Source: a virus. From it: a stretch of DNA of 43,504 nucleotides. Positions 1-43,504 of the stretch are shown in pieces. Each line of letters opens with the position of its first letter. Position 1 is the first letter of the stretch. Under the pieces are notes generated by a model. It ran no database searches, had not been told where the DNA came from, and saw nothing but the letters and a program-made list of their open reading frames with translations. Where the stretch lies: the IMG/VR virus record IMGVR_UViG_3300017708_000944, positions 1 to 43,504 of that record; one strand, given 5' to 3'. The position numbers were made by a program, and so were the translations under genes.

Positions 1-215
1 ACAACATCATAATCATCGTACTCTTCATTGATACCTGCACACTTCTGACATTGTTCACGCAATCCTTCTTGGAACGGTTGACCGTCAATAAGTTTATACT
101 CTGCACCCATTCGTTTCGCATATGCAGATATGTTTTCGATACTCTTCTCTACAATCATAGGCGTGGGTTTACTAGGTTCTCTAGGATGCCAGTGTTGTAG
201 TATTATATTTTTCAT
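1..215 (-). CDS. Small DxD-type glycosyltransferase, partial (C-terminus outside window)
   Basis: The frame is open from the ATG at 213-215 to the window edge, giving the first 71 residues of a longer protein. The N-terminus reads MKNIILQHWHPREPSK, followed by a Y-A-K-x-M-G-A-E-Y-K element. This matches the next gene (MKNIILQHWNG ... YANDIDADYELLGG) and the two other transferases nearby, so I call it a fourth paralogue. The DxD sugar-nucleotide/metal motif of the family would lie just beyond the edge, after the E-Y-D-D-Y-D stretch. The start overlaps the stop of the upstream gene as ATGA, which implies translational coupling. The first 27 bases are identical to those of the neighbouring paralogue, a sign of recent duplication or conversion. 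Donor and acceptor are unknown. Confidence 0.72.
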   Translation of the reverse strand, partial: MKNIILQHWHPREPSKPTPMIVEKSIENISAYAKRMGAEYKLIDGQPFQEGLREQCQKCAGINEEYDDYDV

Positions 216-859
216 AACTGGTTTTTTCTATTTCCACAATAATGTAAGAGTGTCGCATTGTGAGCAGCTTCTTCTGGTAGATCACAAAATCTAGCATGTG
301 GTAACTGCAGTTCTTTCTTATCCTTCAATGCGCCACTCTCAACTATCAGATGATGCATTATGATTTCATCATTGGGAGGTAACCCATCATCTGATATACT
401 TTTATGTATTATATCATCTTTTAAGTGTTTACGCAAGTTAATTCTTTCTTCTCTAGTAAACTTTAAACAGTTACCAAAGAACATAGGTTCACCTTTCCTG
501 TATAACTTAGGCCACTTCCTACCGTTCTTACTTGCATTTGCTTCGGTCATACCCTTCCTGTGCAATCGACCAACACCTTCGTGACTAAAGATATCGTCAA
601 TAACACCAGTATAAAGCATGTCCATATCTAATAATAATACATTATCATATTCATCGTATTTTTCATTTAACATAAAAAGTTTTTGAACCACTAACCAAGG
701 TTTCGTGTCAAAGTTTGGAAACCAATCACCCATAGGAAACCCACCTAGTAGTTCATAGTCTGCATCAATATCATTTGCATATTTTTTAATACTATTCTCA
801 CACTTCGCTACCCAAAATGTTTTTGTTCCGTTCCAGTGTTGTAGTATTATATTTTTCAT
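212..859 (-). CDS. Small DxD-type glycosyltransferase
   Basis: The 215-residue protein probably transfers a sugar from a nucleotide-sugar donor in the cytoplasm. The DxD-type motif is visible as NVLLLDMDMLYTG around residues 75-87, after an N-terminal beta strand (MKNIILQHW) and a Y-A-N-D-I-D-A-D-Y-E-L element. It resembles short GT-A-fold (GT8-like or hypothetical phage) transferases and is shorter than typical GT8 enzymes. An in-frame start three codons upstream is possible. I prefer the ATG at 857-859 because it gives the ATGA overlap used throughout this operon and aligns with the paralogue at 1-215. The neighbours are two more transferases and a UDP-sulfoquinovose synthase, so the substrate is probably a phage-made glycan, glycolipid or decorated virion/DNA. 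The specific sugar cannot be read. Confidence 0.72.
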   Translation of the reverse strand: MKNIILQHWNGTKTFWVAKCENSIKKYANDIDADYELLGGFPMGDWFPNFDTKPWLVVQKLFMLNEKYDEYDNVLLLDMDMLYTGVIDDIFSHEGVGRLHRKGMTEANASKNGRKWPKLYRKGEPMFFGNCLKFTREERINLRKHLKDDIIHKSISDDGLPPNDEIIMHHLIVESGALKDKKELQLPHARFCDLPEEAAHNATLLHYCGNRKNQL

Positions 860-1668
860 AGAAACCATTCCTCTGTCGGTAAGTTCGTAACTCTGTGTAG
901 TTTATCTGCATCCCAGTTATCTGCACCATTTAATTGTATGTGTACAAAGTTATAGTCTTCGTCACGTAGATCCAGTATAGGTCTCGGTGAACTTCTCTGG
1001 CCTGGATCATAGTGTACAGATGAATTCCATTTATAAGGCATTGTAACCCAGTTGAAATCACAGATCTCTAACATCGCATGTATATACGGTTGATCACAAG
1101 TATAGAAGTCTGGTAGTCCTGCACCCTTTACCACCGCTTGGAATGATGCAAACTTGAGAAACTGGTCACGTGCTTTCTGCATACCTTCTCTAGACCAAAC
1201 GATCATACCAGAGTTGTACACTTTTGGTAGACCACTTTTAGTGCGAGGCATTTCTGCACCATACACTTCTTTGATCGTGTCGCACCACTTCTCATCATTT
1301 GCATTATTGATACCACCACCGATTGTGTATCTCTTACGCGCCTCTGGTGCATTCCATTCTTCACAGATACCTACATCCGCACCTGTTGCGGCAAACTCTT
1401 CGAAGATGTTTTCATCTAGACCCTCACGTGGAAACACATCTGTGTCTGCATACATGAGATAATCAAACTCATAAAACTCATCAGTGTAGATAGGTTTGAA
1501 CGTTCCGTAGTGTGGAGAGTATCTACCTAGATCTTCTCTCCAGTATGGATCTTGTTCGTAGATATATTCAGATCCAATCTTAGTTGCATATTGATCCATT
1601 GCTCTTCTACCAGCCTCGTTACCACTAGTAGTTTCACCATCATAATATTGATAAATTACAGTTCTCAT
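856..1668 (-). CDS. DxD-type glycosyltransferase (GT8-like)
   Basis: The 270-residue protein has the family N-terminus (MRTVIYQYYDG), a DxD motif in DYLMYADTDVF around residues 71-81, a glycine-rich TIGGGINNAN segment and a YNSGMIVWSREG segment. In GT8-like enzymes the latter corresponds to the acceptor/donor-binding N-x-G-x-x-x-x region. The ATG at 1666-1668 overlaps the stop of the sulfoquinovose synthase gene as TAATG; a longer GTG start six bases upstream is less likely. Direct coupling to that gene makes a sulfoquinovose-containing donor plausible, but this is inference. Sequence similarity to the other three transferases is clearest at the N-terminus and around DxD. Confidence 0.72.
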   Translation of the reverse strand: MRTVIYQYYDGETTSGNEAGRRAMDQYATKIGSEYIYEQDPYWREDLGRYSPHYGTFKPIYTDEFYEFDYLMYADTDVFPREGLDENIFEEFAATGADVGICEEWNAPEARKRYTIGGGINNANDEKWCDTIKEVYGAEMPRTKSGLPKVYNSGMIVWSREGMQKARDQFLKFASFQAVVKGAGLPDFYTCDQPYIHAMLEICDFNWVTMPYKWNSSVHYDPGQRSSPRPILDLRDEDYNFVHIQLNGADNWDADKLHRVTNLPTEEWFL

Positions 1669-2807
1669 TACCACCTCGGAGAAGTTAATATGTTTTCTTT
1701 CTTCATGTTGTCTTTCATCTGTTGTGCAATGTATAGTACATCATCAACAAGTCTGTTAGACAGTTTGATAGGTTCGAATCCTAAACTCTTGAGTCCAGTA
1801 TTGTCTACCTCTAATTGGTTCTCTGCAAGTTCTTTTCTAGGATTATCTAGGAACTTTACTTTCGCCTGATATAGTTTCTCCATCATCAGTGCAAGATCTT
1901 TTACTGAGTGAACCTCTGCAACCTGATTGAATATACGAACTTTATCTGAGTCTGGTGGGTTCTCTGCAGCAAGTTGTACACACTTCGCAGTGTCCTGTAT
2001 GTGAATAAACGCACGTCTCTGACCACCAGTACCATATACTGTAATCTCATTACCAGTCGCTGCCTGTGATATAAACCTATTGAGTACAGTTCCATACATT
2101 CCATCGTAATCAAATCTGTTTGTTAACTGTTCATCAATTTCTGTTTCTTCCGTCTGTGTTCCCCAGACAATCCCTTGATGTAGATCTGTAATCTTGATAC
2201 CCCAGTTTTTATTATAGAACTGAAATAATAACTGGTCAATCGACTTAGTCATGTGATAGACTGAGCCTGGATTAGTTGGATACAAAATGTCTGTATCTTT
2301 CTGTGTAGAATTGATCTTGACGTTTAGATAACCTTCAGGGATTGCTCCAAACTCTTTGCTATATCCATAAACGCCCATCGTCCCAAGATGTACAAGATGA
2401 GTATTAGGACTGTGATCAACGATAGCATTAAGTACATTGTGTGTTCCTATTATATTATTATCTACAGTATACCTTCTCTCTTTCTCACTATTCATAGAAT
2501 ATGGTGCGGCACGTTGTTCTGCAAAGTGAACGACCACATCTGGAACGTGTTGCAACATGTACGAAGATATTTCTTTGTAGTTTGTTATGTCACAGTTTAT
2601 AAAGTACATACTATAACCCAAGTCCTGTGCAACTTTAAGTCTACTGTATATTGAATGTATGTTTGTTAGAGAATTGCTCTCTAACTCTCTATCTATTTTC
2701 CTGCGACTTAGATTGTCGATCATGATGATGTCATGACCTTCTTTCGCAAGTTTTAGTGATGTTGGCCAACCGCAAAAACCGTCAGCTCCTAATACCATAA
2801 TTTTCAT
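1668..2807 (-). CDS. sqdB: UDP-sulfoquinovose synthase-like (SQD1/SqdB family, extended SDR)
   Basis: The SQD1/SqdB family makes UDP-sulfoquinovose from UDP-glucose and sulfite with bound NAD+. The 379-residue length fits. Family landmarks run in order: nucleotide-binding GADGFCGW (residues 8-15), MIDNLSRR, VVHFAEQRAAPYSM, NNIIGTHNVL, the catalytic Thr in LGTMGVYG, the SDR Tyr/Lys pair in SVYHMTKS, ITDLHQGIVWG, ETEIDEQLTNRFDYD, LNRFISQAA and TVYGTGGQRRAFIHI. These match what I remember of plant SQD1 almost block by block, including EQR-x-APYSM, which ordinary UDP-sugar epimerases lack. The start has a GAGGT ribosome-binding site. Adjacent genes encode glycosyltransferases, so the product is probably a donor for a sulfonated glycan or sulfolipid. 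No GT-B-type SqdX lipid transferase is in the window. The family call is firm; in vivo substrate is inferred. Confidence 0.93.
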   Translation of the reverse strand: MKIMVLGADGFCGWPTSLKLAKEGHDIIMIDNLSRRKIDRELESNSLTNIHSIYSRLKVAQDLGYSMYFINCDITNYKEISSYMLQHVPDVVVHFAEQRAAPYSMNSEKERRYTVDNNIIGTHNVLNAIVDHSPNTHLVHLGTMGVYGYSKEFGAIPEGYLNVKINSTQKDTDILYPTNPGSVYHMTKSIDQLLFQFYNKNWGIKITDLHQGIVWGTQTEETEIDEQLTNRFDYDGMYGTVLNRFISQAATGNEITVYGTGGQRRAFIHIQDTAKCVQLAAENPPDSDKVRIFNQVAEVHSVKDLALMMEKLYQAKVKFLDNPRKELAENQLEVDNTGLKSLGFEPIKLSNRLVDDVLYIAQQMKDNMKKENILTSPRW

Positions 2808-2809
2808 TG

Positions 2810-3250
2810 TTACCTCACGTAGTACATAGAACTAATATGTCTTATCTTGGGATCATTCTTCAAGATAAAATCTTTTTCATTCTCACCCTTATATCTAGTC
2901 GCATGACAAGCAAAGGTATTTGGTCTCTCAGTTTCAGTGTCTTCTTGGTTTTGCCATTTGGGAATAATCATTTCATTACGAGTACCTATCTTAGGTACAA
3001 GTGTCATAAACTTATACGTAGGTACTGCATGTTGATTTGTTATAACGATCTGGTCACTGTCACCTCTTTTGTTCCAAAATTGTAATGCATCTTGAAAGGT
3101 GTGTGCCCATTCCACATTTCCGTTCTCATAAGAAAACTGTGAAGTACCCCAGAAGACAAACTTCTGATCCTCATGTTTGTGTAGTAAAGGACACCAGTAC
3201 CAAGAGTATATTCTCTTATCATGAATCTCTGCAACGATAGTAGTTGTCAT
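2810..3250 (-). CDS. Hypothetical protein in glycosyltransferase/sulfoquinovose operon
   Basis: I do not recognise this 146-residue protein. It is soluble-looking, with no signal peptide or membrane segment. It is aromatic-rich early (RIYSWYWCPLLHKH, FVFWGTSQFSYENG) and charged at the C-terminus. It starts with an ATGA overlap onto the transferase at 3247-4002 and ends two bases before the start of the sulfoquinovose synthase gene, so it belongs to the same translationally coupled operon. A role in the same sugar pathway is only inferred from position. Confidence 0.6.
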   Translation of the reverse strand: MTTTIVAEIHDKRIYSWYWCPLLHKHEDQKFVFWGTSQFSYENGNVEWAHTFQDALQFWNKRGDSDQIVITNQHAVPTYKFMTLVPKIGTRNEMIIPKWQNQEDTETERPNTFACHATRYKGENEKDFILKNDPKIRHISSMYYVR

Positions 3251-4002
3251 ATGCTAAACCCTGCACTTTCTAATCTAGGCATTTCAAACTTTGTTCTATG
3301 TAGGAAGTGTGTTATCTTACCATCTGGTCTATTGTTAGGCCACTGGTATGTCATTCTATTCCACATAGTATCCAGTTCTCTAACGTTGAATACAGGTTGA
3401 GATAATTGTAGGTTGATATAACATTGTTCTGTGTATCTGGTGTGTAGAACATAATCATCTATAGACGTAAAGTGTTCTCTTGCCTTGTGTCTACCTTCTT
3501 TAGTCCACAGTTGCAATCCACCGTTGAGATATCTGAATCTTTCTTGTGGGTATAATACAGACTTGGGGAATTCCCAGTCTCCACCAAACAAGTGTTTACC
3601 ATACGCAATGATACCTCTTCGATGCATAGGAACATCCATCACACGTTTGATCCAGTTCCTAGGCCCACCAGTGAATACACCGAGTTCGTGAACCATTGCG
3701 ACATCACCAATTTCTTTTTTAAATAAATTTTCTTTTGTGGATATCAACATGTCCAGATCAAGACATAGGATATTATCGAACTGATCAAAGTACTCATCAT
3801 AAAATAAACGGAGCGAGTCGAGTCTAGGATCTAAATGTTTTAGATACCTATCATGACTCAACTCATACTCCGCGTCACATATCTTTGCATATTTTTGTGC
3901 ACTCCGCATTCCTGCGTGTGCCCAATCTGGCATTTCTGCCCCACCCATATCCGCATCGAAATTCTCATACGGAATGTAATACTGAAATATTAAATTTTTC
4001 AT
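3247..4002 (-). CDS. DxD-type glycosyltransferase (GT8-like)
   Basis: The 251-residue protein has the same opening as its paralogues (MKNLIFQYYIPYEN), the ICDAEYEL element near residues 41-48 and a DxD motif in NILCLDLDMLIST around residues 77-89. It continues with YLNGGLQLWTKEG, the equivalent of YNSGMIVW in the transferase at 856-1668, and a C-terminal HFLHRTKF segment where family members often bind the metal through His. It is probably the first sugar gene of the operon, four bases after an EF-hand membrane protein gene. The ribosome-binding site is weak (AAGAAAAT). Donor and acceptor are unknown. Confidence 0.72.
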   Translation of the reverse strand: MKNLIFQYYIPYENFDADMGGAEMPDWAHAGMRSAQKYAKICDAEYELSHDRYLKHLDPRLDSLRLFYDEYFDQFDNILCLDLDMLISTKENLFKKEIGDVAMVHELGVFTGGPRNWIKRVMDVPMHRRGIIAYGKHLFGGDWEFPKSVLYPQERFRYLNGGLQLWTKEGRHKAREHFTSIDDYVLHTRYTEQCYINLQLSQPVFNVRELDTMWNRMTYQWPNNRPDGKITHFLHRTKFEMPRLESAGFSI

Positions 4003-4005
4003 AAT

Positions 4006-4371
4006 CTATTTTCTTGGTCTTGGCGCAGGAGCTCCTCCACCATTTGATTTTCCTTTTGTGTATGCCTGTGCACCGAAGAATGCACCCACTAAACCTGCTA
4101 TTGCAACAAAATACGTAGGTGCAATATCTGCGAGTAACTCTCCAGTAGTTTCATACCCAACAACATCTGCAACGATAATACCAAGAGGATAAACCAAGAG
4201 TCCCCAAAGTGCGAACCATGCCATTTTTCTGATCTGATCCTCTTTTGCGTCTTCATTTTCTGCCCTCATCATTTCACGTTCCAACATAAATTCCTCATCA
4301 GTTATTACTCCATCACCATCTTTGTCAAAGTGTGCATACTTCGAACCCTCTTCAAGTGTCTTTGGGGCCAT
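4006..4371 (-). CDS. Membrane protein with one canonical EF-hand loop
   Basis: Starting at the ATG at 4369-4371 (AAGGAG ribosome-binding site seven bases upstream) the protein is about 121 residues. Residues 11-27 contain a complete EF-hand calcium loop, DKDGDGVITDEEF, with Asp, Asp, Asp, Ile and Glu at the expected loop positions. A charged helix (MLEREMMRAENEDAKEDQIRK) and two hydrophobic segments follow (WFALWGLLVYPLGIIVADVVG and YFVAIAGLVGAFFGA). The tail is Gly/Pro/Lys-rich. A longer frame upstream overlaps the preceding gene and lacks a ribosome-binding site. Probably inserted in the inner membrane with a calcium-binding cytoplasmic head. Function is unknown; a calcium-responsive membrane or lysis-timing role would be speculation. 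Confidence 0.75.
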   Translation of the reverse strand: MAPKTLEEGSKYAHFDKDGDGVITDEEFMLEREMMRAENEDAKEDQIRKMAWFALWGLLVYPLGIIVADVVGYETTGELLADIAPTYFVAIAGLVGAFFGAQAYTKGKSNGGGAPAPRPRK

Positions 4372-4561
4372 TAGAATACTCCTTAATGTCTTGTGCAATT
4401 TGTTTTGCACGTTTGTAACCATTACGAAGTCGGTTGGATCTATACCCATTACCGATAAACCACTCAATAGTATCTATACAAGAATTATTTTCTCTCATTG
4501 TATAGTCTCTGGTAATTTCATCAAACTCAGTACGTAAGTTTAGAATTTGGAATATATTCAA
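4352..4561 (-). CDS. Small hypothetical protein
   Basis: The frame encodes up to 69 residues from a TTG directly after the stop of the upstream nucleotidase gene. An internal ATG at 4496-4498 gives a 48-residue alternative (MRENNSCIDTIEWF). The part IEWFIGNGYRSNRLRNGYKR followed by AKQIAQDIKEYSNG reads like a compact helical phage protein. It ends with a 20-base overlap into the EF-hand gene, which has its own good ribosome-binding site. I do not recognise a family. The start is uncertain. Confidence 0.5.
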   Translation of the reverse strand: MNIFQILNLRTEFDEITRDYTMRENNSCIDTIEWFIGNGYRSNRLRNGYKRAKQIAQDIKEYSNGPKDT

Positions 4562-5107
4562 TTAATGACCCCTTGTTGAACCTAACATTCTATTATCTCT
4601 AATCTCTATTGCAGTCCGTAGTTCTTCTTTTAGATATTCGAAATCATCTTGATTTGCTTGAAAACGAATACCAATACCACCCGCTGCTTCCCATCTATGT
4701 ATGTTTGCAGGTTTATCATCTATCAGTATGGAAGGCCCACCGTCACCATATGTTTCTGCGTACTTGTGTTTGTTTGCAGTAAAGATTAGGTTCTTTACTT
4801 TAGGCATCATATCAGTATCTTCTAACCACCTACGTTTCCAATACGCAGAATTGTGTTCGTCTCCACCCAATGGTGAAGAACATATACCCCATTCCATATT
4901 GTTTTGTTCAGCAGTTTGAGTGACCAGTAAATATATCTGATCAGTAAGTGGTGTAAACTTTGGCAATGTAAAAAAGAAACCAGTACCCTTGAGGTCATCA
5001 AGAGCACTCTTATAGTCCTTTATTTCTTTCCAGTGGTTGACATTGTTCTTCTTCGCAAATGCGCGAAAGAAGTCAGCAATGACTCCATCCATATCTAAGT
5101 ATATCAT
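4562..5107 (-). CDS. HAD-superfamily 5'(3')-deoxyribonucleotidase-like protein
   Basis: This 181-residue protein starts with the HAD motif I of NT5C-type deoxynucleotidases (IYLDMDGVIADF, nucleophile and acid/base Asp at residues 5 and 7). A Thr/Ser motif follows (GICSSPLGG), then a Lys-containing region (NKHKYAE) and motif IV as ILIDDKPANIHRW. Such enzymes remove the 5' phosphate from dNMPs and adjust pools during phage DNA synthesis. The start overlaps the MazG-like gene as ATGA, placing two nucleotide-pool enzymes next to each other. A second, shorter family member lies at 30852-31295. The precise substrate is inferred from the family. Confidence 0.78.
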   Translation of the reverse strand: MIYLDMDGVIADFFRAFAKKNNVNHWKEIKDYKSALDDLKGTGFFFTLPKFTPLTDQIYLLVTQTAEQNNMEWGICSSPLGGDEHNSAYWKRRWLEDTDMMPKVKNLIFTANKHKYAETYGDGGPSILIDDKPANIHRWEAAGGIGIRFQANQDDFEYLKEELRTAIEIRDNRMLGSTRGH

Positions 5108-5373
5108 TCTATAAGATTACTCCATCGTTTTAGTTTTTCAACTTTCTTATTAGACCACATAACAACTTCTGCAGGATCGATTTCAACATGTTTACAAGTA
5201 AGGTCAATCAAACATTGAAGGTCACCAAGTTCCTTTGCTAGTCTATTGCGGTTCTTCTCATCGTCTTCTGGGAACCGCATCACTTTACTTGTGCATTGTA
5301 TAACCTCGGCACACTCTTCTGCGAGTATGACGAGGCATTCATCCATTTGTGACCAAGTAGCATCTGTATTCAT
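5104..5373 (-). CDS. mazG: MazG-like nucleotide pyrophosphohydrolase
   Basis: This 89-residue, all-helical protein carries the MazG/all-alpha NTP-PPase metal-binding pattern: EECAEVIQ around residues 19-26 and KELGDLQCLIDL around residues 47-58, the EExxE ... ExxD arrangement. It is a single-domain form, as in many marine phages. The family hydrolyses NTPs or dNTPs to monophosphates plus pyrophosphate. The next gene encodes a deoxynucleotidase-like HAD protein that could act on its product. It is translationally coupled to genes on both sides. Whether it affects ppGpp, as sometimes proposed for phage MazG, cannot be judged here. Confidence 0.8.
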   Translation of the reverse strand: MNTDATWSQMDECLVILAEECAEVIQCTSKVMRFPEDDEKNRNRLAKELGDLQCLIDLTCKHVEIDPAEVVMWSNKKVEKLKRWSNLIE

Positions 5374-5564
5374 ACTTCAAACCCCAGAGGTTCGAGAACC
5401 ATTTCGATCTCGGTCATTCTTTGTCTGCAAAGCATTTTTGCCCAACCAAGTCCAGGCGTGATCTTTTTCTTTTTCTCAAACGCCTTTAGTTGTTTCGCAA
5501 AATACTCATAGTCTTTTTTCAACTTAGGTGCAAAATACTTTGTTTCTAATTTTGGATCTAACAT
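5370..5564 (-). CDS. Small lysine-rich hypothetical protein
   Basis: The 64-residue soluble protein is mostly helical and rich in Lys and aromatic residues (KYFAPKLKKDYEYFAKQLKA). I do not recognise a family. It overlaps both neighbours by one or four bases (TAATG at its start, ATGA at its end), so it is translated from the same polycistronic mRNA as the MazG-like gene. Confidence 0.6.
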   Translation of the reverse strand: MLDPKLETKYFAPKLKKDYEYFAKQLKAFEKKKKITPGLGWAKMLCRQRMTEIEMVLEPLGFEV

Positions 5565-5851
5565 TACGCAACCTCCTCAAATTGCATTTCTTTTTCACAC
5601 ATGTATAACATGGTAGGTTCATACTCATCAGGTTCATCATCACCAAAAGGTAAATCTTTCCTGAGATACTCATTCACTGCTTCTGAGAACTGACAGTAAT
5701 ACATGTCTACGTATTTGTCAGAAGGTTGATACTCCATAAAACAGTCAGAGTCAACAAAGTCCCAATTGACAGTACCATCATCATTGATGTTTTCTGGGTT
5801 AGTTGCGGCCTTCTCAACAGACGCATAAATCTTACGATACCAATCTTGCAT
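5564..5851 (-). CDS. Acidic hypothetical protein, first gene of an early operon
   Basis: The 95-residue protein is strongly acidic and rich in Tyr and Met (SDKYVDMYYCQFSEAV, GDDEPDEYEPTMLYM). No family recognised. The start is secure: GAGGATATATT precedes the ATG at 5849-5851, and a sigma70-like promoter lies about 25-55 bases upstream. It leads the operon containing the MazG-like and deoxynucleotidase genes. A small acidic early phage protein could be a host-takeover factor or DNA mimic, but nothing specific supports that. Confidence 0.65.
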   Translation of the reverse strand: MQDWYRKIYASVEKAATNPENINDDGTVNWDFVDSDCFMEYQPSDKYVDMYYCQFSEAVNEYLRKDLPFGDDEPDEYEPTMLYMCEKEMQFEEVA

Positions 5852-5875
5852 AATATATCCTCTCTAATTACAGAT

Positions 5876-5906
5876 ATAGTATGACACACTTTGATTCGTT
5901 TGTCAA
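5876..5906 (-). promoter_or_regulatory. Sigma70-like promoter
   Basis: Minus strand TTGACA (5901-5906) precedes TACTAT (5876-5881) by 19 bases or CATACT (5878-5883) by 17. An A/T-rich tract (AAATAAATTAAAAAAAG) lies just upstream, as at the other promoters here. It is placed to drive the operon starting at 5851. Confidence 0.7.
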
Positions 5907-5919
5907 GTCTTTTTTTAAT

Positions 5920-6594
5920 TTATTTGAAAAAAAGTTGTCTTCTATCGTACTCTGCTTTTGTATCCAACAGAAGATCGACATAGTTATCTCTATGTTCTTT
6001 AAATACTATAGGTTTACTTTCATCAACATCCATGACAATGACAGTGTTTGGTATTGATAGACCTGTTCGTTCTTCAAACATAATTGCATACGCAGATGCT
6101 TGTGCGAAGTAACTAGAGATCCACTCTTTCTTCTTTTCCCTACGTGATGTCTTGAAGTCTACTATCGATGGTACACCATCAAATTCTGCTATGCAGTCAC
6201 AACGACCAGCCATACCAAGATAACTACTAAAAAGAGCAACTTCGAGACCAAAGATCCTTCCGATAGATTTATCAAGTATTGGCCGCAGATTCTGTAAAGA
6301 CTGCTTAACATGTGGGAAATAGTCTTTTGTATTTGCATTGTTTAAATAATCCTCTACTATACTGTGCACCTGAGTTCCACGAGAACTCGCACGACTACTG
6401 ACTTTGTTAGCTTCTTCATCACCTACACGTTTTCTCCATTTACGTATAGAGTCCTCACTAAGAATTTTTAGGACGGTTGTAACGCTAGGATACTCAACCC
6501 CATTAGGATCACGATAGCAACGACCTCGTTTGGATGTAACCGAATCCAAATCCATATATCCAAGATCCATTTTTTCATGTTGAAAACTCCTCAT
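5920..6594 (-). CDS. PD-(D/E)xK exonuclease (RecB/MGME1-like)
   Basis: The 224-residue protein has the core of the RecB-like nuclease family: GLEVALFSSYLGMAGRCDCI around residues 117-136, then PSIVDFKTSRREKKKEW (residues 147-163) giving the Asp and D-x-K metal site, and YFAQASAYA with the family Gln/Tyr motif. An N-terminal YPSVTTVLKIL segment is typical of phage members of this group. It probably degrades DNA ends in recombination, repair or host-DNA breakdown. It starts as a TAATG overlap with the secreted-protein gene. A strong GAGGAG just after the ATG serves no in-frame start that I can find. Confidence 0.8.
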   Translation of the reverse strand: MRSFQHEKMDLGYMDLDSVTSKRGRCYRDPNGVEYPSVTTVLKILSEDSIRKWRKRVGDEEANKVSSRASSRGTQVHSIVEDYLNNANTKDYFPHVKQSLQNLRPILDKSIGRIFGLEVALFSSYLGMAGRCDCIAEFDGVPSIVDFKTSRREKKKEWISSYFAQASAYAIMFEERTGLSIPNTVIVMDVDESKPIVFKEHRDNYVDLLLDTKAEYDRRQLFFK

Positions 6595-6977
6595 TAGTTG
6601 AAATCTTTCATCTGTCCCATCACAATGAGTTTGTTTAAAAAGTCCTGATCAAATGAAACATTACCAGTTCCACCTGCAATTAGACAAGTACCACCTGTAG
6701 GCATCTTTTCTACGACTGCAATCTGTTGATCCTTTGCATCGTACATTACGAAGTACATAGTATCATGTTTGCTTCCGTCTGTTCTAAATGCATTGCCCTT
6801 AAAACCTAGTAGTGGTTGCATTTCATCTTTGTATAGTTGGTTCCACATTTCAAGAGCAATACCACCGTCACCACAAGGTACAGGTTTGCCGTATAGTTGA
6901 ACAATATCTTTTGACACTTCTGTGGCGGCAGCTGCAGATGCGAACATCATCATTATGATTGCTTGTAAGTATTTCAT
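6594..6977 (-). CDS. Secreted or periplasmic hypothetical protein with signal peptide
   Basis: The 127-residue protein begins MKYLQAIIMMMFASAAAATE, a textbook Sec signal peptide with an A-x-A type cleavage site near residue 18. The mature part (IVQLYGKPVPCGDGGIALE ... EKMPTGGTCLIAGGTGN) has two Cys that could form a disulfide in the periplasm. I do not recognise the family; similar exported proteins of unknown role occur in marine myoviruses. It is coupled (TAATG) to PhoH upstream and to the exonuclease gene downstream, an odd place for an exported protein. Confidence 0.68.
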   Translation of the reverse strand: MKYLQAIIMMMFASAAAATEVSKDIVQLYGKPVPCGDGGIALEMWNQLYKDEMQPLLGFKGNAFRTDGSKHDTMYFVMYDAKDQQIAVVEKMPTGGTCLIAGGTGNVSFDQDFLNKLIVMGQMKDFN

Positions 6978-7666
6978 TATCTCATTCCTAACATTTCCTT
7001 CGTCATTATATAGTCACGAAGAAAGTCCGATCTTACTATGTCCTGCCAACCGAAAGTTACCACACTAAAATTCTTCAGTTGTTCCATGACTCGTAAGAAC
7101 CTCTGGATACCATCCCTCTCTGCAGGATCTTTAAAATCCGACTGGAGATAGTCTCCGCTAAATATGACTCTGCAATTGTTACCTACACGTGTGATAACAG
7201 AATCAAGTTCGTGGAAGTTTAAGTTTTGCATTTCATCCACGATTATTATGGCATTGTCAATCGTTAGTCCCCTAATGAAAGACGTTGTCATAAATTGTAT
7301 TTGGTTTGCAGTGACCATCTTATTATAGAATGCGGCCCCTGACACACCAAACAATTCAGAACAAATTGCCTTGTACGGTGTTTCGAACACTTCTTGTTTT
7401 TCTTCAACAGATCCAGGCAGGAAACCCATTTCCCTTGTGGGAACTATTGAACGGACAATGATTACTTTATCAAAAGGTGTATTCTTTTCTAACATAGATT
7501 CTATTGCAAGATACAGTGCAACAAATGTTTTACCTGTACCTGCAGATCCTGTAAGAACTAGGTTATCACCTTCATCCCATGCATCATATGCTTTCTTCTG
7601 ATTTTCTGTTTGAGGTTCAAATTCATACAAATCATCATAGAACGCCTTAGCTCTATTACTACTCAT
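6977..7666 (-). CDS. phoH: PhoH family P-loop ATPase
   Basis: The 229-residue protein shows the PhoH core: Walker A GSAGTGKTFVALYLA (residues 40-54), IIVRSIVPTREMGFLPG, a region ahead of Walker B, and Walker B NAIIIVDEMQN around residues 137-147. Further landmarks are RVGNNCRVIFSGD with the sensor-like GD, then QSD. PhoH-like ATPases are very common in marine phages and are often linked to phosphate stress or RNA metabolism, but the real job in phage is unknown. The start overlaps the upstream small gene by four bases. Confidence 0.93.
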   Translation of the reverse strand: MSSNRAKAFYDDLYEFEPQTENQKKAYDAWDEGDNLVLTGSAGTGKTFVALYLAIESMLEKNTPFDKVIIVRSIVPTREMGFLPGSVEEKQEVFETPYKAICSELFGVSGAAFYNKMVTANQIQFMTTSFIRGLTIDNAIIIVDEMQNLNFHELDSVITRVGNNCRVIFSGDYLQSDFKDPAERDGIQRFLRVMEQLKNFSVVTFGWQDIVRSDFLRDYIMTKEMLGMR

Positions 7667-7899
7667 GTCTTTATTGTATTACCTCTACCAGAGTTATCTT
7701 TAATTCTTCCTAGATGTTCTCTCCAATCAGATCCTGCTCGTGATAGAGTACCTTTTGTATCCGTCACAAACTTTGGTGTACTTAACATCTGAAATAGATC
7801 TGGATCTACATTTAAAGTCTCTTGCAATTCGTTCCAAGACATAGTCACTTCAAACTCTTCACCAGTGGATATTCTTTTTAAATTATAAATCGGCATCAT
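7663..7899 (-). CDS. Conserved small protein upstream of phoH
   Basis: The 77-78 residue protein (MPIYNLKRISTGEEFEVTMS ...) reads like an FmdB-type N-terminus (M-P-I-Y-x-L/F) without the zinc-ribbon cysteines. A conserved-looking SRAGSDWREHLGRIK segment follows near the C-terminus. Two adjacent ATG codons could start it; AGGAG lies four bases before the first and seven before the second. It precedes phoH with an ATGA overlap. Function unknown. Confidence 0.68.
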   Translation of the reverse strand: MMPIYNLKRISTGEEFEVTMSWNELQETLNVDPDLFQMLSTPKFVTDTKGTLSRAGSDWREHLGRIKDNSGRGNTIKT

Positions 7900-7905
7900 T
7901 GTCTC

Positions 7906-8466
7906 CTATGCACATTTATTTATAAACCAACTAGGTTGTTCTCTTTTAGTCCATACCATTTTGAACCTATCCTGTTTTGTGTGATAGTACTCTCGATACG
8001 ACCTGATTGTCTGACCCTCGTGCATACACTGTGGTTCGTGAGTCATTGCAAGCTTGAAGTCTGTCATTGGTACATGTGGAATGTTCTTAGGTGGTTTGAC
8101 CAACCAGTATTTTAGTTTTTCGGTAGTATGGGTTTTACCGTAACGATAAGTATACTCGTCAAGTAAGGCACAAAAGTGATCATAGTGCCAACGATAGTTG
8201 TACACTGATTCCATAGTCCATACTGTGCAAGGATGTCCACGATGTACTGCTTTGTACAGAACCTCTTCCATATGTGGATTCTGTAGTTGGTAGTATTTGA
8301 TGATTGTCTTACCTGATACAGATGGACGTTTAGTTTCTACACCATCGAGTATACGATGTGCAGTAGATAACATCTGTGCAGATTCGACAATCATCTTGAC
8401 AACGTGTTTGTCACATTGTGATTGTGCCGCAATCTTAGGATTGTGATCTAGTATAAAAATGTTCAT
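7906..8466 (-). CDS. Conserved phage protein (MNIFILD...DKHVVKM family)
   Basis: Starting at the ATG at 8464-8466, the protein is 186 residues. A longer frame would begin upstream inside the promoter and is rejected. The N-terminus MNIFILDHNPKIAAQSQCDK then HVVKMIVESAQMLSTAHR is a signature I remember from uncharacterised phage proteins. It is rich in His, Tyr and Trp (NYRWHYDHFCALLDEYTYRY, REQPSWFIN). Several conserved His/Asp/Cys could bind a metal or act in catalysis, but I cannot assign a reaction. It stands alone behind a consensus sigma70 promoter, so it is likely expressed early. Confidence 0.75.
   Translation of the reverse strand: MNIFILDHNPKIAAQSQCDKHVVKMIVESAQMLSTAHRILDGVETKRPSVSGKTIIKYYQLQNPHMEEVLYKAVHRGHPCTVWTMESVYNYRWHYDHFCALLDEYTYRYGKTHTTEKLKYWLVKPPKNIPHVPMTDFKLAMTHEPQCMHEGQTIRSYREYYHTKQDRFKMVWTKREQPSWFINKCA
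7917..7924 (-). promoter_or_regulatory. Possible T4-type late promoter (TATAAATA)
   Basis: Minus-strand TATAAATA inside the 3' end of the gene at 7906-8466, about 20 bases before the start at 7899. It matches the T4 late consensus and could add late transcription of the small gene and phoH. Chance occurrence in A/T-rich DNA is possible. Confidence 0.35.
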
Positions 8467-8497
8467 GGTATTCACTCCCCCCATATAACTTAGCTTT

Positions 8498-8526
8498 ATT
8501 ATACAGGTATTTACATAATATGTCAA
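8498..8526 (-). promoter_or_regulatory. Consensus sigma70 promoter
   Basis: Minus strand TTGACA (8521-8526), 17-base spacer, TATAAT (8498-8503): a perfect match to consensus. It excludes the upstream in-frame start of the next gene and fixes its start at 8466, which has a GGGGGGAG ribosome-binding site. Confidence 0.88.
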
Positions 8527-8537
8527 CAGTTATTTTT

Positions 8538-8696
8538 TTATTTTAAATTAATTTCTCTTATCGTTTTCAATACAAATTCCCTCTTCTTTTGGATCTTCTC
8601 TGCTCTTGTTAGTTGTCCTCTCTTTTCTAGTTTCTTAGCATATACGTCTAGTTCTTCGGAGTCTTTTTTCAAACGTTCTATTTGAGCTACTACCAT
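8538..8696 (-). CDS. Small coiled-coil-like hypothetical protein
   Basis: This 52-residue gene has an ATG at 8694-8696 with AGGAAATACAA just upstream. The product (MVVAQIERLKKDSEELDVYA then KKLEKRGQLTRAEKIQKKRE) is almost all charged helix with heptad-like leucines. It lies directly after a terminator and before the promoter at 8498-8526. Codon pattern and ribosome-binding site suggest it is real. Function unknown. Confidence 0.6.
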   Translation of the reverse strand: MVVAQIERLKKDSEELDVYAKKLEKRGQLTRAEKIQKKREFVLKTIREINLK

Positions 8697-8709
8697 TTGT
8701 ATTTCCTAT

Positions 8710-8741
8710 AAAAAAAGAGCGTACACGAATGTGCACACTCT
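8710..8741 (-). terminator. Rho-independent terminator
   Basis: Minus-strand RNA forms an 11-bp stem, AGAGUGUGCAC with GUGUACGCUCU (G-U pairs included), loop AUUC, followed by seven U. It ends the transcript of the RNase H and downstream genes. Confidence 0.85.
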
Positions 8742-8784
8742 AGTTAGTGTTAAAATTAAAAAGGCGACTATGAATACTTGGATG

Positions 8785-9201
8785 CTAACCTTTAATAAGG
8801 CCAGGGAATGTTTCCTCAACAATTGCTTTCGTCAGTCCTTTCGGCGTTTTCTTATTTACCATATCGATAACGATTTGAGCATCTTGTGGATGTATACCTT
8901 CCAACATCAAGAGATACATTCTCTCTTTTTTAAACTGAGGAGTTTTTGATTCCATACCTTCAACAAAATACTTGAACTTACTATTCTGTCTTCGTAGATC
9001 TGTGGGATGGTTATGTGCCTCTGCAGGAGTGTATGGAGGTTCACCGTCTGGAATAATCCATTTCAAGGATTTGTCCATAGAACCTCTGATAACATCTTTT
9101 AATGCCCAACTCTCATGGGTTTTTAAAATTTTAATCTTATCATTTTTTTTCTTGGTCTTAGCAATCTCTTGCAAAACCTCAAAAATATATTTTGTCTTCA
9201 T
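8785..9201 (-). CDS. Conserved T4-like phage protein of unknown function
   Basis: The 138-residue protein has a pattern I remember from marine T4-like phages next to RNase H: an N-terminal helix (YIFEVLQEIAKTKKKNDKI), SWALKDVIRGSMD around residues 31-43, PDGEPPYTPAEAHNHPTDLR, then MLEGIHPQDAQIVIDMVNKK and a C-terminal KGLTKAIVEETFPGLIK. The family is conserved but uncharacterised. It is translationally coupled to the RNase H gene (ATGA overlap) and followed by a strong terminator, so a replication or recombination role is plausible by position only. Confidence 0.78.
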   Translation of the reverse strand: MKTKYIFEVLQEIAKTKKKNDKIKILKTHESWALKDVIRGSMDKSLKWIIPDGEPPYTPAEAHNHPTDLRRQNSKFKYFVEGMESKTPQFKKERMYLLMLEGIHPQDAQIVIDMVNKKTPKGLTKAIVEETFPGLIKG

Positions 9202-10052
9202 ATTAATTCCTCAACGGATTCAATCATCATTTTCATATTGTTATTTATCAAATAAGGAAGTACTAAACCCTTCTGCGACCATTTATCTTGATCTTTATAT
9301 TGTTGGATTATTTTTTCCTGTATATGATTCGGTGTATATGTTAGATCAATCAACGTGCGATTGCGTTGATAGTTTCTGTACCAATCAGAATATTGATAAC
9401 TTGTATCAGTACCAGATAACTGATCTATCATTGTGTCTTTCTTCTTGCGAGATAGTGGTTTCTGTCTTTCGCCTTCCACGAACACATTATCGTGCGAGAG
9501 TACGTTTGGCACTCCATCTCCTGCGTCACCAGTGAGTATCTTTTCGGTGAGACCTACATGAGGATTTGTTTCTCTATACTCTTTTTTTAGTAGTGGTGAA
9601 TATTGACGAACATTGTTGTACCTCTGTAGTTGTAAGAAGTCTTTGTCTGCAGATACGATCATTACGTTCTCGTACTCACCAAACTCTTGTGTATTCTTAC
9701 ATAGTGTACCGATAATATCATCAGCCTCACACTCATCTAAATGTATTACTTTGTAAGGAAAGTTTTCTCTAATCTCATCACGTACCTTGTTGATGATACG
9801 GAATGCCTCGTTCCAGTCTAGTCCAGACTTGTCACGTGCTTTCTTTCTATTTGCTTTGTATTGTTTGTAGTACTTCTTGCGCCAGTTGTCTTTACCGTCA
9901 CAAGCAATGACTAGTTCACCGAACTCTGCCTTGTACGCATTACGATACATCCGTAAAGAGTTGATGATCATATGTCGAATCATATTCTCATCATTCTCTT
10001 TATTGATTGCAACGTTTGCGGCAGATAGTCCACCATAATCTACAATAATCAT
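9198..10052 (-). CDS. rnh: T4-type RNase H (5'-3' exonuclease/flap nuclease)
   Basis: The 284-residue protein belongs to the FEN/5'-nuclease family that removes RNA primers from Okazaki fragments. Visible features are the N-terminal MIIVDYGGL with the first metal Asp, ELVIACDGKDNWRKKYYKQY around residues 46-65 (Asp plus basic helix), HLDECEADDIIGTL (residues 104-117) with the acidic cluster, VMIVSADKDFLQLQ (second Asp pair) and LTGDAGDGVPNV, the GDxxDGxPN DNA-binding loop. Length matches T4 Rnh (about 305). A sigma70-like promoter is immediately upstream, so expression is early. Confidence 0.92.
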   Translation of the reverse strand: MIIVDYGGLSAANVAINKENDENMIRHMIINSLRMYRNAYKAEFGELVIACDGKDNWRKKYYKQYKANRKKARDKSGLDWNEAFRIINKVRDEIRENFPYKVIHLDECEADDIIGTLCKNTQEFGEYENVMIVSADKDFLQLQRYNNVRQYSPLLKKEYRETNPHVGLTEKILTGDAGDGVPNVLSHDNVFVEGERQKPLSRKKKDTMIDQLSGTDTSYQYSDWYRNYQRNRTLIDLTYTPNHIQEKIIQQYKDQDKWSQKGLVLPYLINNNMKMMIESVEELI

Positions 10053-10077
10053 AATTCACCTTTTAATTGTTTACACA

Positions 10078-10106
10078 ATTGTACCACATTATAATAGGTT
10101 TGTCAA
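10078..10106 (-). promoter_or_regulatory. Sigma70 promoter with inverted repeat around -35
   Basis: Minus strand TTGACA (10101-10106), 17-base spacer, TACAAT (10078-10083). The -35 sits in the loop of ATAGG...CCTAT. It drives rnh; the ribosome-binding site AAGGTG precedes the ATG. Confidence 0.85.
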
Positions 10107-10108
10107 CC

Positions 10109-10195
10109 CTATGGTAAAAAAAGAACTACCACTAATGTTGATACCCAAATCAAAAAGAACACATCTATCCATGATTGAAAAATTAGATCTAACAT
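10109..10195 (-). CDS. Putative 28-residue single-span membrane peptide
   Basis: An ATG overlapping the stop of the nuclease gene (TGATG) opens a 28-codon frame ending just before the promoter. The product MLDLIFQSWIDVFFLIWVST continues VVVLFLP and is nearly one transmembrane helix. Translational coupling supports it, but there is no strong ribosome-binding site and the frame is short. Function unknown. Confidence 0.45.
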   Translation of the reverse strand: MLDLIFQSWIDVFFLIWVSTLVVVLFLP

Positions 10196-10644
10196 CAACC
10201 TGCGGCTTCTTGTACTTCCTTCGAACTTACAACACCTTCGTTCATAAGTTTGTTTCGGTTTGCATAATGACCACGTTCTATGTCTGCTTTATTCTGACCA
10301 AAATACTTTACTGCATGTCCTTCTTCTATTAGGATCTCAGTAAGCATCTTGTCTCCAATGATAAAGTCACCAAGAATACGACCAAACTTACCCTTCATAT
10401 CTTCACCGTCTTTTGCGGCAAATGTCTTGAGTATCATGTCTTTCTTTATCAGTTCTTCTACTCGATCTTTTGCGGCAAGTCCAAAGATCTTTTCTACTTT
10501 ATCTCGTGTTCTAGACTCTGGTGTATCGATTCCCATAACACGTACACGCTCGTTCTTTAACCACACACCAAAACCAAGATCAATGTCAACATCAACCGTG
10601 TCGCCATCGACTACCTTCACAAGTTTTGCTTTGTATTCATACAT
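10195..10644 (-). CDS. Staphylococcal-nuclease-like (SNase/thermonuclease) endonuclease
   Basis: The 149-residue protein has the SNase OB-fold pattern: KVVDGDTVDVDIDLGFG (residues 10-26, catalytic Asp region), RVRVMGIDTPESR (residues 33-45; Arg and Asp of the active site), then FAAKDGEDMKGKFGRILGDF and a C-terminal EILIEEGHAVKYFGQNK. No signal peptide is present, so it acts inside the cell, probably on host or phage DNA/RNA. AAGGAATATCAA precedes the ATG. It overlaps the upstream GIY-YIG gene by eight bases, making a nuclease pair. Confidence 0.88.
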   Translation of the reverse strand: MYEYKAKLVKVVDGDTVDVDIDLGFGVWLKNERVRVMGIDTPESRTRDKVEKIFGLAAKDRVEELIKKDMILKTFAAKDGEDMKGKFGRILGDFIIGDKMLTEILIEEGHAVKYFGQNKADIERGHYANRNKLMNEGVVSSKEVQEAAG

Positions 10645-11047
10645 TTGATATTCCTTTTAAATGTTTACTATGAATCTTCCCACCTATAAACTCATTGTAA
10701 TAATCTTCTCGGAATAATACGTCTCTATCAAATTGTTCTTTCATCTCAAAGTATGTCATTTCGCCTTTTGATTTACATAGTCTTATAATTTCTCTTTTAA
10801 AATCTTCGGCTCTTTCTTCTACTAATATCTTTACTTCTTCACTTGATCCAAAGTAACTTCTCCAATCAGACTCTGTTCTAGTTCTGACTCTTCGTTTTCT
10901 CTTTTTTGTTTTGGGAAGTATCTTTGGTTTCCAGAAGTTCTTTTTACCGATATATTTTCTCCCAGTATTTATATCTGTAATGATGTAGACAAACCCCTGA
11001 AATTCTTCAGGGGTGTCATTAAATTCTTTGTCTTTATAATACCACAT
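10637..11047 (-). CDS. GIY-YIG-type endonuclease (SegE-like)
   Basis: The 136-residue protein carries GFVYIITDINTGRKYIGKKN near residues 18-37, the Y-I ... Y-I-G signature of GIY-YIG nucleases, followed by a very basic block (KTKKRKRRVRTRT) and SDWRSYFGSSEEVK with the family Arg and Tyr. The C-terminal DYYNEFIGGKIHSKHL may hold the acidic metal ligand and a tail. Small stand-alone forms like this occur in T4-like phages, sometimes as homing endonucleases. Neighbouring genes are not interrupted by it. Confidence 0.78.
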   Translation of the reverse strand: MWYYKDKEFNDTPEEFQGFVYIITDINTGRKYIGKKNFWKPKILPKTKKRKRRVRTRTESDWRSYFGSSEEVKILVEERAEDFKREIIRLCKSKGEMTYFEMKEQFDRDVLFREDYYNEFIGGKIHSKHLKGISNV

Positions 11048-11051
11048 ACAC

Positions 11052-11195
11052 TTATGTATCTGATTCAGTAATGTCCTCTATGTCTGAATGTCTATACCCA
11101 CACATTGGACAAAACTTAGGCGCTCCACCATCTTCTACCAATACAATTGTAACGGATTCACATTCTTCACATTCTATTCGATATTCTTTTTCCAC
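11052..11195 (-). CDS. Small zinc-ribbon protein
   Basis: From a GTG at 11193-11195 the frame gives 47 residues (a TTG at 11226-11228 would give 58). It contains IECEECESV and PKFCPMCGYRHSD, two Cys pairs spaced as a zinc ribbon, with an acidic tail. It overlaps the end of the DUF1289-like gene in another frame. Similar tiny zinc-ribbon genes are common in T4-like phages. The start is uncertain; the Cys pattern makes the frame credible. Confidence 0.6.
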   Translation of the reverse strand: MEKEYRIECEECESVTIVLVEDGGAPKFCPMCGYRHSDIEDITESDT

Positions 11196-11391
11196 TGCTT
11201 CTTTTGCCTTTTCTTGTTCCGTACCCAAGTCTTTTCATAATCTTCATTCTTTGATAGTAGTGATATCCACCCCATTCCGAAATCTCTTTTTTAGTTCTGC
11301 CACAACCAACACAAACGTCATTGGACAATCTACAGACAGATCGACATGGGGTGATATAATCAGAAGTCGATTTCACATGCACCACCTGCAC
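11167..11391 (-). CDS. DUF1289-like small cysteine protein
   Basis: The frame of up to 74 residues contains TPCRSVCRLSNDVCVGCGRT then KKEISEWGGYHYYQRMKIM. This is the C-x3-C ... C-x2-C-G-R-T-x-x-E-I-x-x-W pattern of DUF1289, an Fe-S or zinc-binding-looking family of unknown function. The start (ATG 11389-11391 or an internal GTG) overlaps the last 32 bases of the ribonucleotide reductase gene. The C-terminus is very basic (RKGKRSSGKRISNRM). A redox partner for the reductase is possible by position but untested. Confidence 0.68.
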   Translation of the reverse strand: MQVVHVKSTSDYITPCRSVCRLSNDVCVGCGRTKKEISEWGGYHYYQRMKIMKRLGYGTRKGKRSSGKRISNRM

Positions 11392-13576
11392 ATGCGGCAG
11401 CTGCGAGAGTATCTACATCTGTGTATACTTTCTCTGTGAGATCGGTTTCCCATTCTACTTGTTTTAGATTACTTTGTATCTTTTCCCACTTGTGGAGTAG
11501 ATATGCATCTTTTAGACAATACTCAGTTTTCTTCATATCACCGTCAAGATAGTTCTGTGCAAATCTTTCGAACCTACGAACCCAGTCTTTCTTTGCAGAG
11601 TTTTCTGATGACTCTATTGAAAGATCTTCACCCATACCTATTGCGGTAGAACAGGCAGTCCATAGATTGTCATAGACTTTCAGTGCATCAACAACCATAC
11701 CAGATGCAAAGATTGCACCTTGGTCATACTTCGCAACCATTTGTTCTGCGTCTATGACTTGTGTATTAGGTGCTTGGTTATAGTCCTTGTCACCTGTTGG
11801 AGATAGGAATGAAATGCCTGAAAAAGAGTAACGATTTTTATATACGTACTTCTCTACTTCATCCCAATCATCTACTATGATTGTGTTTGATACGTTATGG
11901 TGTATACCTTTATCTGCACATAGGTCTTCGTTTGTACCTGCAACGACCCAGTACTTTTGTGCTTTCTTAACAAGTTCTAGATGTTTTACACCATAGAGAT
12001 CATCTTTGAACATAGAACCCCTCTTAGGTACAATTGGAAAAGACACAACTACATCTGTCCCACCTGCAGACCACACTGATTCTTCGACCATGAATGGATT
12101 GGACTTCGCAATCGCCTGTGTAATCTCAGACTCCTTATTCATCTGTATATTTCGAATGTACATTGGTGAGTGTTCTGCGTGGATGCCAGACGCGGTCTGG
12201 AGTAAAACTGATGCGTTACCAGATGGTTTTACACAAGTAGTACGAGCAGCAGGGTTAATCCCAATAATACTAGCAACTTCTTTATTAACCTTCTTAACAA
12301 TGTTTGCTCCCTTCTTTAGGATCTTTTCATCAAAAAGGATATTAGGATTATTCATCCACCCTGTAATGGACACACCTAATAGTGCTTCACGATCAAATAT
12401 TTTCTTTGATGTATCTGAGATAAATTTGAAATCTGTATATCCTGCTTGCATAGTTCCTAAGATTGCGGCGGCACGACATGCTTGTAGAAAGTGTTCTTCA
12501 CTTGTGCACATACCACCATTGATCTCTGTCAAGTTACAACCTTGCCATCCAGACTTACCTTTGTACTGTGGGAACATTCCTATTTCCACACATGGGTTAG
12601 TCGTATGTTCTTTTGATGTTGTGAAGTAGAAGCCTGGTTCTCCGAATGACTTGACCGATTCCATAATCTTGGCAAATGTTTCTGGAGTTGCTTCGTCTCG
12701 AACAATCACTGCAGAGTTATTAGATCTACCACGTTGTGGGTTGTCCATAAACCAGTTACCAGTTTTTGCAGTCATCATTTCGTCATCCTCTGGAGAGAAC
12801 AAACAGATGGTTGCGGATCTTCGAACACCACCAGATAGAACTGCGTCAGCAGAATGCATACAAACATCATACACTGTAATAGGACGCATGTCAATAGGTT
12901 CTTTTGCATCCATGACTAGACCTTGTAACATGTGTTCGATCTTGTCAAGTGTTCTACGTAAACCTTCAGGGCCTGGTGCTTTGAATCCACCAGATATCTT
13001 TGCACCCTTCGGACGAATCTGAGACAGATCAAAGAATACTCTACGACCTTCATAGTCTGGATGTTTACCACCACCCACAAAATAAGAAGACATCAACACG
13101 TCTAGTGCGGATGCCCAACCCTCAATGGAATCTTCTACGATATAACCTTTTGCTTGTTTCGTTCTCTGTTGTATCTTTGGTAGTTTTGCAACGTGATGGT
13201 TCTGTACGGAAAAACCTGCACCTGCACCACATAGTAGAATATAGAAATACTCTCCAAAGAACTCTGGACGATCTGCATAAGATGATGTACAATTGTACAT
13301 TCTCATTTGGTGTTTCATTAACTGATCACCACCGAACTGCAACGCACGTTGAGCACCTAGTACTCTCTTTTCTTTATAAGCAACTCTTGCTTCTTCGATA
13401 TAACTTTGTAATTTATTTAATTTATTTGAATATGTATTTTCGTGCATTGATAGCACACGATCTACGGCTTCATCCCAAGTTTCATAGTTATTCTCTTCGT
13501 CTTTAAATCTCGAATAACCGTCATAGAACTTTGTCTCAGACAAAAACGCACGTGTGTCTGCAAATCGGTTTTGCAT
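11360..13576 (-). CDS. nrdJ: Class II (B12-dependent) ribonucleotide reductase
   Basis: This 738-residue monomer-type class II reductase makes deoxyribonucleotides using adenosylcobalamin. Visible features are RMYNCTSSYADR (residues 93-104; substrate-site Cys), LCGAGAGFSVQ, SGGVRRSATICLFS, NPCVEIGMFPQ with the active-site N-x-C-x-E, GCNLTEINGG, CVKPSGNASVLL and a C-terminal redox pair in ACAGGACEIDF. No NrdB-like partner is present. The start is fixed by AAGGAA before the ATG at 13574-13576 and by an upstream promoter. It implies the host can supply cobalamin. Codon use and gene order match neighbours. Confidence 0.94.
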   Translation of the reverse strand: MQNRFADTRAFLSETKFYDGYSRFKDEENNYETWDEAVDRVLSMHENTYSNKLNKLQSYIEEARVAYKEKRVLGAQRALQFGGDQLMKHQMRMYNCTSSYADRPEFFGEYFYILLCGAGAGFSVQNHHVAKLPKIQQRTKQAKGYIVEDSIEGWASALDVLMSSYFVGGGKHPDYEGRRVFFDLSQIRPKGAKISGGFKAPGPEGLRRTLDKIEHMLQGLVMDAKEPIDMRPITVYDVCMHSADAVLSGGVRRSATICLFSPEDDEMMTAKTGNWFMDNPQRGRSNNSAVIVRDEATPETFAKIMESVKSFGEPGFYFTTSKEHTTNPCVEIGMFPQYKGKSGWQGCNLTEINGGMCTSEEHFLQACRAAAILGTMQAGYTDFKFISDTSKKIFDREALLGVSITGWMNNPNILFDEKILKKGANIVKKVNKEVASIIGINPAARTTCVKPSGNASVLLQTASGIHAEHSPMYIRNIQMNKESEITQAIAKSNPFMVEESVWSAGGTDVVVSFPIVPKRGSMFKDDLYGVKHLELVKKAQKYWVVAGTNEDLCADKGIHHNVSNTIIVDDWDEVEKYVYKNRYSFSGISFLSPTGDKDYNQAPNTQVIDAEQMVAKYDQGAIFASGMVVDALKVYDNLWTACSTAIGMGEDLSIESSENSAKKDWVRRFERFAQNYLDGDMKKTEYCLKDAYLLHKWEKIQSNLKQVEWETDLTEKVYTDVDTLAAAACAGGACEIDF

Positions 13577-13616
13577 ACTGCGATTCCTTTAGTTGATTGT
13601 TTTTTCAGATGGTGAT

Positions 13617-13645
13617 ATTATATATCATTTTTAGGTTTTTGTAAA
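13617..13645 (-). promoter_or_regulatory. Sigma70-like promoter
   Basis: Minus strand TTTACA (13640-13645), 17-base spacer, TATAAT (13617-13622), about 40 bases before the reductase start. The -35 also overlaps an inverted repeat GGTTT/AAACC. Confidence 0.8.
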
Positions 13646-13663
13646 CCCACAATATGTAGGTTT
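13643..13663 (-). terminator. Hairpin after the holin-like gene, possible terminator
   Basis: Minus-strand RNA can form a 9-bp stem AAACCUACA/UGUGGGUUU with a 3-base loop, just after the stop at 13676. The U tract behind it is only three bases, so termination is uncertain. It abuts the next promoter's -35. Confidence 0.4.
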
Positions 13664-13675
13664 TTTTAAAAAAAA

Positions 13676-14134
13676 TTATCTAGATCGTGCTTTTTCTACC
13701 GCCCTAGATCCAAACCAAAATGATATGATTGCGGCAAAGATTGCCTTTGTATCTTCATCCCACAGTAACTGTATTGCCTGATCAAATGGTGTACCAACTT
13801 CTAGTGCATTCATCAACAATGTAATTTCTATTGCGGCGAATAAACCAAAGAAAGCATACGTGATCACTGGTCTCACAGATTTCTGTAATACAGATGTCCA
13901 TCCAGTTGATTGCATGATTGCAGTGTCGTGTGCGATCAGTCGTGCGTGTTCTTTATCCGCACCCATCTTGTCGTACATCTGCATATCAAAGTCCATGCCT
14001 TGTTGTTTCAACTCTGCCATGGCTTTCATTTTTTCTATCTCGTGTTTACGATCACCCTTTGCCTTAAACACGTCTAGGACTTGTGGAAGTGCAGATCCAC
14101 CAAACCCTATTAAAGATCCTAATAAACTTAACAT
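13676..14134 (-). CDS. Membrane protein, possible 3TM holin-like
   Basis: The 152-residue protein has an N-terminal hydrophobic segment (LLGSLIGFGGSALPQVLDVF), a long charged amphipathic helix (residues 25-80) and two C-terminal membrane segments (ITYAFFGLFAAIEITLLMNA and TKAIFAAIISFWFGSRAVEK). WTSVLQKSVRPVITYAFFG and FWFGSRAVEK resemble what I remember of the GTA-type 3TM holin family, so a holin role is plausible. It is next to the tail-fibre genes rather than to the cell-wall hydrolase at 40.6 kb. Assignment is by resemblance and topology. Confidence 0.62.
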   Translation of the reverse strand: MLSLLGSLIGFGGSALPQVLDVFKAKGDRKHEIEKMKAMAELKQQGMDFDMQMYDKMGADKEHARLIAHDTAIMQSTGWTSVLQKSVRPVITYAFFGLFAAIEITLLMNALEVGTPFDQAIQLLWDEDTKAIFAAIISFWFGSRAVEKARSR

Positions 14135-14163
14135 TCTATTTTCCTTTCATACAGTTTATATAT

Positions 14164-16353
14164 CTATGTAATGGTTTGAACATCAGTTGAAGTAATTGAC
14201 ATTGAACCTACACCTAACGTAGCACCAAAAGTACCACTGTTATAATTTACACTCTCAAAATCACTTGTCTTGTCGGTAATAGTGTTGTAAGTATTATAAG
14301 TCTGTTCAGTTCCCCCATAATTGTAATCAGTTGGAGATGATATTGAGGTCAAGACTAAATCTCCATATGTTCCTGCAGTTATATTCTTTGGAAATTTTAC
14401 AATAGCTGGTCTGTGATCATAACCACCGCCTCCACCACTCATACCCCAAGCCATGATGATATTACCATTTATATCAGTTTTTAAACAATTCCCTGATTGT
14501 AACCAATTGTACCAATATGATGTTTGAGGATAACCAGATGATGGAACAACTTGCATGTTGTGATTAGGACTTGATCCAGAAAACTGTGCCAACCAAGTAC
14601 CTATTTGTGATCCATCTTCTGCAGAGAATCGTCTTATGTATACCTCATCTGTATACCCTTGGTTAGCCACTGTCTGTGCAGTCGTTATTTCAGTACCTAC
14701 ATCATTTACTGCCATGCCCCATATACCCTGATCACCGTAAGTTCTATCTAATCTTTTCCCCCAGATAATACTACCATCACTACCTGCATGTTTTACTATG
14801 TAACCGTGATCATCATTATTTACATCTGTCTGTCTACACGTGCCTGCAGTTACGAAATCATTAGAATAATTTCCACACATCGATATATTGCTTGCTCTAT
14901 CGAGATGACTTGAACTTTCAAATTGTCCATGCAAAAAAGTATAATCTAAAGTCGGAGCACCAGTTTGAGGTATACTAAACTTCATTGTTAGAGCATGTGA
15001 TCCAGAACCACTACTACCCCCTGCACTAGATGTAATATACATTTTATCATTAGCATCAATCATTATATCTGAGGGATAATGCGCGGCACTTGTATCAGAA
15101 GGAGGTGCAAAACCACAAAACCCTAAAGAACCATCAGAATTAATTTTAGTAATACCTATTTGTTCAGCATTATACTGTACAGGAGTGTCATCATACGCTG
15201 ATTGTCTAATACGCCATACACTCCAGATGTTACCATAACTGTCCAATGCCATATGTATATACTCTTGTTCTTTATAATAACTTGGATTAGGTATAGTTTT
15301 CCATTTTATTATTTTTGACCAAAGTCTACTCCCACTTGAATTGAACTTTGCAACATGTCCCCAGTTTCCTTGAACTCCTGATCCTGCCGTATCTTTCAGG
15401 TTCATAGCATATCCTGCATCATAACCAGCGATAATTGGATTATTATTTGCATCTACTTCTACATCAAAACATCTAGTGTAGTAGCTACCTGTAGTAGCAG
15501 TTGTATAATTAGGAGAACCAGTGTCAGTTCTTCTACCAACTCCAAACTTTCTTGCCCACTGTTTAGTACCAGTACCATTTACTTTTATAAGAAAACTACC
15601 CTCACCATAGTTTGCTTCTCGACCCATTTTGTAATAAGATCCGTCTGATGCAGAAGCAACTGAGTTACAATATAACCAAGGGTAACTACCAGAACCTCCA
15701 AGATTGCTTGTTGTAATACCACTATAACCTGTTGGCGTTTGCGATCTAGTGAAAAATCCTGTACTAGTAGCATTACTTGGTGGAATAGTTGTACTATAAC
15801 TTATAGTAACTTCTTTGGCAACAAAATCAATACCGTCACTCCACTTGAACGTGTAGATAAAATCACCGTTCGAATCGTTCAAGTTACCTGCCGCAACCTC
15901 AATACCGATACTATCTGCACTCTTTGGTGTAAAAGTCCAGACAGATGAGTCAACTGTAATATCTACCATATACTGCGCTGAATCACTAGCAAAACTTTGA
16001 TCCAATAAAGTAGCAGTATCTGAGTCTTGCGCCTTTGCGATTACAACTAGAGGTGTTACTGAGTCTGCAACTGAATAAGCACCACTTGGTTCCACGTCCC
16101 AAGAAGGTGCAAGACTAAAAACTGAAGTGTTATACCAACCAGACCCATTCGAAATGTATAGTCTTTTATTCTCTTGGACGAGAGCCTCTTCACCTTCTTT
16201 TAGACCTGACATAGGTAATGAGTCAAGTGTGTCAAATAAGGTAAATGTACCACTAGTACCACCACCTATACCAGTAATACCTGCAGAATCAATATTATTA
16301 GTTCTTGCAGTTCCACTTAGAAAAGAAGCAATGTCACGATTCTTACTACTCAT
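14164..16353 (-). CDS. Tail-fibre or virion surface protein with beta-propeller-like repeats
   Basis: The 729-residue protein has an N-terminal anchoring region (SSKNRDIASFLSG, then LPMSGLKEGEEALVQENKRL, GSGWYNTSVFSLAP). A cadherin/Ig-like module follows (residues 90-190: SVTPLVVIAKAQDSD ... FIYTFKWSDGIDF). From about residue 205 come repeated blades of the type VDANNNPIIAGYD, LDSYGNIWSVWR, IDANDKMYITSSAG and TDINGNIIMAWG, which look like SBBP/propeller repeats. The N-terminal 185 residues are paralogous to the next protein. It probably sits in the distal tail and binds the host surface. It overlaps the next gene by four bases. Confidence 0.78.
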   Translation of the reverse strand: MSSKNRDIASFLSGTARTNNIDSAGITGIGGGTSGTFTLFDTLDSLPMSGLKEGEEALVQENKRLYISNGSGWYNTSVFSLAPSWDVEPSGAYSVADSVTPLVVIAKAQDSDTATLLDQSFASDSAQYMVDITVDSSVWTFTPKSADSIGIEVAAGNLNDSNGDFIYTFKWSDGIDFVAKEVTISYSTTIPPSNATSTGFFTRSQTPTGYSGITTSNLGGSGSYPWLYCNSVASASDGSYYKMGREANYGEGSFLIKVNGTGTKQWARKFGVGRRTDTGSPNYTTATTGSYYTRCFDVEVDANNNPIIAGYDAGYAMNLKDTAGSGVQGNWGHVAKFNSSGSRLWSKIIKWKTIPNPSYYKEQEYIHMALDSYGNIWSVWRIRQSAYDDTPVQYNAEQIGITKINSDGSLGFCGFAPPSDTSAAHYPSDIMIDANDKMYITSSAGGSSGSGSHALTMKFSIPQTGAPTLDYTFLHGQFESSSHLDRASNISMCGNYSNDFVTAGTCRQTDVNNDDHGYIVKHAGSDGSIIWGKRLDRTYGDQGIWGMAVNDVGTEITTAQTVANQGYTDEVYIRRFSAEDGSQIGTWLAQFSGSSPNHNMQVVPSSGYPQTSYWYNWLQSGNCLKTDINGNIIMAWGMSGGGGGYDHRPAIVKFPKNITAGTYGDLVLTSISSPTDYNYGGTEQTYNTYNTITDKTSDFESVNYNSGTFGATLGVGSMSITSTDVQTIT

Positions 16354-17720
16354 GATAATGAAACTTTACCAACAAATTCAAATTTTCCTGAAGATCCTCC
16401 ACTGTAACTGGCGTAGTATGCGTAGTATGAACTTGACATTGAATAGTTTGAACAGTAAGTAGTGTTTACAGCATTAGCAACGTTAGTTGTGGTTGTCACA
16501 GAGTCATCACCAGAGTTTCCGTTTGGAAATCCACCATAACTGCTACCACCACCCCTTGTATACAGTCCACCTGTATTACTAAAGGCATATCCTTCTAAAT
16601 TACTGTTAGTACTGATCGAAGTATAAGATGCTCCATAAGTAGTAGAACCTTGATACCTAGTATCGTTACCACCACCAGAACCTGCAACAAGTATAATTGG
16701 TCTTACATTCTTCCCATCACTAGCAGTCATACCAGTATAAGTAGCGTCTTCTATCCATACCTGACCAAGACCACCAGATCCACCAGATGTCTGGTCACTC
16801 TCTGTTTGGTAAGATTTGTATCCACGTTGGCCTGGTCTCATGTATATTTTTGAATCTGGATTTATTGGTGTTACTGTTACATCAAAGTAATATCCCATTC
16901 CACCGTTACCTGAGTTAGCACCACCAGATCCTTGTGCTTGATAACATCTGAGAGTAAATGGTTCGGTGCCTGGAATGACAAAAGAATACATTGGAGCAAC
17001 ATTGCCAGACCCTATAGTAACACCCCCATTATTTGCATCAGGTGGAAAGACATAATGAGGCCCTAATGAACCTGCGCTCATAGTTTGTGCAGTTCGTGTA
17101 TTCGATGATGCAGTTGACGCCTGTAAATAAAAACTACCATCTTGAGAAGGTGTTGATCCAGGCGAGTATGTTATGGTAGATGTTTGAGTTGCAAAACTAA
17201 CACCATCTGTCCACTTAAATGTATAAATGAAATCACCATTAGAATCATTTAGATTACCTGCGGCGACCTCTTGACCAATACTGTCTGCACTCTTAGGAGT
17301 AAAAGTAAACACAGATGAATCTGCTGTAATAGATCTCATCATGTATTGTGCTGAGTCACTAGCAAAACTTATATTAGATATTAAAGAATCTGGATTATCT
17401 GAGTCAAGTGCTTTTGCGGTTACAACAAGAGGTACAGAAGAATCTGTAATAGTATAAGTTGCATCAGGTGTGGTTACAAAATAGGGTGCTAGGTTTACAA
17501 ACGAAGCATTGTACCAACCCACACCATTAGATAGATACATTCTACTATTTGCTTCAACAAACGCACGTTGACCTTCTTTAAGACCAGTTACAGGTAAAGA
17601 GTCTAAAGAAGTAAAATAATCGACTGATCCACCCCCACCAACACTGAGTGCATCATTGTCGGGGTTATCTTTCTCTGTCTTTCCTAAGATCCTCGCAAGA
17701 TCTCTGGTGCGACTACTCAT
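16350..17720 (-). CDS. Tail-fibre protein with glycine-rich adhesin-like C-terminus
   Basis: The 456-residue protein repeats the anchoring and Ig-like modules of its neighbour (SSRTRDLARILGKTE, LPVTGLKEGQRAFVEANSRM, NDSNGDFIYTFKWTDG). It then changes to a Gly/Ser/Tyr-rich C-terminal half (QGSGGANSGNGGMGYYFD, GGSGGLGQVWIED, VAGSGGGNDTRYQ, RGGGSSYGGFPNG). Poly-Gly segments alternating with variable loops recall T-even gp38-type adhesins. This is the best receptor-binding candidate in the window. The shared N-terminus with the propeller protein suggests modular exchange of tips on a common base. Confidence 0.78.
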   Translation of the reverse strand: MSSRTRDLARILGKTEKDNPDNDALSVGGGGSVDYFTSLDSLPVTGLKEGQRAFVEANSRMYLSNGVGWYNASFVNLAPYFVTTPDATYTITDSSVPLVVTAKALDSDNPDSLISNISFASDSAQYMMRSITADSSVFTFTPKSADSIGQEVAAGNLNDSNGDFIYTFKWTDGVSFATQTSTITYSPGSTPSQDGSFYLQASTASSNTRTAQTMSAGSLGPHYVFPPDANNGGVTIGSGNVAPMYSFVIPGTEPFTLRCYQAQGSGGANSGNGGMGYYFDVTVTPINPDSKIYMRPGQRGYKSYQTESDQTSGGSGGLGQVWIEDATYTGMTASDGKNVRPIILVAGSGGGNDTRYQGSTTYGASYTSISTNSNLEGYAFSNTGGLYTRGGGSSYGGFPNGNSGDDSVTTTTNVANAVNTTYCSNYSMSSSYYAYYASYSGGSSGKFEFVGKVSLS

Positions 17721-18265
17721 CCGCCTATTCCCTTTGCATCATAATAGTCACGAAACCTTTTTAACAATACAGGTTTTGCCTGTCCTGTTAATGATTTCTT
17801 ATATCTTTTATCGTGTATTGATGAGGTATGAGATTTCTTTTTCTTTCTTGGGCCCATCACAGTATCTTTTGGATTAGGAATATCTCCAGTACTGACTGTA
17901 GGAACATCCTCATTTATCTTGAGTTCTTTTCTCAGTGCATCAATTTTCTTAACTATCTCTTTTTGTTTTGGAGATCCAGGCATTGCTTTCATTGCAAGGT
18001 TGTATAACTTGTACAAGTCAGACATTTGATTGCCTGGCCTACGTGATGCAAACGCCTCTTTCTTTAACCCCTTCTTGAGTCTCTCTAGATCTTTTTTGAG
18101 TTTGTCCGTATCAGTAGGTTTTCTAATACCAGACTTTGTCATATCATTTCTAGTCATAGACAATTCGTCTACCTTCTTATCACCGTCCTTAGACATTGAA
18201 CCAGTTTTTACAACGCCTGAGTTTTTTATTTTATTAATAAGTTTGCCTATGCGTGGGTTTCTCAT
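17717..18265 (-). CDS. Basic hypothetical protein in the virion gene block
   Basis: The 182-residue protein is Lys/Arg-rich and probably partly disordered. It contains a helical region (TDTDKLKKDLERLKKGLKKE, residues 52-71) and a C-terminal KRYKKSLTGQAKPVLLKRFRD segment. No known family recognised. It overlaps both the fibre gene and the gene upstream by four bases. Such basic proteins in this block may be packaged or bind nucleic acid, but that is inference. Confidence 0.62.
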   Translation of the reverse strand: MRNPRIGKLINKIKNSGVVKTGSMSKDGDKKVDELSMTRNDMTKSGIRKPTDTDKLKKDLERLKKGLKKEAFASRRPGNQMSDLYKLYNLAMKAMPGSPKQKEIVKKIDALRKELKINEDVPTVSTGDIPNPKDTVMGPRKKKKSHTSSIHDKRYKKSLTGQAKPVLLKRFRDYYDAKGIGG

Positions 18266-18849
18266 TTGTAAATCTCTCTTATAGTAACGTATACTTTTTG
18301 ATTAGTTCTCATATGAGTTGCTTCATATATGTCAACTCCGAATACATCACCAATAGGATAACAGTCTTCTAGAATACGTATCTGATCTTTTGCATTACAC
18401 ATTTCTTCTATTGTACTGTTCAATACTTTTGAATCTCTTATTCTATACACTCCATGCGATAACTGTTTATCTTCTACTACAAACCATTCACTGTTCTCAT
18501 TTAAAAAATCTAGAGATTCTATTCCAACCTTTTCACATATTTGTTTCAGTTCCTTGTCGGTCATTCCAGTCTTTTCTTTGATAAGATAGAGCGCTGCCGC
18601 AAAACTTCCAAGTCGTGATCCTCCGCCTGGTGCTTTTGATATGATCCTTTTAATGTTAGCGCACAAGCGAATGAAAGGAGTCCAAGTAGAACTCTTCTCC
18701 AAGTTATCAATTTTAACACTCTTGACACGCTTACCATTTTCGTCTATAATGCCTGCTTTGTACGCATCCCAGTCTTTCCAGTCTAGTACCAACATACGAA
18801 TAAAACGAAAAGCATATACGGTATCTGCTGCTTTCTTTAACAGTCCCAT
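18262..18849 (-). CDS. Conserved T4-like marine phage protein
   Basis: The 195-residue protein opens MGLLKKAADTVYAFRFIRML and continues VLDWKDWDAYKAGIIDENGK, a pattern I remember from marine T4-like phages, where it is uncharacterised. A central segment, STWTPFIRLCANIKRIISKA then PGGGSRLGSFAAALYLI, is followed by DKELKQICEKVGIESLDFL. No catalytic motif is clear. It is coupled to genes on both sides in the presumed late block. Function unknown. Confidence 0.72.
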   Translation of the reverse strand: MGLLKKAADTVYAFRFIRMLVLDWKDWDAYKAGIIDENGKRVKSVKIDNLEKSSTWTPFIRLCANIKRIISKAPGGGSRLGSFAAALYLIKEKTGMTDKELKQICEKVGIESLDFLNENSEWFVVEDKQLSHGVYRIRDSKVLNSTIEEMCNAKDQIRILEDCYPIGDVFGVDIYEATHMRTNQKVYVTIREIYK

Positions 18850-19208
18850 TAAATTTTCCTTAATGCTTCTATGACTCTATCATCCATCTCGATTCCAACC
18901 AGTTGATCATTAGTAATATATTTTAAAAAAATTAAAAATGGTTTTATTACTGGCCAGTGCCTTTCGTCTAATTTTACTTTCAACATATTGACCGAGTGTT
19001 CGATCCCAAATGCATTAAATATAACAATCAAGTGATTTAAAATTAAACGTTCGGAAAGATCTTTATCATCTAGATATCGATTTACCAAACGTTTTACATA
19101 TTTAAATCGTTTCAAATCCTCGTAGAACTCATCAATGTCTGAGAACCGAGGGTTATAATAATGTTTTGCCGCATATAACAGCAGATTAGATTCAGTCAAA
19201 TTGTCCAT
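18849..19208 (-). CDS. Conserved small helical phage protein
   Basis: The 119-residue all-helical protein (SNLLLYAAKHYYNPRFSDID, FYEDLKRFKYVKRLVNRYL, SERLILNHLIVIFNAFG, WPVIKPFLIFLKYI) resembles an uncharacterised protein conserved in marine T4-like phages. No signal, membrane or metal motif is convincing. It overlaps the next gene by one base. Function unknown. Confidence 0.72.
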   Translation of the reverse strand: MDNLTESNLLLYAAKHYYNPRFSDIDEFYEDLKRFKYVKRLVNRYLDDKDLSERLILNHLIVIFNAFGIEHSVNMLKVKLDERHWPVIKPFLIFLKYITNDQLVGIEMDDRVIEALRKI

Positions 19209-19222
19209 TATAAACTTATATA

Positions 19223-19555
19223 TTATGAAAGTAAGTTCTTAACTTTACCTACTAAGGTTGACTTCTTTTGTCTACGATCTAACTCTACACCATGTTCTCT
19301 ACCGAGTTCTTCAAGTTCTACCTTTGACATATCTTCTAGGACATCATCTTCTATTACTTCAATAGGTTCTACATGTTCTTGTGCATGTTCTTGTGCACTA
19401 GTAGGTGCTTCTGTCAAAGTTACTGCAGTACCCATGTACTCTGCAATGTCTGCTTCTGATATTTTTTTAGGTAGTAAGAGTTCACCAGTCTTTGGATGTT
19501 TCCACCCTTTTGCTGTGGGAACCGCATCTTTTTTCCATGAAGGAGGTTTTATCAT
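19223..19555 (-). CDS. Small protein with C-terminal HeH/SAP-like motif
   Basis: The 110-residue protein has an N-terminal PPSWKKDAVPTAKGWKHPKT stretch ending in GELLLPKK, an acidic linker (HVEPIEVIEDDVLED) and a C-terminal MSKVELEELGREHGVELDRR then QKKSTLVGKVKNLL. That end resembles the helix-extended-loop-helix (HeH/SAP-like) DNA-binding motif seen in phage structural proteins. A head or DNA-associated role is possible. Confidence in the fold is moderate. Confidence 0.65.
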   Translation of the reverse strand: MIKPPSWKKDAVPTAKGWKHPKTGELLLPKKISEADIAEYMGTAVTLTEAPTSAQEHAQEHVEPIEVIEDDVLEDMSKVELEELGREHGVELDRRQKKSTLVGKVKNLLS

Positions 19556-20289
19556 TATTTCATTCCTTTCAATGCGTCTACAACTTTGTTAACAACATTC
19601 TGGTCACCAGATCTTACTTGATCACCACCGTTACGAGGTTTCGCAGGTTTCGTTACTTTACCTGCTTTTGATGCATCATCATGCCCCTTTTCTTCGGTGT
19701 CATCAACTTCTTTTGGTTGATTAACCATATCCTTTGCACCCTTACCTTTTAACTTGTCATCCATAGTCTCAGGCTTAGTTGCACCTTTGGTTTGTTTATT
19801 TTCTAACACCGCAAGGAGTTTTTCACGTATAGTAGATTCTTTTTGTTCCACTGAATTCTCCTTTGATCCTTTATCCAACTTAGGATTCATTTCTACATCA
19901 CCTTCTTTGTCTTTACCTTTTTTCATTGATTTAGAAATTGCTTTTCTACGTTTATGTAAATACTTGTCACTAGAATCGACATCACCATCATTGTCGATGT
20001 CTTTGTCTTTGCGATCCTTGTGTTTACCCTTCAATGCATTTTTATTTACTGCGTCCATTGCTTCTTTCATCAGAGCATCGTGATTCTTTTTTGCATATGC
20101 ATCTGCTTCAGGCTTTGAGTCAAACTGTTTGACCTTTTCACCTTTTACATTGTACACACAAAACTTGCCATCTTTTTCTTTCTTGACATGACTTGTGGGA
20201 TTCATAGTATGATCCTTTTTAGAATCATAGTCTTCGTTTTGGACATTGTTGGAACGAGATGCCCACTCGTTAAATATATTCTTAAACAT
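19555..20289 (-). CDS. Lysine-rich protein with dockerin-like calcium loop
   Basis: The 244-residue protein is highly charged and probably disordered. Residues 95-120 contain KDKDIDNDGDVDSSDKYLHK, a D-x-D-x-D-G-D-x-x-x-x-D calcium-loop motif that I remember recurring in marine T4-like phage proteins. The N-terminus MFKNIFNEW is the short amphipathic start typical of this block, and an internal KREKLLAVLENK-like helix (residues 155-166) precedes a Gly/Lys tail. Perhaps an internal head or scaffold-associated protein. Composition alone cannot settle this. Confidence 0.65.
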   Translation of the reverse strand: MFKNIFNEWASRSNNVQNEDYDSKKDHTMNPTSHVKKEKDGKFCVYNVKGEKVKQFDSKPEADAYAKKNHDALMKEAMDAVNKNALKGKHKDRKDKDIDNDGDVDSSDKYLHKRRKAISKSMKKGKDKEGDVEMNPKLDKGSKENSVEQKESTIREKLLAVLENKQTKGATKPETMDDKLKGKGAKDMVNQPKEVDDTEEKGHDDASKAGKVTKPAKPRNGGDQVRSGDQNVVNKVVDALKGMK

Positions 20290-20297
20290 GTTTACTC

Positions 20298-20579
20298 CTA
20301 AACTAACATATGGGCAACATAAGTCCCAACAGCGGCAATAACTGCCGCGTATACTATTTTATTTATAAGGTTGACGGTACGTGCGTTATCGTCAACCTTC
20401 TTCTCTATATCATCTAACTTAGATGAAAATCTATTCATTCTTTCCCAAGATTTCTCCCTATAATCGTTATAAGCATCCATCTTTTCTTCAAACCGAGCAA
20501 GAGAAACAAGTACCTCACCCATCTTATCGAGTTTTTCCTCGATACGATCTAGTCTTTTATCTGTATTCTCTGCCATCAT
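20298..20579 (-). CDS. Coiled-coil protein with C-terminal membrane anchor
   Basis: The 92-93 residue protein has a heptad-rich coiled coil (KRLDRIEEKLDKMGEVLVSL ... FSSKLDDIEKKVDDNARTV) and a single C-terminal membrane helix (NKIVYAAVIAAVGTYVAHML). This is the layout of haemolysin XhlA-like and other phage lysis-accessory proteins. Two adjacent ATG codons could start it. It sits among three other tiny membrane proteins, so a membrane or lysis module is plausible. Confidence 0.65.
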   Translation of the reverse strand: MMAENTDKRLDRIEEKLDKMGEVLVSLARFEEKMDAYNDYREKSWERMNRFSSKLDDIEKKVDDNARTVNLINKIVYAAVIAAVGTYVAHMLV

Positions 20580-20587
20580 TTTTCTTT

Positions 20588-20845
20588 CTATGGGTTCAAT
20601 TGTTTTGGATCTGCATCCATGAATTCTCTTATAATGAATAGACCATCATCACTAACTCTAACTCTGAGTTCTTTACAACCTAGTCTAACAGAACCTGTAT
20701 ATTCGGTAGATTTACCACCACGTAAAGTTCTTTCAATAGTTCTTTTTGCTTTTAAACAATCACCTAATCCATCACGAACTGTATACTCTTTTAATTCCAT
20801 GGGGTTGCCAAACCACATTAGAAGAATGAATGCGTCTATTATCAT
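20588..20845 (-). CDS. Small hypothetical protein with hydrophobic N-terminus
   Basis: The 85-residue protein begins with a short hydrophobic stretch (MIIDAFILLMWFGNPMEL) and continues with KEYTVRDGLGDCLKAKRTIE, a possible two-Cys pair (Cys near 30 and 57) and GLFIIREFMDADPKQLNP. The N-terminus might be a signal or anchor. No family recognised. It lies in the small membrane-protein cluster. Confidence 0.58.
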   Translation of the reverse strand: MIIDAFILLMWFGNPMELKEYTVRDGLGDCLKAKRTIERTLRGGKSTEYTGSVRLGCKELRVRVSDDGLFIIREFMDADPKQLNP

Positions 20846-20847
20846 TT

Positions 20848-21300
20848 CTAGTGTCCGTTGTGTTTATTACTCGGTTTCATCCCATTCATCTCGTGTACCA
20901 TGTCCATTATATCGTTACGTATTTTTTCGTGCGCTGCTTCAAGTTGGTTTATTCGCTTCTCGTAAAACTCAAGTGTAAGTTTCTGTTGTTGATCAAATGG
21001 TGCTTGACCGCTTTCTATTTCGTCTGTTAGTTTCTCAAGTTCAGTCGCTAAGTGTTCAATTAACATATATTGTTCACTATCTGCAGGTAGTGACCCCATT
21101 TCACCACGAGGCCACTTAATTCTAAACTCGGTATTGAATTCCAGATCTGCTTGCATCATAGTGATGTTTGTTTCGATCTGGTTTAATCTTTCTACAATAC
21201 CGAAGTATGCCCAAGTTGCAATCGATGCCGCGGCAATCATACTAATTATATTACGAAGTGGTAATGCTACCTCTGTATTTTCATTCACTTTTGTCGCCAT
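20848..21300 (-). CDS. Single-span membrane protein with coiled coil
   Basis: The 150-residue protein has one membrane helix near the N-terminus (LRNIISMIAAASIATWAYFG, residues 16-35) and a long helical C-terminal part with coiled-coil character (VERLNQIETNITMMQADLEF, YEKRINQLEAAHEKIRNDI). I recall similar proteins in marine T4-like phages without known function. With its small neighbours it may form a membrane module. The stop is two bases before the next start. Confidence 0.65.
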   Translation of the reverse strand: MATKVNENTEVALPLRNIISMIAAASIATWAYFGIVERLNQIETNITMMQADLEFNTEFRIKWPRGEMGSLPADSEQYMLIEHLATELEKLTDEIESGQAPFDQQQKLTLEFYEKRINQLEAAHEKIRNDIMDMVHEMNGMKPSNKHNGH

Positions 21301-21307
21301 AATTAAA

Positions 21308-21505
21308 TTATCCTTTTCCTGATATGTACCCTGCTACTATGCCAACAATGCCTGTAATTGACATTTGAAGCAGTTCTACTATATTAGCGTCAAGTTCGCC
21401 TCCGTGTTCTGACGCCATCATGAATTCGTCAACCACGATAAGTCCTAATAATCCCATAAGACCTACTACCATGATTAATACTGTTATGTCTTTTATTCTG
21501 CTCAT
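21308..21505 (-). CDS. Two-span small membrane protein, holin-like topology
   Basis: The 65-residue protein has two hydrophobic helices (ITVLIMVVGLMGLLGLIVVD and LLQMSITGIVGIVAGYISG) joined by an acidic loop (EFMMASEHGGELDANIVE) and a short Lys end. Size and topology fit a class II holin or similar small membrane protein. There is no sequence match I recognise. It is coupled by one base to the upstream gene. Confidence 0.62.
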   Translation of the reverse strand: MSRIKDITVLIMVVGLMGLLGLIVVDEFMMASEHGGELDANIVELLQMSITGIVGIVAGYISGKG

Positions 21506-21861
21506 TAGTTATCTACCTTTGCTCCCGAGCGCCACTGCCAACATGACCAGTACCTTGCCTTTGTCTTTGGGCCTGGATTGTCACAGTTGTGTCTGGCGCG
21601 AAATGATTTTCGTCTAGCAGGATCATCGCGTTTGATCTCCATATTAGGATCTCCGAAAGATACTTTCACAACATTACCCTTCTCGTTCTTAACGTAAACA
21701 TAAAACTTCTTACTACCACCACGAGTTGGATTATTCAGTGTAACCTTCTTACCTTGATACTCTGATTCTACTAGTTCTAAGTCATCATATAAATCGCACG
21801 ACTCACAGACATCGTCTATATGTTCTGCAGTGAAATTCTTAAATGTATCACTTATTGCCAT
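21505..21861 (-). CDS. Conserved phage protein with basic RRKSFRARHNC motif
   Basis: Starting at the ATG at 21859-21861 (GGAGG six bases upstream) the protein is 118 residues. The C-terminal half (KVSFGDPNMEIKRDDPARRK then SFRARHNCDNPGPKTKARYW, SCWQWR) is a conserved-looking motif that I remember from marine phage proteins of unknown function. The two Cys in RHNC and YWSC plus two earlier Cys (CESC) could bind zinc or form the fold core. It overlaps the upstream gene by 14 bases. Function unknown, possibly virion-related. Confidence 0.7.
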   Translation of the reverse strand: MAISDTFKNFTAEHIDDVCESCDLYDDLELVESEYQGKKVTLNNPTRGGSKKFYVYVKNEKGNVVKVSFGDPNMEIKRDDPARRKSFRARHNCDNPGPKTKARYWSCWQWRSGAKVDN

Positions 21862-23185
21862 ATTTGCCTCCAAAGTTTATGCGACTTGCAATACTGTTCT
21901 GTCTTCCAGAAGTACTACCCTTGTTTGTATTAGTTCTTGGTTTTTTACTACCTTTTTGTGTACCATGCATTACTGTATTACCCACATTCTTTAAAAAGTC
22001 CATAACACCTTCTTGGCCTGGTGTCATTTTCTTTGCTCTTTCTGTTGCTTGTGGTGTTCCCTCATCTGGTGCATAACTTTCTTTGTTAGGCGGTTTCTTC
22101 TTGAATGTATCCATACCGTCACCAGTAGACATACGTTTCATGCCACCTTCATTTTTACTTTTCTCTTTTTTAGAGATTGCGATTGCAGCCTGTTGTGCAG
22201 GTGATATTGCTTCTCCTTGTGCACGTTTGATCTGATATTGAGTAGGTGCACCCTTCTCACCTTTCTTACGCATCTTTTCTCCTCGTGCTCTCTTAGCACG
22301 AATGTTTGCCCAAAGACCGTTACCTTCTTCCACAGATTCTTTTTTCAACAACTTCATTGCAACGTTTGCAAGTTGGGTTGCTTTCATCTTATCCATCTTT
22401 GCTTTGTTAGCATCATTCACTTTATTGTAAATCTGCGTAACTGCAGATGCAGTAAACATATCAACCATGACACCATCAATTTTCATTGCTTGTTTTTTGT
22501 CAACTATCTTCATCATTGACTGAACAGTTTTAGATGATTCATCAAGAGATTCTTTTACCTTATCACGATGGTGTTTCTTCTTATCTGCCTTTGTAACTCT
22601 ATCTACAGATTGAATCATGGACGGTTGTTTTACCAACTTGCGTAGATTAGTCTTGACCTCACTAGGTGAATTACCAGACATAAACATTTCTGGAAATCCG
22701 TCTATGTTTACTCTGAAGTCAAAAGATTCAATCATCTCCTTCATATCATCTTTAGACGGTATTTTAAATGGTGCTTTCTTTAGACTTACCTGACTTTTTG
22801 GTTTTGCTTTTGCGGCAGGACTTGCGAGTGCACGTTTCTGCATCTTTGGTGTAATCACTGCTTCACGATATGATTCTTTTTTGATCCAGTTTTTACCTTC
22901 TCGATTATATGCATCATACATACAAGATTTGTTTTCTTTAGTAGGTTTACCGTACATGTCACCGCAGTTTTTGCAACACATGTTCTCCATTCCTTCACCG
23001 ACTTTTCTTAACCCTGCTTTATTTCTCATTTGTGCAGTAGACTTTTTACTTCTAACAATTGAGTCAGCACGTCCTCTTATATCTTTAAGGGATTTCTGTG
23101 TCGAGTTCATAGTCTTAGTTTTCTTATTCTTGTTCATGTGCGCTGCAAACTTTTTATCGTCAATCTTTGGTGCTTTCTCGTCCAT
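21848..23185 (-). CDS. Multi-module lysine-rich phage protein
   Basis: The 445-residue protein is a mosaic of linkers and small conserved modules. Residues 70-78 hold CCKNCGDMYGKPTK, a possible metal-binding Cys cluster. Residues 216-285 hold TVQSMMKIVDKKQAMKIDGV ... FTASAVTQIYNKVNDANKAK. Residues 288-320 hold GNGLWANIRAKRARGEKMRK. I remember the last two modules in many marine T4-like phage proteins, each of unknown role. The C-terminus is basic. It is one of a series of lysine-rich proteins in this block with short N-terminal tags. Probably late-expressed and virion-associated by position. Confidence 0.68.
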   Translation of the reverse strand: MDEKAPKIDDKKFAAHMNKNKKTKTMNSTQKSLKDIRGRADSIVRSKKSTAQMRNKAGLRKVGEGMENMCCKNCGDMYGKPTKENKSCMYDAYNREGKNWIKKESYREAVITPKMQKRALASPAAKAKPKSQVSLKKAPFKIPSKDDMKEMIESFDFRVNIDGFPEMFMSGNSPSEVKTNLRKLVKQPSMIQSVDRVTKADKKKHHRDKVKESLDESSKTVQSMMKIVDKKQAMKIDGVMVDMFTASAVTQIYNKVNDANKAKMDKMKATQLANVAMKLLKKESVEEGNGLWANIRAKRARGEKMRKKGEKGAPTQYQIKRAQGEAISPAQQAAIAISKKEKSKNEGGMKRMSTGDGMDTFKKKPPNKESYAPDEGTPQATERAKKMTPGQEGVMDFLKNVGNTVMHGTQKGSKKPRTNTNKGSTSGRQNSIASRINFGGKYGNK

Positions 23186-23424
23186 TATGCTAGATCCTTA
23201 TCGTGATTAAGTCCACCGCGTTTCTTCTTAACGATGAATGCATTAACTCTTGCATGACCCCACTGTGTAGGATTTGTGCCTGGTCTGTGACCAGTTTTCC
23301 ATGCAGCTTTTCCCCTATTAAAAACTTTTCGTAAAGTGCCAACAGAAACTCCAGACTTCTTTGCTTTGTCGGCAAGAGATTTACCTGCATCATCCTCTTC
23401 CAGATAACTTTTAAAATTTATCAT
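23185..23424 (-). CDS. Conserved small phage protein (HRPGTNPTQWGHAR motif)
   Basis: The 79-residue protein starts MINFKSYLEED, the N-terminal tag shared with neighbours, then GVSVGTLRKVFNRGKAAWKT, GHRPGTNPTQWGHARVNAFI and a C-terminal GGLNHDKDL. This pattern is familiar from marine T4-like phages, where it remains a DUF. It probably binds nucleic acid or another virion component. The stop overlaps the next gene by one base. Confidence 0.72.
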   Translation of the reverse strand: MINFKSYLEEDDAGKSLADKAKKSGVSVGTLRKVFNRGKAAWKTGHRPGTNPTQWGHARVNAFIVKKKRGGLNHDKDLA

Positions 23425-23639
23425 AGTCTTCCTCCTGGCGCTGGTAATCCCAACTTAGATTCTAATTCTGTTATTTTCTTTTTCGCATTATTCATACGTG
23501 TTTTGTTATTATCTTTCATGCCTTGAATAAACATGCGATAGTGTTGAGACAGACTTACGACCATTGCTCTCTGTTTACGGTCATAAGGAGTTTCCTCGTT
23601 CAACTGTTTATGTCCATCATAGAACTTTTTAAAACTCAT
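23421..23639 (-). CDS. Small conserved hypothetical protein
   Basis: The 72-residue protein (MSFKKFYDGHKQLNEETPYD, RKQRAMVVSLSQHYRMFIQG, KKKITELESKLGLPAPG) has the same short N-terminal F-K-K-F tag as its neighbours and a helical body. No family recognised. It overlaps both flanking genes by four bases, so it is strongly coupled. Confidence 0.62.
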   Translation of the reverse strand: MSFKKFYDGHKQLNEETPYDRKQRAMVVSLSQHYRMFIQGMKDNNKTRMNNAKKKITELESKLGLPAPGGRL

Positions 23640-25018
23640 TTTGTTTCCCTGTTCTTTTTTAAAACATCTCTTAAACGTGCACGATCTTTCATTCTGTCAT
23701 GTTTAATCTTGTCTGCTGCTTTCTCACGATCAATTCTGGTTTTGATCTTATCCATTCGAGTATCATCATACATATCTTTAAATGCTTTTGTATACTTGGA
23801 TGGTTTAGTCTTTGCATTTGCATCGCCTGGCGCAGGTTTATATGCAGACGAATCATTGTCTGCTTTTTTTCTTCCTTTTTTAAAGTGTGCGTCTCTTGCA
23901 CTCTTTGTAGACTTTGACAAACCTTTGAAATATTTCTTTGGTTGTGTACCCTTTTTATCTTTGATGTCTTGATCTTGAGGGACTTCGAGTCTAAGTCTAG
24001 GTTCTCTGCGATTTTTGGATGGATCTTCATTCCTTAGATTGCTAGGATCATTGTTCATAGGATTATTATCCTTATGTCCTACATCCATTCCTTTTACTGC
24101 TTTGTCACCCATAATCCTACGTGCTTGGTTTCTAGAGGATCGTCTTGCAATTTGTTCTGGTCTTCCTTGATAGTTTGCATATTCTTTTGCGTAGTCTCTC
24201 TCTACCAACTCTATTGCATCTAACCAGTATCGTTTTTGCGTGTTGTTCTTCTCTACAATAACATAGTTTGCACCTAGATGAATCACCTCTCCAACTTCAT
24301 CTGACTCTCTTACTATCACTTTATCACCTATTGTATATAAATTACCTGACACATATTGTTCTCTCGTCTCTGATATTGGATTCAATTGTATATGATTTTT
24401 GTATTCTCTTTGTTCTTTCAACCCCATTCCCTTACGGACTGTGTTGAATAAATTCTTCGCATCTGCATTAGAGAATGTCTTAGGTAAACCCTGACTAAAA
24501 CTTGTGAAGTCACCTTTACCTGCGGCCGCTCTCATCTTAGACGCAGACATCCCTGTTGCACCTTCTGCATCTGGATCTCTGTCTCCTGCAGAAGCAACAT
24601 TCATTGAACGGAAGTTATAGAAACCGTGTCTACCTTTTTTACCATTATACTTGTTCATCAAGATATCAAACTCTTGAACACGATCAGCACCAACAACCAT
24701 GGTAACATTTTTATAACCCATATCATATAGTTTTGTCAATATATCAAATAAGTTTCTGATCTTCGCGTCCAACATAATCCTACGTGCATGACGTGGAAAC
24801 ATCTTACGTGCTATTTTTATCTTATCTTTGTATGGTAGTGGATTTTTCTTTGGGTCTGTGGATTGTGATAGGTACACGAAATACGGATTGTTCCCTGCCT
24901 TACGCGAGAGAGCAGTTAAAAGTTTCTCATGACCAATAGTGGGTGGATTCATTCTCCCCCACGTAAAGAAGACTGTCTTCTCTTCTTCAACTAGAAAATT
25001 TTTAAATGATCCTATCAT
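23636..25018 (-). CDS. Nucleotidyltransferase-like protein fused to an HNH-type domain
   Basis: Residues 15-180 look like a cytidylyltransferase/NMNAT-type domain: VFFTWGRMNPPTIGHEKLL with the (H/T)xGH-like signature, KMFPRHARRIML, NVTMVVGADRVQEF and GATGMSASKMRAAA, the ISSTxIR-like element. Residues 240-265 form a beta-rich linker (GDKVIVRESDEVGEVIHLG). Residues 280-335 look like an HNH module (GMDVGHKDNNPMNNDPSNLR then NEDPSKNRR). The C-terminal 120 residues are lysine-rich. The nucleotidyltransferase half occurs in other marine T4-like phages; the fusion to a nuclease-like module is odd. Substrate unknown. Confidence 0.72.
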   Translation of the reverse strand: MIGSFKNFLVEEEKTVFFTWGRMNPPTIGHEKLLTALSRKAGNNPYFVYLSQSTDPKKNPLPYKDKIKIARKMFPRHARRIMLDAKIRNLFDILTKLYDMGYKNVTMVVGADRVQEFDILMNKYNGKKGRHGFYNFRSMNVASAGDRDPDAEGATGMSASKMRAAAGKGDFTSFSQGLPKTFSNADAKNLFNTVRKGMGLKEQREYKNHIQLNPISETREQYVSGNLYTIGDKVIVRESDEVGEVIHLGANYVIVEKNNTQKRYWLDAIELVERDYAKEYANYQGRPEQIARRSSRNQARRIMGDKAVKGMDVGHKDNNPMNNDPSNLRNEDPSKNRREPRLRLEVPQDQDIKDKKGTQPKKYFKGLSKSTKSARDAHFKKGRKKADNDSSAYKPAPGDANAKTKPSKYTKAFKDMYDDTRMDKIKTRIDREKAADKIKHDRMKDRARLRDVLKKNRETK

Positions 25019-25467
25019 GTTTTTTTACGTGCTATCTCTTGTTTACGTTTATCTTTGACCATTCGTTTGGCAAGCATATCGATTCTTTTCTTCACTGCAG
25101 GTTTATCTAGTCTCTTCTCAAGTTCTTGTCTACGTGCAAAAGGTAAATCGTTTTTATCTTTACCCTTAGTTAACTTTTTAAGAATCAACTTACGCGCTGA
25201 CTTACGAGCACGTTGTTTCAACGTATCCATATTTGCCATACGTCTTTTGGCCTTATCCCGACCAATTTTAATTCTTGTTTTGAGGCGTTTCATCATACGA
25301 CCACGCTTCATCCTTTGTTGGATAGTAAGCGCTTCGTTTTCGGGTTCAACATCTTCGTTGCCCGCATAGGTTCTTTTACTTTTTTGAACTCTATAATTAG
25401 TTAGTTCATCCTCGCCTGGACGAGGTTCCACATTAATCATATCTTTAAACGACAACGGTTTTGCCAT
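25015..25467 (-). CDS. Very basic conserved phage protein
   Basis: The 150-residue protein is dominated by Lys, Arg and Met (QQRMKRGRMMKRLKTRIKIG, RDKAKRRMANMDTLKQRARK). Its C-terminal part (LPFARRQELEKRLDKPAVKK, RIDMLAKRMVKD) resembles a conserved marine T4-like phage family. An acidic N-terminal region precedes it. The composition fits nucleic-acid binding or packaging inside the head. Function not established. Confidence 0.7.
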   Translation of the reverse strand: MAKPLSFKDMINVEPRPGEDELTNYRVQKSKRTYAGNEDVEPENEALTIQQRMKRGRMMKRLKTRIKIGRDKAKRRMANMDTLKQRARKSARKLILKKLTKGKDKNDLPFARRQELEKRLDKPAVKKRIDMLAKRMVKDKRKQEIARKKT

Positions 25468-25468
25468 C

Positions 25469-26695
25469 TTAATTCCTTCCCGGCTTGTCCCATCCCTTTA
25501 ATATATTCGGTGAAAAGTTAGCGAATGAGAATTCCATTCGGTCAACAATTTTCACTGCATCACCACCAAGTTTGTCTATAGCGACATAACCCTCTTGACC
25601 TGTAATACGATAACCTCTTTTTGTTTTAAGGAATGTATTTACATTTGAGAGTTTATTTAAAGTATTTATAAGTTTCATCTTCGCAAGAACTATTACTTTC
25701 TGAAGATCAAACATCTTCACCAGAGATTGTCGGTTCTCTGGTGAAAAGAATTTTAATATCTCATTGAGTTTCTTTATTTGCGTGGACTTCCCTTTTTCCG
25801 TTTTCCTTTTGTCGGCTTCTTTTTGGAATTTTTGTTTAATCCAAGAAATGAGACGGTTAGTGTGGGTCTTGGTATTTTGAATGATTTGACCTTTCCTAAC
25901 ATACGTGTTGTTAAACTGCTCAATGAGTTGAGCCAACTCAGGATCTTTTTCAAGAGTCCTAAGAGTAGTCCCACTGATCTGGTTAAAAATTTGACCGGCA
26001 GTTGATAGATAATTTGTAACTTCATCGGTGTCCTTCCTAGTCATGGTTAGATTAGTTAGATCTCTGAGTGTTGCATCCTGACTCCATACGTTTCTGGATG
26101 ATCTAAACTTTGAAACATCAACACCATATGATGCTTTTAAGGTTTCAAAAGTTCTACCAGTATAAGTTGTATGCCAGACAATTCCAATTTTACTCTTCAT
26201 GATAGCATCTGATGCATCCGATTCTCTGGGTATTGCATAAACTATAGTGTTTGGATGAAACGTAACGTAATTCTTACCTTTAATCTTTTGTGTCTTTACG
26301 TCACTCTTGGAGTATAGAAAATCTCCTTGAATGATACCCTTGATTCCTAACTCAGGTAAATGTTTTAATGCCAACTTTAGTTTAGTATTGAGGTCTCCAC
26401 TGGTATCGGCATCAATGTCTGCATTTGATTTGTAGACCTTTGGAGACTTTGCAAAGATTCCTTTCTTTGCGACAAAGAACTCTCCGTCTCGTGGATCTGT
26501 GCCGCAGAAAATAGCAGGAGCACCATCCCACTTAACAGATACTTTACCATCATGTTCTCCCCCCAACATATCTCTTAGAGATCGTAAGGCGAGTATTGCG
26601 TCACGAGTACCTTTCACTCCACCATAAAGAACTTTGTCTTCGATGTGAGTCATGTGTGTGTTCTTTTGTTCTGTTATAAAATCTGAAAACTGCAT
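25469..26695 (-). CDS. Nucleotidyltransferase (ligase-fold) candidate, conserved phage protein
   Basis: The 408-residue protein has a probable motif I, VSVKWDGAPAIFCG (residues 52-65), i.e. K-x-D-G with the nucleotide-accepting Lys. A motif IV-like IKGIIQGDFLYS (residues 119-130) has Gln-Gly-Asp in place of Glu-Gly-Glu, and VTFHPNTIVYAIP follows. These resemble ATP-dependent ligase or capping-enzyme folds and match an uncharacterised family of marine T4-like phages (DUF6267, from memory). The C-terminal half is helical and ends MEFSFANFSPNILKGWDKPG. An RNA or DNA ligase/adenylating activity is inference. Confidence 0.68.
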   Translation of the reverse strand: MQFSDFITEQKNTHMTHIEDKVLYGGVKGTRDAILALRSLRDMLGGEHDGKVSVKWDGAPAIFCGTDPRDGEFFVAKKGIFAKSPKVYKSNADIDADTSGDLNTKLKLALKHLPELGIKGIIQGDFLYSKSDVKTQKIKGKNYVTFHPNTIVYAIPRESDASDAIMKSKIGIVWHTTYTGRTFETLKASYGVDVSKFRSSRNVWSQDATLRDLTNLTMTRKDTDEVTNYLSTAGQIFNQISGTTLRTLEKDPELAQLIEQFNNTYVRKGQIIQNTKTHTNRLISWIKQKFQKEADKRKTEKGKSTQIKKLNEILKFFSPENRQSLVKMFDLQKVIVLAKMKLINTLNKLSNVNTFLKTKRGYRITGQEGYVAIDKLGGDAVKIVDRMEFSFANFSPNILKGWDKPGRN

Positions 26696-27759
26696 TAGAA
26701 TTTAACTTTCGTATTTACTCTGACATCTGGTTTCTCTGGTGTTAGAAAACTAACCAAGTTCAAAACACTCTTCTTAACCCTAGATAGAATATTTTTATAC
26801 ACACCTTTAACTTTATTTTTTATTTTATTAAAAATATTTTCGTTTATCATTTCGTTAGTGGGGTGTGAACCTTCTGACATTGCATTTACTATTAAAGAGA
26901 CAACAGACCAAAAATTATATTCTCCAGTCTTTACCCCTTTTAATTTACGTGATGATGTTTTAAATCTCACTTGAACCTTCATGGCGTCAGCAATTTTCTC
27001 ACAGTATTTGTCATCATATACCGAATGTATACTAACAGATCTACCGTCATGAGTAGACACTAACATAAACTCTGCGGCAGAATTAGAATTACTACCATAT
27101 TTTACAAAACCAGACATTGCCTCTCTTGCAAATGCAATTTTAAAATCTCTGTTATTTGCAAACAATTTTGTCATTGCACTCATTGCGGCTTTGTGGGCCT
27201 TTTCACCTTTATTGACTAGTTCGTTTTCACCAGATTTAATTAGTGGTCTTAACTGACTTGGTGCAACAGATGCAGTAACAAAATCATTTACGATGTCTTC
27301 TGTCAGTTTATAATTAGGATCACTTTTAATTTCATTTGAAACAGAATTTGTTGCTGCATAAAATGTTGCAAGACTTTCTGATTTACCACCAGACATCAAT
27401 TGTGCCATACCAATCTTTAGGGAAAGTCTTTTATTACCAATAAGAATATCAGTCTTTGGTGTTGTGTCAGTCGCACCATATTTTTTCCATTCTCCAGTTA
27501 GAGAAGATTTTGCACGACCATATTGTTCTGCTTTTACATTACCTAACTTAAAGTGTTTCTTTACTGCAATAGCAATCTTTTCTCCTGCCTCTAATGCTGC
27601 AGGATTATTCTCAAGTACTGACATTGTCTTCGCGCCAACCCCAGACTTTTCTACGTCAAACTTTTGACCAGTAATTTTATGAAACCCCACTACAATTGCA
27701 GCTTCATAGTCTTCTGCCTTTAGTGAACCTTCCGTTAAATAATTTTTAAAATTAAACAT
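26695..27759 (-). CDS. Conserved phage protein, possible PD-(D/E)xK-like fold
   Basis: The 354-residue protein has the block's N-terminal tag (MFNFKNYLTEGSLKAEDYEA), then KYGATDTTPKTDILIGNKRL then SLKIG (residues 91-115). The TDIxI ... SLKxG arrangement is reminiscent of restriction-endonuclease-like folds, with the catalytic Lys in SLK. GVKTGEYNFWSVVSLIVNAM and a basic C-terminus follow. A regulatory region with sigma70 and late motifs precedes it. The fold is a guess from the motif; the family is unknown to me beyond marine phages. Confidence 0.62.
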   Translation of the reverse strand: MFNFKNYLTEGSLKAEDYEAAIVVGFHKITGQKFDVEKSGVGAKTMSVLENNPAALEAGEKIAIAVKKHFKLGNVKAEQYGRAKSSLTGEWKKYGATDTTPKTDILIGNKRLSLKIGMAQLMSGGKSESLATFYAATNSVSNEIKSDPNYKLTEDIVNDFVTASVAPSQLRPLIKSGENELVNKGEKAHKAAMSAMTKLFANNRDFKIAFAREAMSGFVKYGSNSNSAAEFMLVSTHDGRSVSIHSVYDDKYCEKIADAMKVQVRFKTSSRKLKGVKTGEYNFWSVVSLIVNAMSEGSHPTNEMINENIFNKIKNKVKGVYKNILSRVKKSVLNLVSFLTPEKPDVRVNTKVKF

Positions 27760-27789
27760 TTTTACTACTCTTTTGTTACAACTGGTCTT

Positions 27790-27818
27790 ATTGTATACTA
27801 TTTATAATAGTTTGTAAA
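27790..27818 (-). promoter_or_regulatory. Sigma70-like promoter overlapping a late-promoter motif
   Basis: Minus strand TTTACA (27813-27818), 17-base spacer, TACAAT (27790-27795). A TATAAATA element (27799-27806) sits inside the spacer. It precedes the gene at 26695-27759 and could be read both early and late. Confidence 0.68.
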
Positions 27819-27819
27819 T

Positions 27820-27844
27820 AAAAAAACGCACCGTTAAGTGCGTT
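27820..27844 (-). terminator. Rho-independent terminator
   Basis: Minus-strand RNA AACGCAC-UUAACG-GUGCGUU followed by a run of U: perfect 7-bp stem, 6-base loop. The stop codon of the 54-residue gene lies in the loop. It ends the 28-29 kb operon. Confidence 0.9.
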
Positions 27845-27998
27845 CTTTGTATCTTTTATCTTTTTCTTCTTTCTGTCGCATTCGCTTGAGACCCTGTATC
27901 TTTGTCTTCTCTTTGTTCTTAGGATCGTACTGTTCGTAACCATCTAGACCCCAATCACGCGCCCAAGCAGCGAGTTGATTTATGTCATGCTTTTTCAT
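27834..27998 (-). CDS. 54-residue basic hypothetical protein
   Basis: The ATG at 27996-27998 opens a 54-codon frame: MKKHDINQLAAWARDWGLDG then YEQYDPKNKEKTKIQGLKRM and a basic tail. It overlaps the upstream gene by 14 bases and its TAA falls in the terminator loop, as expected for a last gene. Composition and position support it. No family recognised; no strong ribosome-binding site. Confidence 0.6.
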   Translation of the reverse strand: MKKHDINQLAAWARDWGLDGYEQYDPKNKEKTKIQGLKRMRQKEEKDKRYKERT

Positions 27999-28230
27999 GT
28001 TGTATTGCTTTCAATTGATCTACTAATGATGCAGACTCTTCGGGTGATTCTATCAAGTGTGTACGTGCAGTATACAATCGTTCTAGTCTTTGTTTGACTG
28101 ATCGAACTCTACGTTTCACACCCTCAAGATGTCTAATCTCAGACTCTACGCGAGGCAACCCCAGACCAATGGCCTTGGAGTCGCGTTGGACAGAGCGCAT
28201 CACTCTGTCCGTTGATTTTATTCCATACAT
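27985..28230 (-). CDS. Small helical hypothetical protein
   Basis: The 81-residue protein is Arg-rich and helical (ESEIRHLEGVKRRVRSVKQR then LERLYTARTHLIE) with an acidic end. It starts one base into the stop of the DUF932-like gene, indicating coupling. It is probably an early protein in the same operon. No family recognised. Confidence 0.6.
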   Translation of the reverse strand: MYGIKSTDRVMRSVQRDSKAIGLGLPRVESEIRHLEGVKRRVRSVKQRLERLYTARTHLIESPEESASLVDQLKAIQHEKA

Positions 28231-29186
28231 TATGCATCCTCCGCAAATTTGATTGCAGTCTGTAAAGCATCACGTTTCTTACTTTGGTTGTAACCGAACC
28301 AACTGTTTGCAAGACGATTCTCTTGGTTATGACCTTGTACGTGATCTGTAATGTAAGTGATGGAGTTGAATGCCTGCCACCACGAACCTTCCGCATAGTT
28401 TGCGCCTGGTTGTGTTTCCAAAACATCAAGAGCAAGTTTTGCGTTACGTGACAATGACTCTGCAGTTGTCATACCTTCTTTGACTCGTTTGTCAGAAGAA
28501 CGTGGGAAAACTGTATTGATGTAGTCAATGTATGACTCGTTAGTGTAACGTTTGGAACCAAGGAAAGATGCAATCTCTTTGTATTTCGCCATCTTCTCAG
28601 TTGCGATACCTAACTGTTCTTTTACAATCTCTGGACTGAAGACGCCTCGGTGACCGATCTTAACCTGACGATCTGAACCATTGTCAACCGCAAAGGTCAA
28701 TGTGTTATTACAAACAACACGAATAGGTGTGAACATCACGTTGATTGATTTCCCATACTTGTGTGGGTTTGAGAAAAGTAAGTACGACTCGACTGTGTCA
28801 CCTTTGAACAGTTCGAAAGAGTCTTTCACTTTTGCAAGAGCCCAGACAATCTGACCATCTTGTAGTGAACCTGCAGTGTGCATTTCCATGTCACCTGCCA
28901 TTACATACTCATGGAAGAAGTCAAACGCATCTGCGTTCTGACAAGGATTCCAACCTTTACCAACATTGGTAAGGATCTTACCGTCAGTTGTACGTACTAA
29001 AGACTTCTGACCTGTCGGTACTTGTTGTCCATTGAATTCAATAAAGGATTCGACTTCCGCAACCGTCCAGTCAACTCCTGCCTTTTCCATCATTTGATTT
29101 GGTGATAGGTCATTAGACACAGGAACTCCGAGTCCATGCCATGGAACCTCTCCTGCGTATGCCATTGTTTCAACCATATGTGCCAT
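28230..29186 (-). CDS. DUF932/TIGR03299-like phage/plasmid protein
   Basis: The 318-residue protein opens MAHMVETMAYAGEVPWHGLG, the hallmark of the DUF932 phage/plasmid family. Landmarks are PNQMMEKAGVDWTVA, DGKILTNVGKGWNPCQNADA, VWALAKVKDSFELF, FTPIRVVCNNTLTFAV and SWWQAFNSITYITDH near the C-terminus. Members are widespread in phages and plasmids; function remains unclear. It has its own promoter and a leader identical to that of the DUF262-HNH gene. Confidence 0.88.
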   Translation of the reverse strand: MAHMVETMAYAGEVPWHGLGVPVSNDLSPNQMMEKAGVDWTVAEVESFIEFNGQQVPTGQKSLVRTTDGKILTNVGKGWNPCQNADAFDFFHEYVMAGDMEMHTAGSLQDGQIVWALAKVKDSFELFKGDTVESYLLFSNPHKYGKSINVMFTPIRVVCNNTLTFAVDNGSDRQVKIGHRGVFSPEIVKEQLGIATEKMAKYKEIASFLGSKRYTNESYIDYINTVFPRSSDKRVKEGMTTAESLSRNAKLALDVLETQPGANYAEGSWWQAFNSITYITDHVQGHNQENRLANSWFGYNQSKKRDALQTAIKFAEDA

Positions 29187-29194
29187 GTTATATA

Positions 29195-29233
29195 TCTCCT
29201 CTTAACTTAACAACATAATAACTATAACATAAA
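29195..29233 (-). repeat. 39-bp direct repeat, copy 1 (leader of DUF932-like gene)
   Basis: The 39 bases at 29195-29233 are identical to 30637-30675. They include the -10 (TATAGT), the transcription start region and AGGAGA ribosome-binding site. The -35 and spacer differ outside the repeat. Confidence 0.92.
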
Positions 29234-29249
29234 AAGGAGGTCTTGTCAA
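29221..29249 (-). promoter_or_regulatory. Sigma70 promoter with -35 in a terminator-like hairpin
   Basis: Minus strand TTGACA (29244-29249), 17-base spacer, TATAGT (29221-29226). The -35 lies in the loop of AAAAAGGGGG...CCTCCTTTTT, a hairpin followed by a T run that looks like a terminator for upstream transcription. Confidence 0.85.
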
Positions 29250-29279
29250 CCCCCTTTTTTAATTTATTTAAAAAAAGTT

Positions 29280-30623
29280 TTAAGCAGCGTTGCGACCTTC
29301 TTCAAGGTTACAATATTTGTGAGCTGCGTAACCTTCACCAGTAATTGTCATTGAACCATCTGCCCATGCATACCCATGTGCGCCTACTGGATTATCATCA
29401 AGTTCTTCTCCACAACGTCCACACTTGTTTTTCTGCACAACTGCCATGGTAGCAACTTCATCTTTGGTGTAACAGCGTTTTGGATCAACTGACCAAAACT
29501 CACTACCATCTGATAACTCCATCATTTCTTTCATTATCATGTCAATTGCCTGTGTAGTATCTTCACCACCAGTACCAGACATACGTATTGAATACTGAGA
29601 CTTTGAAAACCCTGTTTCTTTTTTCCATGCTTCATCTACAAGTTTTAATTGTGCATGTGCCAGTGCATACAATCGCATGAAAGTATCAGGTTGTATTTTG
29701 TATGACTGTTGGTGCATCATTGACACAATGAAAAGGTAGTTGCGTAGAACCTTTGCAGTGAATATATTTTTGAGATCAGGGTTACGATTGATACCAGACA
29801 GTGCTTGTTTCAATGATTTTTCAATAGCAGTTTTGTATGGAAATTTTCCTATGAAACGTTCATCACCATAAAGTTTGTTTACCATTCCAGAACCAGTACC
29901 AGAATCAAGGCCAAAAACCATCATCGTTGACAACTCTGCAATCATTTTGTCTACATCCATTTCTTTGTGTGAGATTTTTACATATTTGCAGTCAACACCA
30001 TTTTTTTCAAGAGAAAACAAATCGTGTGCATCTGTGCGAGCAGTAGAACGTACAAACTTTGATAAGATAGAACGTATTGCATTACGCTTCTCTTGTGGTT
30101 TCAATTCGTTTGAGTTGTTCAATACTCTCACAAAAACTAATGCTGCATGTGCATCAGAAATGTTTACATAAATTTGACTGTGAACCTGTTTATCCAAAAG
30201 CCAATCTGAAACAGCAGGATATTTTCTTACAATGTTTGGGAATGTCATACCAACAAGATTGTATACGTTTCCGTCCAATTCAAATGTAGAAATTGATGGG
30301 TGATTTGGTAATTCAAACATTCCTTTTATAAAACGTATTGCAGTGGTTGTACGTTGACAACCATCCATTACCTCGATGAAGAGTCCCTCAGATTTTTCGT
30401 GATAACGTAATGCAATTTCTGGAATAAGAATAGGAGCATCCTCATCAGATGTAAAGAATGACACCATAAGGTTTTGTTGCCATTTTAAATCAGCACGAAA
30501 AAATCTCTGATATTCTTCTGGTGAGAAATCAATAATCGCTGCGGAATTACGCAAATCTGCTAGAGTAATATCCGCACGAGTTGCGAATGTTGTTTCTTTT
30601 TTATCTTCTGGTATTTCATACAT
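29280..30623 (-). CDS. DUF262 plus HNH-type protein (GmrSD/ParB-like)
   Basis: The 447-residue protein has an N-terminal DUF262-like domain: SPEEYQRFFRADLKWQQNLM (residues 34-53) and IPEIALRYHEK ... FIEVMDGCQRTTTAIRFIKG, in which D-G-x-Q-R is the ParB-like NTP-handling motif. The C-terminus (residues 395-440) has KNKCGRCGEELDD, GAHGYAWADGSM and GEGYAAHKYCN, a Cys/His zinc site and His residues of an HNH-like nuclease. GmrSD enzymes with this layout restrict modified DNA. Here the gene is phage-borne, early, and behind a strong promoter. Attack on host or competing phage DNA is inferred. Confidence 0.82.
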   Translation of the reverse strand: MYEIPEDKKETTFATRADITLADLRNSAAIIDFSPEEYQRFFRADLKWQQNLMVSFFTSDEDAPILIPEIALRYHEKSEGLFIEVMDGCQRTTTAIRFIKGMFELPNHPSISTFELDGNVYNLVGMTFPNIVRKYPAVSDWLLDKQVHSQIYVNISDAHAALVFVRVLNNSNELKPQEKRNAIRSILSKFVRSTARTDAHDLFSLEKNGVDCKYVKISHKEMDVDKMIAELSTMMVFGLDSGTGSGMVNKLYGDERFIGKFPYKTAIEKSLKQALSGINRNPDLKNIFTAKVLRNYLFIVSMMHQQSYKIQPDTFMRLYALAHAQLKLVDEAWKKETGFSKSQYSIRMSGTGGEDTTQAIDMIMKEMMELSDGSEFWSVDPKRCYTKDEVATMAVVQKNKCGRCGEELDDNPVGAHGYAWADGSMTITGEGYAAHKYCNLEEGRNAA

Positions 30624-30636
30624 TGTCTTTTCTCTG

Positions 30637-30675
30637 TCTCCTCTTAACTTAACAACATAATAACTATAACATAAA
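30637..30675 (-). repeat. 39-bp direct repeat, copy 2 (leader of DUF262-HNH gene)
   Basis: Identical to 29195-29233; contains -10, transcript leader and AGGAGA. Suggests duplication of a promoter-leader cassette. Confidence 0.92.
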
Positions 30676-30691
30676 TTGATTCGAATGTCAA
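30663..30691 (-). promoter_or_regulatory. Sigma70 promoter
   Basis: Minus strand TTGACA (30686-30691), 17-base spacer, TATAGT (30663-30668), upstream A/T tract. It drives the DUF262-HNH gene. Confidence 0.87.
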
Positions 30692-30708
30692 GTGTTTTTT
30701 TAATTAAT

Positions 30709-30852
30709 TTATTTTTTCCTTTCTCTTCGTTTTTTTGCCCATTTATTCATAATTCTAGTTTCACGAATCTTTTTAACTATACTACGTTTTGCACGTGCAG
30801 TTTTACTCTTCATGAGTCTTGATGCACGTTTAGATATGGTTTCGGTTTCCAT
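30709..30852 (-). CDS. 47-residue very basic protein
   Basis: The ATG at 30850-30852 overlaps the stop of the deoxynucleotidase gene (TGATG), with GGAGG five bases upstream. The product (METETISKRASRLMKSKTAR then AKRSIVKKIRETRIMNKWAK) is almost all Lys/Arg and helical. It probably binds nucleic acid. The ribosome-binding site is strong, so I consider it real. No family recognised. Confidence 0.7.
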   Translation of the reverse strand: METETISKRASRLMKSKTARAKRSIVKKIRETRIMNKWAKKRRERKK

Positions 30853-31295
30853 CACGCCTCCAAGTAAGTTAGAACGCTTTTCCAATCAGGGAACTCCCCT
30901 TTTCCAAAATGTATATGTTCACCTTGGAACTGTCCTGCACCGTTTGCAGTCCTATCGTCAATAAGGTAATCACCCATGTTTAGATGTTTGTTGTGAGACA
31001 ATATTAACCTTTTAACTGCGGCCTCACCTAAGTTTCCTTCAACCCATTCATACTTGTCGCTCCAAGCAGAAGCATTGCCCCATGGTGCAGTTGACAATAT
31101 GTACACATCATATTTCTCTGATAACCTTTTGAAAGCATCGATTGCACCAGGCATGGGTTCCATCCTTGAAAAGATGCCAGGCATTTTATCGTACATTCCC
31201 TCGTACTCTAACGCTTCTTTAAATGTTAGAGAATCGATACCAGAATTGAAATCAACCAAGACTCCATCCATATCGACATAAACAATTTTCTTCAT
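30852..31295 (-). CDS. 5'(3')-deoxyribonucleotidase-like HAD protein
   Basis: Starting at the ATG at 31293-31295 (GAGAGG ribosome-binding site; a longer frame would run into the promoter) the protein is 147 residues. Motif I is IVYVDMDGVLVDF (residues 4-16), motif II lies in DVYILSTAPWGNASAW, then a Lys in LILSHNKHLNMGDY and motif IV in YLIDDRTANGAG. This is the NT5C-type pattern for removing phosphate from dNMPs. It differs from the copy at 4562-5107 but likely shares the role of trimming dNMP pools. It has its own promoter. Confidence 0.85.
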   Translation of the reverse strand: MKKIVYVDMDGVLVDFNSGIDSLTFKEALEYEGMYDKMPGIFSRMEPMPGAIDAFKRLSEKYDVYILSTAPWGNASAWSDKYEWVEGNLGEAAVKRLILSHNKHLNMGDYLIDDRTANGAGQFQGEHIHFGKGEFPDWKSVLTYLEA

Positions 31296-31305
31296 AATAA
31301 CCTCT

Positions 31306-31312
31306 CTAAATA
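31306..31312 (+). promoter_or_regulatory. Possible late-type promoter for the plus-strand operon
   Basis: CTAAATA (TCTAAATA with the base before), one mismatch from T4 late TATAAATA, 44 bases before the desaturase start. No convincing sigma70 pair faces this way. Weak evidence. Confidence 0.35.
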
Positions 31313-31319
31313 CAAGATA

Positions 31320-31348
31320 ATAGTACCACAACAATATGGAGTTGTCAA
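31320..31348 (-). promoter_or_regulatory. Sigma70 promoter
   Basis: Minus strand TTGACA (31343-31348), 17-base spacer, TACTAT (31320-31325). It drives the deoxynucleotidase gene and marks the divergent boundary with the plus-strand operon. Confidence 0.85.
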
Positions 31349-31355
31349 GCGGAAA

Positions 31356-32087
31356 ATGTTAAGTACAACAAAATTATTATTAAATCATTTATTCTGTCAT
31401 ATCATGATGATACCTGCGTTTATATATGGTGAGTGGTGGATGTTTCTTTTAGGATTTTTGTGGTGGCAACTTATTGCGATAGTATCAATTAGTGGTGGAT
31501 ATCACAGATACTACAGTCACAAGTCTTTCGAAACATCTAAACTTTATGAACCTATAGTTAATTTTTTAGGAATGTTTAGTGGAGCGGGCCCTGTCTTATC
31601 TTGGGTTGGATCTCACAGAAAACACCACTCTCATAGTGACACTGAGGAAGATCCTCACAGTTTTAAATTCAAAGGGTTTTGGAAAGTGTACACAAACGTA
31701 TGGGGATATGATGCAGTGATTGAAAGAAAATATATAAAAGATCTAATATCCAACAAGGTTGTGAAGTGGTTTTACAATAATTATTTTAAACTAAATTTTA
31801 TTGTAGTTCTGACTTTACTTTTAATACATCCTTTACTATTAATCTTTGCGTATGCATGGCCAGTAGTCTTAGCATTTCATGGGTACAGTATATTAAATAC
31901 ACTGGGACATAAAGATGGTAGACCTAACAATACAATAATAGGTAATATATTGACTGCAGGTGAGGGATGGCATTTAAATCATCATGAGGATAGTAGAAAT
32001 TATAAAATAGGAAGACGATGGTGGCAGTTTGATCCAACTGCTATTTTTATTAGATTGATAAAGAATGAAAGTAATCTCGTTAAATGA
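31356..32087 (+). CDS. Membrane fatty-acid desaturase (acyl-CoA/acyl-lipid type)
   Basis: The 243-residue integral membrane protein carries all three diiron histidine boxes: HRYYSH (residues 50-55, HxxxxH), HRKHHSHSD (residues 87-95, HxxHH) and HLNHH (around residues 207-211, HxxHH). Four hydrophobic segments flank them (AFIYGEWWMFLLGFLWWQLI, NFLGMFSGAGPVLSW, LNFIVVLTLLLIHPLLLIFA, YAWPVVLAFHG). It resembles delta-9-type desaturases but is shorter than most bacterial ones. It would introduce a double bond into membrane acyl chains, using O2 and electrons from host ferredoxin. It opens a plus-strand operon otherwise rich in oxygenases. Phage-borne desaturases are known from cyanophages. Confidence 0.92.
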   Translation: MLSTTKLLLNHLFCHIMMIPAFIYGEWWMFLLGFLWWQLIAIVSISGGYHRYYSHKSFETSKLYEPIVNFLGMFSGAGPVLSWVGSHRKHHSHSDTEEDPHSFKFKGFWKVYTNVWGYDAVIERKYIKDLISNKVVKWFYNNYFKLNFIVVLTLLLIHPLLLIFAYAWPVVLAFHGYSILNTLGHKDGRPNNTIIGNILTAGEGWHLNHHEDSRNYKIGRRWWQFDPTAIFIRLIKNESNLVK

Positions 32088-32628
32088 ATTTGGGAAAGAA
32101 AACTTCCTAGACGAATTAAAAATTTTAAATGAAAAGAATTTTATAGGTGACAAAAGAAACCATAGTTGGTTTAATATGTTACTTAAAAAATATGATCAAA
32201 AGTTTGGAGAATGGTTTTTTCTTGTAGATAATGATGAACTCGTAGCATTTGCTACAATTCAAGAATACTATCCTAAATGTTTTAGGTTGTTGACAAGGAC
32301 ATACATCTATCCTAAATATAGAAGACAGTTGTTACCGAAGTATGATGAAGTAAGCAGTCCGTCAACTTACTTGTTTTTATCTCAAATTCAACATGTTGGG
32401 TCTTATAAAACTATTTTTATTTCTATGCAAGATTTAAAAAGAAGACAAGCACTGTATAGGTATTCACAAAAGTTAGGTAATGGTTGGGAACTACACCCAG
32501 ACATGATTCAAACCTGTAGTTCTAATAATTCTAACTGTTGGCAAAGCGTAATATATAAAGGTGCGGAACTAAAACTACCTAGAATGACAATTGATGAATG
32601 GAAGTTTAAATGGCAGAAAAATGTTTGA
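32065..32628 (+). CDS. GNAT-like acyltransferase candidate
   Basis: The 187-residue protein is soluble. A likely GNAT core is GEWFFLVDNDELVAFATIQE (residues 49-68), then FRLLTRTYIYPKYRRQLLPK (beta4 and the R/Q-x-x-G/A-like CoA turn, here degenerate), and SYKTIFISMQDLKRRQALYR, the usual C-terminal Y/R segment. Similarity is by pattern and not decisive. The first 23 bases overlap the desaturase gene, suggesting the same pathway. It could be an N-acyltransferase, but substrate and fold need testing. Confidence 0.5.
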   Translation: MKVISLNEFGKENFLDELKILNEKNFIGDKRNHSWFNMLLKKYDQKFGEWFFLVDNDELVAFATIQEYYPKCFRLLTRTYIYPKYRRQLLPKYDEVSSPSTYLFLSQIQHVGSYKTIFISMQDLKRRQALYRYSQKLGNGWELHPDMIQTCSSNNSNCWQSVIYKGAELKLPRMTIDEWKFKWQKNV

Positions 32629-33248
32629 TAGAACAAACAAAAAGACAACGTGTTAATGGTACAGGGCCTAAAAGAAACAAACTGGTTGTGTTTAAAAAAC
32701 TTGGAGAAGTTTCTGATGAATTATATAATTATTTAAATTCTTATTTGGATAGTAATGATCAAAGTGATATTGGCACAGACAACTATGGTATTAGTAAAGG
32801 ATGTGACTACGAAAATGTATTTAATGTTGCTAACAAATACCGACAGGTTATACTACAAAAAAATCCTACAAACGAAGTGAACGTAACTGATGAATATCTT
32901 TACTCACACTGGATTGATAACACACCATCCAAAGAATTATCTACTTGGTTTAAAAATGTTTATAGATTTAGATTGAGTGAAATGCAACCTAATCATTCAC
33001 TTAATTGGCATATAGACGCAGACACAAGTGTTATATGTAGGGCACAGATATGTTTAAATGAAAATAGTAGCAAGTTTTTATTTAAAGATAGAGAAGGCGT
33101 AAAATCATTTGAAATGAAACCTAAAGAATTATGGTTTATAAACACTGGGTGGATGCATACAGTTGAAAATGATTCTAGAATTAGAAGAGTTGCAATCTTT
33201 GGTTTTCACTTTGATGATCTAAAATTAAGTAAAGGAATTATGTTATAA
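32610..33248 (+). CDS. Fe(II)/2-oxoglutarate-oxygenase-like protein (Asp/Asn-hydroxylase type)
   Basis: The 212-residue protein shows a complete cupin metal site: NWHIDADTSVICRAQICL (residues 132-149; His and Asp of HxD), FKDREGVKSFEMKPKELWFI then NTGWMHTVEN (distal His) and RIRRVAIFGFHF (Arg for 2-oxoglutarate). This is the aspartyl/asparaginyl beta-hydroxylase-like pattern. The N-terminal half is unfamiliar. It overlaps the GNAT-like gene by 19 bases and the following gene by one base. Substrate may be a peptide, amino acid or lipid; LpxO and OlsC belong to this broad family. Confidence 0.75.
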   Translation: MAEKCLIEQTKRQRVNGTGPKRNKLVVFKKLGEVSDELYNYLNSYLDSNDQSDIGTDNYGISKGCDYENVFNVANKYRQVILQKNPTNEVNVTDEYLYSHWIDNTPSKELSTWFKNVYRFRLSEMQPNHSLNWHIDADTSVICRAQICLNENSSKFLFKDREGVKSFEMKPKELWFINTGWMHTVENDSRIRRVAIFGFHFDDLKLSKGIML

Positions 33249-34096
33249 TGAAAAAGGTGAATAATCTTTCTGGTATTGGTTCTGAATATGAACTTGACTT
33301 TAACAGAATGTCAAAGGAAGAAATAAAAGAATTTGGTAAAAGAATACCGATTGATAATATTATACTAGTTAGAAATCAAAGTTTAACTGATGAAAAAGTT
33401 TTAGAAGTCTGTGAAACTTTTGGTCATTGTATGAAACCAAAACAATTTTTTATGCATGACACTGTGCCTGGATTGTTTAGAGTTACAAATGAGAGAGACG
33501 AACATGGAGAGAAAACTGGTTTGTTTGCCGATAAAGAATTGGATTGGCATAGTAATGGGAACGGTAGACCGAGTGGTAAAGAGTCATGCGTTGCTCTTTA
33601 CTGTGTAAAGCCTGGATTGAATAGTGTTACAAGTTTTTGTGATACAAGACAAGCATACATCGATCTACCCGAAGATATAAAAGAAATTGTAGATGATGTT
33701 GAATGTCTATTTAAATTTGAGAACAATACTTTTTATGATTTAGAGAAAGATGATAAAGAGTTAGTTATATTCGAACAACACCCAGATTTTGTAGATGGGG
33801 TAAATAAAAGTTTAGTGTATACTCATCCGTGGACTGGTGAAAAGGGATTGTATTTTACGTTTCATTACATCAAAAATATGTGGAGAAAGAACGGTACAAA
33901 ACTAGATCAAGAGTGGTTAAAAGATTATTTACTTAAACATGTATTCCAAGAAAAATACATATATCATCATGATGACTGGCAGACTGGAGATTTTATTTTT
34001 ATGGATCAATTTCATAGTATACATAAGAGAAATGAAGTTCAAGGAGAGAGATTGTTATACAGACTGTCATTTGATTACAGGAGATTGTTTAGATGA
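33248..34096 (+). CDS. TauD/TfdA-like dioxygenase with HxN instead of HxD
   Basis: The 282-residue protein fits the TauD/TfdA fold: IDNIILVRNQSLTDEKVLEV (residues 35-54), then a metal-site region KELDWHSNGNGRPSGKE (residues 94-110), VALYCVKPGLNSVTSFCDTR, HPWTGEKGLYFTFHYI and WQTGDFIFMDQFHSIHKRNE with the distal His, ending RLLYRLSFDYRRL with the Arg. The first metal motif reads H-S-N rather than H-x-D/E. That could alter metal binding or chemistry, or mean it is non-catalytic. It is coupled to both neighbours. Confidence 0.75.
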   Translation: MKKVNNLSGIGSEYELDFNRMSKEEIKEFGKRIPIDNIILVRNQSLTDEKVLEVCETFGHCMKPKQFFMHDTVPGLFRVTNERDEHGEKTGLFADKELDWHSNGNGRPSGKESCVALYCVKPGLNSVTSFCDTRQAYIDLPEDIKEIVDDVECLFKFENNTFYDLEKDDKELVIFEQHPDFVDGVNKSLVYTHPWTGEKGLYFTFHYIKNMWRKNGTKLDQEWLKDYLLKHVFQEKYIYHHDDWQTGDFIFMDQFHSIHKRNEVQGERLLYRLSFDYRRLFR

Positions 34097-34734
34097 GTAA
34101 ACTAAGATATAGGTATGAAGATAGATTTGCAGAGGCTGGGAAAGATGCTCCTGAAGAAAGAAAAGAACTTTTAGATTACTTTGACAAAAAAATTAGACCT
34201 AAGTGGGACGAACTAAAAACAGATGGGGTGGGTAGAGAATCTGATAATCAGTTAGTGTATCATGTATGTTATGATTGCAACATGAAAGTATGGAGAGGTA
34301 TATACGACAGGGTAAAAAATATAGCAGAAAAATGTGAAGTCTATATTGACTGGGAACAAATAAAACATGTTATAAGATTTACATTTTTAGGTCAACCGCC
34401 TGGTGGATTTTTCATGCCGCACGTAAACATGAATCTACTAGCATTGAGTGCATTTAATATACCTCTGAAAGGTAAAACAGAAATCGCTTTGTTTAAAGAT
34501 GATGTGACAGAACTGACAAGGCATGAGTATAAAAATCCTTGCTTTTTAAATGTAAACAAACCGCATGGAGTATTTAATGATGAACCTACAGAACGTCTTA
34601 TTTTGAAAACCCATATGACAGTTGTACCTTGGGAACAATTGGTATCTCACTATGAACAAGGTAAAAGGTTTAAACTATTTGATAACGGAGTCCCTTGGTC
34701 ACAAGATGATCATGATGCTAATAAGAGATGGTAA
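34093..34734 (+). CDS. 2OG-oxygenase-like cupin protein with HxN
   Basis: The 213-residue protein has GFFMPHVNMNLLALSAFNIP (residues 111-130), equivalent in position to the H-x-D strand of Asp/Asn-hydroxylases but reading H-V-N, then VNKPHGVFNDEPTERLILKT (residues 155-174) with distal His and Arg. The spacing fits a double-stranded beta-helix. As in the preceding gene, the metal-binding Asp is replaced by Asn. It overlaps its neighbours by four and one bases. Either a variant enzyme or a degenerate paralogue. Confidence 0.6.
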   Translation: MSKLRYRYEDRFAEAGKDAPEERKELLDYFDKKIRPKWDELKTDGVGRESDNQLVYHVCYDCNMKVWRGIYDRVKNIAEKCEVYIDWEQIKHVIRFTFLGQPPGGFFMPHVNMNLLALSAFNIPLKGKTEIALFKDDVTELTRHEYKNPCFLNVNKPHGVFNDEPTERLILKTHMTVVPWEQLVSHYEQGKRFKLFDNGVPWSQDDHDANKRW

Positions 34735-35417
34735 TGAATTTTATGAACTTCACATTCTGTGCAATTGATATTGGCATCACACAGGAAGAAAAAAAAATTA
34801 TATTAAATGAAATTTTGAATGTACCCGATAAGTATTACCAAGGTAATGAATTCAGAGGATGTAGGATATTACCAGTCTACAATGGTGGTGGTGTAAGAGG
34901 ACAGAGAGAAGAAGTTGGTGACACATCTAAAGGAGATTTTAAATATACAGACGTTGAAGGGTTTTTAAAAAATAGCATAAAGATATTTGAAAAAAAGATA
35001 TTTTCATGGATGAATCCTGTAGGTAGATTAAACGTATTGAGAACTAAAGCAAACTTAGGTCTTAATGTTCACATGGATACAAAGGCCGATGAGATAGGAA
35101 CACGTCAACACAAATATAGACTTGTACTAAATGGAAATATAGATAAGTTATATTTTTTAGATAAAGATAGTAATAAAATTTATGTCCCAGACTGTTATGA
35201 CAGTTACGTATTAGATGGAAGTCATGTCCATAGTCTAGACCCAAGTGATCAGGAAAAAATAACTTTGTGTGTGGGAAGTCCTTGGGATGGAAAACCAACC
35301 AACAAATATTTAAATTTAATAAAAAATTCACCATACAAAATGAAATTGTCTAGACCAAATTATGTTGAGGAGAGTTGGGTTGACCCACATTTCAAGTACA
35401 CCACAAGAGATTCTTGA
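34734..35417 (+). CDS. Fe(II)/2OG-oxygenase-like protein
   Basis: The 227-residue protein (ATG at 34734-34736, TAATG overlap; another in-frame ATG lies six bases upstream) shows NLGLNVHMDTKADEIGTRQH (residues 106-125; HxD), a central LVLNGNIDKLYFLDKDSNKI and YDSYVLDGSHVHSLDPSDQE (distal His). A clear C-terminal Arg is less certain (KITLCVGSP). This is compatible with the cupin hydroxylase fold. The gene overlaps the next oxygenase by 56 bases if that gene uses its first ATG. Confidence 0.65.
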   Translation: MNFMNFTFCAIDIGITQEEKKIILNEILNVPDKYYQGNEFRGCRILPVYNGGGVRGQREEVGDTSKGDFKYTDVEGFLKNSIKIFEKKIFSWMNPVGRLNVLRTKANLGLNVHMDTKADEIGTRQHKYRLVLNGNIDKLYFLDKDSNKIYVPDCYDSYVLDGSHVHSLDPSDQEKITLCVGSPWDGKPTNKYLNLIKNSPYKMKLSRPNYVEESWVDPHFKYTTRDS

Positions 35418-36168
35418 ATCATCTCGTAGAGATGGTTATTGGGTTCAGAGAGGTTTAGATTTAAACAGAGATGAATTTTATGATTTCTGTTCATCTATCA
35501 CAAAACCTTGGTCAGTTGAAACACACAAAATCCATAGAGAAACAGTTGATGAAAATGAAATAGTCAACTGGTCTAGTAATACAAGATTTGGAAAAATGAG
35601 TATTCCTTGGCACGCCGATAATCCATGGCACGAAAAATATAAGTTTCCACTGAGAGCATTTTATGCGGTAAAAATACCAGATCCAGAAGATGGTTCTTTA
35701 GCAATGTTGAATATCACTGACTGGTTTGAAGATCTCCCAGAAAAGGAAAAAGAATATTTTAGATCATTAAAAGTTTTAACACAATGTTACAAAGGTGGAT
35801 GTCAACCGTTTTGGAGTTCATTTGTTAAGATACACCCAATCACAAAGAAAGAGAGTTTCTACTGGGGTGCAATGCCTGTTCCAGGCGATACATATGGTTT
35901 ACAACAAGATGAAGGTGTACCTGCACCACGATTTAGTTTTACAATGGCAATACAGAAACCTAATAGAGATTTAGTATTACCTGAAGAGATAAATGAGTGG
36001 TTTTCTGACATGTTAAAGGATAAATACCTATATGTTCACAAGTGGCAAGTTGGGGATTTATTAATCCTTGACAACTGGATAAATGTACACTATAGAGGAA
36101 CAATTACAACAGAAGAAGAAAGATTATTGTGGAGAAAGACTTTATATCAACCATGGCAGATGATTTAA
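35362..36168 (+). CDS. TauD/TfdA-like Fe(II)/2OG dioxygenase
   Basis: The 268-residue protein has a full set of residues: MSIPWHADNPWHEKYKFPLR (residues 79-98; HxD), RAFYAVKIPDPEDGSLAMLN (strand with Thr/Asp-like 2OG region), KWQVGDLLILDNWINVHYRG (distal His) and EERLLWRKTLYQPW (Arg). The FWSSFVKIHPITKKESFYWG segment is the usual TauD C-terminal half. The start is the first ATG, overlapping the previous gene by 56 bases; a later start is possible. It is the most canonical dioxygenase of the cluster. Confidence 0.8.
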   Translation: MLRRVGLTHISSTPQEILESSRRDGYWVQRGLDLNRDEFYDFCSSITKPWSVETHKIHRETVDENEIVNWSSNTRFGKMSIPWHADNPWHEKYKFPLRAFYAVKIPDPEDGSLAMLNITDWFEDLPEKEKEYFRSLKVLTQCYKGGCQPFWSSFVKIHPITKKESFYWGAMPVPGDTYGLQQDEGVPAPRFSFTMAIQKPNRDLVLPEEINEWFSDMLKDKYLYVHKWQVGDLLILDNWINVHYRGTITTEEERLLWRKTLYQPWQMI

Positions 36169-37529
36169 ACGTTGCTCTTGTATCAATGCCTAGTCAGAAT
36201 TACTGGCATCCTGCACCAAGTATTGTTTTTCTAAAAGGTGTTTTGAATCGAGAGAATATAAAAAGTACTTGCTTTGATTTAAATCATGCGTTCTTAACAA
36301 GGTTTGGAAAGGACGCGGTACATTGGTGCGAAACTGGCGAAGACTACATAAATGATTATCAATATTTTATTGATGATTATATAGAATCTTTTGAAGGATA
36401 CTCTCATATAGGTGCAAGCGTCTTTACCCTAAACAGTCAAATATTTACAAGGTTGTTTTTAAAAAGAGTTAGAAAAAAATATCCAGAGAAAAAAATTATA
36501 ATAGGTGGTAATGGAATGGTAGATAACCACACTGACTTATCTACGATTACCAGAACATTTTCAGATGAAATGTTACAAACAAACCTAACAGATTATGTTG
36601 TAAACGGTGAAGGAGACTTATCTCTACCAGCCTTACTTAGAGGTCAAGACTACAATTTTCCACAAATGAATGACATATCAAACTTACCTATTCCAGATTA
36701 CAGTGATATTAATTTTGACGAATACTCCAAACCAACTTTAATTGTTACTGGTAGTAGAGGATGTGTAAGACAGTGTACGTTTTGTGATGTGCATGTCAAC
36801 TGGAAAAAGTACAGATTTAGGCCAGGCAAAGAAGTTGCAGATGAAATGATACACCAATATAAAACATACGGTATAAAGAAGTTTCATTTTAGTGACAGTC
36901 TTGTAAATGGTTCATTGAAAGAGTTTAGGGTATTCTGTAAAGAACTTGCGGATGCAAACCTGCCAATTGAATGGAGAGGACAATTTATTTTTAGAAGTGG
37001 AATGAGAGAAGAAGATTGGGATAATCTCGCTGCTAGTGGATGTAAAGGATTGTGGATAGGAATTGAAAGTGGAAGTGACACCGTAAGATGGCACATGAAG
37101 AAAAAATTTACAAATAAAGATATGTACGAAAGTGTTGAAGCACTAGGTAAAAGAAAAATAGATATGTTGTATTTGTTAATAGTTGGATATCCCACAGAGA
37201 CTGAAGAAGATTTCAGTGATACTTTAGAACTATTAAAAAGATCTGAACCGTATAAATATAACGTTGAGGTAAGATGTAATATTGCAATGCTAATGCCAGA
37301 CACAGAAATTTTTGAGAATAAAGATCTATGGCATGGTGATGTTCAGTTATGGAAAAGTTGGACAAAAGATGGTGAACTTACATATAGAAAAAGATATGAA
37401 AGATGGAAACAAGTTCACGATTTGACAAAAGAGATTGGTCTAAAAAGTGACACAAGAATAGAACAACAAGAGAAATTAATATTAAGAAAGTTGGAGAAAG
37501 AAAATGAGTTACTGGTTAACAACCTTTGA
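36153..37529 (+). CDS. B12-binding-domain-type radical SAM protein
   Basis: From the ATG at 36153-36155 (a GTG at 36129 is also open) the protein is about 458 residues. The N-terminal 140 residues resemble a cobalamin-binding Rossmann domain (NVALVSMPSQNYWHPAPSIV, HIGASVFTLNSQIFTRL, KIIIGGNGMVDNH, DYVVNGEGDLSLPALLRG). A full D-x-H-x-x-G is not visible, so B12 may not be bound. The radical SAM [4Fe-4S] motif is TGSRGCVRQCTFCDVHVNWK (residues 200-219; CxxxCxxC), followed by HFSDSLVNG, GLWIGIESGSD and LYLLIVGYPTETEEDF. Such enzymes methylate, rearrange or cyclise small molecules. Its substrate is unknown. Confidence 0.85.
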   Translation: MADDLNVALVSMPSQNYWHPAPSIVFLKGVLNRENIKSTCFDLNHAFLTRFGKDAVHWCETGEDYINDYQYFIDDYIESFEGYSHIGASVFTLNSQIFTRLFLKRVRKKYPEKKIIIGGNGMVDNHTDLSTITRTFSDEMLQTNLTDYVVNGEGDLSLPALLRGQDYNFPQMNDISNLPIPDYSDINFDEYSKPTLIVTGSRGCVRQCTFCDVHVNWKKYRFRPGKEVADEMIHQYKTYGIKKFHFSDSLVNGSLKEFRVFCKELADANLPIEWRGQFIFRSGMREEDWDNLAASGCKGLWIGIESGSDTVRWHMKKKFTNKDMYESVEALGKRKIDMLYLLIVGYPTETEEDFSDTLELLKRSEPYKYNVEVRCNIAMLMPDTEIFENKDLWHGDVQLWKSWTKDGELTYRKRYERWKQVHDLTKEIGLKSDTRIEQQEKLILRKLEKENELLVNNL

Positions 37530-37956
37530 GGTTACAGATAGTAACTTTGTTGATTACATTCAAAACCCAGATAAAAGATTTCAAACTATCTGGCCAGACG
37601 CAGAATATTGGAACAAGTATGGTGATGCGTTTAGAAAGGCTAGAGACAGTGGGAAACTTATAGTAAGATCAAAGGTCGTGGATGGAGATCACTTTAAGTT
37701 TACACAGGTATGGGAAAATAAATCTGCAAGAGATGAATACGATTCCGACATACCTCCTGCAACTTATCTAGAGTCTTTTCCTTATGAGTATACTATGAAT
37801 GCTAGAGAAGTAGATTCTGCAGAACTTGATACAATATGGTCTGATATAAAAAATGCAGAACAAAAAGTATTGCAAGTTGTAAGATCTGATTTTCGAGAAA
37901 GTGGTATGGTTATTGGAGATCCTTTAAAAAGTGAATCTACTTATACTGTACCTTAG
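37504..37956 (+). CDS. Hypothetical protein, end of plus-strand operon
   Basis: The 150-residue soluble protein (MSYWLTTFEVTDSNFVDYIQ, NPDKRFQTIWPDAEYWNKYG, VDGDHFKFTQVWENKSARDE) might have a ferredoxin-like fold, but I do not recognise it. It starts inside the radical SAM gene (26-base overlap), so it is coupled to it. Its stop overlaps by 20 bases the end of the convergent gene at 37937. Confidence 0.62.
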   Translation: MSYWLTTFEVTDSNFVDYIQNPDKRFQTIWPDAEYWNKYGDAFRKARDSGKLIVRSKVVDGDHFKFTQVWENKSARDEYDSDIPPATYLESFPYEYTMNAREVDSAELDTIWSDIKNAEQKVLQVVRSDFRESGMVIGDPLKSESTYTVP

Positions 37957-38434
37957 AAGTTCCTAACAGATGTGATCTTAAAAATCGTTCTGAGTTAGCA
38001 TTTACGAATGTGTGTGGTAATGTTGTGTTCACTAGATAAACACCACCATCAGCTGGTATTCTGTAAACATTATCGTCAATGATAAACATGTTGTGTTCAT
38101 TTGTAACTAATGGTATATGTATTCTAGGACTGTGATCTTTATGCCACCCATATGCAAATTTTTGTTTCATCCACATAATGCGTGTTCTACACATATTATA
38201 CTTTTCTATTATTAAATTAGTATAGTTATATTCATCGTAGATAAGAGTATCATATTCTAGATCATCCACTCTAAACGTATAGTCATTACCTTTAGCAGAC
38301 TCTCCATCATTATCATCTTTTCTTTTCTGAAAAGGAAATTGTCTTGCACCTTCTTTAGGAAGTCTGATATGACCAATTTCTTTCAATAAGGTATCTAAGT
38401 CTATCTCTCCAATTTTTTCTATTGGCGATTTCAT
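37937..38434 (-). CDS. Aspartyl/asparaginyl beta-hydroxylase-like protein, copy A
   Basis: The 165-residue protein (ATG at 38432-38434, ATGA overlap) has FAYGWHKDHSPRIHIPLVTN (residues 90-109; HxD then RIHIPL-x-TN), NMFIIDDNVYRIPADGGVYL, NTTLPHTFVNANSERFLRSH (distal His and Arg). These blocks are highly typical of the Asp/Asn-hydroxylase family that includes LpxO/OlsC-type lipid hydroxylases. It is a tandem paralogue of the next gene. Substrate unknown. Confidence 0.82.
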   Translation of the reverse strand: MKSPIEKIGEIDLDTLLKEIGHIRLPKEGARQFPFQKRKDDNDGESAKGNDYTFRVDDLEYDTLIYDEYNYTNLIIEKYNMCRTRIMWMKQKFAYGWHKDHSPRIHIPLVTNEHNMFIIDDNVYRIPADGGVYLVNTTLPHTFVNANSERFLRSHLLGTSKVQYK

Positions 38435-38913
38435 ACACACCCCACAATGTGTGATCTATCAAATTTATTTCTATTTGCATTTACAAAGGTATGCCACTTA
38501 GTTGTATCAACTAGATATACACTACCATCTGCAGGTAAATGTATTTTTGTTTCCTCTATTATAAAGAAACAACTTTCATTTGTAATTAGTGGTATGTGGA
38601 TTCTTTTACTATAATCTAAGTGCCAACTATAATTTCTTTTATCTGATATGATCATCAGTCTTGATCGGTATAGATTAAATTTTTCTATGACATCGTATGT
38701 ATATTTGTAATCATCATATAAACGAACATTACAATCTTCTTCATTATTTTTTAGATTGTCCGTTTTACCATTTGCTCCAGTGAAATCATCTTTTGAAAAT
38801 CCTTGCAAACTAACTTGAAGAGTACCTTTTATTTCTCTCTCTAAGTAACTATTAAATTCTGATTTTATTTTATCAATATCAACGGTATCTATTTTTTCTA
38901 TGTAATCACTCAT
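38431..38913 (-). CDS. Aspartyl/asparaginyl beta-hydroxylase-like protein, copy B
   Basis: The 160-residue protein (ATG at 38911-38913, ATGA overlap with the SDR-like gene) has the same blocks as copy A: RNYSWHLDYSKRIHIPLITN, CFFIIEETKIHLPADGSVYL and DTTKWHTFVNANRNKFDRSH. All metal and 2-oxoglutarate residues are kept. The N-terminal halves differ more, so the copies may act on different substrates. Confidence 0.82.
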   Translation of the reverse strand: MSDYIEKIDTVDIDKIKSEFNSYLEREIKGTLQVSLQGFSKDDFTGANGKTDNLKNNEEDCNVRLYDDYKYTYDVIEKFNLYRSRLMIISDKRNYSWHLDYSKRIHIPLITNESCFFIIEETKIHLPADGSVYLVDTTKWHTFVNANRNKFDRSHIVGCV

Positions 38914-39332
38914 GGACAAATTGTCAATTCCTTTAATCTATATGGTTGTTTTAATACCCAATCAATAATTTCAACACAATATTCTATAGTCATCTTTTTT
39001 TCTTTTACGTGATCTACTTTTGGACTATCAAAGTAACCAAAATTTAAACAGGTTGTGTTTACACCATCACAAAATAAATTATTGTTTGCTTCTCTCAATG
39101 CTCTCTTTTCAACGGCATACCTGTATTTAAAAGTAAAATCACTTGCATGGGAACCAATGTTTATTATACGTTTATTTAACTTAGCCGCTTTATATAACAA
39201 TTCCACTTGTTCAAATTTATTATGTTTACAATTGATAAAGATATCACAATCTTCTATGTTATTACAATTACCATATTTTTCTTCAAGTGATTTACCAAGA
39301 CCTCTCCTCGTCCCTGTAATATAATATTTCAT
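38910..39332 (-). CDS. Mini short-chain dehydrogenase-like protein
   Basis: The 140-residue protein has YYITGTRRGLGKSLEEKYGN (residues 3-22; TGxxxGxG cofactor motif), INIGSHASDF (Ser region) and YRYAVEKRALREANN (residues 70-84; YxxxK), plus TTCLNFGYFDSPKV. It lacks about 100 residues of a normal SDR, chiefly the helix/strand following the cofactor motif. Similar reduced SDRs occur in marine phages. It would oxidise or reduce an alcohol/ketone with NAD(P). It opens the minus-strand hydroxylase operon just downstream of the tmRNA coding piece. Confidence 0.75.
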   Translation of the reverse strand: MKYYITGTRRGLGKSLEEKYGNCNNIEDCDIFINCKHNKFEQVELLYKAAKLNKRIINIGSHASDFTFKYRYAVEKRALREANNNLFCDGVNTTCLNFGYFDSPKVDHVKEKKMTIEYCVEIIDWVLKQPYRLKELTICP

Positions 39333-39339
39333 AATTTAT

Positions 39340-39488
39340 CCCATTAGTAAATTGGTGACACTTTTCTGTTGCTAGGTAAGTGCCCAACCCCCTGCGATTA
39401 CGCTGCTAGGCGTAATCCAGATGGTGCAAAATTATCGTTTGCATTTGTGTTTGTAGACTCAAATACCTGTCGATCCTGTTTCACCCCC
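39340..39488 (-). ncRNA. ssrA: Split tmRNA, coding (mRNA-like) piece
   Basis: Minus-strand RNA starts GGGGGUGAAACAGGAUCGAC, the tmRNA 5' half tRNA-like domain (acceptor strand GGGGGUG, then D-loop-like GGAUCGACAGG). The tag frame GCA...UAA follows at 39398-39442. After it, GUUG with CAAC and CACUU with AAGUG can form a pseudoknot before the gene start at 39332. Positions 39482-39488 pair over seven bases with 39725-39731 of the acceptor piece, and 39452-39458 pair with 39768-39774 (P2 helix). The 3' half is absent downstream, so the gene is permuted. The 3' end is approximate. Confidence 0.88.
39398..39442 (-). other. tmRNA tag reading frame (ANDNFAPSGLRLAA)
   Basis: GCA resume codon at 39440-39442, then 14 codons and UAA at 39398-39400, preceded by AAACACAAAU. 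ANDNFA- at the start and -LAA at the end match tmRNA degradation tags; ANDNFA is typical of alphaproteobacteria. Confidence 0.88.
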
Positions 39489-39495
39489 ATCAAAA

Positions 39496-39702
39496 TTACG
39501 CGAGGAAGTATTGGTTGAACCCAAAGACTTCCATGATCATGAACGTAAAGAATAATAATAATACTGCCCAAAGAATCATCTTACCGCTTGCGTTAGTTGA
39601 TGCAAGTCGTATTCCTATTAGTTCGTTTCCTAATAATCTAACTCCGACTTCAAATTCATTTGTAGTAGTCTTTATGTCTATTATTTTATCTTTACTATCC
39701 AT
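39496..39702 (-). CDS. 68-residue membrane protein inside the tmRNA intervening segment
   Basis: The ATG at 39700-39702 has CGGAGACGAT upstream. The N-terminal part is soluble (DSKDKIIDIKTTTNEFEVGV, RLLGNELIGIRLASTNA) and the C-terminus has one membrane helix (MILWAVLLLFFTFMIMEVFG). The frame fits between the CCA end of the acceptor piece (39721) and the 5' G of the coding piece (39488), a segment that is usually short and noncoding in permuted tmRNA genes. If the precursor RNA is processed, the mRNA would be released between the two RNA pieces. No family recognised. Confidence 0.68.
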   Translation of the reverse strand: MDSKDKIIDIKTTTNEFEVGVRLLGNELIGIRLASTNASGKMILWAVLLLFFTFMIMEVFGFNQYFLA

Positions 39703-39720
39703 ATCGTCTCCGTGTAATTT

Positions 39721-39776
39721 TGGTGGAGGTGATGGGTACTGCCCCCATGTCCAGAATATCCTCCAACATCTACATT
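39721..39776 (-). ncRNA. ssrA: Split tmRNA, acceptor piece (3' tRNA-like half)
   Basis: Minus-strand RNA begins near AAUGUAGAUGUUGGAGGAUA, followed by UUCUGGAC, then the T-arm AUGGG-GGCAGUA-CCCAU, acceptor strand CACCUCC, discriminator A and encoded CCA (39723-39721). CACCUCC pairs with GGGGGUG of the coding piece. UGUAGAU (39768-39774) pairs with GUCUACA of the coding piece. The T-loop is not the usual UUCRANY; as I recall, alphaproteobacterial split tmRNAs have a similar GGCAGU arm. The 5' end is estimated from the late promoter just upstream. Confidence 0.85.
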
Positions 39777-39779
39777 TTT

Positions 39780-39787
39780 TATTTATA
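39780..39787 (-). promoter_or_regulatory. T4-type late promoter for the tmRNA operon
   Basis: Minus-strand TATAAATA preceded by TAG, ending just upstream of the predicted acceptor-piece start. Its expected start point (about 5-7 bases downstream) coincides with the acceptor piece. Half of a divergent pair with 39804-39811. Confidence 0.68.
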
Positions 39788-39803
39788 CTAGAAAACTATT
39801 TAG

Positions 39804-39811
39804 TATAAATA
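39804..39811 (+). promoter_or_regulatory. T4-type late promoter
   Basis: Plus-strand TATAAATA, 56 bases before the gene at 39868. It forms an inverted repeat (ATTTATACTA...TAGTATAAAT) with the opposite late promoter. Confidence 0.68.
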
Positions 39812-39867
39812 TAGTTGTGATTCATATTAAAGTAGTGACCTATATTAATTTCAATTGAAAGAAAAAG

Positions 39868-40356
39868 ATGGTCGCAGAAATTCTCGCTGGTATTGCTCTG
39901 GTAAAACAATCAGTTGATTTTATCAAGTCAAACATCAATACAGTAAAAGATATTTCTCAGATCGGTACTCAGTTAGAAAACCTCTTAGACGGTAATGCAC
40001 AAGTTCAAAAGGCAAAACTGGAAAGAGGAAACTCTGTGTCTGATCAGTTAGGGATTAAATCGGTTGCCACAGAGGTGATCGATGCAAAACTTGCAGCCGA
40101 ACAAATGGAAGAAATGCGAGAACTAATTGATCATAGATTCGGTTGGGGAACGTGGAAAGAAATTATCGCGTTACGTCAACAACGAATGAGAGAAGAGAAA
40201 GAACGTCTCGAAGAACTGAAGAGAGAAGCAATGAAAAAGCAAGCAGAGTTTCAAGAGAAACTTATGATTGCTATTCCATTAGGACTTGCTATACTCGCTC
40301 TCGCTGGTCTTTTCTTTTATATCTTTACAAAGGGTGCTACTGGCGGAGTTCTTTAG
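39868..40356 (+). CDS. Conserved phage membrane protein with long coiled coil
   Basis: The 162-residue protein has a helical N-terminus (ILAGIALVKQSVDFIKSNIN), a central region (LAAEQMEEMRELIDHRFGWG), a charged coiled coil (LRQQRMREEKERLEELKREA) and a C-terminal membrane helix (MIAIPLGLAILALAGLFFYI). I remember similar proteins, with the RFGWGTW motif, in marine T4-like phages, function unknown. It is the only plus-strand gene between 38 and 43 kb, has a late promoter, and its end overlaps the convergent gene by 20 bases. Confidence 0.75.
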   Translation: MVAEILAGIALVKQSVDFIKSNINTVKDISQIGTQLENLLDGNAQVQKAKLERGNSVSDQLGIKSVATEVIDAKLAAEQMEEMRELIDHRFGWGTWKEIIALRQQRMREEKERLEELKREAMKKQAEFQEKLMIAIPLGLAILALAGLFFYIFTKGATGGVL

Positions 40357-40621
40357 TATCATGAACATGAAGTTGCATCAACGCATAGTGCAAAACTTTA
40401 AGGAGATCTTTCCGAGCATCTTTGTCGGAACCCTTCTTGCCATACCTCTGAGCATACTTCATTACATTTCCAATCATGAAACCAGTTCCGTGACCACTGT
40501 CTACGATAAACTCAGTCGCTTGGAATTTCTCTTTGGAATAGTGTGCATCATAGGTTGCATCTACATACTCTTTAAATTCCGTCAATAGTTTTTCTTCATT
40601 GAACTTATAATCTATTTCCAT
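40337..40621 (-). CDS. DUF3310-like small protein
   Basis: Starting at the ATG at 40619-40621 (TAATG overlap, GGGAG ribosome-binding site) the protein is 94 residues. GTGFMIGNVMKYAQRYGKKG then SDKDARKDLLKVLHYALMQL is the G-N-x-x-K-Y-x-x-R-x-x-x-K ... D-L-x-K-x-x-x-Y pattern of DUF3310, a phage family sometimes called SaV-like nucleotide kinase, though this is unproven. It is co-transcribed with the cell-wall hydrolase. Confidence 0.75.
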   Translation of the reverse strand: MEIDYKFNEEKLLTEFKEYVDATYDAHYSKEKFQATEFIVDSGHGTGFMIGNVMKYAQRYGKKGSDKDARKDLLKVLHYALMQLHVHDTKELRQ

Positions 40622-41154
40622 TAAAACTCCCATCTATAAAATATGTGATCGTCAATCTTGACTGTTCGAATCTTTGTTGCCGCCCATGCAGGTATCACAT
40701 AGTTGGCATGGTAATGTGTAGCACCATTGGTAACATCGTCAATTGTACCTGCGTAAATTCGATGAGCAATATCACTAGCAAGGGTATAAACGTCCAACTC
40801 CCTAGCAATAATATCATCAGACTTACCGTCACAATACCAACTAAATTGACAACGGTGTCGAACAGGTATCTTAACGTCAGGATCTCTCCAACTAGGTCTC
40901 GTTGGGCCTTGATGAACAACCTCACAGTACGAGTGAGGGAAACGATTATCAAGAACACGATTGCGTACCACAAGACCAACACCTATCATTCCTTCTTTTG
41001 TTTGGTTCCTTGCTTCCCAATAGATATTGTTTGCAAGACAAACCTGTTCACTTAGTGCAGTGTGAAACTCACCTGCTTCTGCGATTGATGCACTCTCAGA
41101 TCCACTAGGAACCATAGAGAGTGCAACAAATCCAAAAACTAACTGCTTTATCAT
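40621..41154 (-). CDS. SleB-type cell-wall hydrolase (endolysin candidate) with signal peptide
   Basis: The 177-residue protein begins MIKQLVFGFVALSMVPSGSE, a plausible Sec or signal-arrest leader. The hydrolase_2/SleB domain follows: VCLANNIYWEARNQTKEGMI (catalytic Glu near residue 47), VGLVVRNRVLDNRFPHSYCE (residues 59-78), RCQFSWYCDG (residues 100-109) and ATHYHANYVIPAWA. SleB-type enzymes cut peptidoglycan glycan strands and serve as lysins in marine phages. Its promoter is sigma70-like, so it is not purely late. A holin candidate is far away at 13.7 or 20-21 kb. Confidence 0.85.
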   Translation of the reverse strand: MIKQLVFGFVALSMVPSGSESASIAEAGEFHTALSEQVCLANNIYWEARNQTKEGMIGVGLVVRNRVLDNRFPHSYCEVVHQGPTRPSWRDPDVKIPVRHRCQFSWYCDGKSDDIIARELDVYTLASDIAHRIYAGTIDDVTNGATHYHANYVIPAWAATKIRTVKIDDHIFYRWEF

Positions 41155-41182
41155 ATAACTACCTCAATATTATTATAGACAT

Positions 41183-41211
41183 ATGATAACAGAAAAAGGG
41201 GATCTTGTCAA
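41183..41211 (-). promoter_or_regulatory. Sigma70 promoter with -35 in a terminator-like hairpin
   Basis: Minus strand TTGACA (41206-41211), 17-base spacer, TATCAT (41183-41188). The -35 is in the loop of AAAGGGG...CCCCTTT followed by T residues. It drives the cell-wall hydrolase. Confidence 0.83.
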
Positions 41212-41217
41212 CCCCCT

Positions 41218-41316
41218 TTATTTCTTTTTACCTGATAAGTATTTTACTTGTTTTTCTTCTTTCTTACTCAACCAAGTTTTGATTTTCTTTCTTAACTTAC
41301 AGATCGGCCCTTCCAT
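41218..41316 (-). CDS. 32-residue basic peptide
   Basis: An ATG at 41314-41316 directly follows the stop of the upstream gene, with AAGGAG five bases before it. The product MEGPICKLRKKIKTWLSKKE then EKQVKYLSGKKK is Lys-rich and amphipathic. It ends at the terminator-like hairpin. Short, but the ribosome-binding site is excellent. Confidence 0.55.
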   Translation of the reverse strand: MEGPICKLRKKIKTWLSKKEEKQVKYLSGKKK

Positions 41317-41526
41317 CTAATCTCCTTTTCTGTTTGGATATTTTAAATAGTATGCTTCTTCAAAACCTTCTTCTATGTAACTAGTGTCTTCACCTTGATA
41401 CGTATTCCATAATCTATTGAAGTAACTGTTTGCGCTACCAAGTACAGTTTGTTCATTCCCTAGATGTCCCTTGACTATCCAAAAGAGTCTATGAGATTCC
41501 TTGTGTGTCAATGTATCCCACCGCAC
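41317..41526 (-). CDS. Small hypothetical protein after thyX
   Basis: The frame gives up to 69 residues from a GTG that overlaps thyX by 38 bases, or 64 from a TTG at codon 6. The text HRLFWIVKGHLGNEQTVLGS then ANSYFNRLWNTYQGEDTSYI and EEGFEEAYYLKYPNRKGD reads like a genuine small protein. No family recognised; the start is uncertain. Confidence 0.55.
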   Translation of the reverse strand: MRWDTLTHKESHRLFWIVKGHLGNEQTVLGSANSYFNRLWNTYQGEDTSYIEEGFEEAYYLKYPNRKGD

Positions 41527-42166
41527 TAGGGAATATTGCTGTTATTGCTTTAGCGCATTCTACTGCTAAGTCCATATGCTCTCTCTGTGTTCCGTTTGCA
41601 GACCTTAGTTCTATATAGTGAATCCAAGATCTTAACGTACCGTTTACATAAAGTCGTGACAATGTATTACCTTCTGGTAACACACACCTCGCCTGTTCTT
41701 TTGCAATACCGTTTTCTATCGCCCAGTCATATGCTTTCATTGCAGCGTACCAGACATTACTCTGGTGTTCTTCCCATGTAGTCATAAGTTTTGCGTCAGA
41801 TGTATCGATACTATTCTGTCTGTTCTTGGGATCTTGCAGTCTTGCCTTACGCATAACAAACTGATTGTCCATGTCTCGAACATCTGCATACCTCTGCGAA
41901 AACTCTTGGAATGAAAACGATCTGTGTCTTAGTAACTGTCTTGCAATGTCACGAGTAGTCTCTACTTCTATGCAAGCACTGACCATCTCAAATGGTGACC
42001 AGTGTTTGTGTTTGGCAAGGTAACGTAAAAGTTTTTCGGACGTTTCAGTGTTATTTTGATTCGATGGATTGGAGACACGGGCGCAATACGCAACGAGTTC
42101 CTGTATGTCATTACCGACATGTAAATTCTCCCCAGTCTGTGAGTATGATATTAATCTAGCTTTCAT
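41489..42166 (-). CDS. thyX: Flavin-dependent thymidylate synthase ThyX
   Basis: The 225-residue protein carries the ThyX signature RHRSFSFQEFSQRYADV (residues 79-95; RHRxxSxxxxSxR), preceded by HKHWSPFEMVSACIEVETTR and followed by QARCVLPEGNTLSRLYVNGT, then LRSWIHYIELRSANGTQRE. ThyX makes dTMP from dUMP using FAD, NADPH and methylene-tetrahydrofolate. Length matches the family. It is coupled to the phosphomannomutase-like gene by ATGA. It complements the class II reductase and MazG in dNTP supply. Confidence 0.95.
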   Translation of the reverse strand: MKARLISYSQTGENLHVGNDIQELVAYCARVSNPSNQNNTETSEKLLRYLAKHKHWSPFEMVSACIEVETTRDIARQLLRHRSFSFQEFSQRYADVRDMDNQFVMRKARLQDPKNRQNSIDTSDAKLMTTWEEHQSNVWYAAMKAYDWAIENGIAKEQARCVLPEGNTLSRLYVNGTLRSWIHYIELRSANGTQREHMDLAVECAKAITAIFPSAVGYIDTQGIS

Positions 42167-42891
42167 AGTTTATACTCATTATATGCTAACAATATGCTTC
42201 TTGTATGTTCCCAGTTTTTGACATGATGGTTTGTTCCATGTCTATTCTTTTCTGCGAGTGGGTAATCGTTACCACCCTCTTCCATTTTATCACCAAAGAA
42301 ATGCACGTCATGATCTTTTATTTCTGTCCATATCTGACCTTTGCTTGCACCTCTTGGAAATATATCTATACCAGTCTCCCCTGCAACCAATGCTTCAATG
42401 TCTGGGAACTTAGAGTTAAATGCTTCTGCAATCACACGTCTTTCATTCTCGTGATCATCCCACTCTCTATACATCATACGTTCTTCTAGGTTACAGTTTC
42501 TACCAACAACACTAAAGTTTACTGTGCCTGGCCTTTCTTCTATGTGATTACCAGTCTTCCTATGAAAACTACTGTCGTGTAACTTGTCTAATAAAAAGAA
42601 TGCAGCGTTGTCTGGTAACTTCCAGTCTGTTCTATATATCTCCTTACCTTGTTCAAATACATGATTACCAGAACAGTTATAAACTCTATCTGCCATGTAG
42701 TAAATGTCTATACCAACTTGTTCCAATGTCTTTTCTCTGTCAGATCCTGTAATCAGATAAACAAAGTTGTCTTCACAGAAGTCCATAAAGTATTTCTGAA
42801 ACTCCATGTCCATCTTCTGTCTACTCGGAGTGAGTGTTCCATCGACATCAAAAATAAACAAGCGTTCAGGCATCGGTAAATGATCTCTCAT
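42163..42891 (-). CDS. Eukaryotic-type phosphomannomutase-like HAD protein
   Basis: Starting at the ATG at 42889-42891 (ATGA overlap) the protein is 242 residues. Motif I is LFIFDVDGTLTPSRQKMD (residues 11-28), then NFVYLITGSDREKTLEQVG, NHVFEQGKEIY, HIEERPGTVNFSVVGRNC (residues 111-128, the PMM substrate loop), EWDDHENERRVIAEAF, ETGIDIFPRGASKGQIW and HFFGDKMEEGGNDYPLAE. This order is diagnostic of PMM1/PMM2-type enzymes converting mannose-6-P to mannose-1-P. It could feed GDP-sugars to the glycosyltransferases at 0-4 kb. Substrate is inferred from family. Confidence 0.88.
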   Translation of the reverse strand: MRDHLPMPERLFIFDVDGTLTPSRQKMDMEFQKYFMDFCEDNFVYLITGSDREKTLEQVGIDIYYMADRVYNCSGNHVFEQGKEIYRTDWKLPDNAAFFLLDKLHDSSFHRKTGNHIEERPGTVNFSVVGRNCNLEERMMYREWDDHENERRVIAEAFNSKFPDIEALVAGETGIDIFPRGASKGQIWTEIKDHDVHFFGDKMEEGGNDYPLAEKNRHGTNHHVKNWEHTRSILLAYNEYKL

Positions 42892-43106
42892 GGTATGTAT
42901 CCTAAACACCAGTTCTCTGCAGCGTCTTCTGCATATCTTAAACTATGTATAACACCGTTAGTCTTCATGTCGCGTGTTTCTTTTAACTCAGTCTTATTAT
43001 AGAAGTCAACCTCAAAATGATCATAGATTAAGTTATGATGTATTTCTGCTTTACGGTCTGGGTTCTTTTCGTCACCCCAAAATTCTGATATTAGTTTTCT
43101 CTTCAT
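42888..43106 (-). CDS. Small hypothetical protein
   Basis: The 72-residue protein (ATG at 43104-43106, TAATG overlap with the helicase stop) reads MKRKLISEFWGDEKNPDRKA, EIHHNLIYDHFEVDFYNKTE, LRYAEDAAENWCLGYIP. The second part is reminiscent of small T4-like proteins in which a beta hairpin precedes AEDAAENW; I do not know a function. It lies between helicase and phosphomannomutase genes. Confidence 0.65.
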   Translation of the reverse strand: MKRKLISEFWGDEKNPDRKAEIHHNLIYDHFEVDFYNKTELKETRDMKTNGVIHSLRYAEDAAENWCLGYIP

Positions 43107-43504
43107 TAGATATTCCAATCTTTAAACTTTGATATGTTCTCTCCTGCATCCGACTTATCAAACACTGGAGTATCATCTGTCAACGTTTGTTCGTTAGGAT
43201 CTACATCAAACAATCTCATCTTACTACGGTCAACACCAACAACAAACCTTTTATTGTTTGTAGGATCGTTGTATCTATTCTTCAATTGTTTGACCATGAT
43301 CTGACCTAAACCTTGGAGTTCTTCTGTAGATATGAGAGCGAACATGAGGTCAGCGGTAGCGGGTAATCCAAAAGACTCGGACGTATCTTCCAACCCAACA
43401 TCCGAGTTAGAATAACCAGAACGAGTCGTTTGTGTTGCAGAGAAGATCGGTACGTCAAACTCGACTGCAAGGCCGCGTAACTCTTCAGCAATTGCTTTAA
43501 TGTA
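43106..43504 (-). CDS. Replicative helicase, T4 gp41/DnaB-like, C-terminal part
   Basis: The frame is open to the window edge and gives the last 132 residues. YIKAIAEELRGLAVEFDVP then IFSATQTTRSGYSN is the RecA-fold motif H3 region (S-A-T-Q-T-x-R-x-G), followed by VGLEDTSESFGLPATADLMF, QIMVKQLKNRYNDPTNNKRF and VVGVDRSKMRLFDVD. In T4 gp41 the same S-x-x-x-G-L-P-A-T-A-D and Q-L-K-N-R-Y elements occur. It unwinds DNA at the fork. The Walker motifs would lie outside the window. Confidence 0.92.
   Translation of the reverse strand, partial: YIKAIAEELRGLAVEFDVPIFSATQTTRSGYSNSDVGLEDTSESFGLPATADLMFALISTEELQGLGQIMVKQLKNRYNDPTNNKRFVVGVDRSKMRLFDVDPNEQTLTDDTPVFDKSDAGENISKFKDWNI

Follow-up and report, generated by a model that had tools for sequence, protein, structure and literature searches.

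Permuted tmRNAs and their intervening sequences

The permuted tmRNAs of the alphaproteobacteria (RF01849; RF04321; the two-piece ssrA of Caulobacter) are encoded with the 3' piece ahead of the 5' piece, and two-piece tmRNAs typically have the pseudoknots PK1 and PK2 and have been proposed to mature through RNase P cleavage and 3' trimming (PMC3985003). In phages, a two-piece tmRNA has been described for the OM43 phage Melnitz, in a study that also lists 53 two-piece calls in phage genomes (PMC9004378). The intervening sequence (IVS) between the two pieces has so far been treated as discarded filler; single cases are known in which the IVS of a permuted tmRNA contains a repetitive element or a tRNA-Ala gene (PMC11915505), and the passages retrieved from the 2025 tmRNA database paper describe a tRNA and a repeat in IVSs. 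In a separate intron-form tmRNA, a group I intron harbors the gene of a homing endonuclease (PMC11915505).

The window analysed here is a 43,504-nucleotide stretch of DNA from a marine phage, the minus strand of which holds a tmRNA sharing with the alphaproteobacterial permuted type the order of the pieces, the acceptor stem, T-arm, P2 helix, CCA and tag frame, and differing from it in a protein-coding IVS, a fixed-register helix that extends the acceptor stem and the absence of PK1. The locus is likely a working phage tmRNA gene whose precursor also serves as mRNA for a nested, exchangeable small gene, with processing and translation being inferred in the absence of RNA or protein data. The Melnitz ssrA (MZ577097; PMC9004378) has in common with the window a two-piece alpha-type tmRNA, no SmpB, an upstream TATAAATA element and an ORF in the IVS, the last being unreported in PMC9004378 and unannotated. 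It differs in having another IVS gene (family F3), the ORF of which reaches 42 nt inside the 5' piece, as well as PK1-length spacing, a TTGACA -35 element that the window lacks and a glutamine riboswitch. Phage permuted tmRNAs were thus already known (Melnitz, AEM 2022); within the literature searched, the newer features are the coding IVS, its recurrence, the helix closing the IVS and the loss of PK1. Protein genes in IVSs are not mentioned in the open-access full texts searched or in the retrieved passages of the database paper. Where the IVSs with a tRNA-Ala gene or repeat resemble those of the phages is in having content other than filler; they are single cases with an RNA gene or repeat, whereas the phage IVSs hold recurrent, selected protein genes.

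Identification and conservation of the tmRNA

The tmRNA features are as follows.

39776-39354 (-): permuted two-piece alpha-type tmRNA, whole locus (Rfam models)
39721-39776 (-): 3' (amino-acid acceptor) piece with the P2 5' strand, T-arm, acceptor 3' strand CACCUCC and encoded ACCA (RF01849, RF04321, covariation)
39721 (-): end of the encoded CCA (sequence)
39488 (-): predicted mature 5' end, G1 of GGGGGUG, and predicted RNase P site (sequence)
39354-39488 (-): 5' (coding) piece with the acceptor 5' strand, D-loop, P2 3' strand, tag frame and downstream pseudoknot (Rfam; 3' end approximate)
39442-39398 (-): tag reading frame ANDNFAPSGLRLAA* (sequence)
39357-39388 (-): putative downstream H-type pseudoknot, GUUG/CAAC with GGCACUU/AAGUGUC (by eye from sequence)

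Two Rfam covariance models match above their gathering thresholds, RF01849 alpha_tmRNA with 74.7 bits at 39834-39354 (-) (gathering 50) and RF04321 tmRNA_permuted with 71.3 bits at 39773-39398 (-) (gathering 47), and both matches meet the permuted order. No other gathering-level Rfam match occurs in the window. ARAGORN does not detect the tmRNA in the window, illustrating that annotation sometimes misses the tmRNA as well as the IVS genes, as with the unannotated Melnitz ORF. The acceptor stem GGGGGUG/CACCUCC, with G3-U70 and the encoded CCA, and the P2 helix UGUAGAU/GUCUACA each form between the two pieces, and the tag frame has a resume codon and an alanine-rich end.

Covariation was assessed in 59 non-redundant long-IVS sequences (55 viral and 4 bacterial). 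Each acceptor-stem pair is formed in 59/59 with G3-U70 invariant, the P2 pairs closest to the acceptor are paired in 51-59 of the 59 with compensatory changes at five of six, and the T-arm is kept, also with compensatory changes. The precursor fold is better than those of 100/100 dinucleotide shuffles (z = -5.8). The tRNA-like domain, P2 and tag frame are therefore intact and covarying at the sequence level, and the tag type with its alanine-rich end is conserved across phages. Rfam confirms the tmRNA in 19 of 20 loci submitted, the exception being L131, which has the longest IVS and is not reached by the model. An assembly accident is ruled out since the same locus occurs on many independent contigs (L123, L087, L124, L125-L129).

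The sequence-only reading had claimed a phage-encoded permuted tmRNA on the minus strand with a 5' start at 39488, a CCA end at 39721, a tag frame and an acceptor stem and P2 formed across the pieces. All of this held with the landmarks exact and the pairing kept across the 59 relatives, and its lower bound of 39340 overshoots the Rfam match, which ends at 39354, by ~14 nt. Of the two programs it had proposed as checks, the Rfam model is positive and ARAGORN makes no call; failure of related phages to conserve the paired bases, which would have refuted it, is not observed, as compensatory changes keep the pairs. Its headline claim is not new given the published two-piece tmRNAs of marine phages (PMC9004378), and it did not include the nested coding IVS, the closing helix or the PK1 loss.

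Loss of PK1

G1 and the resume codon are 46 nt apart in the window, one of a total of 20 sequences with a spacing of 43-48 nt, compared with 83-97 nt in every bacterial control measured and 80-89 nt in 88 other viral-contig sequences. On the basis of the 46-nt spacing, the window does not meet the criterion of a PK1 between P2 and the tag, a feature that is typical and not strictly defining. The short-spacing pattern matches 0/385 alphaproteobacterial genomes; as a control, the long-spacing version of the pattern matches 44/51 bacterial loci and the short-spacing version none. Mitochondrial tmRNAs are also without pseudoknots (PMC3985003). PK1 has been lost in the window group, which could conceivably weaken trans-translation, and its loss while the remaining RNA stays under structural selection bears on the purpose of PK1.

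The absence of PK1 in the window group can be read in favor of a decoy, in which the phage tmRNA titrates host SmpB or inhibits host tmRNA without rescuing ribosomes, and there is a precedent in phage DS6A, where a tmRNA consisting of the tRNA-like domain only inhibits the Escherichia coli tmRNA (PMC4131195, PMC11915505). This is unlikely. A tag frame with its resume codon is retained here, which is not the case in DS6A, alanine-rich tag ends recur across phages, and a downstream pseudoknot can be made out, if only putatively and by eye. Still less likely is a relic, a decaying host-derived tmRNA, with the IVS ORF no more than an insert in a defunct RNA gene. The missing PK1 and a modest covariance score (71 bits compared with ~150-165 for the best bacterial tmRNAs of the class survey) would be consistent with decay; against it, compensatory changes keep the pairs, the acceptor stem is formed in 59/59, the tag frames remain open and insertions occur only in the IVS, the two halves being intact. 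A functional tmRNA remains the preferred reading, and the earlier proposal that it replaces or competes with host trans-translation is plausible, its function being untested.

A nested gene in the IVS

The IVS of the window contains a small gene with its own translation signals.

39489-39720 (-): IVS, 232 nt, between the CCA end and G1, expected to be absent from the mature tmRNA
39708-39711 (-): Shine-Dalgarno (SD) sequence GGAG of the nested gene (sequence)
39496-39702 (-): nested 68-amino acid gene P0001, family F1, with one predicted membrane stretch (pN/pS, relatives)

The IVS starts in the order AAAUUACAC-GGAG-ACGAU-AUG followed by 68 codons, placing the ATG 18 nt after the CCA and the end of the UAA stop 7 nt ahead of G1 and the predicted RNase P site. 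Compared with the homologue in L032, P0001 differs at 33.5 of 43 synonymous sites and just 8.5 of 161 nonsynonymous sites, indicating that the IVS is selected as protein, and pN/pS among close relatives in F1 is 0.06-0.12. The window ORF is thus under strong protein-level selection by sequence, and a chance open frame is rejected on pN/pS and on shuffled controls. Relatives of P0001 occur on 286 viral contigs, the nearest of which occupy the same IVS slot. No tmRNA lies within the sequence examined in most other F1 loci, and a permuted tmRNA is absent from 15 longer contigs with an F1 gene away from a tmRNA; the F1 gene of L150 belongs to a series of small genes flanked by a portal gene and a GroES-like gene. 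In the F1 tree, built from 70 columns and hence weakly resolved, a supported branch (99/96) sets apart the IVS and tmRNA-upstream copies along with three tmRNA-distant copies, and several position changes fall inside this group.

P0001 has no match in PHROG, Pfam or annotated phage records. This and the uninterrupted T-arm mean that the window does not meet the criteria of the intron-form tmRNA (PMC11915505), which is similar in having a protein gene in a precursor segment removed at maturation. That form is a self-splicing T-loop intron with a mobile endonuclease, whereas the window has no intron, another position and unrelated small genes.

The IVS as a recurrent gene slot

Permuted-tmRNA scans of viral contigs, which may contain prophage or host pieces, gave 83 distinct long phage IVSs. 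ORFs with an ATG and SD that cover at least 60% of the IVS are present in 51 of these, compared with a mean of 3.3 (maximum 8) when the sequence downstream of the start is shuffled, and in 15/31 compared with 1.6 for the subset found without ATG in the search pattern. Their products form 12 groups that have no detectable similarity to one another, including a weak 35-amino acid case (so 11-12 families), and all multi-member families have pN/pS <1, with nearly all pairs at 0.05-0.45. The 443-nt IVS of L131 holds two genes, one from each of two families.

Families F1, F5, F6, F7 and F9 are also found within a few hundred nucleotides upstream of the tmRNA in other phages. F9 is upstream in Melnitz, as an annotated gene ending 4 nt before the annotated SsrA, and in the IVS in L233, L239, L241 and L251; F5 and F1, each in the tmRNA IVS of some phages, are direct neighbors in L174, L176, L177, L188, L197 and L200. 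Two pairs of loci are occupied and empty versions of the same site. The tmRNA halves of L014 (223-nt IVS with an ORF) and L120 (5-nt IVS) are ~98% identical, with flanks 93% identical over 1.4 kb upstream and 96.5% over 0.7 kb downstream, and those of L246 and L006 (198- and 38-nt IVSs) are likewise ~98% identical, with an upstream flank of 87% over 0.7 kb. The sequences show a slot that different phages fill with unrelated small genes and that a near-identical locus leaves empty, and these recurrent, selected genes make the precursor a dual-function RNA.

The possibility that long coding IVSs are equally common in bacteria is rejected on counts and on the absence of ORFs from bacterial IVSs. 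Only eight bacterial genome contigs with an IVS of ~191-251 nt matched, and no ORF with SD and ATG fills the IVS in those of the eight that were inspected or in the longer bacterial IVSs of the class survey.

Five loci (L222, L223, L232, L240 and L257) were excluded because the IVS ends in TAAG, judged to be a different or misread type; their frames run 64 nt past the site, perhaps reflecting another tmRNA type or a misread start. The long IVSs of L096 (157 nt) and L130 (105 nt) are without a clear ORF, appear structured and are GC-richer, and other cargo is possible.

The IVS closing helix

The two ends of the window IVS pair with each other.

39711-39720 (-): closing helix 5' strand AAAUUACACG (covariation, pair probability)
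39493-39502 (-): closing helix 3' strand CGCGUAAUUU, containing the ORF stop UAA (covariation, pair probability)

The pair probability is ~1.0 except at one A-C mismatch, and the register pairs IVS positions 1-10 with positions -5 to -14. In 100 distinct arm pairs, helix positions 2-10 are 83-93% paired, mostly with AU, UA, GC and CG all present, and position 1 is 65% paired; UGAU lies opposite ACCA in most. A mean of 7.75 of nine pairs is formed, compared with at most 5.5 in shuffles and ~3-5 in slid registers. The IVS ends therefore pair and covary by sequence, and the helix, with its fixed register, extends the acceptor stem and would put the gene in a hairpin loop. At least seven of the nine pairs are formed in 86% of phage loci compared with 29% of the alphaproteobacterial loci sampled; in the alphaproteobacterial loci examined, most IVSs measure 10-50 nt. 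Phage IVSs that are short, for example UAAACACAUUUUACGGAGUGUGCUUAUGAU (L117), consist of the closing helix and a small loop, and occupied IVSs retain the helix with the gene in the loop. In the window, the SD abuts the helix and the stop UAA lies inside it, and in L060, L069 and L092 the SD pairs with AUCUC. Helix and gene could nonetheless be independent features at one place, as the helix also closes short gene-free IVSs.

Upstream elements and host factors

One element lies directly ahead of the tmRNA.

39780-39787 (-): promoter-like element TATAAATA, ~35 nt upstream of the T-arm-side GGAC, without a good -35

The same element occurs within 100 nt upstream of the GGAC in 92/166 loci, mostly at 41-49 nt, and in 46 of the 92 a perfect TTGACA, absent in the window, is present at 15-19-nt spacing. 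A purely T4-late promoter is rejected, and the presence of TTGACA at sigma70-like spacing in half of these phages leaves the promoter class open. A second TATAAATA at 39804-39811 (+), 17 nt from that of the tmRNA, points at the gene at 39868-40356 (+), forming a divergent promoter pair. SmpB is absent from 25/25 tmRNA-bearing phage records and present in 10/14 control genomes, so the phage tmRNA would need SmpB of the host.

Proposed maturation and translation of the precursor

In the proposed mechanism, transcription would probably start near TATAAATA (39787-39780), just ahead of the acceptor piece, to give one transcript in which the two tmRNA halves fold and close the hairpin, so that a loop holding the gene caps the extended acceptor stem. 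Ribosomes would load at the SD beside the closing helix, and either the uncut precursor or the excised IVS would be the template for the 68-amino acid membrane protein. Cleavage by host RNase P at 39488 and 3' trimming to CCA would release the IVS and the two tmRNA pieces, which together would be charged with alanine (G3-U70) and act with host SmpB in trans-translation. With the SD against and the stop within the closing helix, a translating ribosome is inferred to have to open the helix and the folded helix to limit initiation, suggesting probable competition between translation and maturation within a single molecule. Compaction and co-expression are inferred to be the main benefit, which we regard as probable, since IVS RNA that is removed in any case offers a small gene a free site.

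Regulatory coupling beyond mere compaction is a possible alternative, in which translation of the IVS holds the helix open and delays maturation, or RNase P cleavage silences the gene. As part of this, ORFs that continue past the RNase P site would become nonstop mRNA after cleavage, with their ribosomes tagged by the new tmRNA in an arfA-like manner. A bolder form, in which the IVS is a general gene slot with a built-in switch, nested mRNA and mature tmRNA are alternative fates and the nonstop message of a crossing ORF is rescued and tagged by the same tmRNA in a self-contained feedback loop, is improbable. In support of coupling, 13 of the 51 IVS ORFs extend 13 or 42 nt into the 5' piece, so that cleavage would leave a nonstop message, the SD or stop is placed in or against the helix as described above, and nonstop control of arfA is a precedent (PMC3985003). 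Against it, the ORF end is largely set by a fixed stop in each frame (UGA of UGAU at -1, UAG at +13), the window ORF stops before the site, and the many unrelated slot genes speak against one dedicated circuit. The crossing ORFs may represent arfA-like control or a by-product of the stop that the frame meets, and the frame argument favors the plain reading. Compaction with co-expression is therefore preferred, and the natural occupied and empty alleles and the site-crossing ORFs make the link between maturation, translation and rescue directly testable.

Genomic setting

The window shows some kinship with the Melnitz group, as its ThyX is 64% identical to that of Melnitz and it encodes PhoH and a T4-type RNase H. 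The T4-type Gp23 capsid protein is found in 5/25 tmRNA-bearing records, all large, and not in the window, which is a fragment. The alphaproteobacterial type of the tmRNA need not name the host because Melnitz shows otherwise. Elsewhere in the window, the gene at 29280-30623 (-) has a GmrSD-like N-terminal domain match below the cut-off, that at 36129-37529 (+) a radical SAM match and that at 28230-29186 (-) a DUF932 match. In other phage loci, a glutamine riboswitch lies just downstream of the tmRNA in L043 (778-828 (+)), as published for Melnitz, and three tRNA genes are placed directly upstream of the tmRNA in L251 (1259-1509 (-)).

Follow-up and report, generated by a model that had tools for sequence, protein, structure and literature searches.

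A protein gene in the intervening segment of a permuted two-piece tmRNA gene of a marine phage, and a putative cargo slot for small phage genes

Organization of the locus

The window analysed in this work is a marine phage virus record of 43504 bases, which encodes the thymidylate synthase ThyX and carries at its end a stretch matching a cyanophage primase-helicase gene. Two tmRNA models of Rfam match its minus strand above their gathering cut-offs, RF04321 at 39773-39398 (71.3 bits, cut-off 47) and RF01849 at 39834-39354 (74.7 bits, cut-off 50), and each match extends across a reading frame of 68 codons, here named ORF68. On these alignments positions 39354-39773 of the minus strand are identified as a permuted two-piece tmRNA gene. 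All features given below are on the same strand. The acceptor piece (39721-39773, from the Rfam alignment) comprises the 5' strand of P2, the T-arm, the 3' strand of the acceptor stem (39731-39725) and a terminal ACCA (39724-39721), with the CCA ending at 39721. It is followed by an intervening segment of 232 nt from the CCA to G1 (39489-39720), as delimited by a paired scan for acceptor and coding pieces, and by the coding piece (39354-39488, with G1 at 39488), the limits of which come from the Rfam alignments. The coding piece starts with the 5' strand of the acceptor stem, GGGGGUG (39488-39482), which pairs with CACCUCC at 7/7 positions and by reading of the sequence includes a G3-U70 pair, a pair that bears on alanine charging. 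Further along lies the proteolysis tag ANDNFAPSGLRLAA with its stop codon (39398-39442, from the Rfam alignment and translation of the frame); it terminates in AA, as expected of permuted two-piece tmRNA, and the same tag was also called by ARAGORN in two other loci (L004 and L008). No group I intron was found in the window, where the two tmRNA models are the only ones above gathering and the T-arm is contiguous. A short segment free of genes is usual in permuted tmRNA, though not strictly so; that of the window has 232 nt and holds a selected ORF.

ORF68 and its relatives

ORF68 (39496-39702, ATG start, TAA stop) encodes a predicted single-helix membrane protein of 68 aa and nearly fills the segment, with 18 nt between the CCA and the ATG and the TAA 7 nt short of G1. 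An earlier note on this DNA had described a 68-codon frame between the CCA end and the coding piece, with a ribosome-binding site and a C-terminal membrane helix, and all three elements were recovered at the locus. The frame runs from 39702 to 39496; a Shine-Dalgarno sequence GGAG (39708-39711), read in the sequence and found again by script, lies 5 nt ahead of the ATG; and the Kyte-Doolittle maximum over 19-mers is 2.43 at residue 42, within the second of two helices (residues 16-35 and 38-60) that AlphaFold models with moderate confidence (mean pLDDT 72.6, pTM 0.39). By hydropathy, helix 38-60 is the predicted membrane segment. The comparison of relatives that the note had proposed, conservation of the frame against that of the RNA ends, gave a dN/dS of 0.07 with L001 (7.0 synonymous and 2.0 non-synonymous changes) and of 0.09 with L002, and a pN of 0.053 with L004 at saturated synonymous sites (pS 0.79), while the acceptor piece is identical at 53/53 positions to each of L001, L002, L003 and L004. 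On this pattern of substitutions ORF68 is a genuine protein gene under strong purifying selection.

A scan of viral contigs found 286 relatives; among the best 80 of these 286, which were retained, most have no adjoining tmRNA. An alignment of the window with 37 relatives (38 sequences) has 23 invariant columns, and the family core, FE..R.LGNE and SGK..LLLFFTFM.E.FG, is present in the window. ORF68 matched no family in Pfam or PHROG, endonuclease families included, and tblastn of ORF68 and of a distant relative gave nothing among named phages, in a search from which records very near the window were possibly left out. The family is an uncharacterised phage membrane protein.

Scripted placement of 88 ORF68 matches, within the fetched stretch of each, assigned 17 to intervening segments, a number that includes duplicates of the window record and of some contig records, one to a position beside a tmRNA and 70 to loci without a paired tmRNA, the latter including L012, which ends at the contig end. 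At L009 a relative of 75-80% identity lies directly upstream of a tmRNA which has an ordinary segment of 105 nt; this layout, together with the 70 of 88 matches, means that the coupling of ORF68 with tmRNA is not obligatory. Two frames share the 443-nt segment of L010 and L011; one encodes a DUF6356 protein, and the other, a relative of ORF68, ends 30 nt inside the coding piece. Both loci fall below Rfam gathering (L010 at 43.8 bits against 47). At L083 a DUF6356-like frame is alone in the segment. A DUF3310-type gene is found close upstream in the window, L083 and L009 (for L009 the translation was matched by eye).

Closing helix of the intervening segment

The two ends of the segment, AAAUUAC (39714-39720) and GUAAUUU (39493-39499), pair in a closing helix of 7 bp that extends the acceptor stem, and its 3' strand contains the ORF68 stop codon UAA (39498-39496). 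The helix has the same register as in 125 viral segments of at least 60 nt and is present in the minimum free energy fold of the window, which retains both the acceptor stem and the closing helix (z -5.5). In the 125 segments, where position k pairs with position -(5+k), the paired fraction at positions 2-10 amounts to 0.89-0.98, compared with 0.49-0.85 expected from column composition, and the pair types vary, changing on both sides. The mean longest end-to-end helix in 121 segments is 10.6 bp as compared to 6.7 bp with swapped partners (maximum 7.05 in 200 swaps), a strong statistic but not a formal test, since swapping ignores relatedness. Read by hand, C9 pairs with G in the window, and the corresponding pair of L002 and L004 is U-A; both sides differ, and the change falls in the final sense codon of ORF68. 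Because the ends pair and extend the acceptor stem, the gene would sit in a removable loop. Pairing also exceeds expectation in the 52 bacterial segments of at least 28 nt (0.58-0.83 against 0.33-0.55 at positions 1-10), and since these are short and gene-free the helix would predate the cargo and is probably ancestral. As for the acceptor stem itself, 330/330 viral rows have 7/7 pairs in many combinations, with G3-U70 in 329; as at least 6/7 pairs was a search criterion, it is only the covarying combinations that count as evidence.

Promoter-like sequences

Upstream of the acceptor piece we read a promoter-like box, TATAAATA (39780-39787). Of 180 viral tmRNAs, 86 have the same box at most 110 nt upstream of the T-arm and at clustered distances, as compared to 0/93 bacterial tmRNAs and 37/1300 random windows. 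A perfect TTGACA is present 15-19 nt upstream in 54 of 89 viral loci bearing TATAAAT, while of 469 background occurrences of TATAAAT 6 have one; a T4 late promoter throughout was thus rejected, as most boxes look sigma70-like. In the window the best -35 has two mismatches to TTGACA, which 148 of the 469 background sites equal or better, and the box could be a sigma70 -10 or a T4-late-like element. With only 18 nt from CCA to ATG, a promoter of its own for ORF68 would need to sit in the conserved acceptor piece. The simplest reading is a single transcript that acts as pre-tmRNA and also as mRNA, by which acceptor piece, ORF68 and coding piece would be co-transcribed. The suggestion of the earlier note that the two RNAs are one stands to the extent that a selected gene lies in the segment and that a shared transcript is the simplest reading; its co-transcription part we infer from the 18-nt gap.

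Segment lengths and enrichment of reading frames

From two pattern scans and scripted pairing of acceptor with coding pieces, 157 distinct viral segments were obtained among the matches listed. Identical segments were counted once; given that these are the matches listed and include related contigs, the viral counts are not independent draws. Length counts cover paired loci, which were 94/118 of those fetched for bacteria and 11/80, 109/119, 77/107, 40/54 and 88/116 for the viral sets, and sets picked by a pattern resembling a ribosome site were kept out of the enrichment counts. In the 94 paired bacterial loci the segment has a median of 28 nt and a maximum of 139, none (0/94) reaching 150 nt, in agreement with the remark of the earlier note that ordinary segments are short. 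The 157 distinct viral segments among the matches listed have a median of 74 nt, with 46 of at least 100 nt and 21 of at least 150 nt. Frames were scored as qualifying when an ATG near the CCA was led by a ribosome-site core of at least 3 nt (AGG, GGA or GAG) and the stop was near G1. Among the matches listed, such frames occur in 10/21 viral segments of at least 150 nt (mean 0.18, maximum 2 in 100 dinucleotide shuffles), in 8/25 of 100-150 nt (shuffles, mean 0.96, maximum 4) and in 1/54 of 60-100 nt (shuffles, mean 1.78, maximum 6). The excess over shuffles is thus confined to long segments, and 11 of the 21 segments of at least 150 nt among the matches listed have no qualifying frame. The cultured Sinorhizobium phage Phosso (L481, 2038-2640) has a permuted tmRNA by Rfam with a segment of 410 nt, in which no frame led by a ribosome site fills the segment. 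The cultured Rhodobacter phage RcXuper (L482, 2334-2636) likewise has a permuted tmRNA by Rfam; in the regions shown the tmRNA of both phages is unannotated.

Cargo families

Frames of at least 28 aa over all viral loci numbered 110 and fell into 24 clusters, nine of them with at least two members. It should be noted that one cluster merges two families through weak matches, that one (L094/L147) was built on the wrong frame, and that some singleton clusters without a ribosome site are perhaps spurious. For L094/L147 the TTG frame chosen by the clustering script was rejected in favour of an ATG frame (pN/pS 0.26 versus 1.20 and 0.40), which is without a ribosome-site core. By our count twelve small-protein families are predicted to occupy the intervening segment in viral contigs, these being ORF68, the 38-aa MKNPLV type, GDLSKHR, DUF6356, DUF2061, NWDWHW, SSCCTRK, the L123, L094 and L140 types, HNH and the L446 type. 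Pairwise dN/dS for ten of the twelve is 0.04-0.51 where defined, with few changes in the shortest and one pair without any non-synonymous change (dN/dS undefined), and the HNH and L446 families have the support of homologues. Domain matches were obtained for DUF6356 (6e-11), HNH (PHROG, 2e-25) and DUF2061 (1.8e-4, just under the cut-off); the L174/L196 protein is the only HNH-like one among the cargo examined, and 7 of 17 cargo representatives passed the membrane-helix threshold. A tblastn search with two further cargo proteins against named phages, possibly leaving out records very near the window, gave nothing. Judged by these families, the segment is a general slot for many unrelated cargo genes and not one oddity; beyond the window, dozens of related viral sequences have a small protein gene in this part.

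The 38-aa MKNPLV membrane frame is intact in 36/36 distinct 159-nt segments carrying AAAGGAG. As these segments were chosen by length and by a shared start pattern, this speaks weakly for a durable link. Beyond the overlap described below, its variability at the three codon positions is 0.155, 0.056 and 0.246. In these segments (L503, L165 and others) an ORF1 of about 19 codons, which starts at GTG, ATG or TTG right after the AAAGGAG, lies ahead of the 38-aa frame and runs into it, and translational coupling is possible. ORF1 was dropped as a gene, its own part having no clear codon-phase signal and some of its ends being misplaced. By our count the frames of six families end 13 nt inside the mature tmRNA, and for other frames the overlap is 23-42 nt, so that mRNAs of this kind would be cut by RNase P. 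The tmRNA of L503 has as neighbours a T4-type helicase loader, an exonuclease and ThyX, and that of L083 has ThyX and an endolysin. Cargo of the GDLSKHR and L446 types also has relatives at loci with distant ORF68 relatives and without a paired tmRNA (L060, L064, L068, L070 and L053, L055, L056, L059, L061, L067, L076, L079). The GDLSKHR and L446-type cargo seems to be drawn from one accessory gene neighbourhood.

Gain, loss and exchange of the segment

The window and L004 agree without mismatch over the 246 nt before the CCA end and differ downstream by two mismatches (+84 and +87) before +754, and within this otherwise near-identical DNA the segment is identical at only 189/232 positions, which argues that a diverged ORF68 allele has replaced another. 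The identity of their coding pieces (128/130) was considered as a sign of selection on the RNA and dropped, as the flanks are equally alike (300/300). In L001 the ORF is similar (198/207) and the DNA downstream of it is different. Two loci were found in both an empty and a filled version: L127 (5 nt) and L083 (223 nt) have flanks that are 88-100% identical in 100-nt bins over 1.9 kb upstream and 92-100% over 800 nt downstream, and L169 (37 nt) and L144 (239 nt, DUF2061-like) have flank bins of 80-100% over 2 kb upstream and 1.15 kb downstream. L126 and L094 hold differing membrane frames between flank bins of 94-100% (1.2 kb upstream, 600 nt downstream). The near-identical genomes L134 and L171 differ in both segment and acceptor stem with pairing retained, and the two halves of the stem seem to have changed together. 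The pair L190/L174, having only the tmRNA and its nearest flank in common, runs against a tidy picture of a slot. Taken over these loci the segment looks like an exchangeable slot, in which a protein gene would be gained, lost or swapped with the rescue RNA left intact.

Discussion

We put at roughly 0.8 the probability that the segment is a cargo slot in a functional permuted tmRNA gene, the transcript of which would be both pre-tmRNA and mRNA. One promoter upstream of the acceptor piece would yield one transcript, ribosomes would initiate at the site just past the CCA, the acceptor stem would next close over the gene, and both tmRNA pieces would be freed, with RNase P cutting ahead of G1 and a 3' nuclease cutting past the CCA. 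In the window family processing would leave over a small complete mRNA, since start and stop are inside the segment and the stop is ahead of the expected RNase P site. In this way the phage would co-express one more gene without any cost for the mature RNA. A more demanding version, which we put forward as tentative, is that of a dedicated slot where the excised mRNA gives small, often membrane-active proteins, rescue RNA and effector are made in fixed proportion, and a run-through mRNA cut by RNase P becomes a substrate of that very tmRNA.

The segment could also be a neutral harbour, a discarded loop that tolerates insertions, so that recombined genes come to be expressed without a functional tie to the tmRNA. 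We give this slightly less than even odds. The unrelated nature of the cargo, the empty and filled states in near-identical genomes, the replacement of alleles and the occurrence of one gene both within the segment and elsewhere are all in line with it; the 159-nt family, with its one gene kept in all 36 distinct segments, speaks weakly against it, given how those segments were selected.

The earlier note had also speculated that tmRNA maturation might control expression of the membrane protein. By this account the closing helix and the cleavages by RNase P and at the 3' end regulate the protein: the unprocessed helix would hide or border the ribosome site, and run-through mRNA made stopless by RNase P would be rescued and tagged by the same tmRNA. 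The strongest hints come from ribosome sites within the helix, such as the AAGGAG of the 159-nt family, and from frames that end inside the mature tmRNA, be it by 13 or 23-42 nt (the cultured phage Melnitz included) or by 30 nt as in the ORF68 relative of L010; the stop codon of the window also lies within the helix. But the helix is probably older than the cargo, start and stop of the window family are both within the segment, and ORF68 also exists outside it, at L009 and at loci without tmRNA. Control of ORF68 by maturation is thus a possible but speculative reading, and we regard such regulation as rather doubtful.

Very improbable in our view is a broken tmRNA, a decaying gene which the insertion has split. 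Pseudoknot 1 normally lies between P2 and the tag, and by comparison of sequences the window (39453-39488), L010 and L083 all have a shorter stretch there than L009, which makes the activity of the window tmRNA uncertain; the three short versions possibly represent a miniaturised tmRNA. The RF04321 score of the window is well below the 124.9 bits of L009, and ARAGORN found no tmRNA in the window and missed those of L001 and L002. Against decay, ARAGORN did call the tmRNA in L004 and L008, which have a layout like that of the window, and its success in 8/18 filled loci as compared to 5/13 of the short-segment loci submitted means that the misses are not special to filled loci. The tmRNA identity is supported by RF04321 scores above gathering in the filled loci L002, L003, L004 and L008, as well as in L083, L144, L174, L177, L186, L106, L438 and Melnitz (L307). 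Window and L002 share the complete acceptor piece and 123/130 positions of the coding piece where the downstream DNA agrees at only 138/300 (upstream 240/300), the tag is intact and acceptor stems covary in the wider set. A decayed tmRNA was rejected on the L002 conservation, the ARAGORN calls and the covarying stems, and judged by its conservation the window tmRNA would be functional. That ORF68 is a chance frame and no gene, as its mere 68 codons and the lack of Pfam, PHROG or named-phage matches (distant relative included) might suggest, is practically out of the question and was rejected in view of the dN/dS of 0.07-0.09, the 286 relatives and the 23 columns invariant in 38 sequences.

The cargo-slot reading has its closest parallel in the permuted two-piece tmRNA of Alphaproteobacteria and marine phages (RF01849, RF04321), with which the window shares acceptor piece, CCA, segment and tagged coding piece and from which it differs in that its segment carries a selected protein gene. 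Group I introns of tmRNA genes likewise may place a protein gene, such as a homing endonuclease gene, in a part absent from the mature RNA, with protein genes in 23 of 844 founding introns according to the part of that study available to us (PMC11915505). Unlike these the window is without an intron, removal would be by tRNA-end processing, and ORF68 has no endonuclease match, while the L174 ORF does match HNH. The same source, in that part, mentions permuted tmRNA intervening sequences with a tRNA-Ala gene (one) and with a repeat (one), which are also lodged in the intervening sequence; these inserts, an RNA gene and a repeat, come from single records and do not form families of protein genes (PMC11915505). 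Permuted tRNA genes of algae and archaea, the halves of which are religated, have short segments of 1-74 bp, and the portion of the article at hand does not mention a protein gene in them (PMC3978253). No protein gene in a permuted tmRNA segment is described in the accessible part of PMC10117765, nor in the literature searched, as far as its accessible text goes. If true, the cargo slot would be a new, intron-free site for protein genes, namely the loop cut out of a structured RNA gene; it suggests that the two-piece architecture leaves a tolerant site which phages exploit, and it hints at a reservoir of small phage proteins that lack annotation.

A two-piece tmRNA and a glutamine riboswitch have been described for Melnitz (L307, 5149-5601), and the part of that article available to us does not mention a gene in the segment (PMC9004378). 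As in filled loci, its own segment of 142 nt has a frame led by a ribosome site: a candidate frame of 54 codons with GGAG and 19 nt from CCA to ATG, which ends 42 nt inside the coding piece, at a place where no CDS is annotated. A blastn search with the Melnitz tmRNA matched only four Melnitz records. As this phage is cultured and bears such a frame, translation versus RNase P processing on one RNA is directly testable in it. By eye, the Melnitz peptide resembles other cargo peptides (PKYLSG/PKYLAG).
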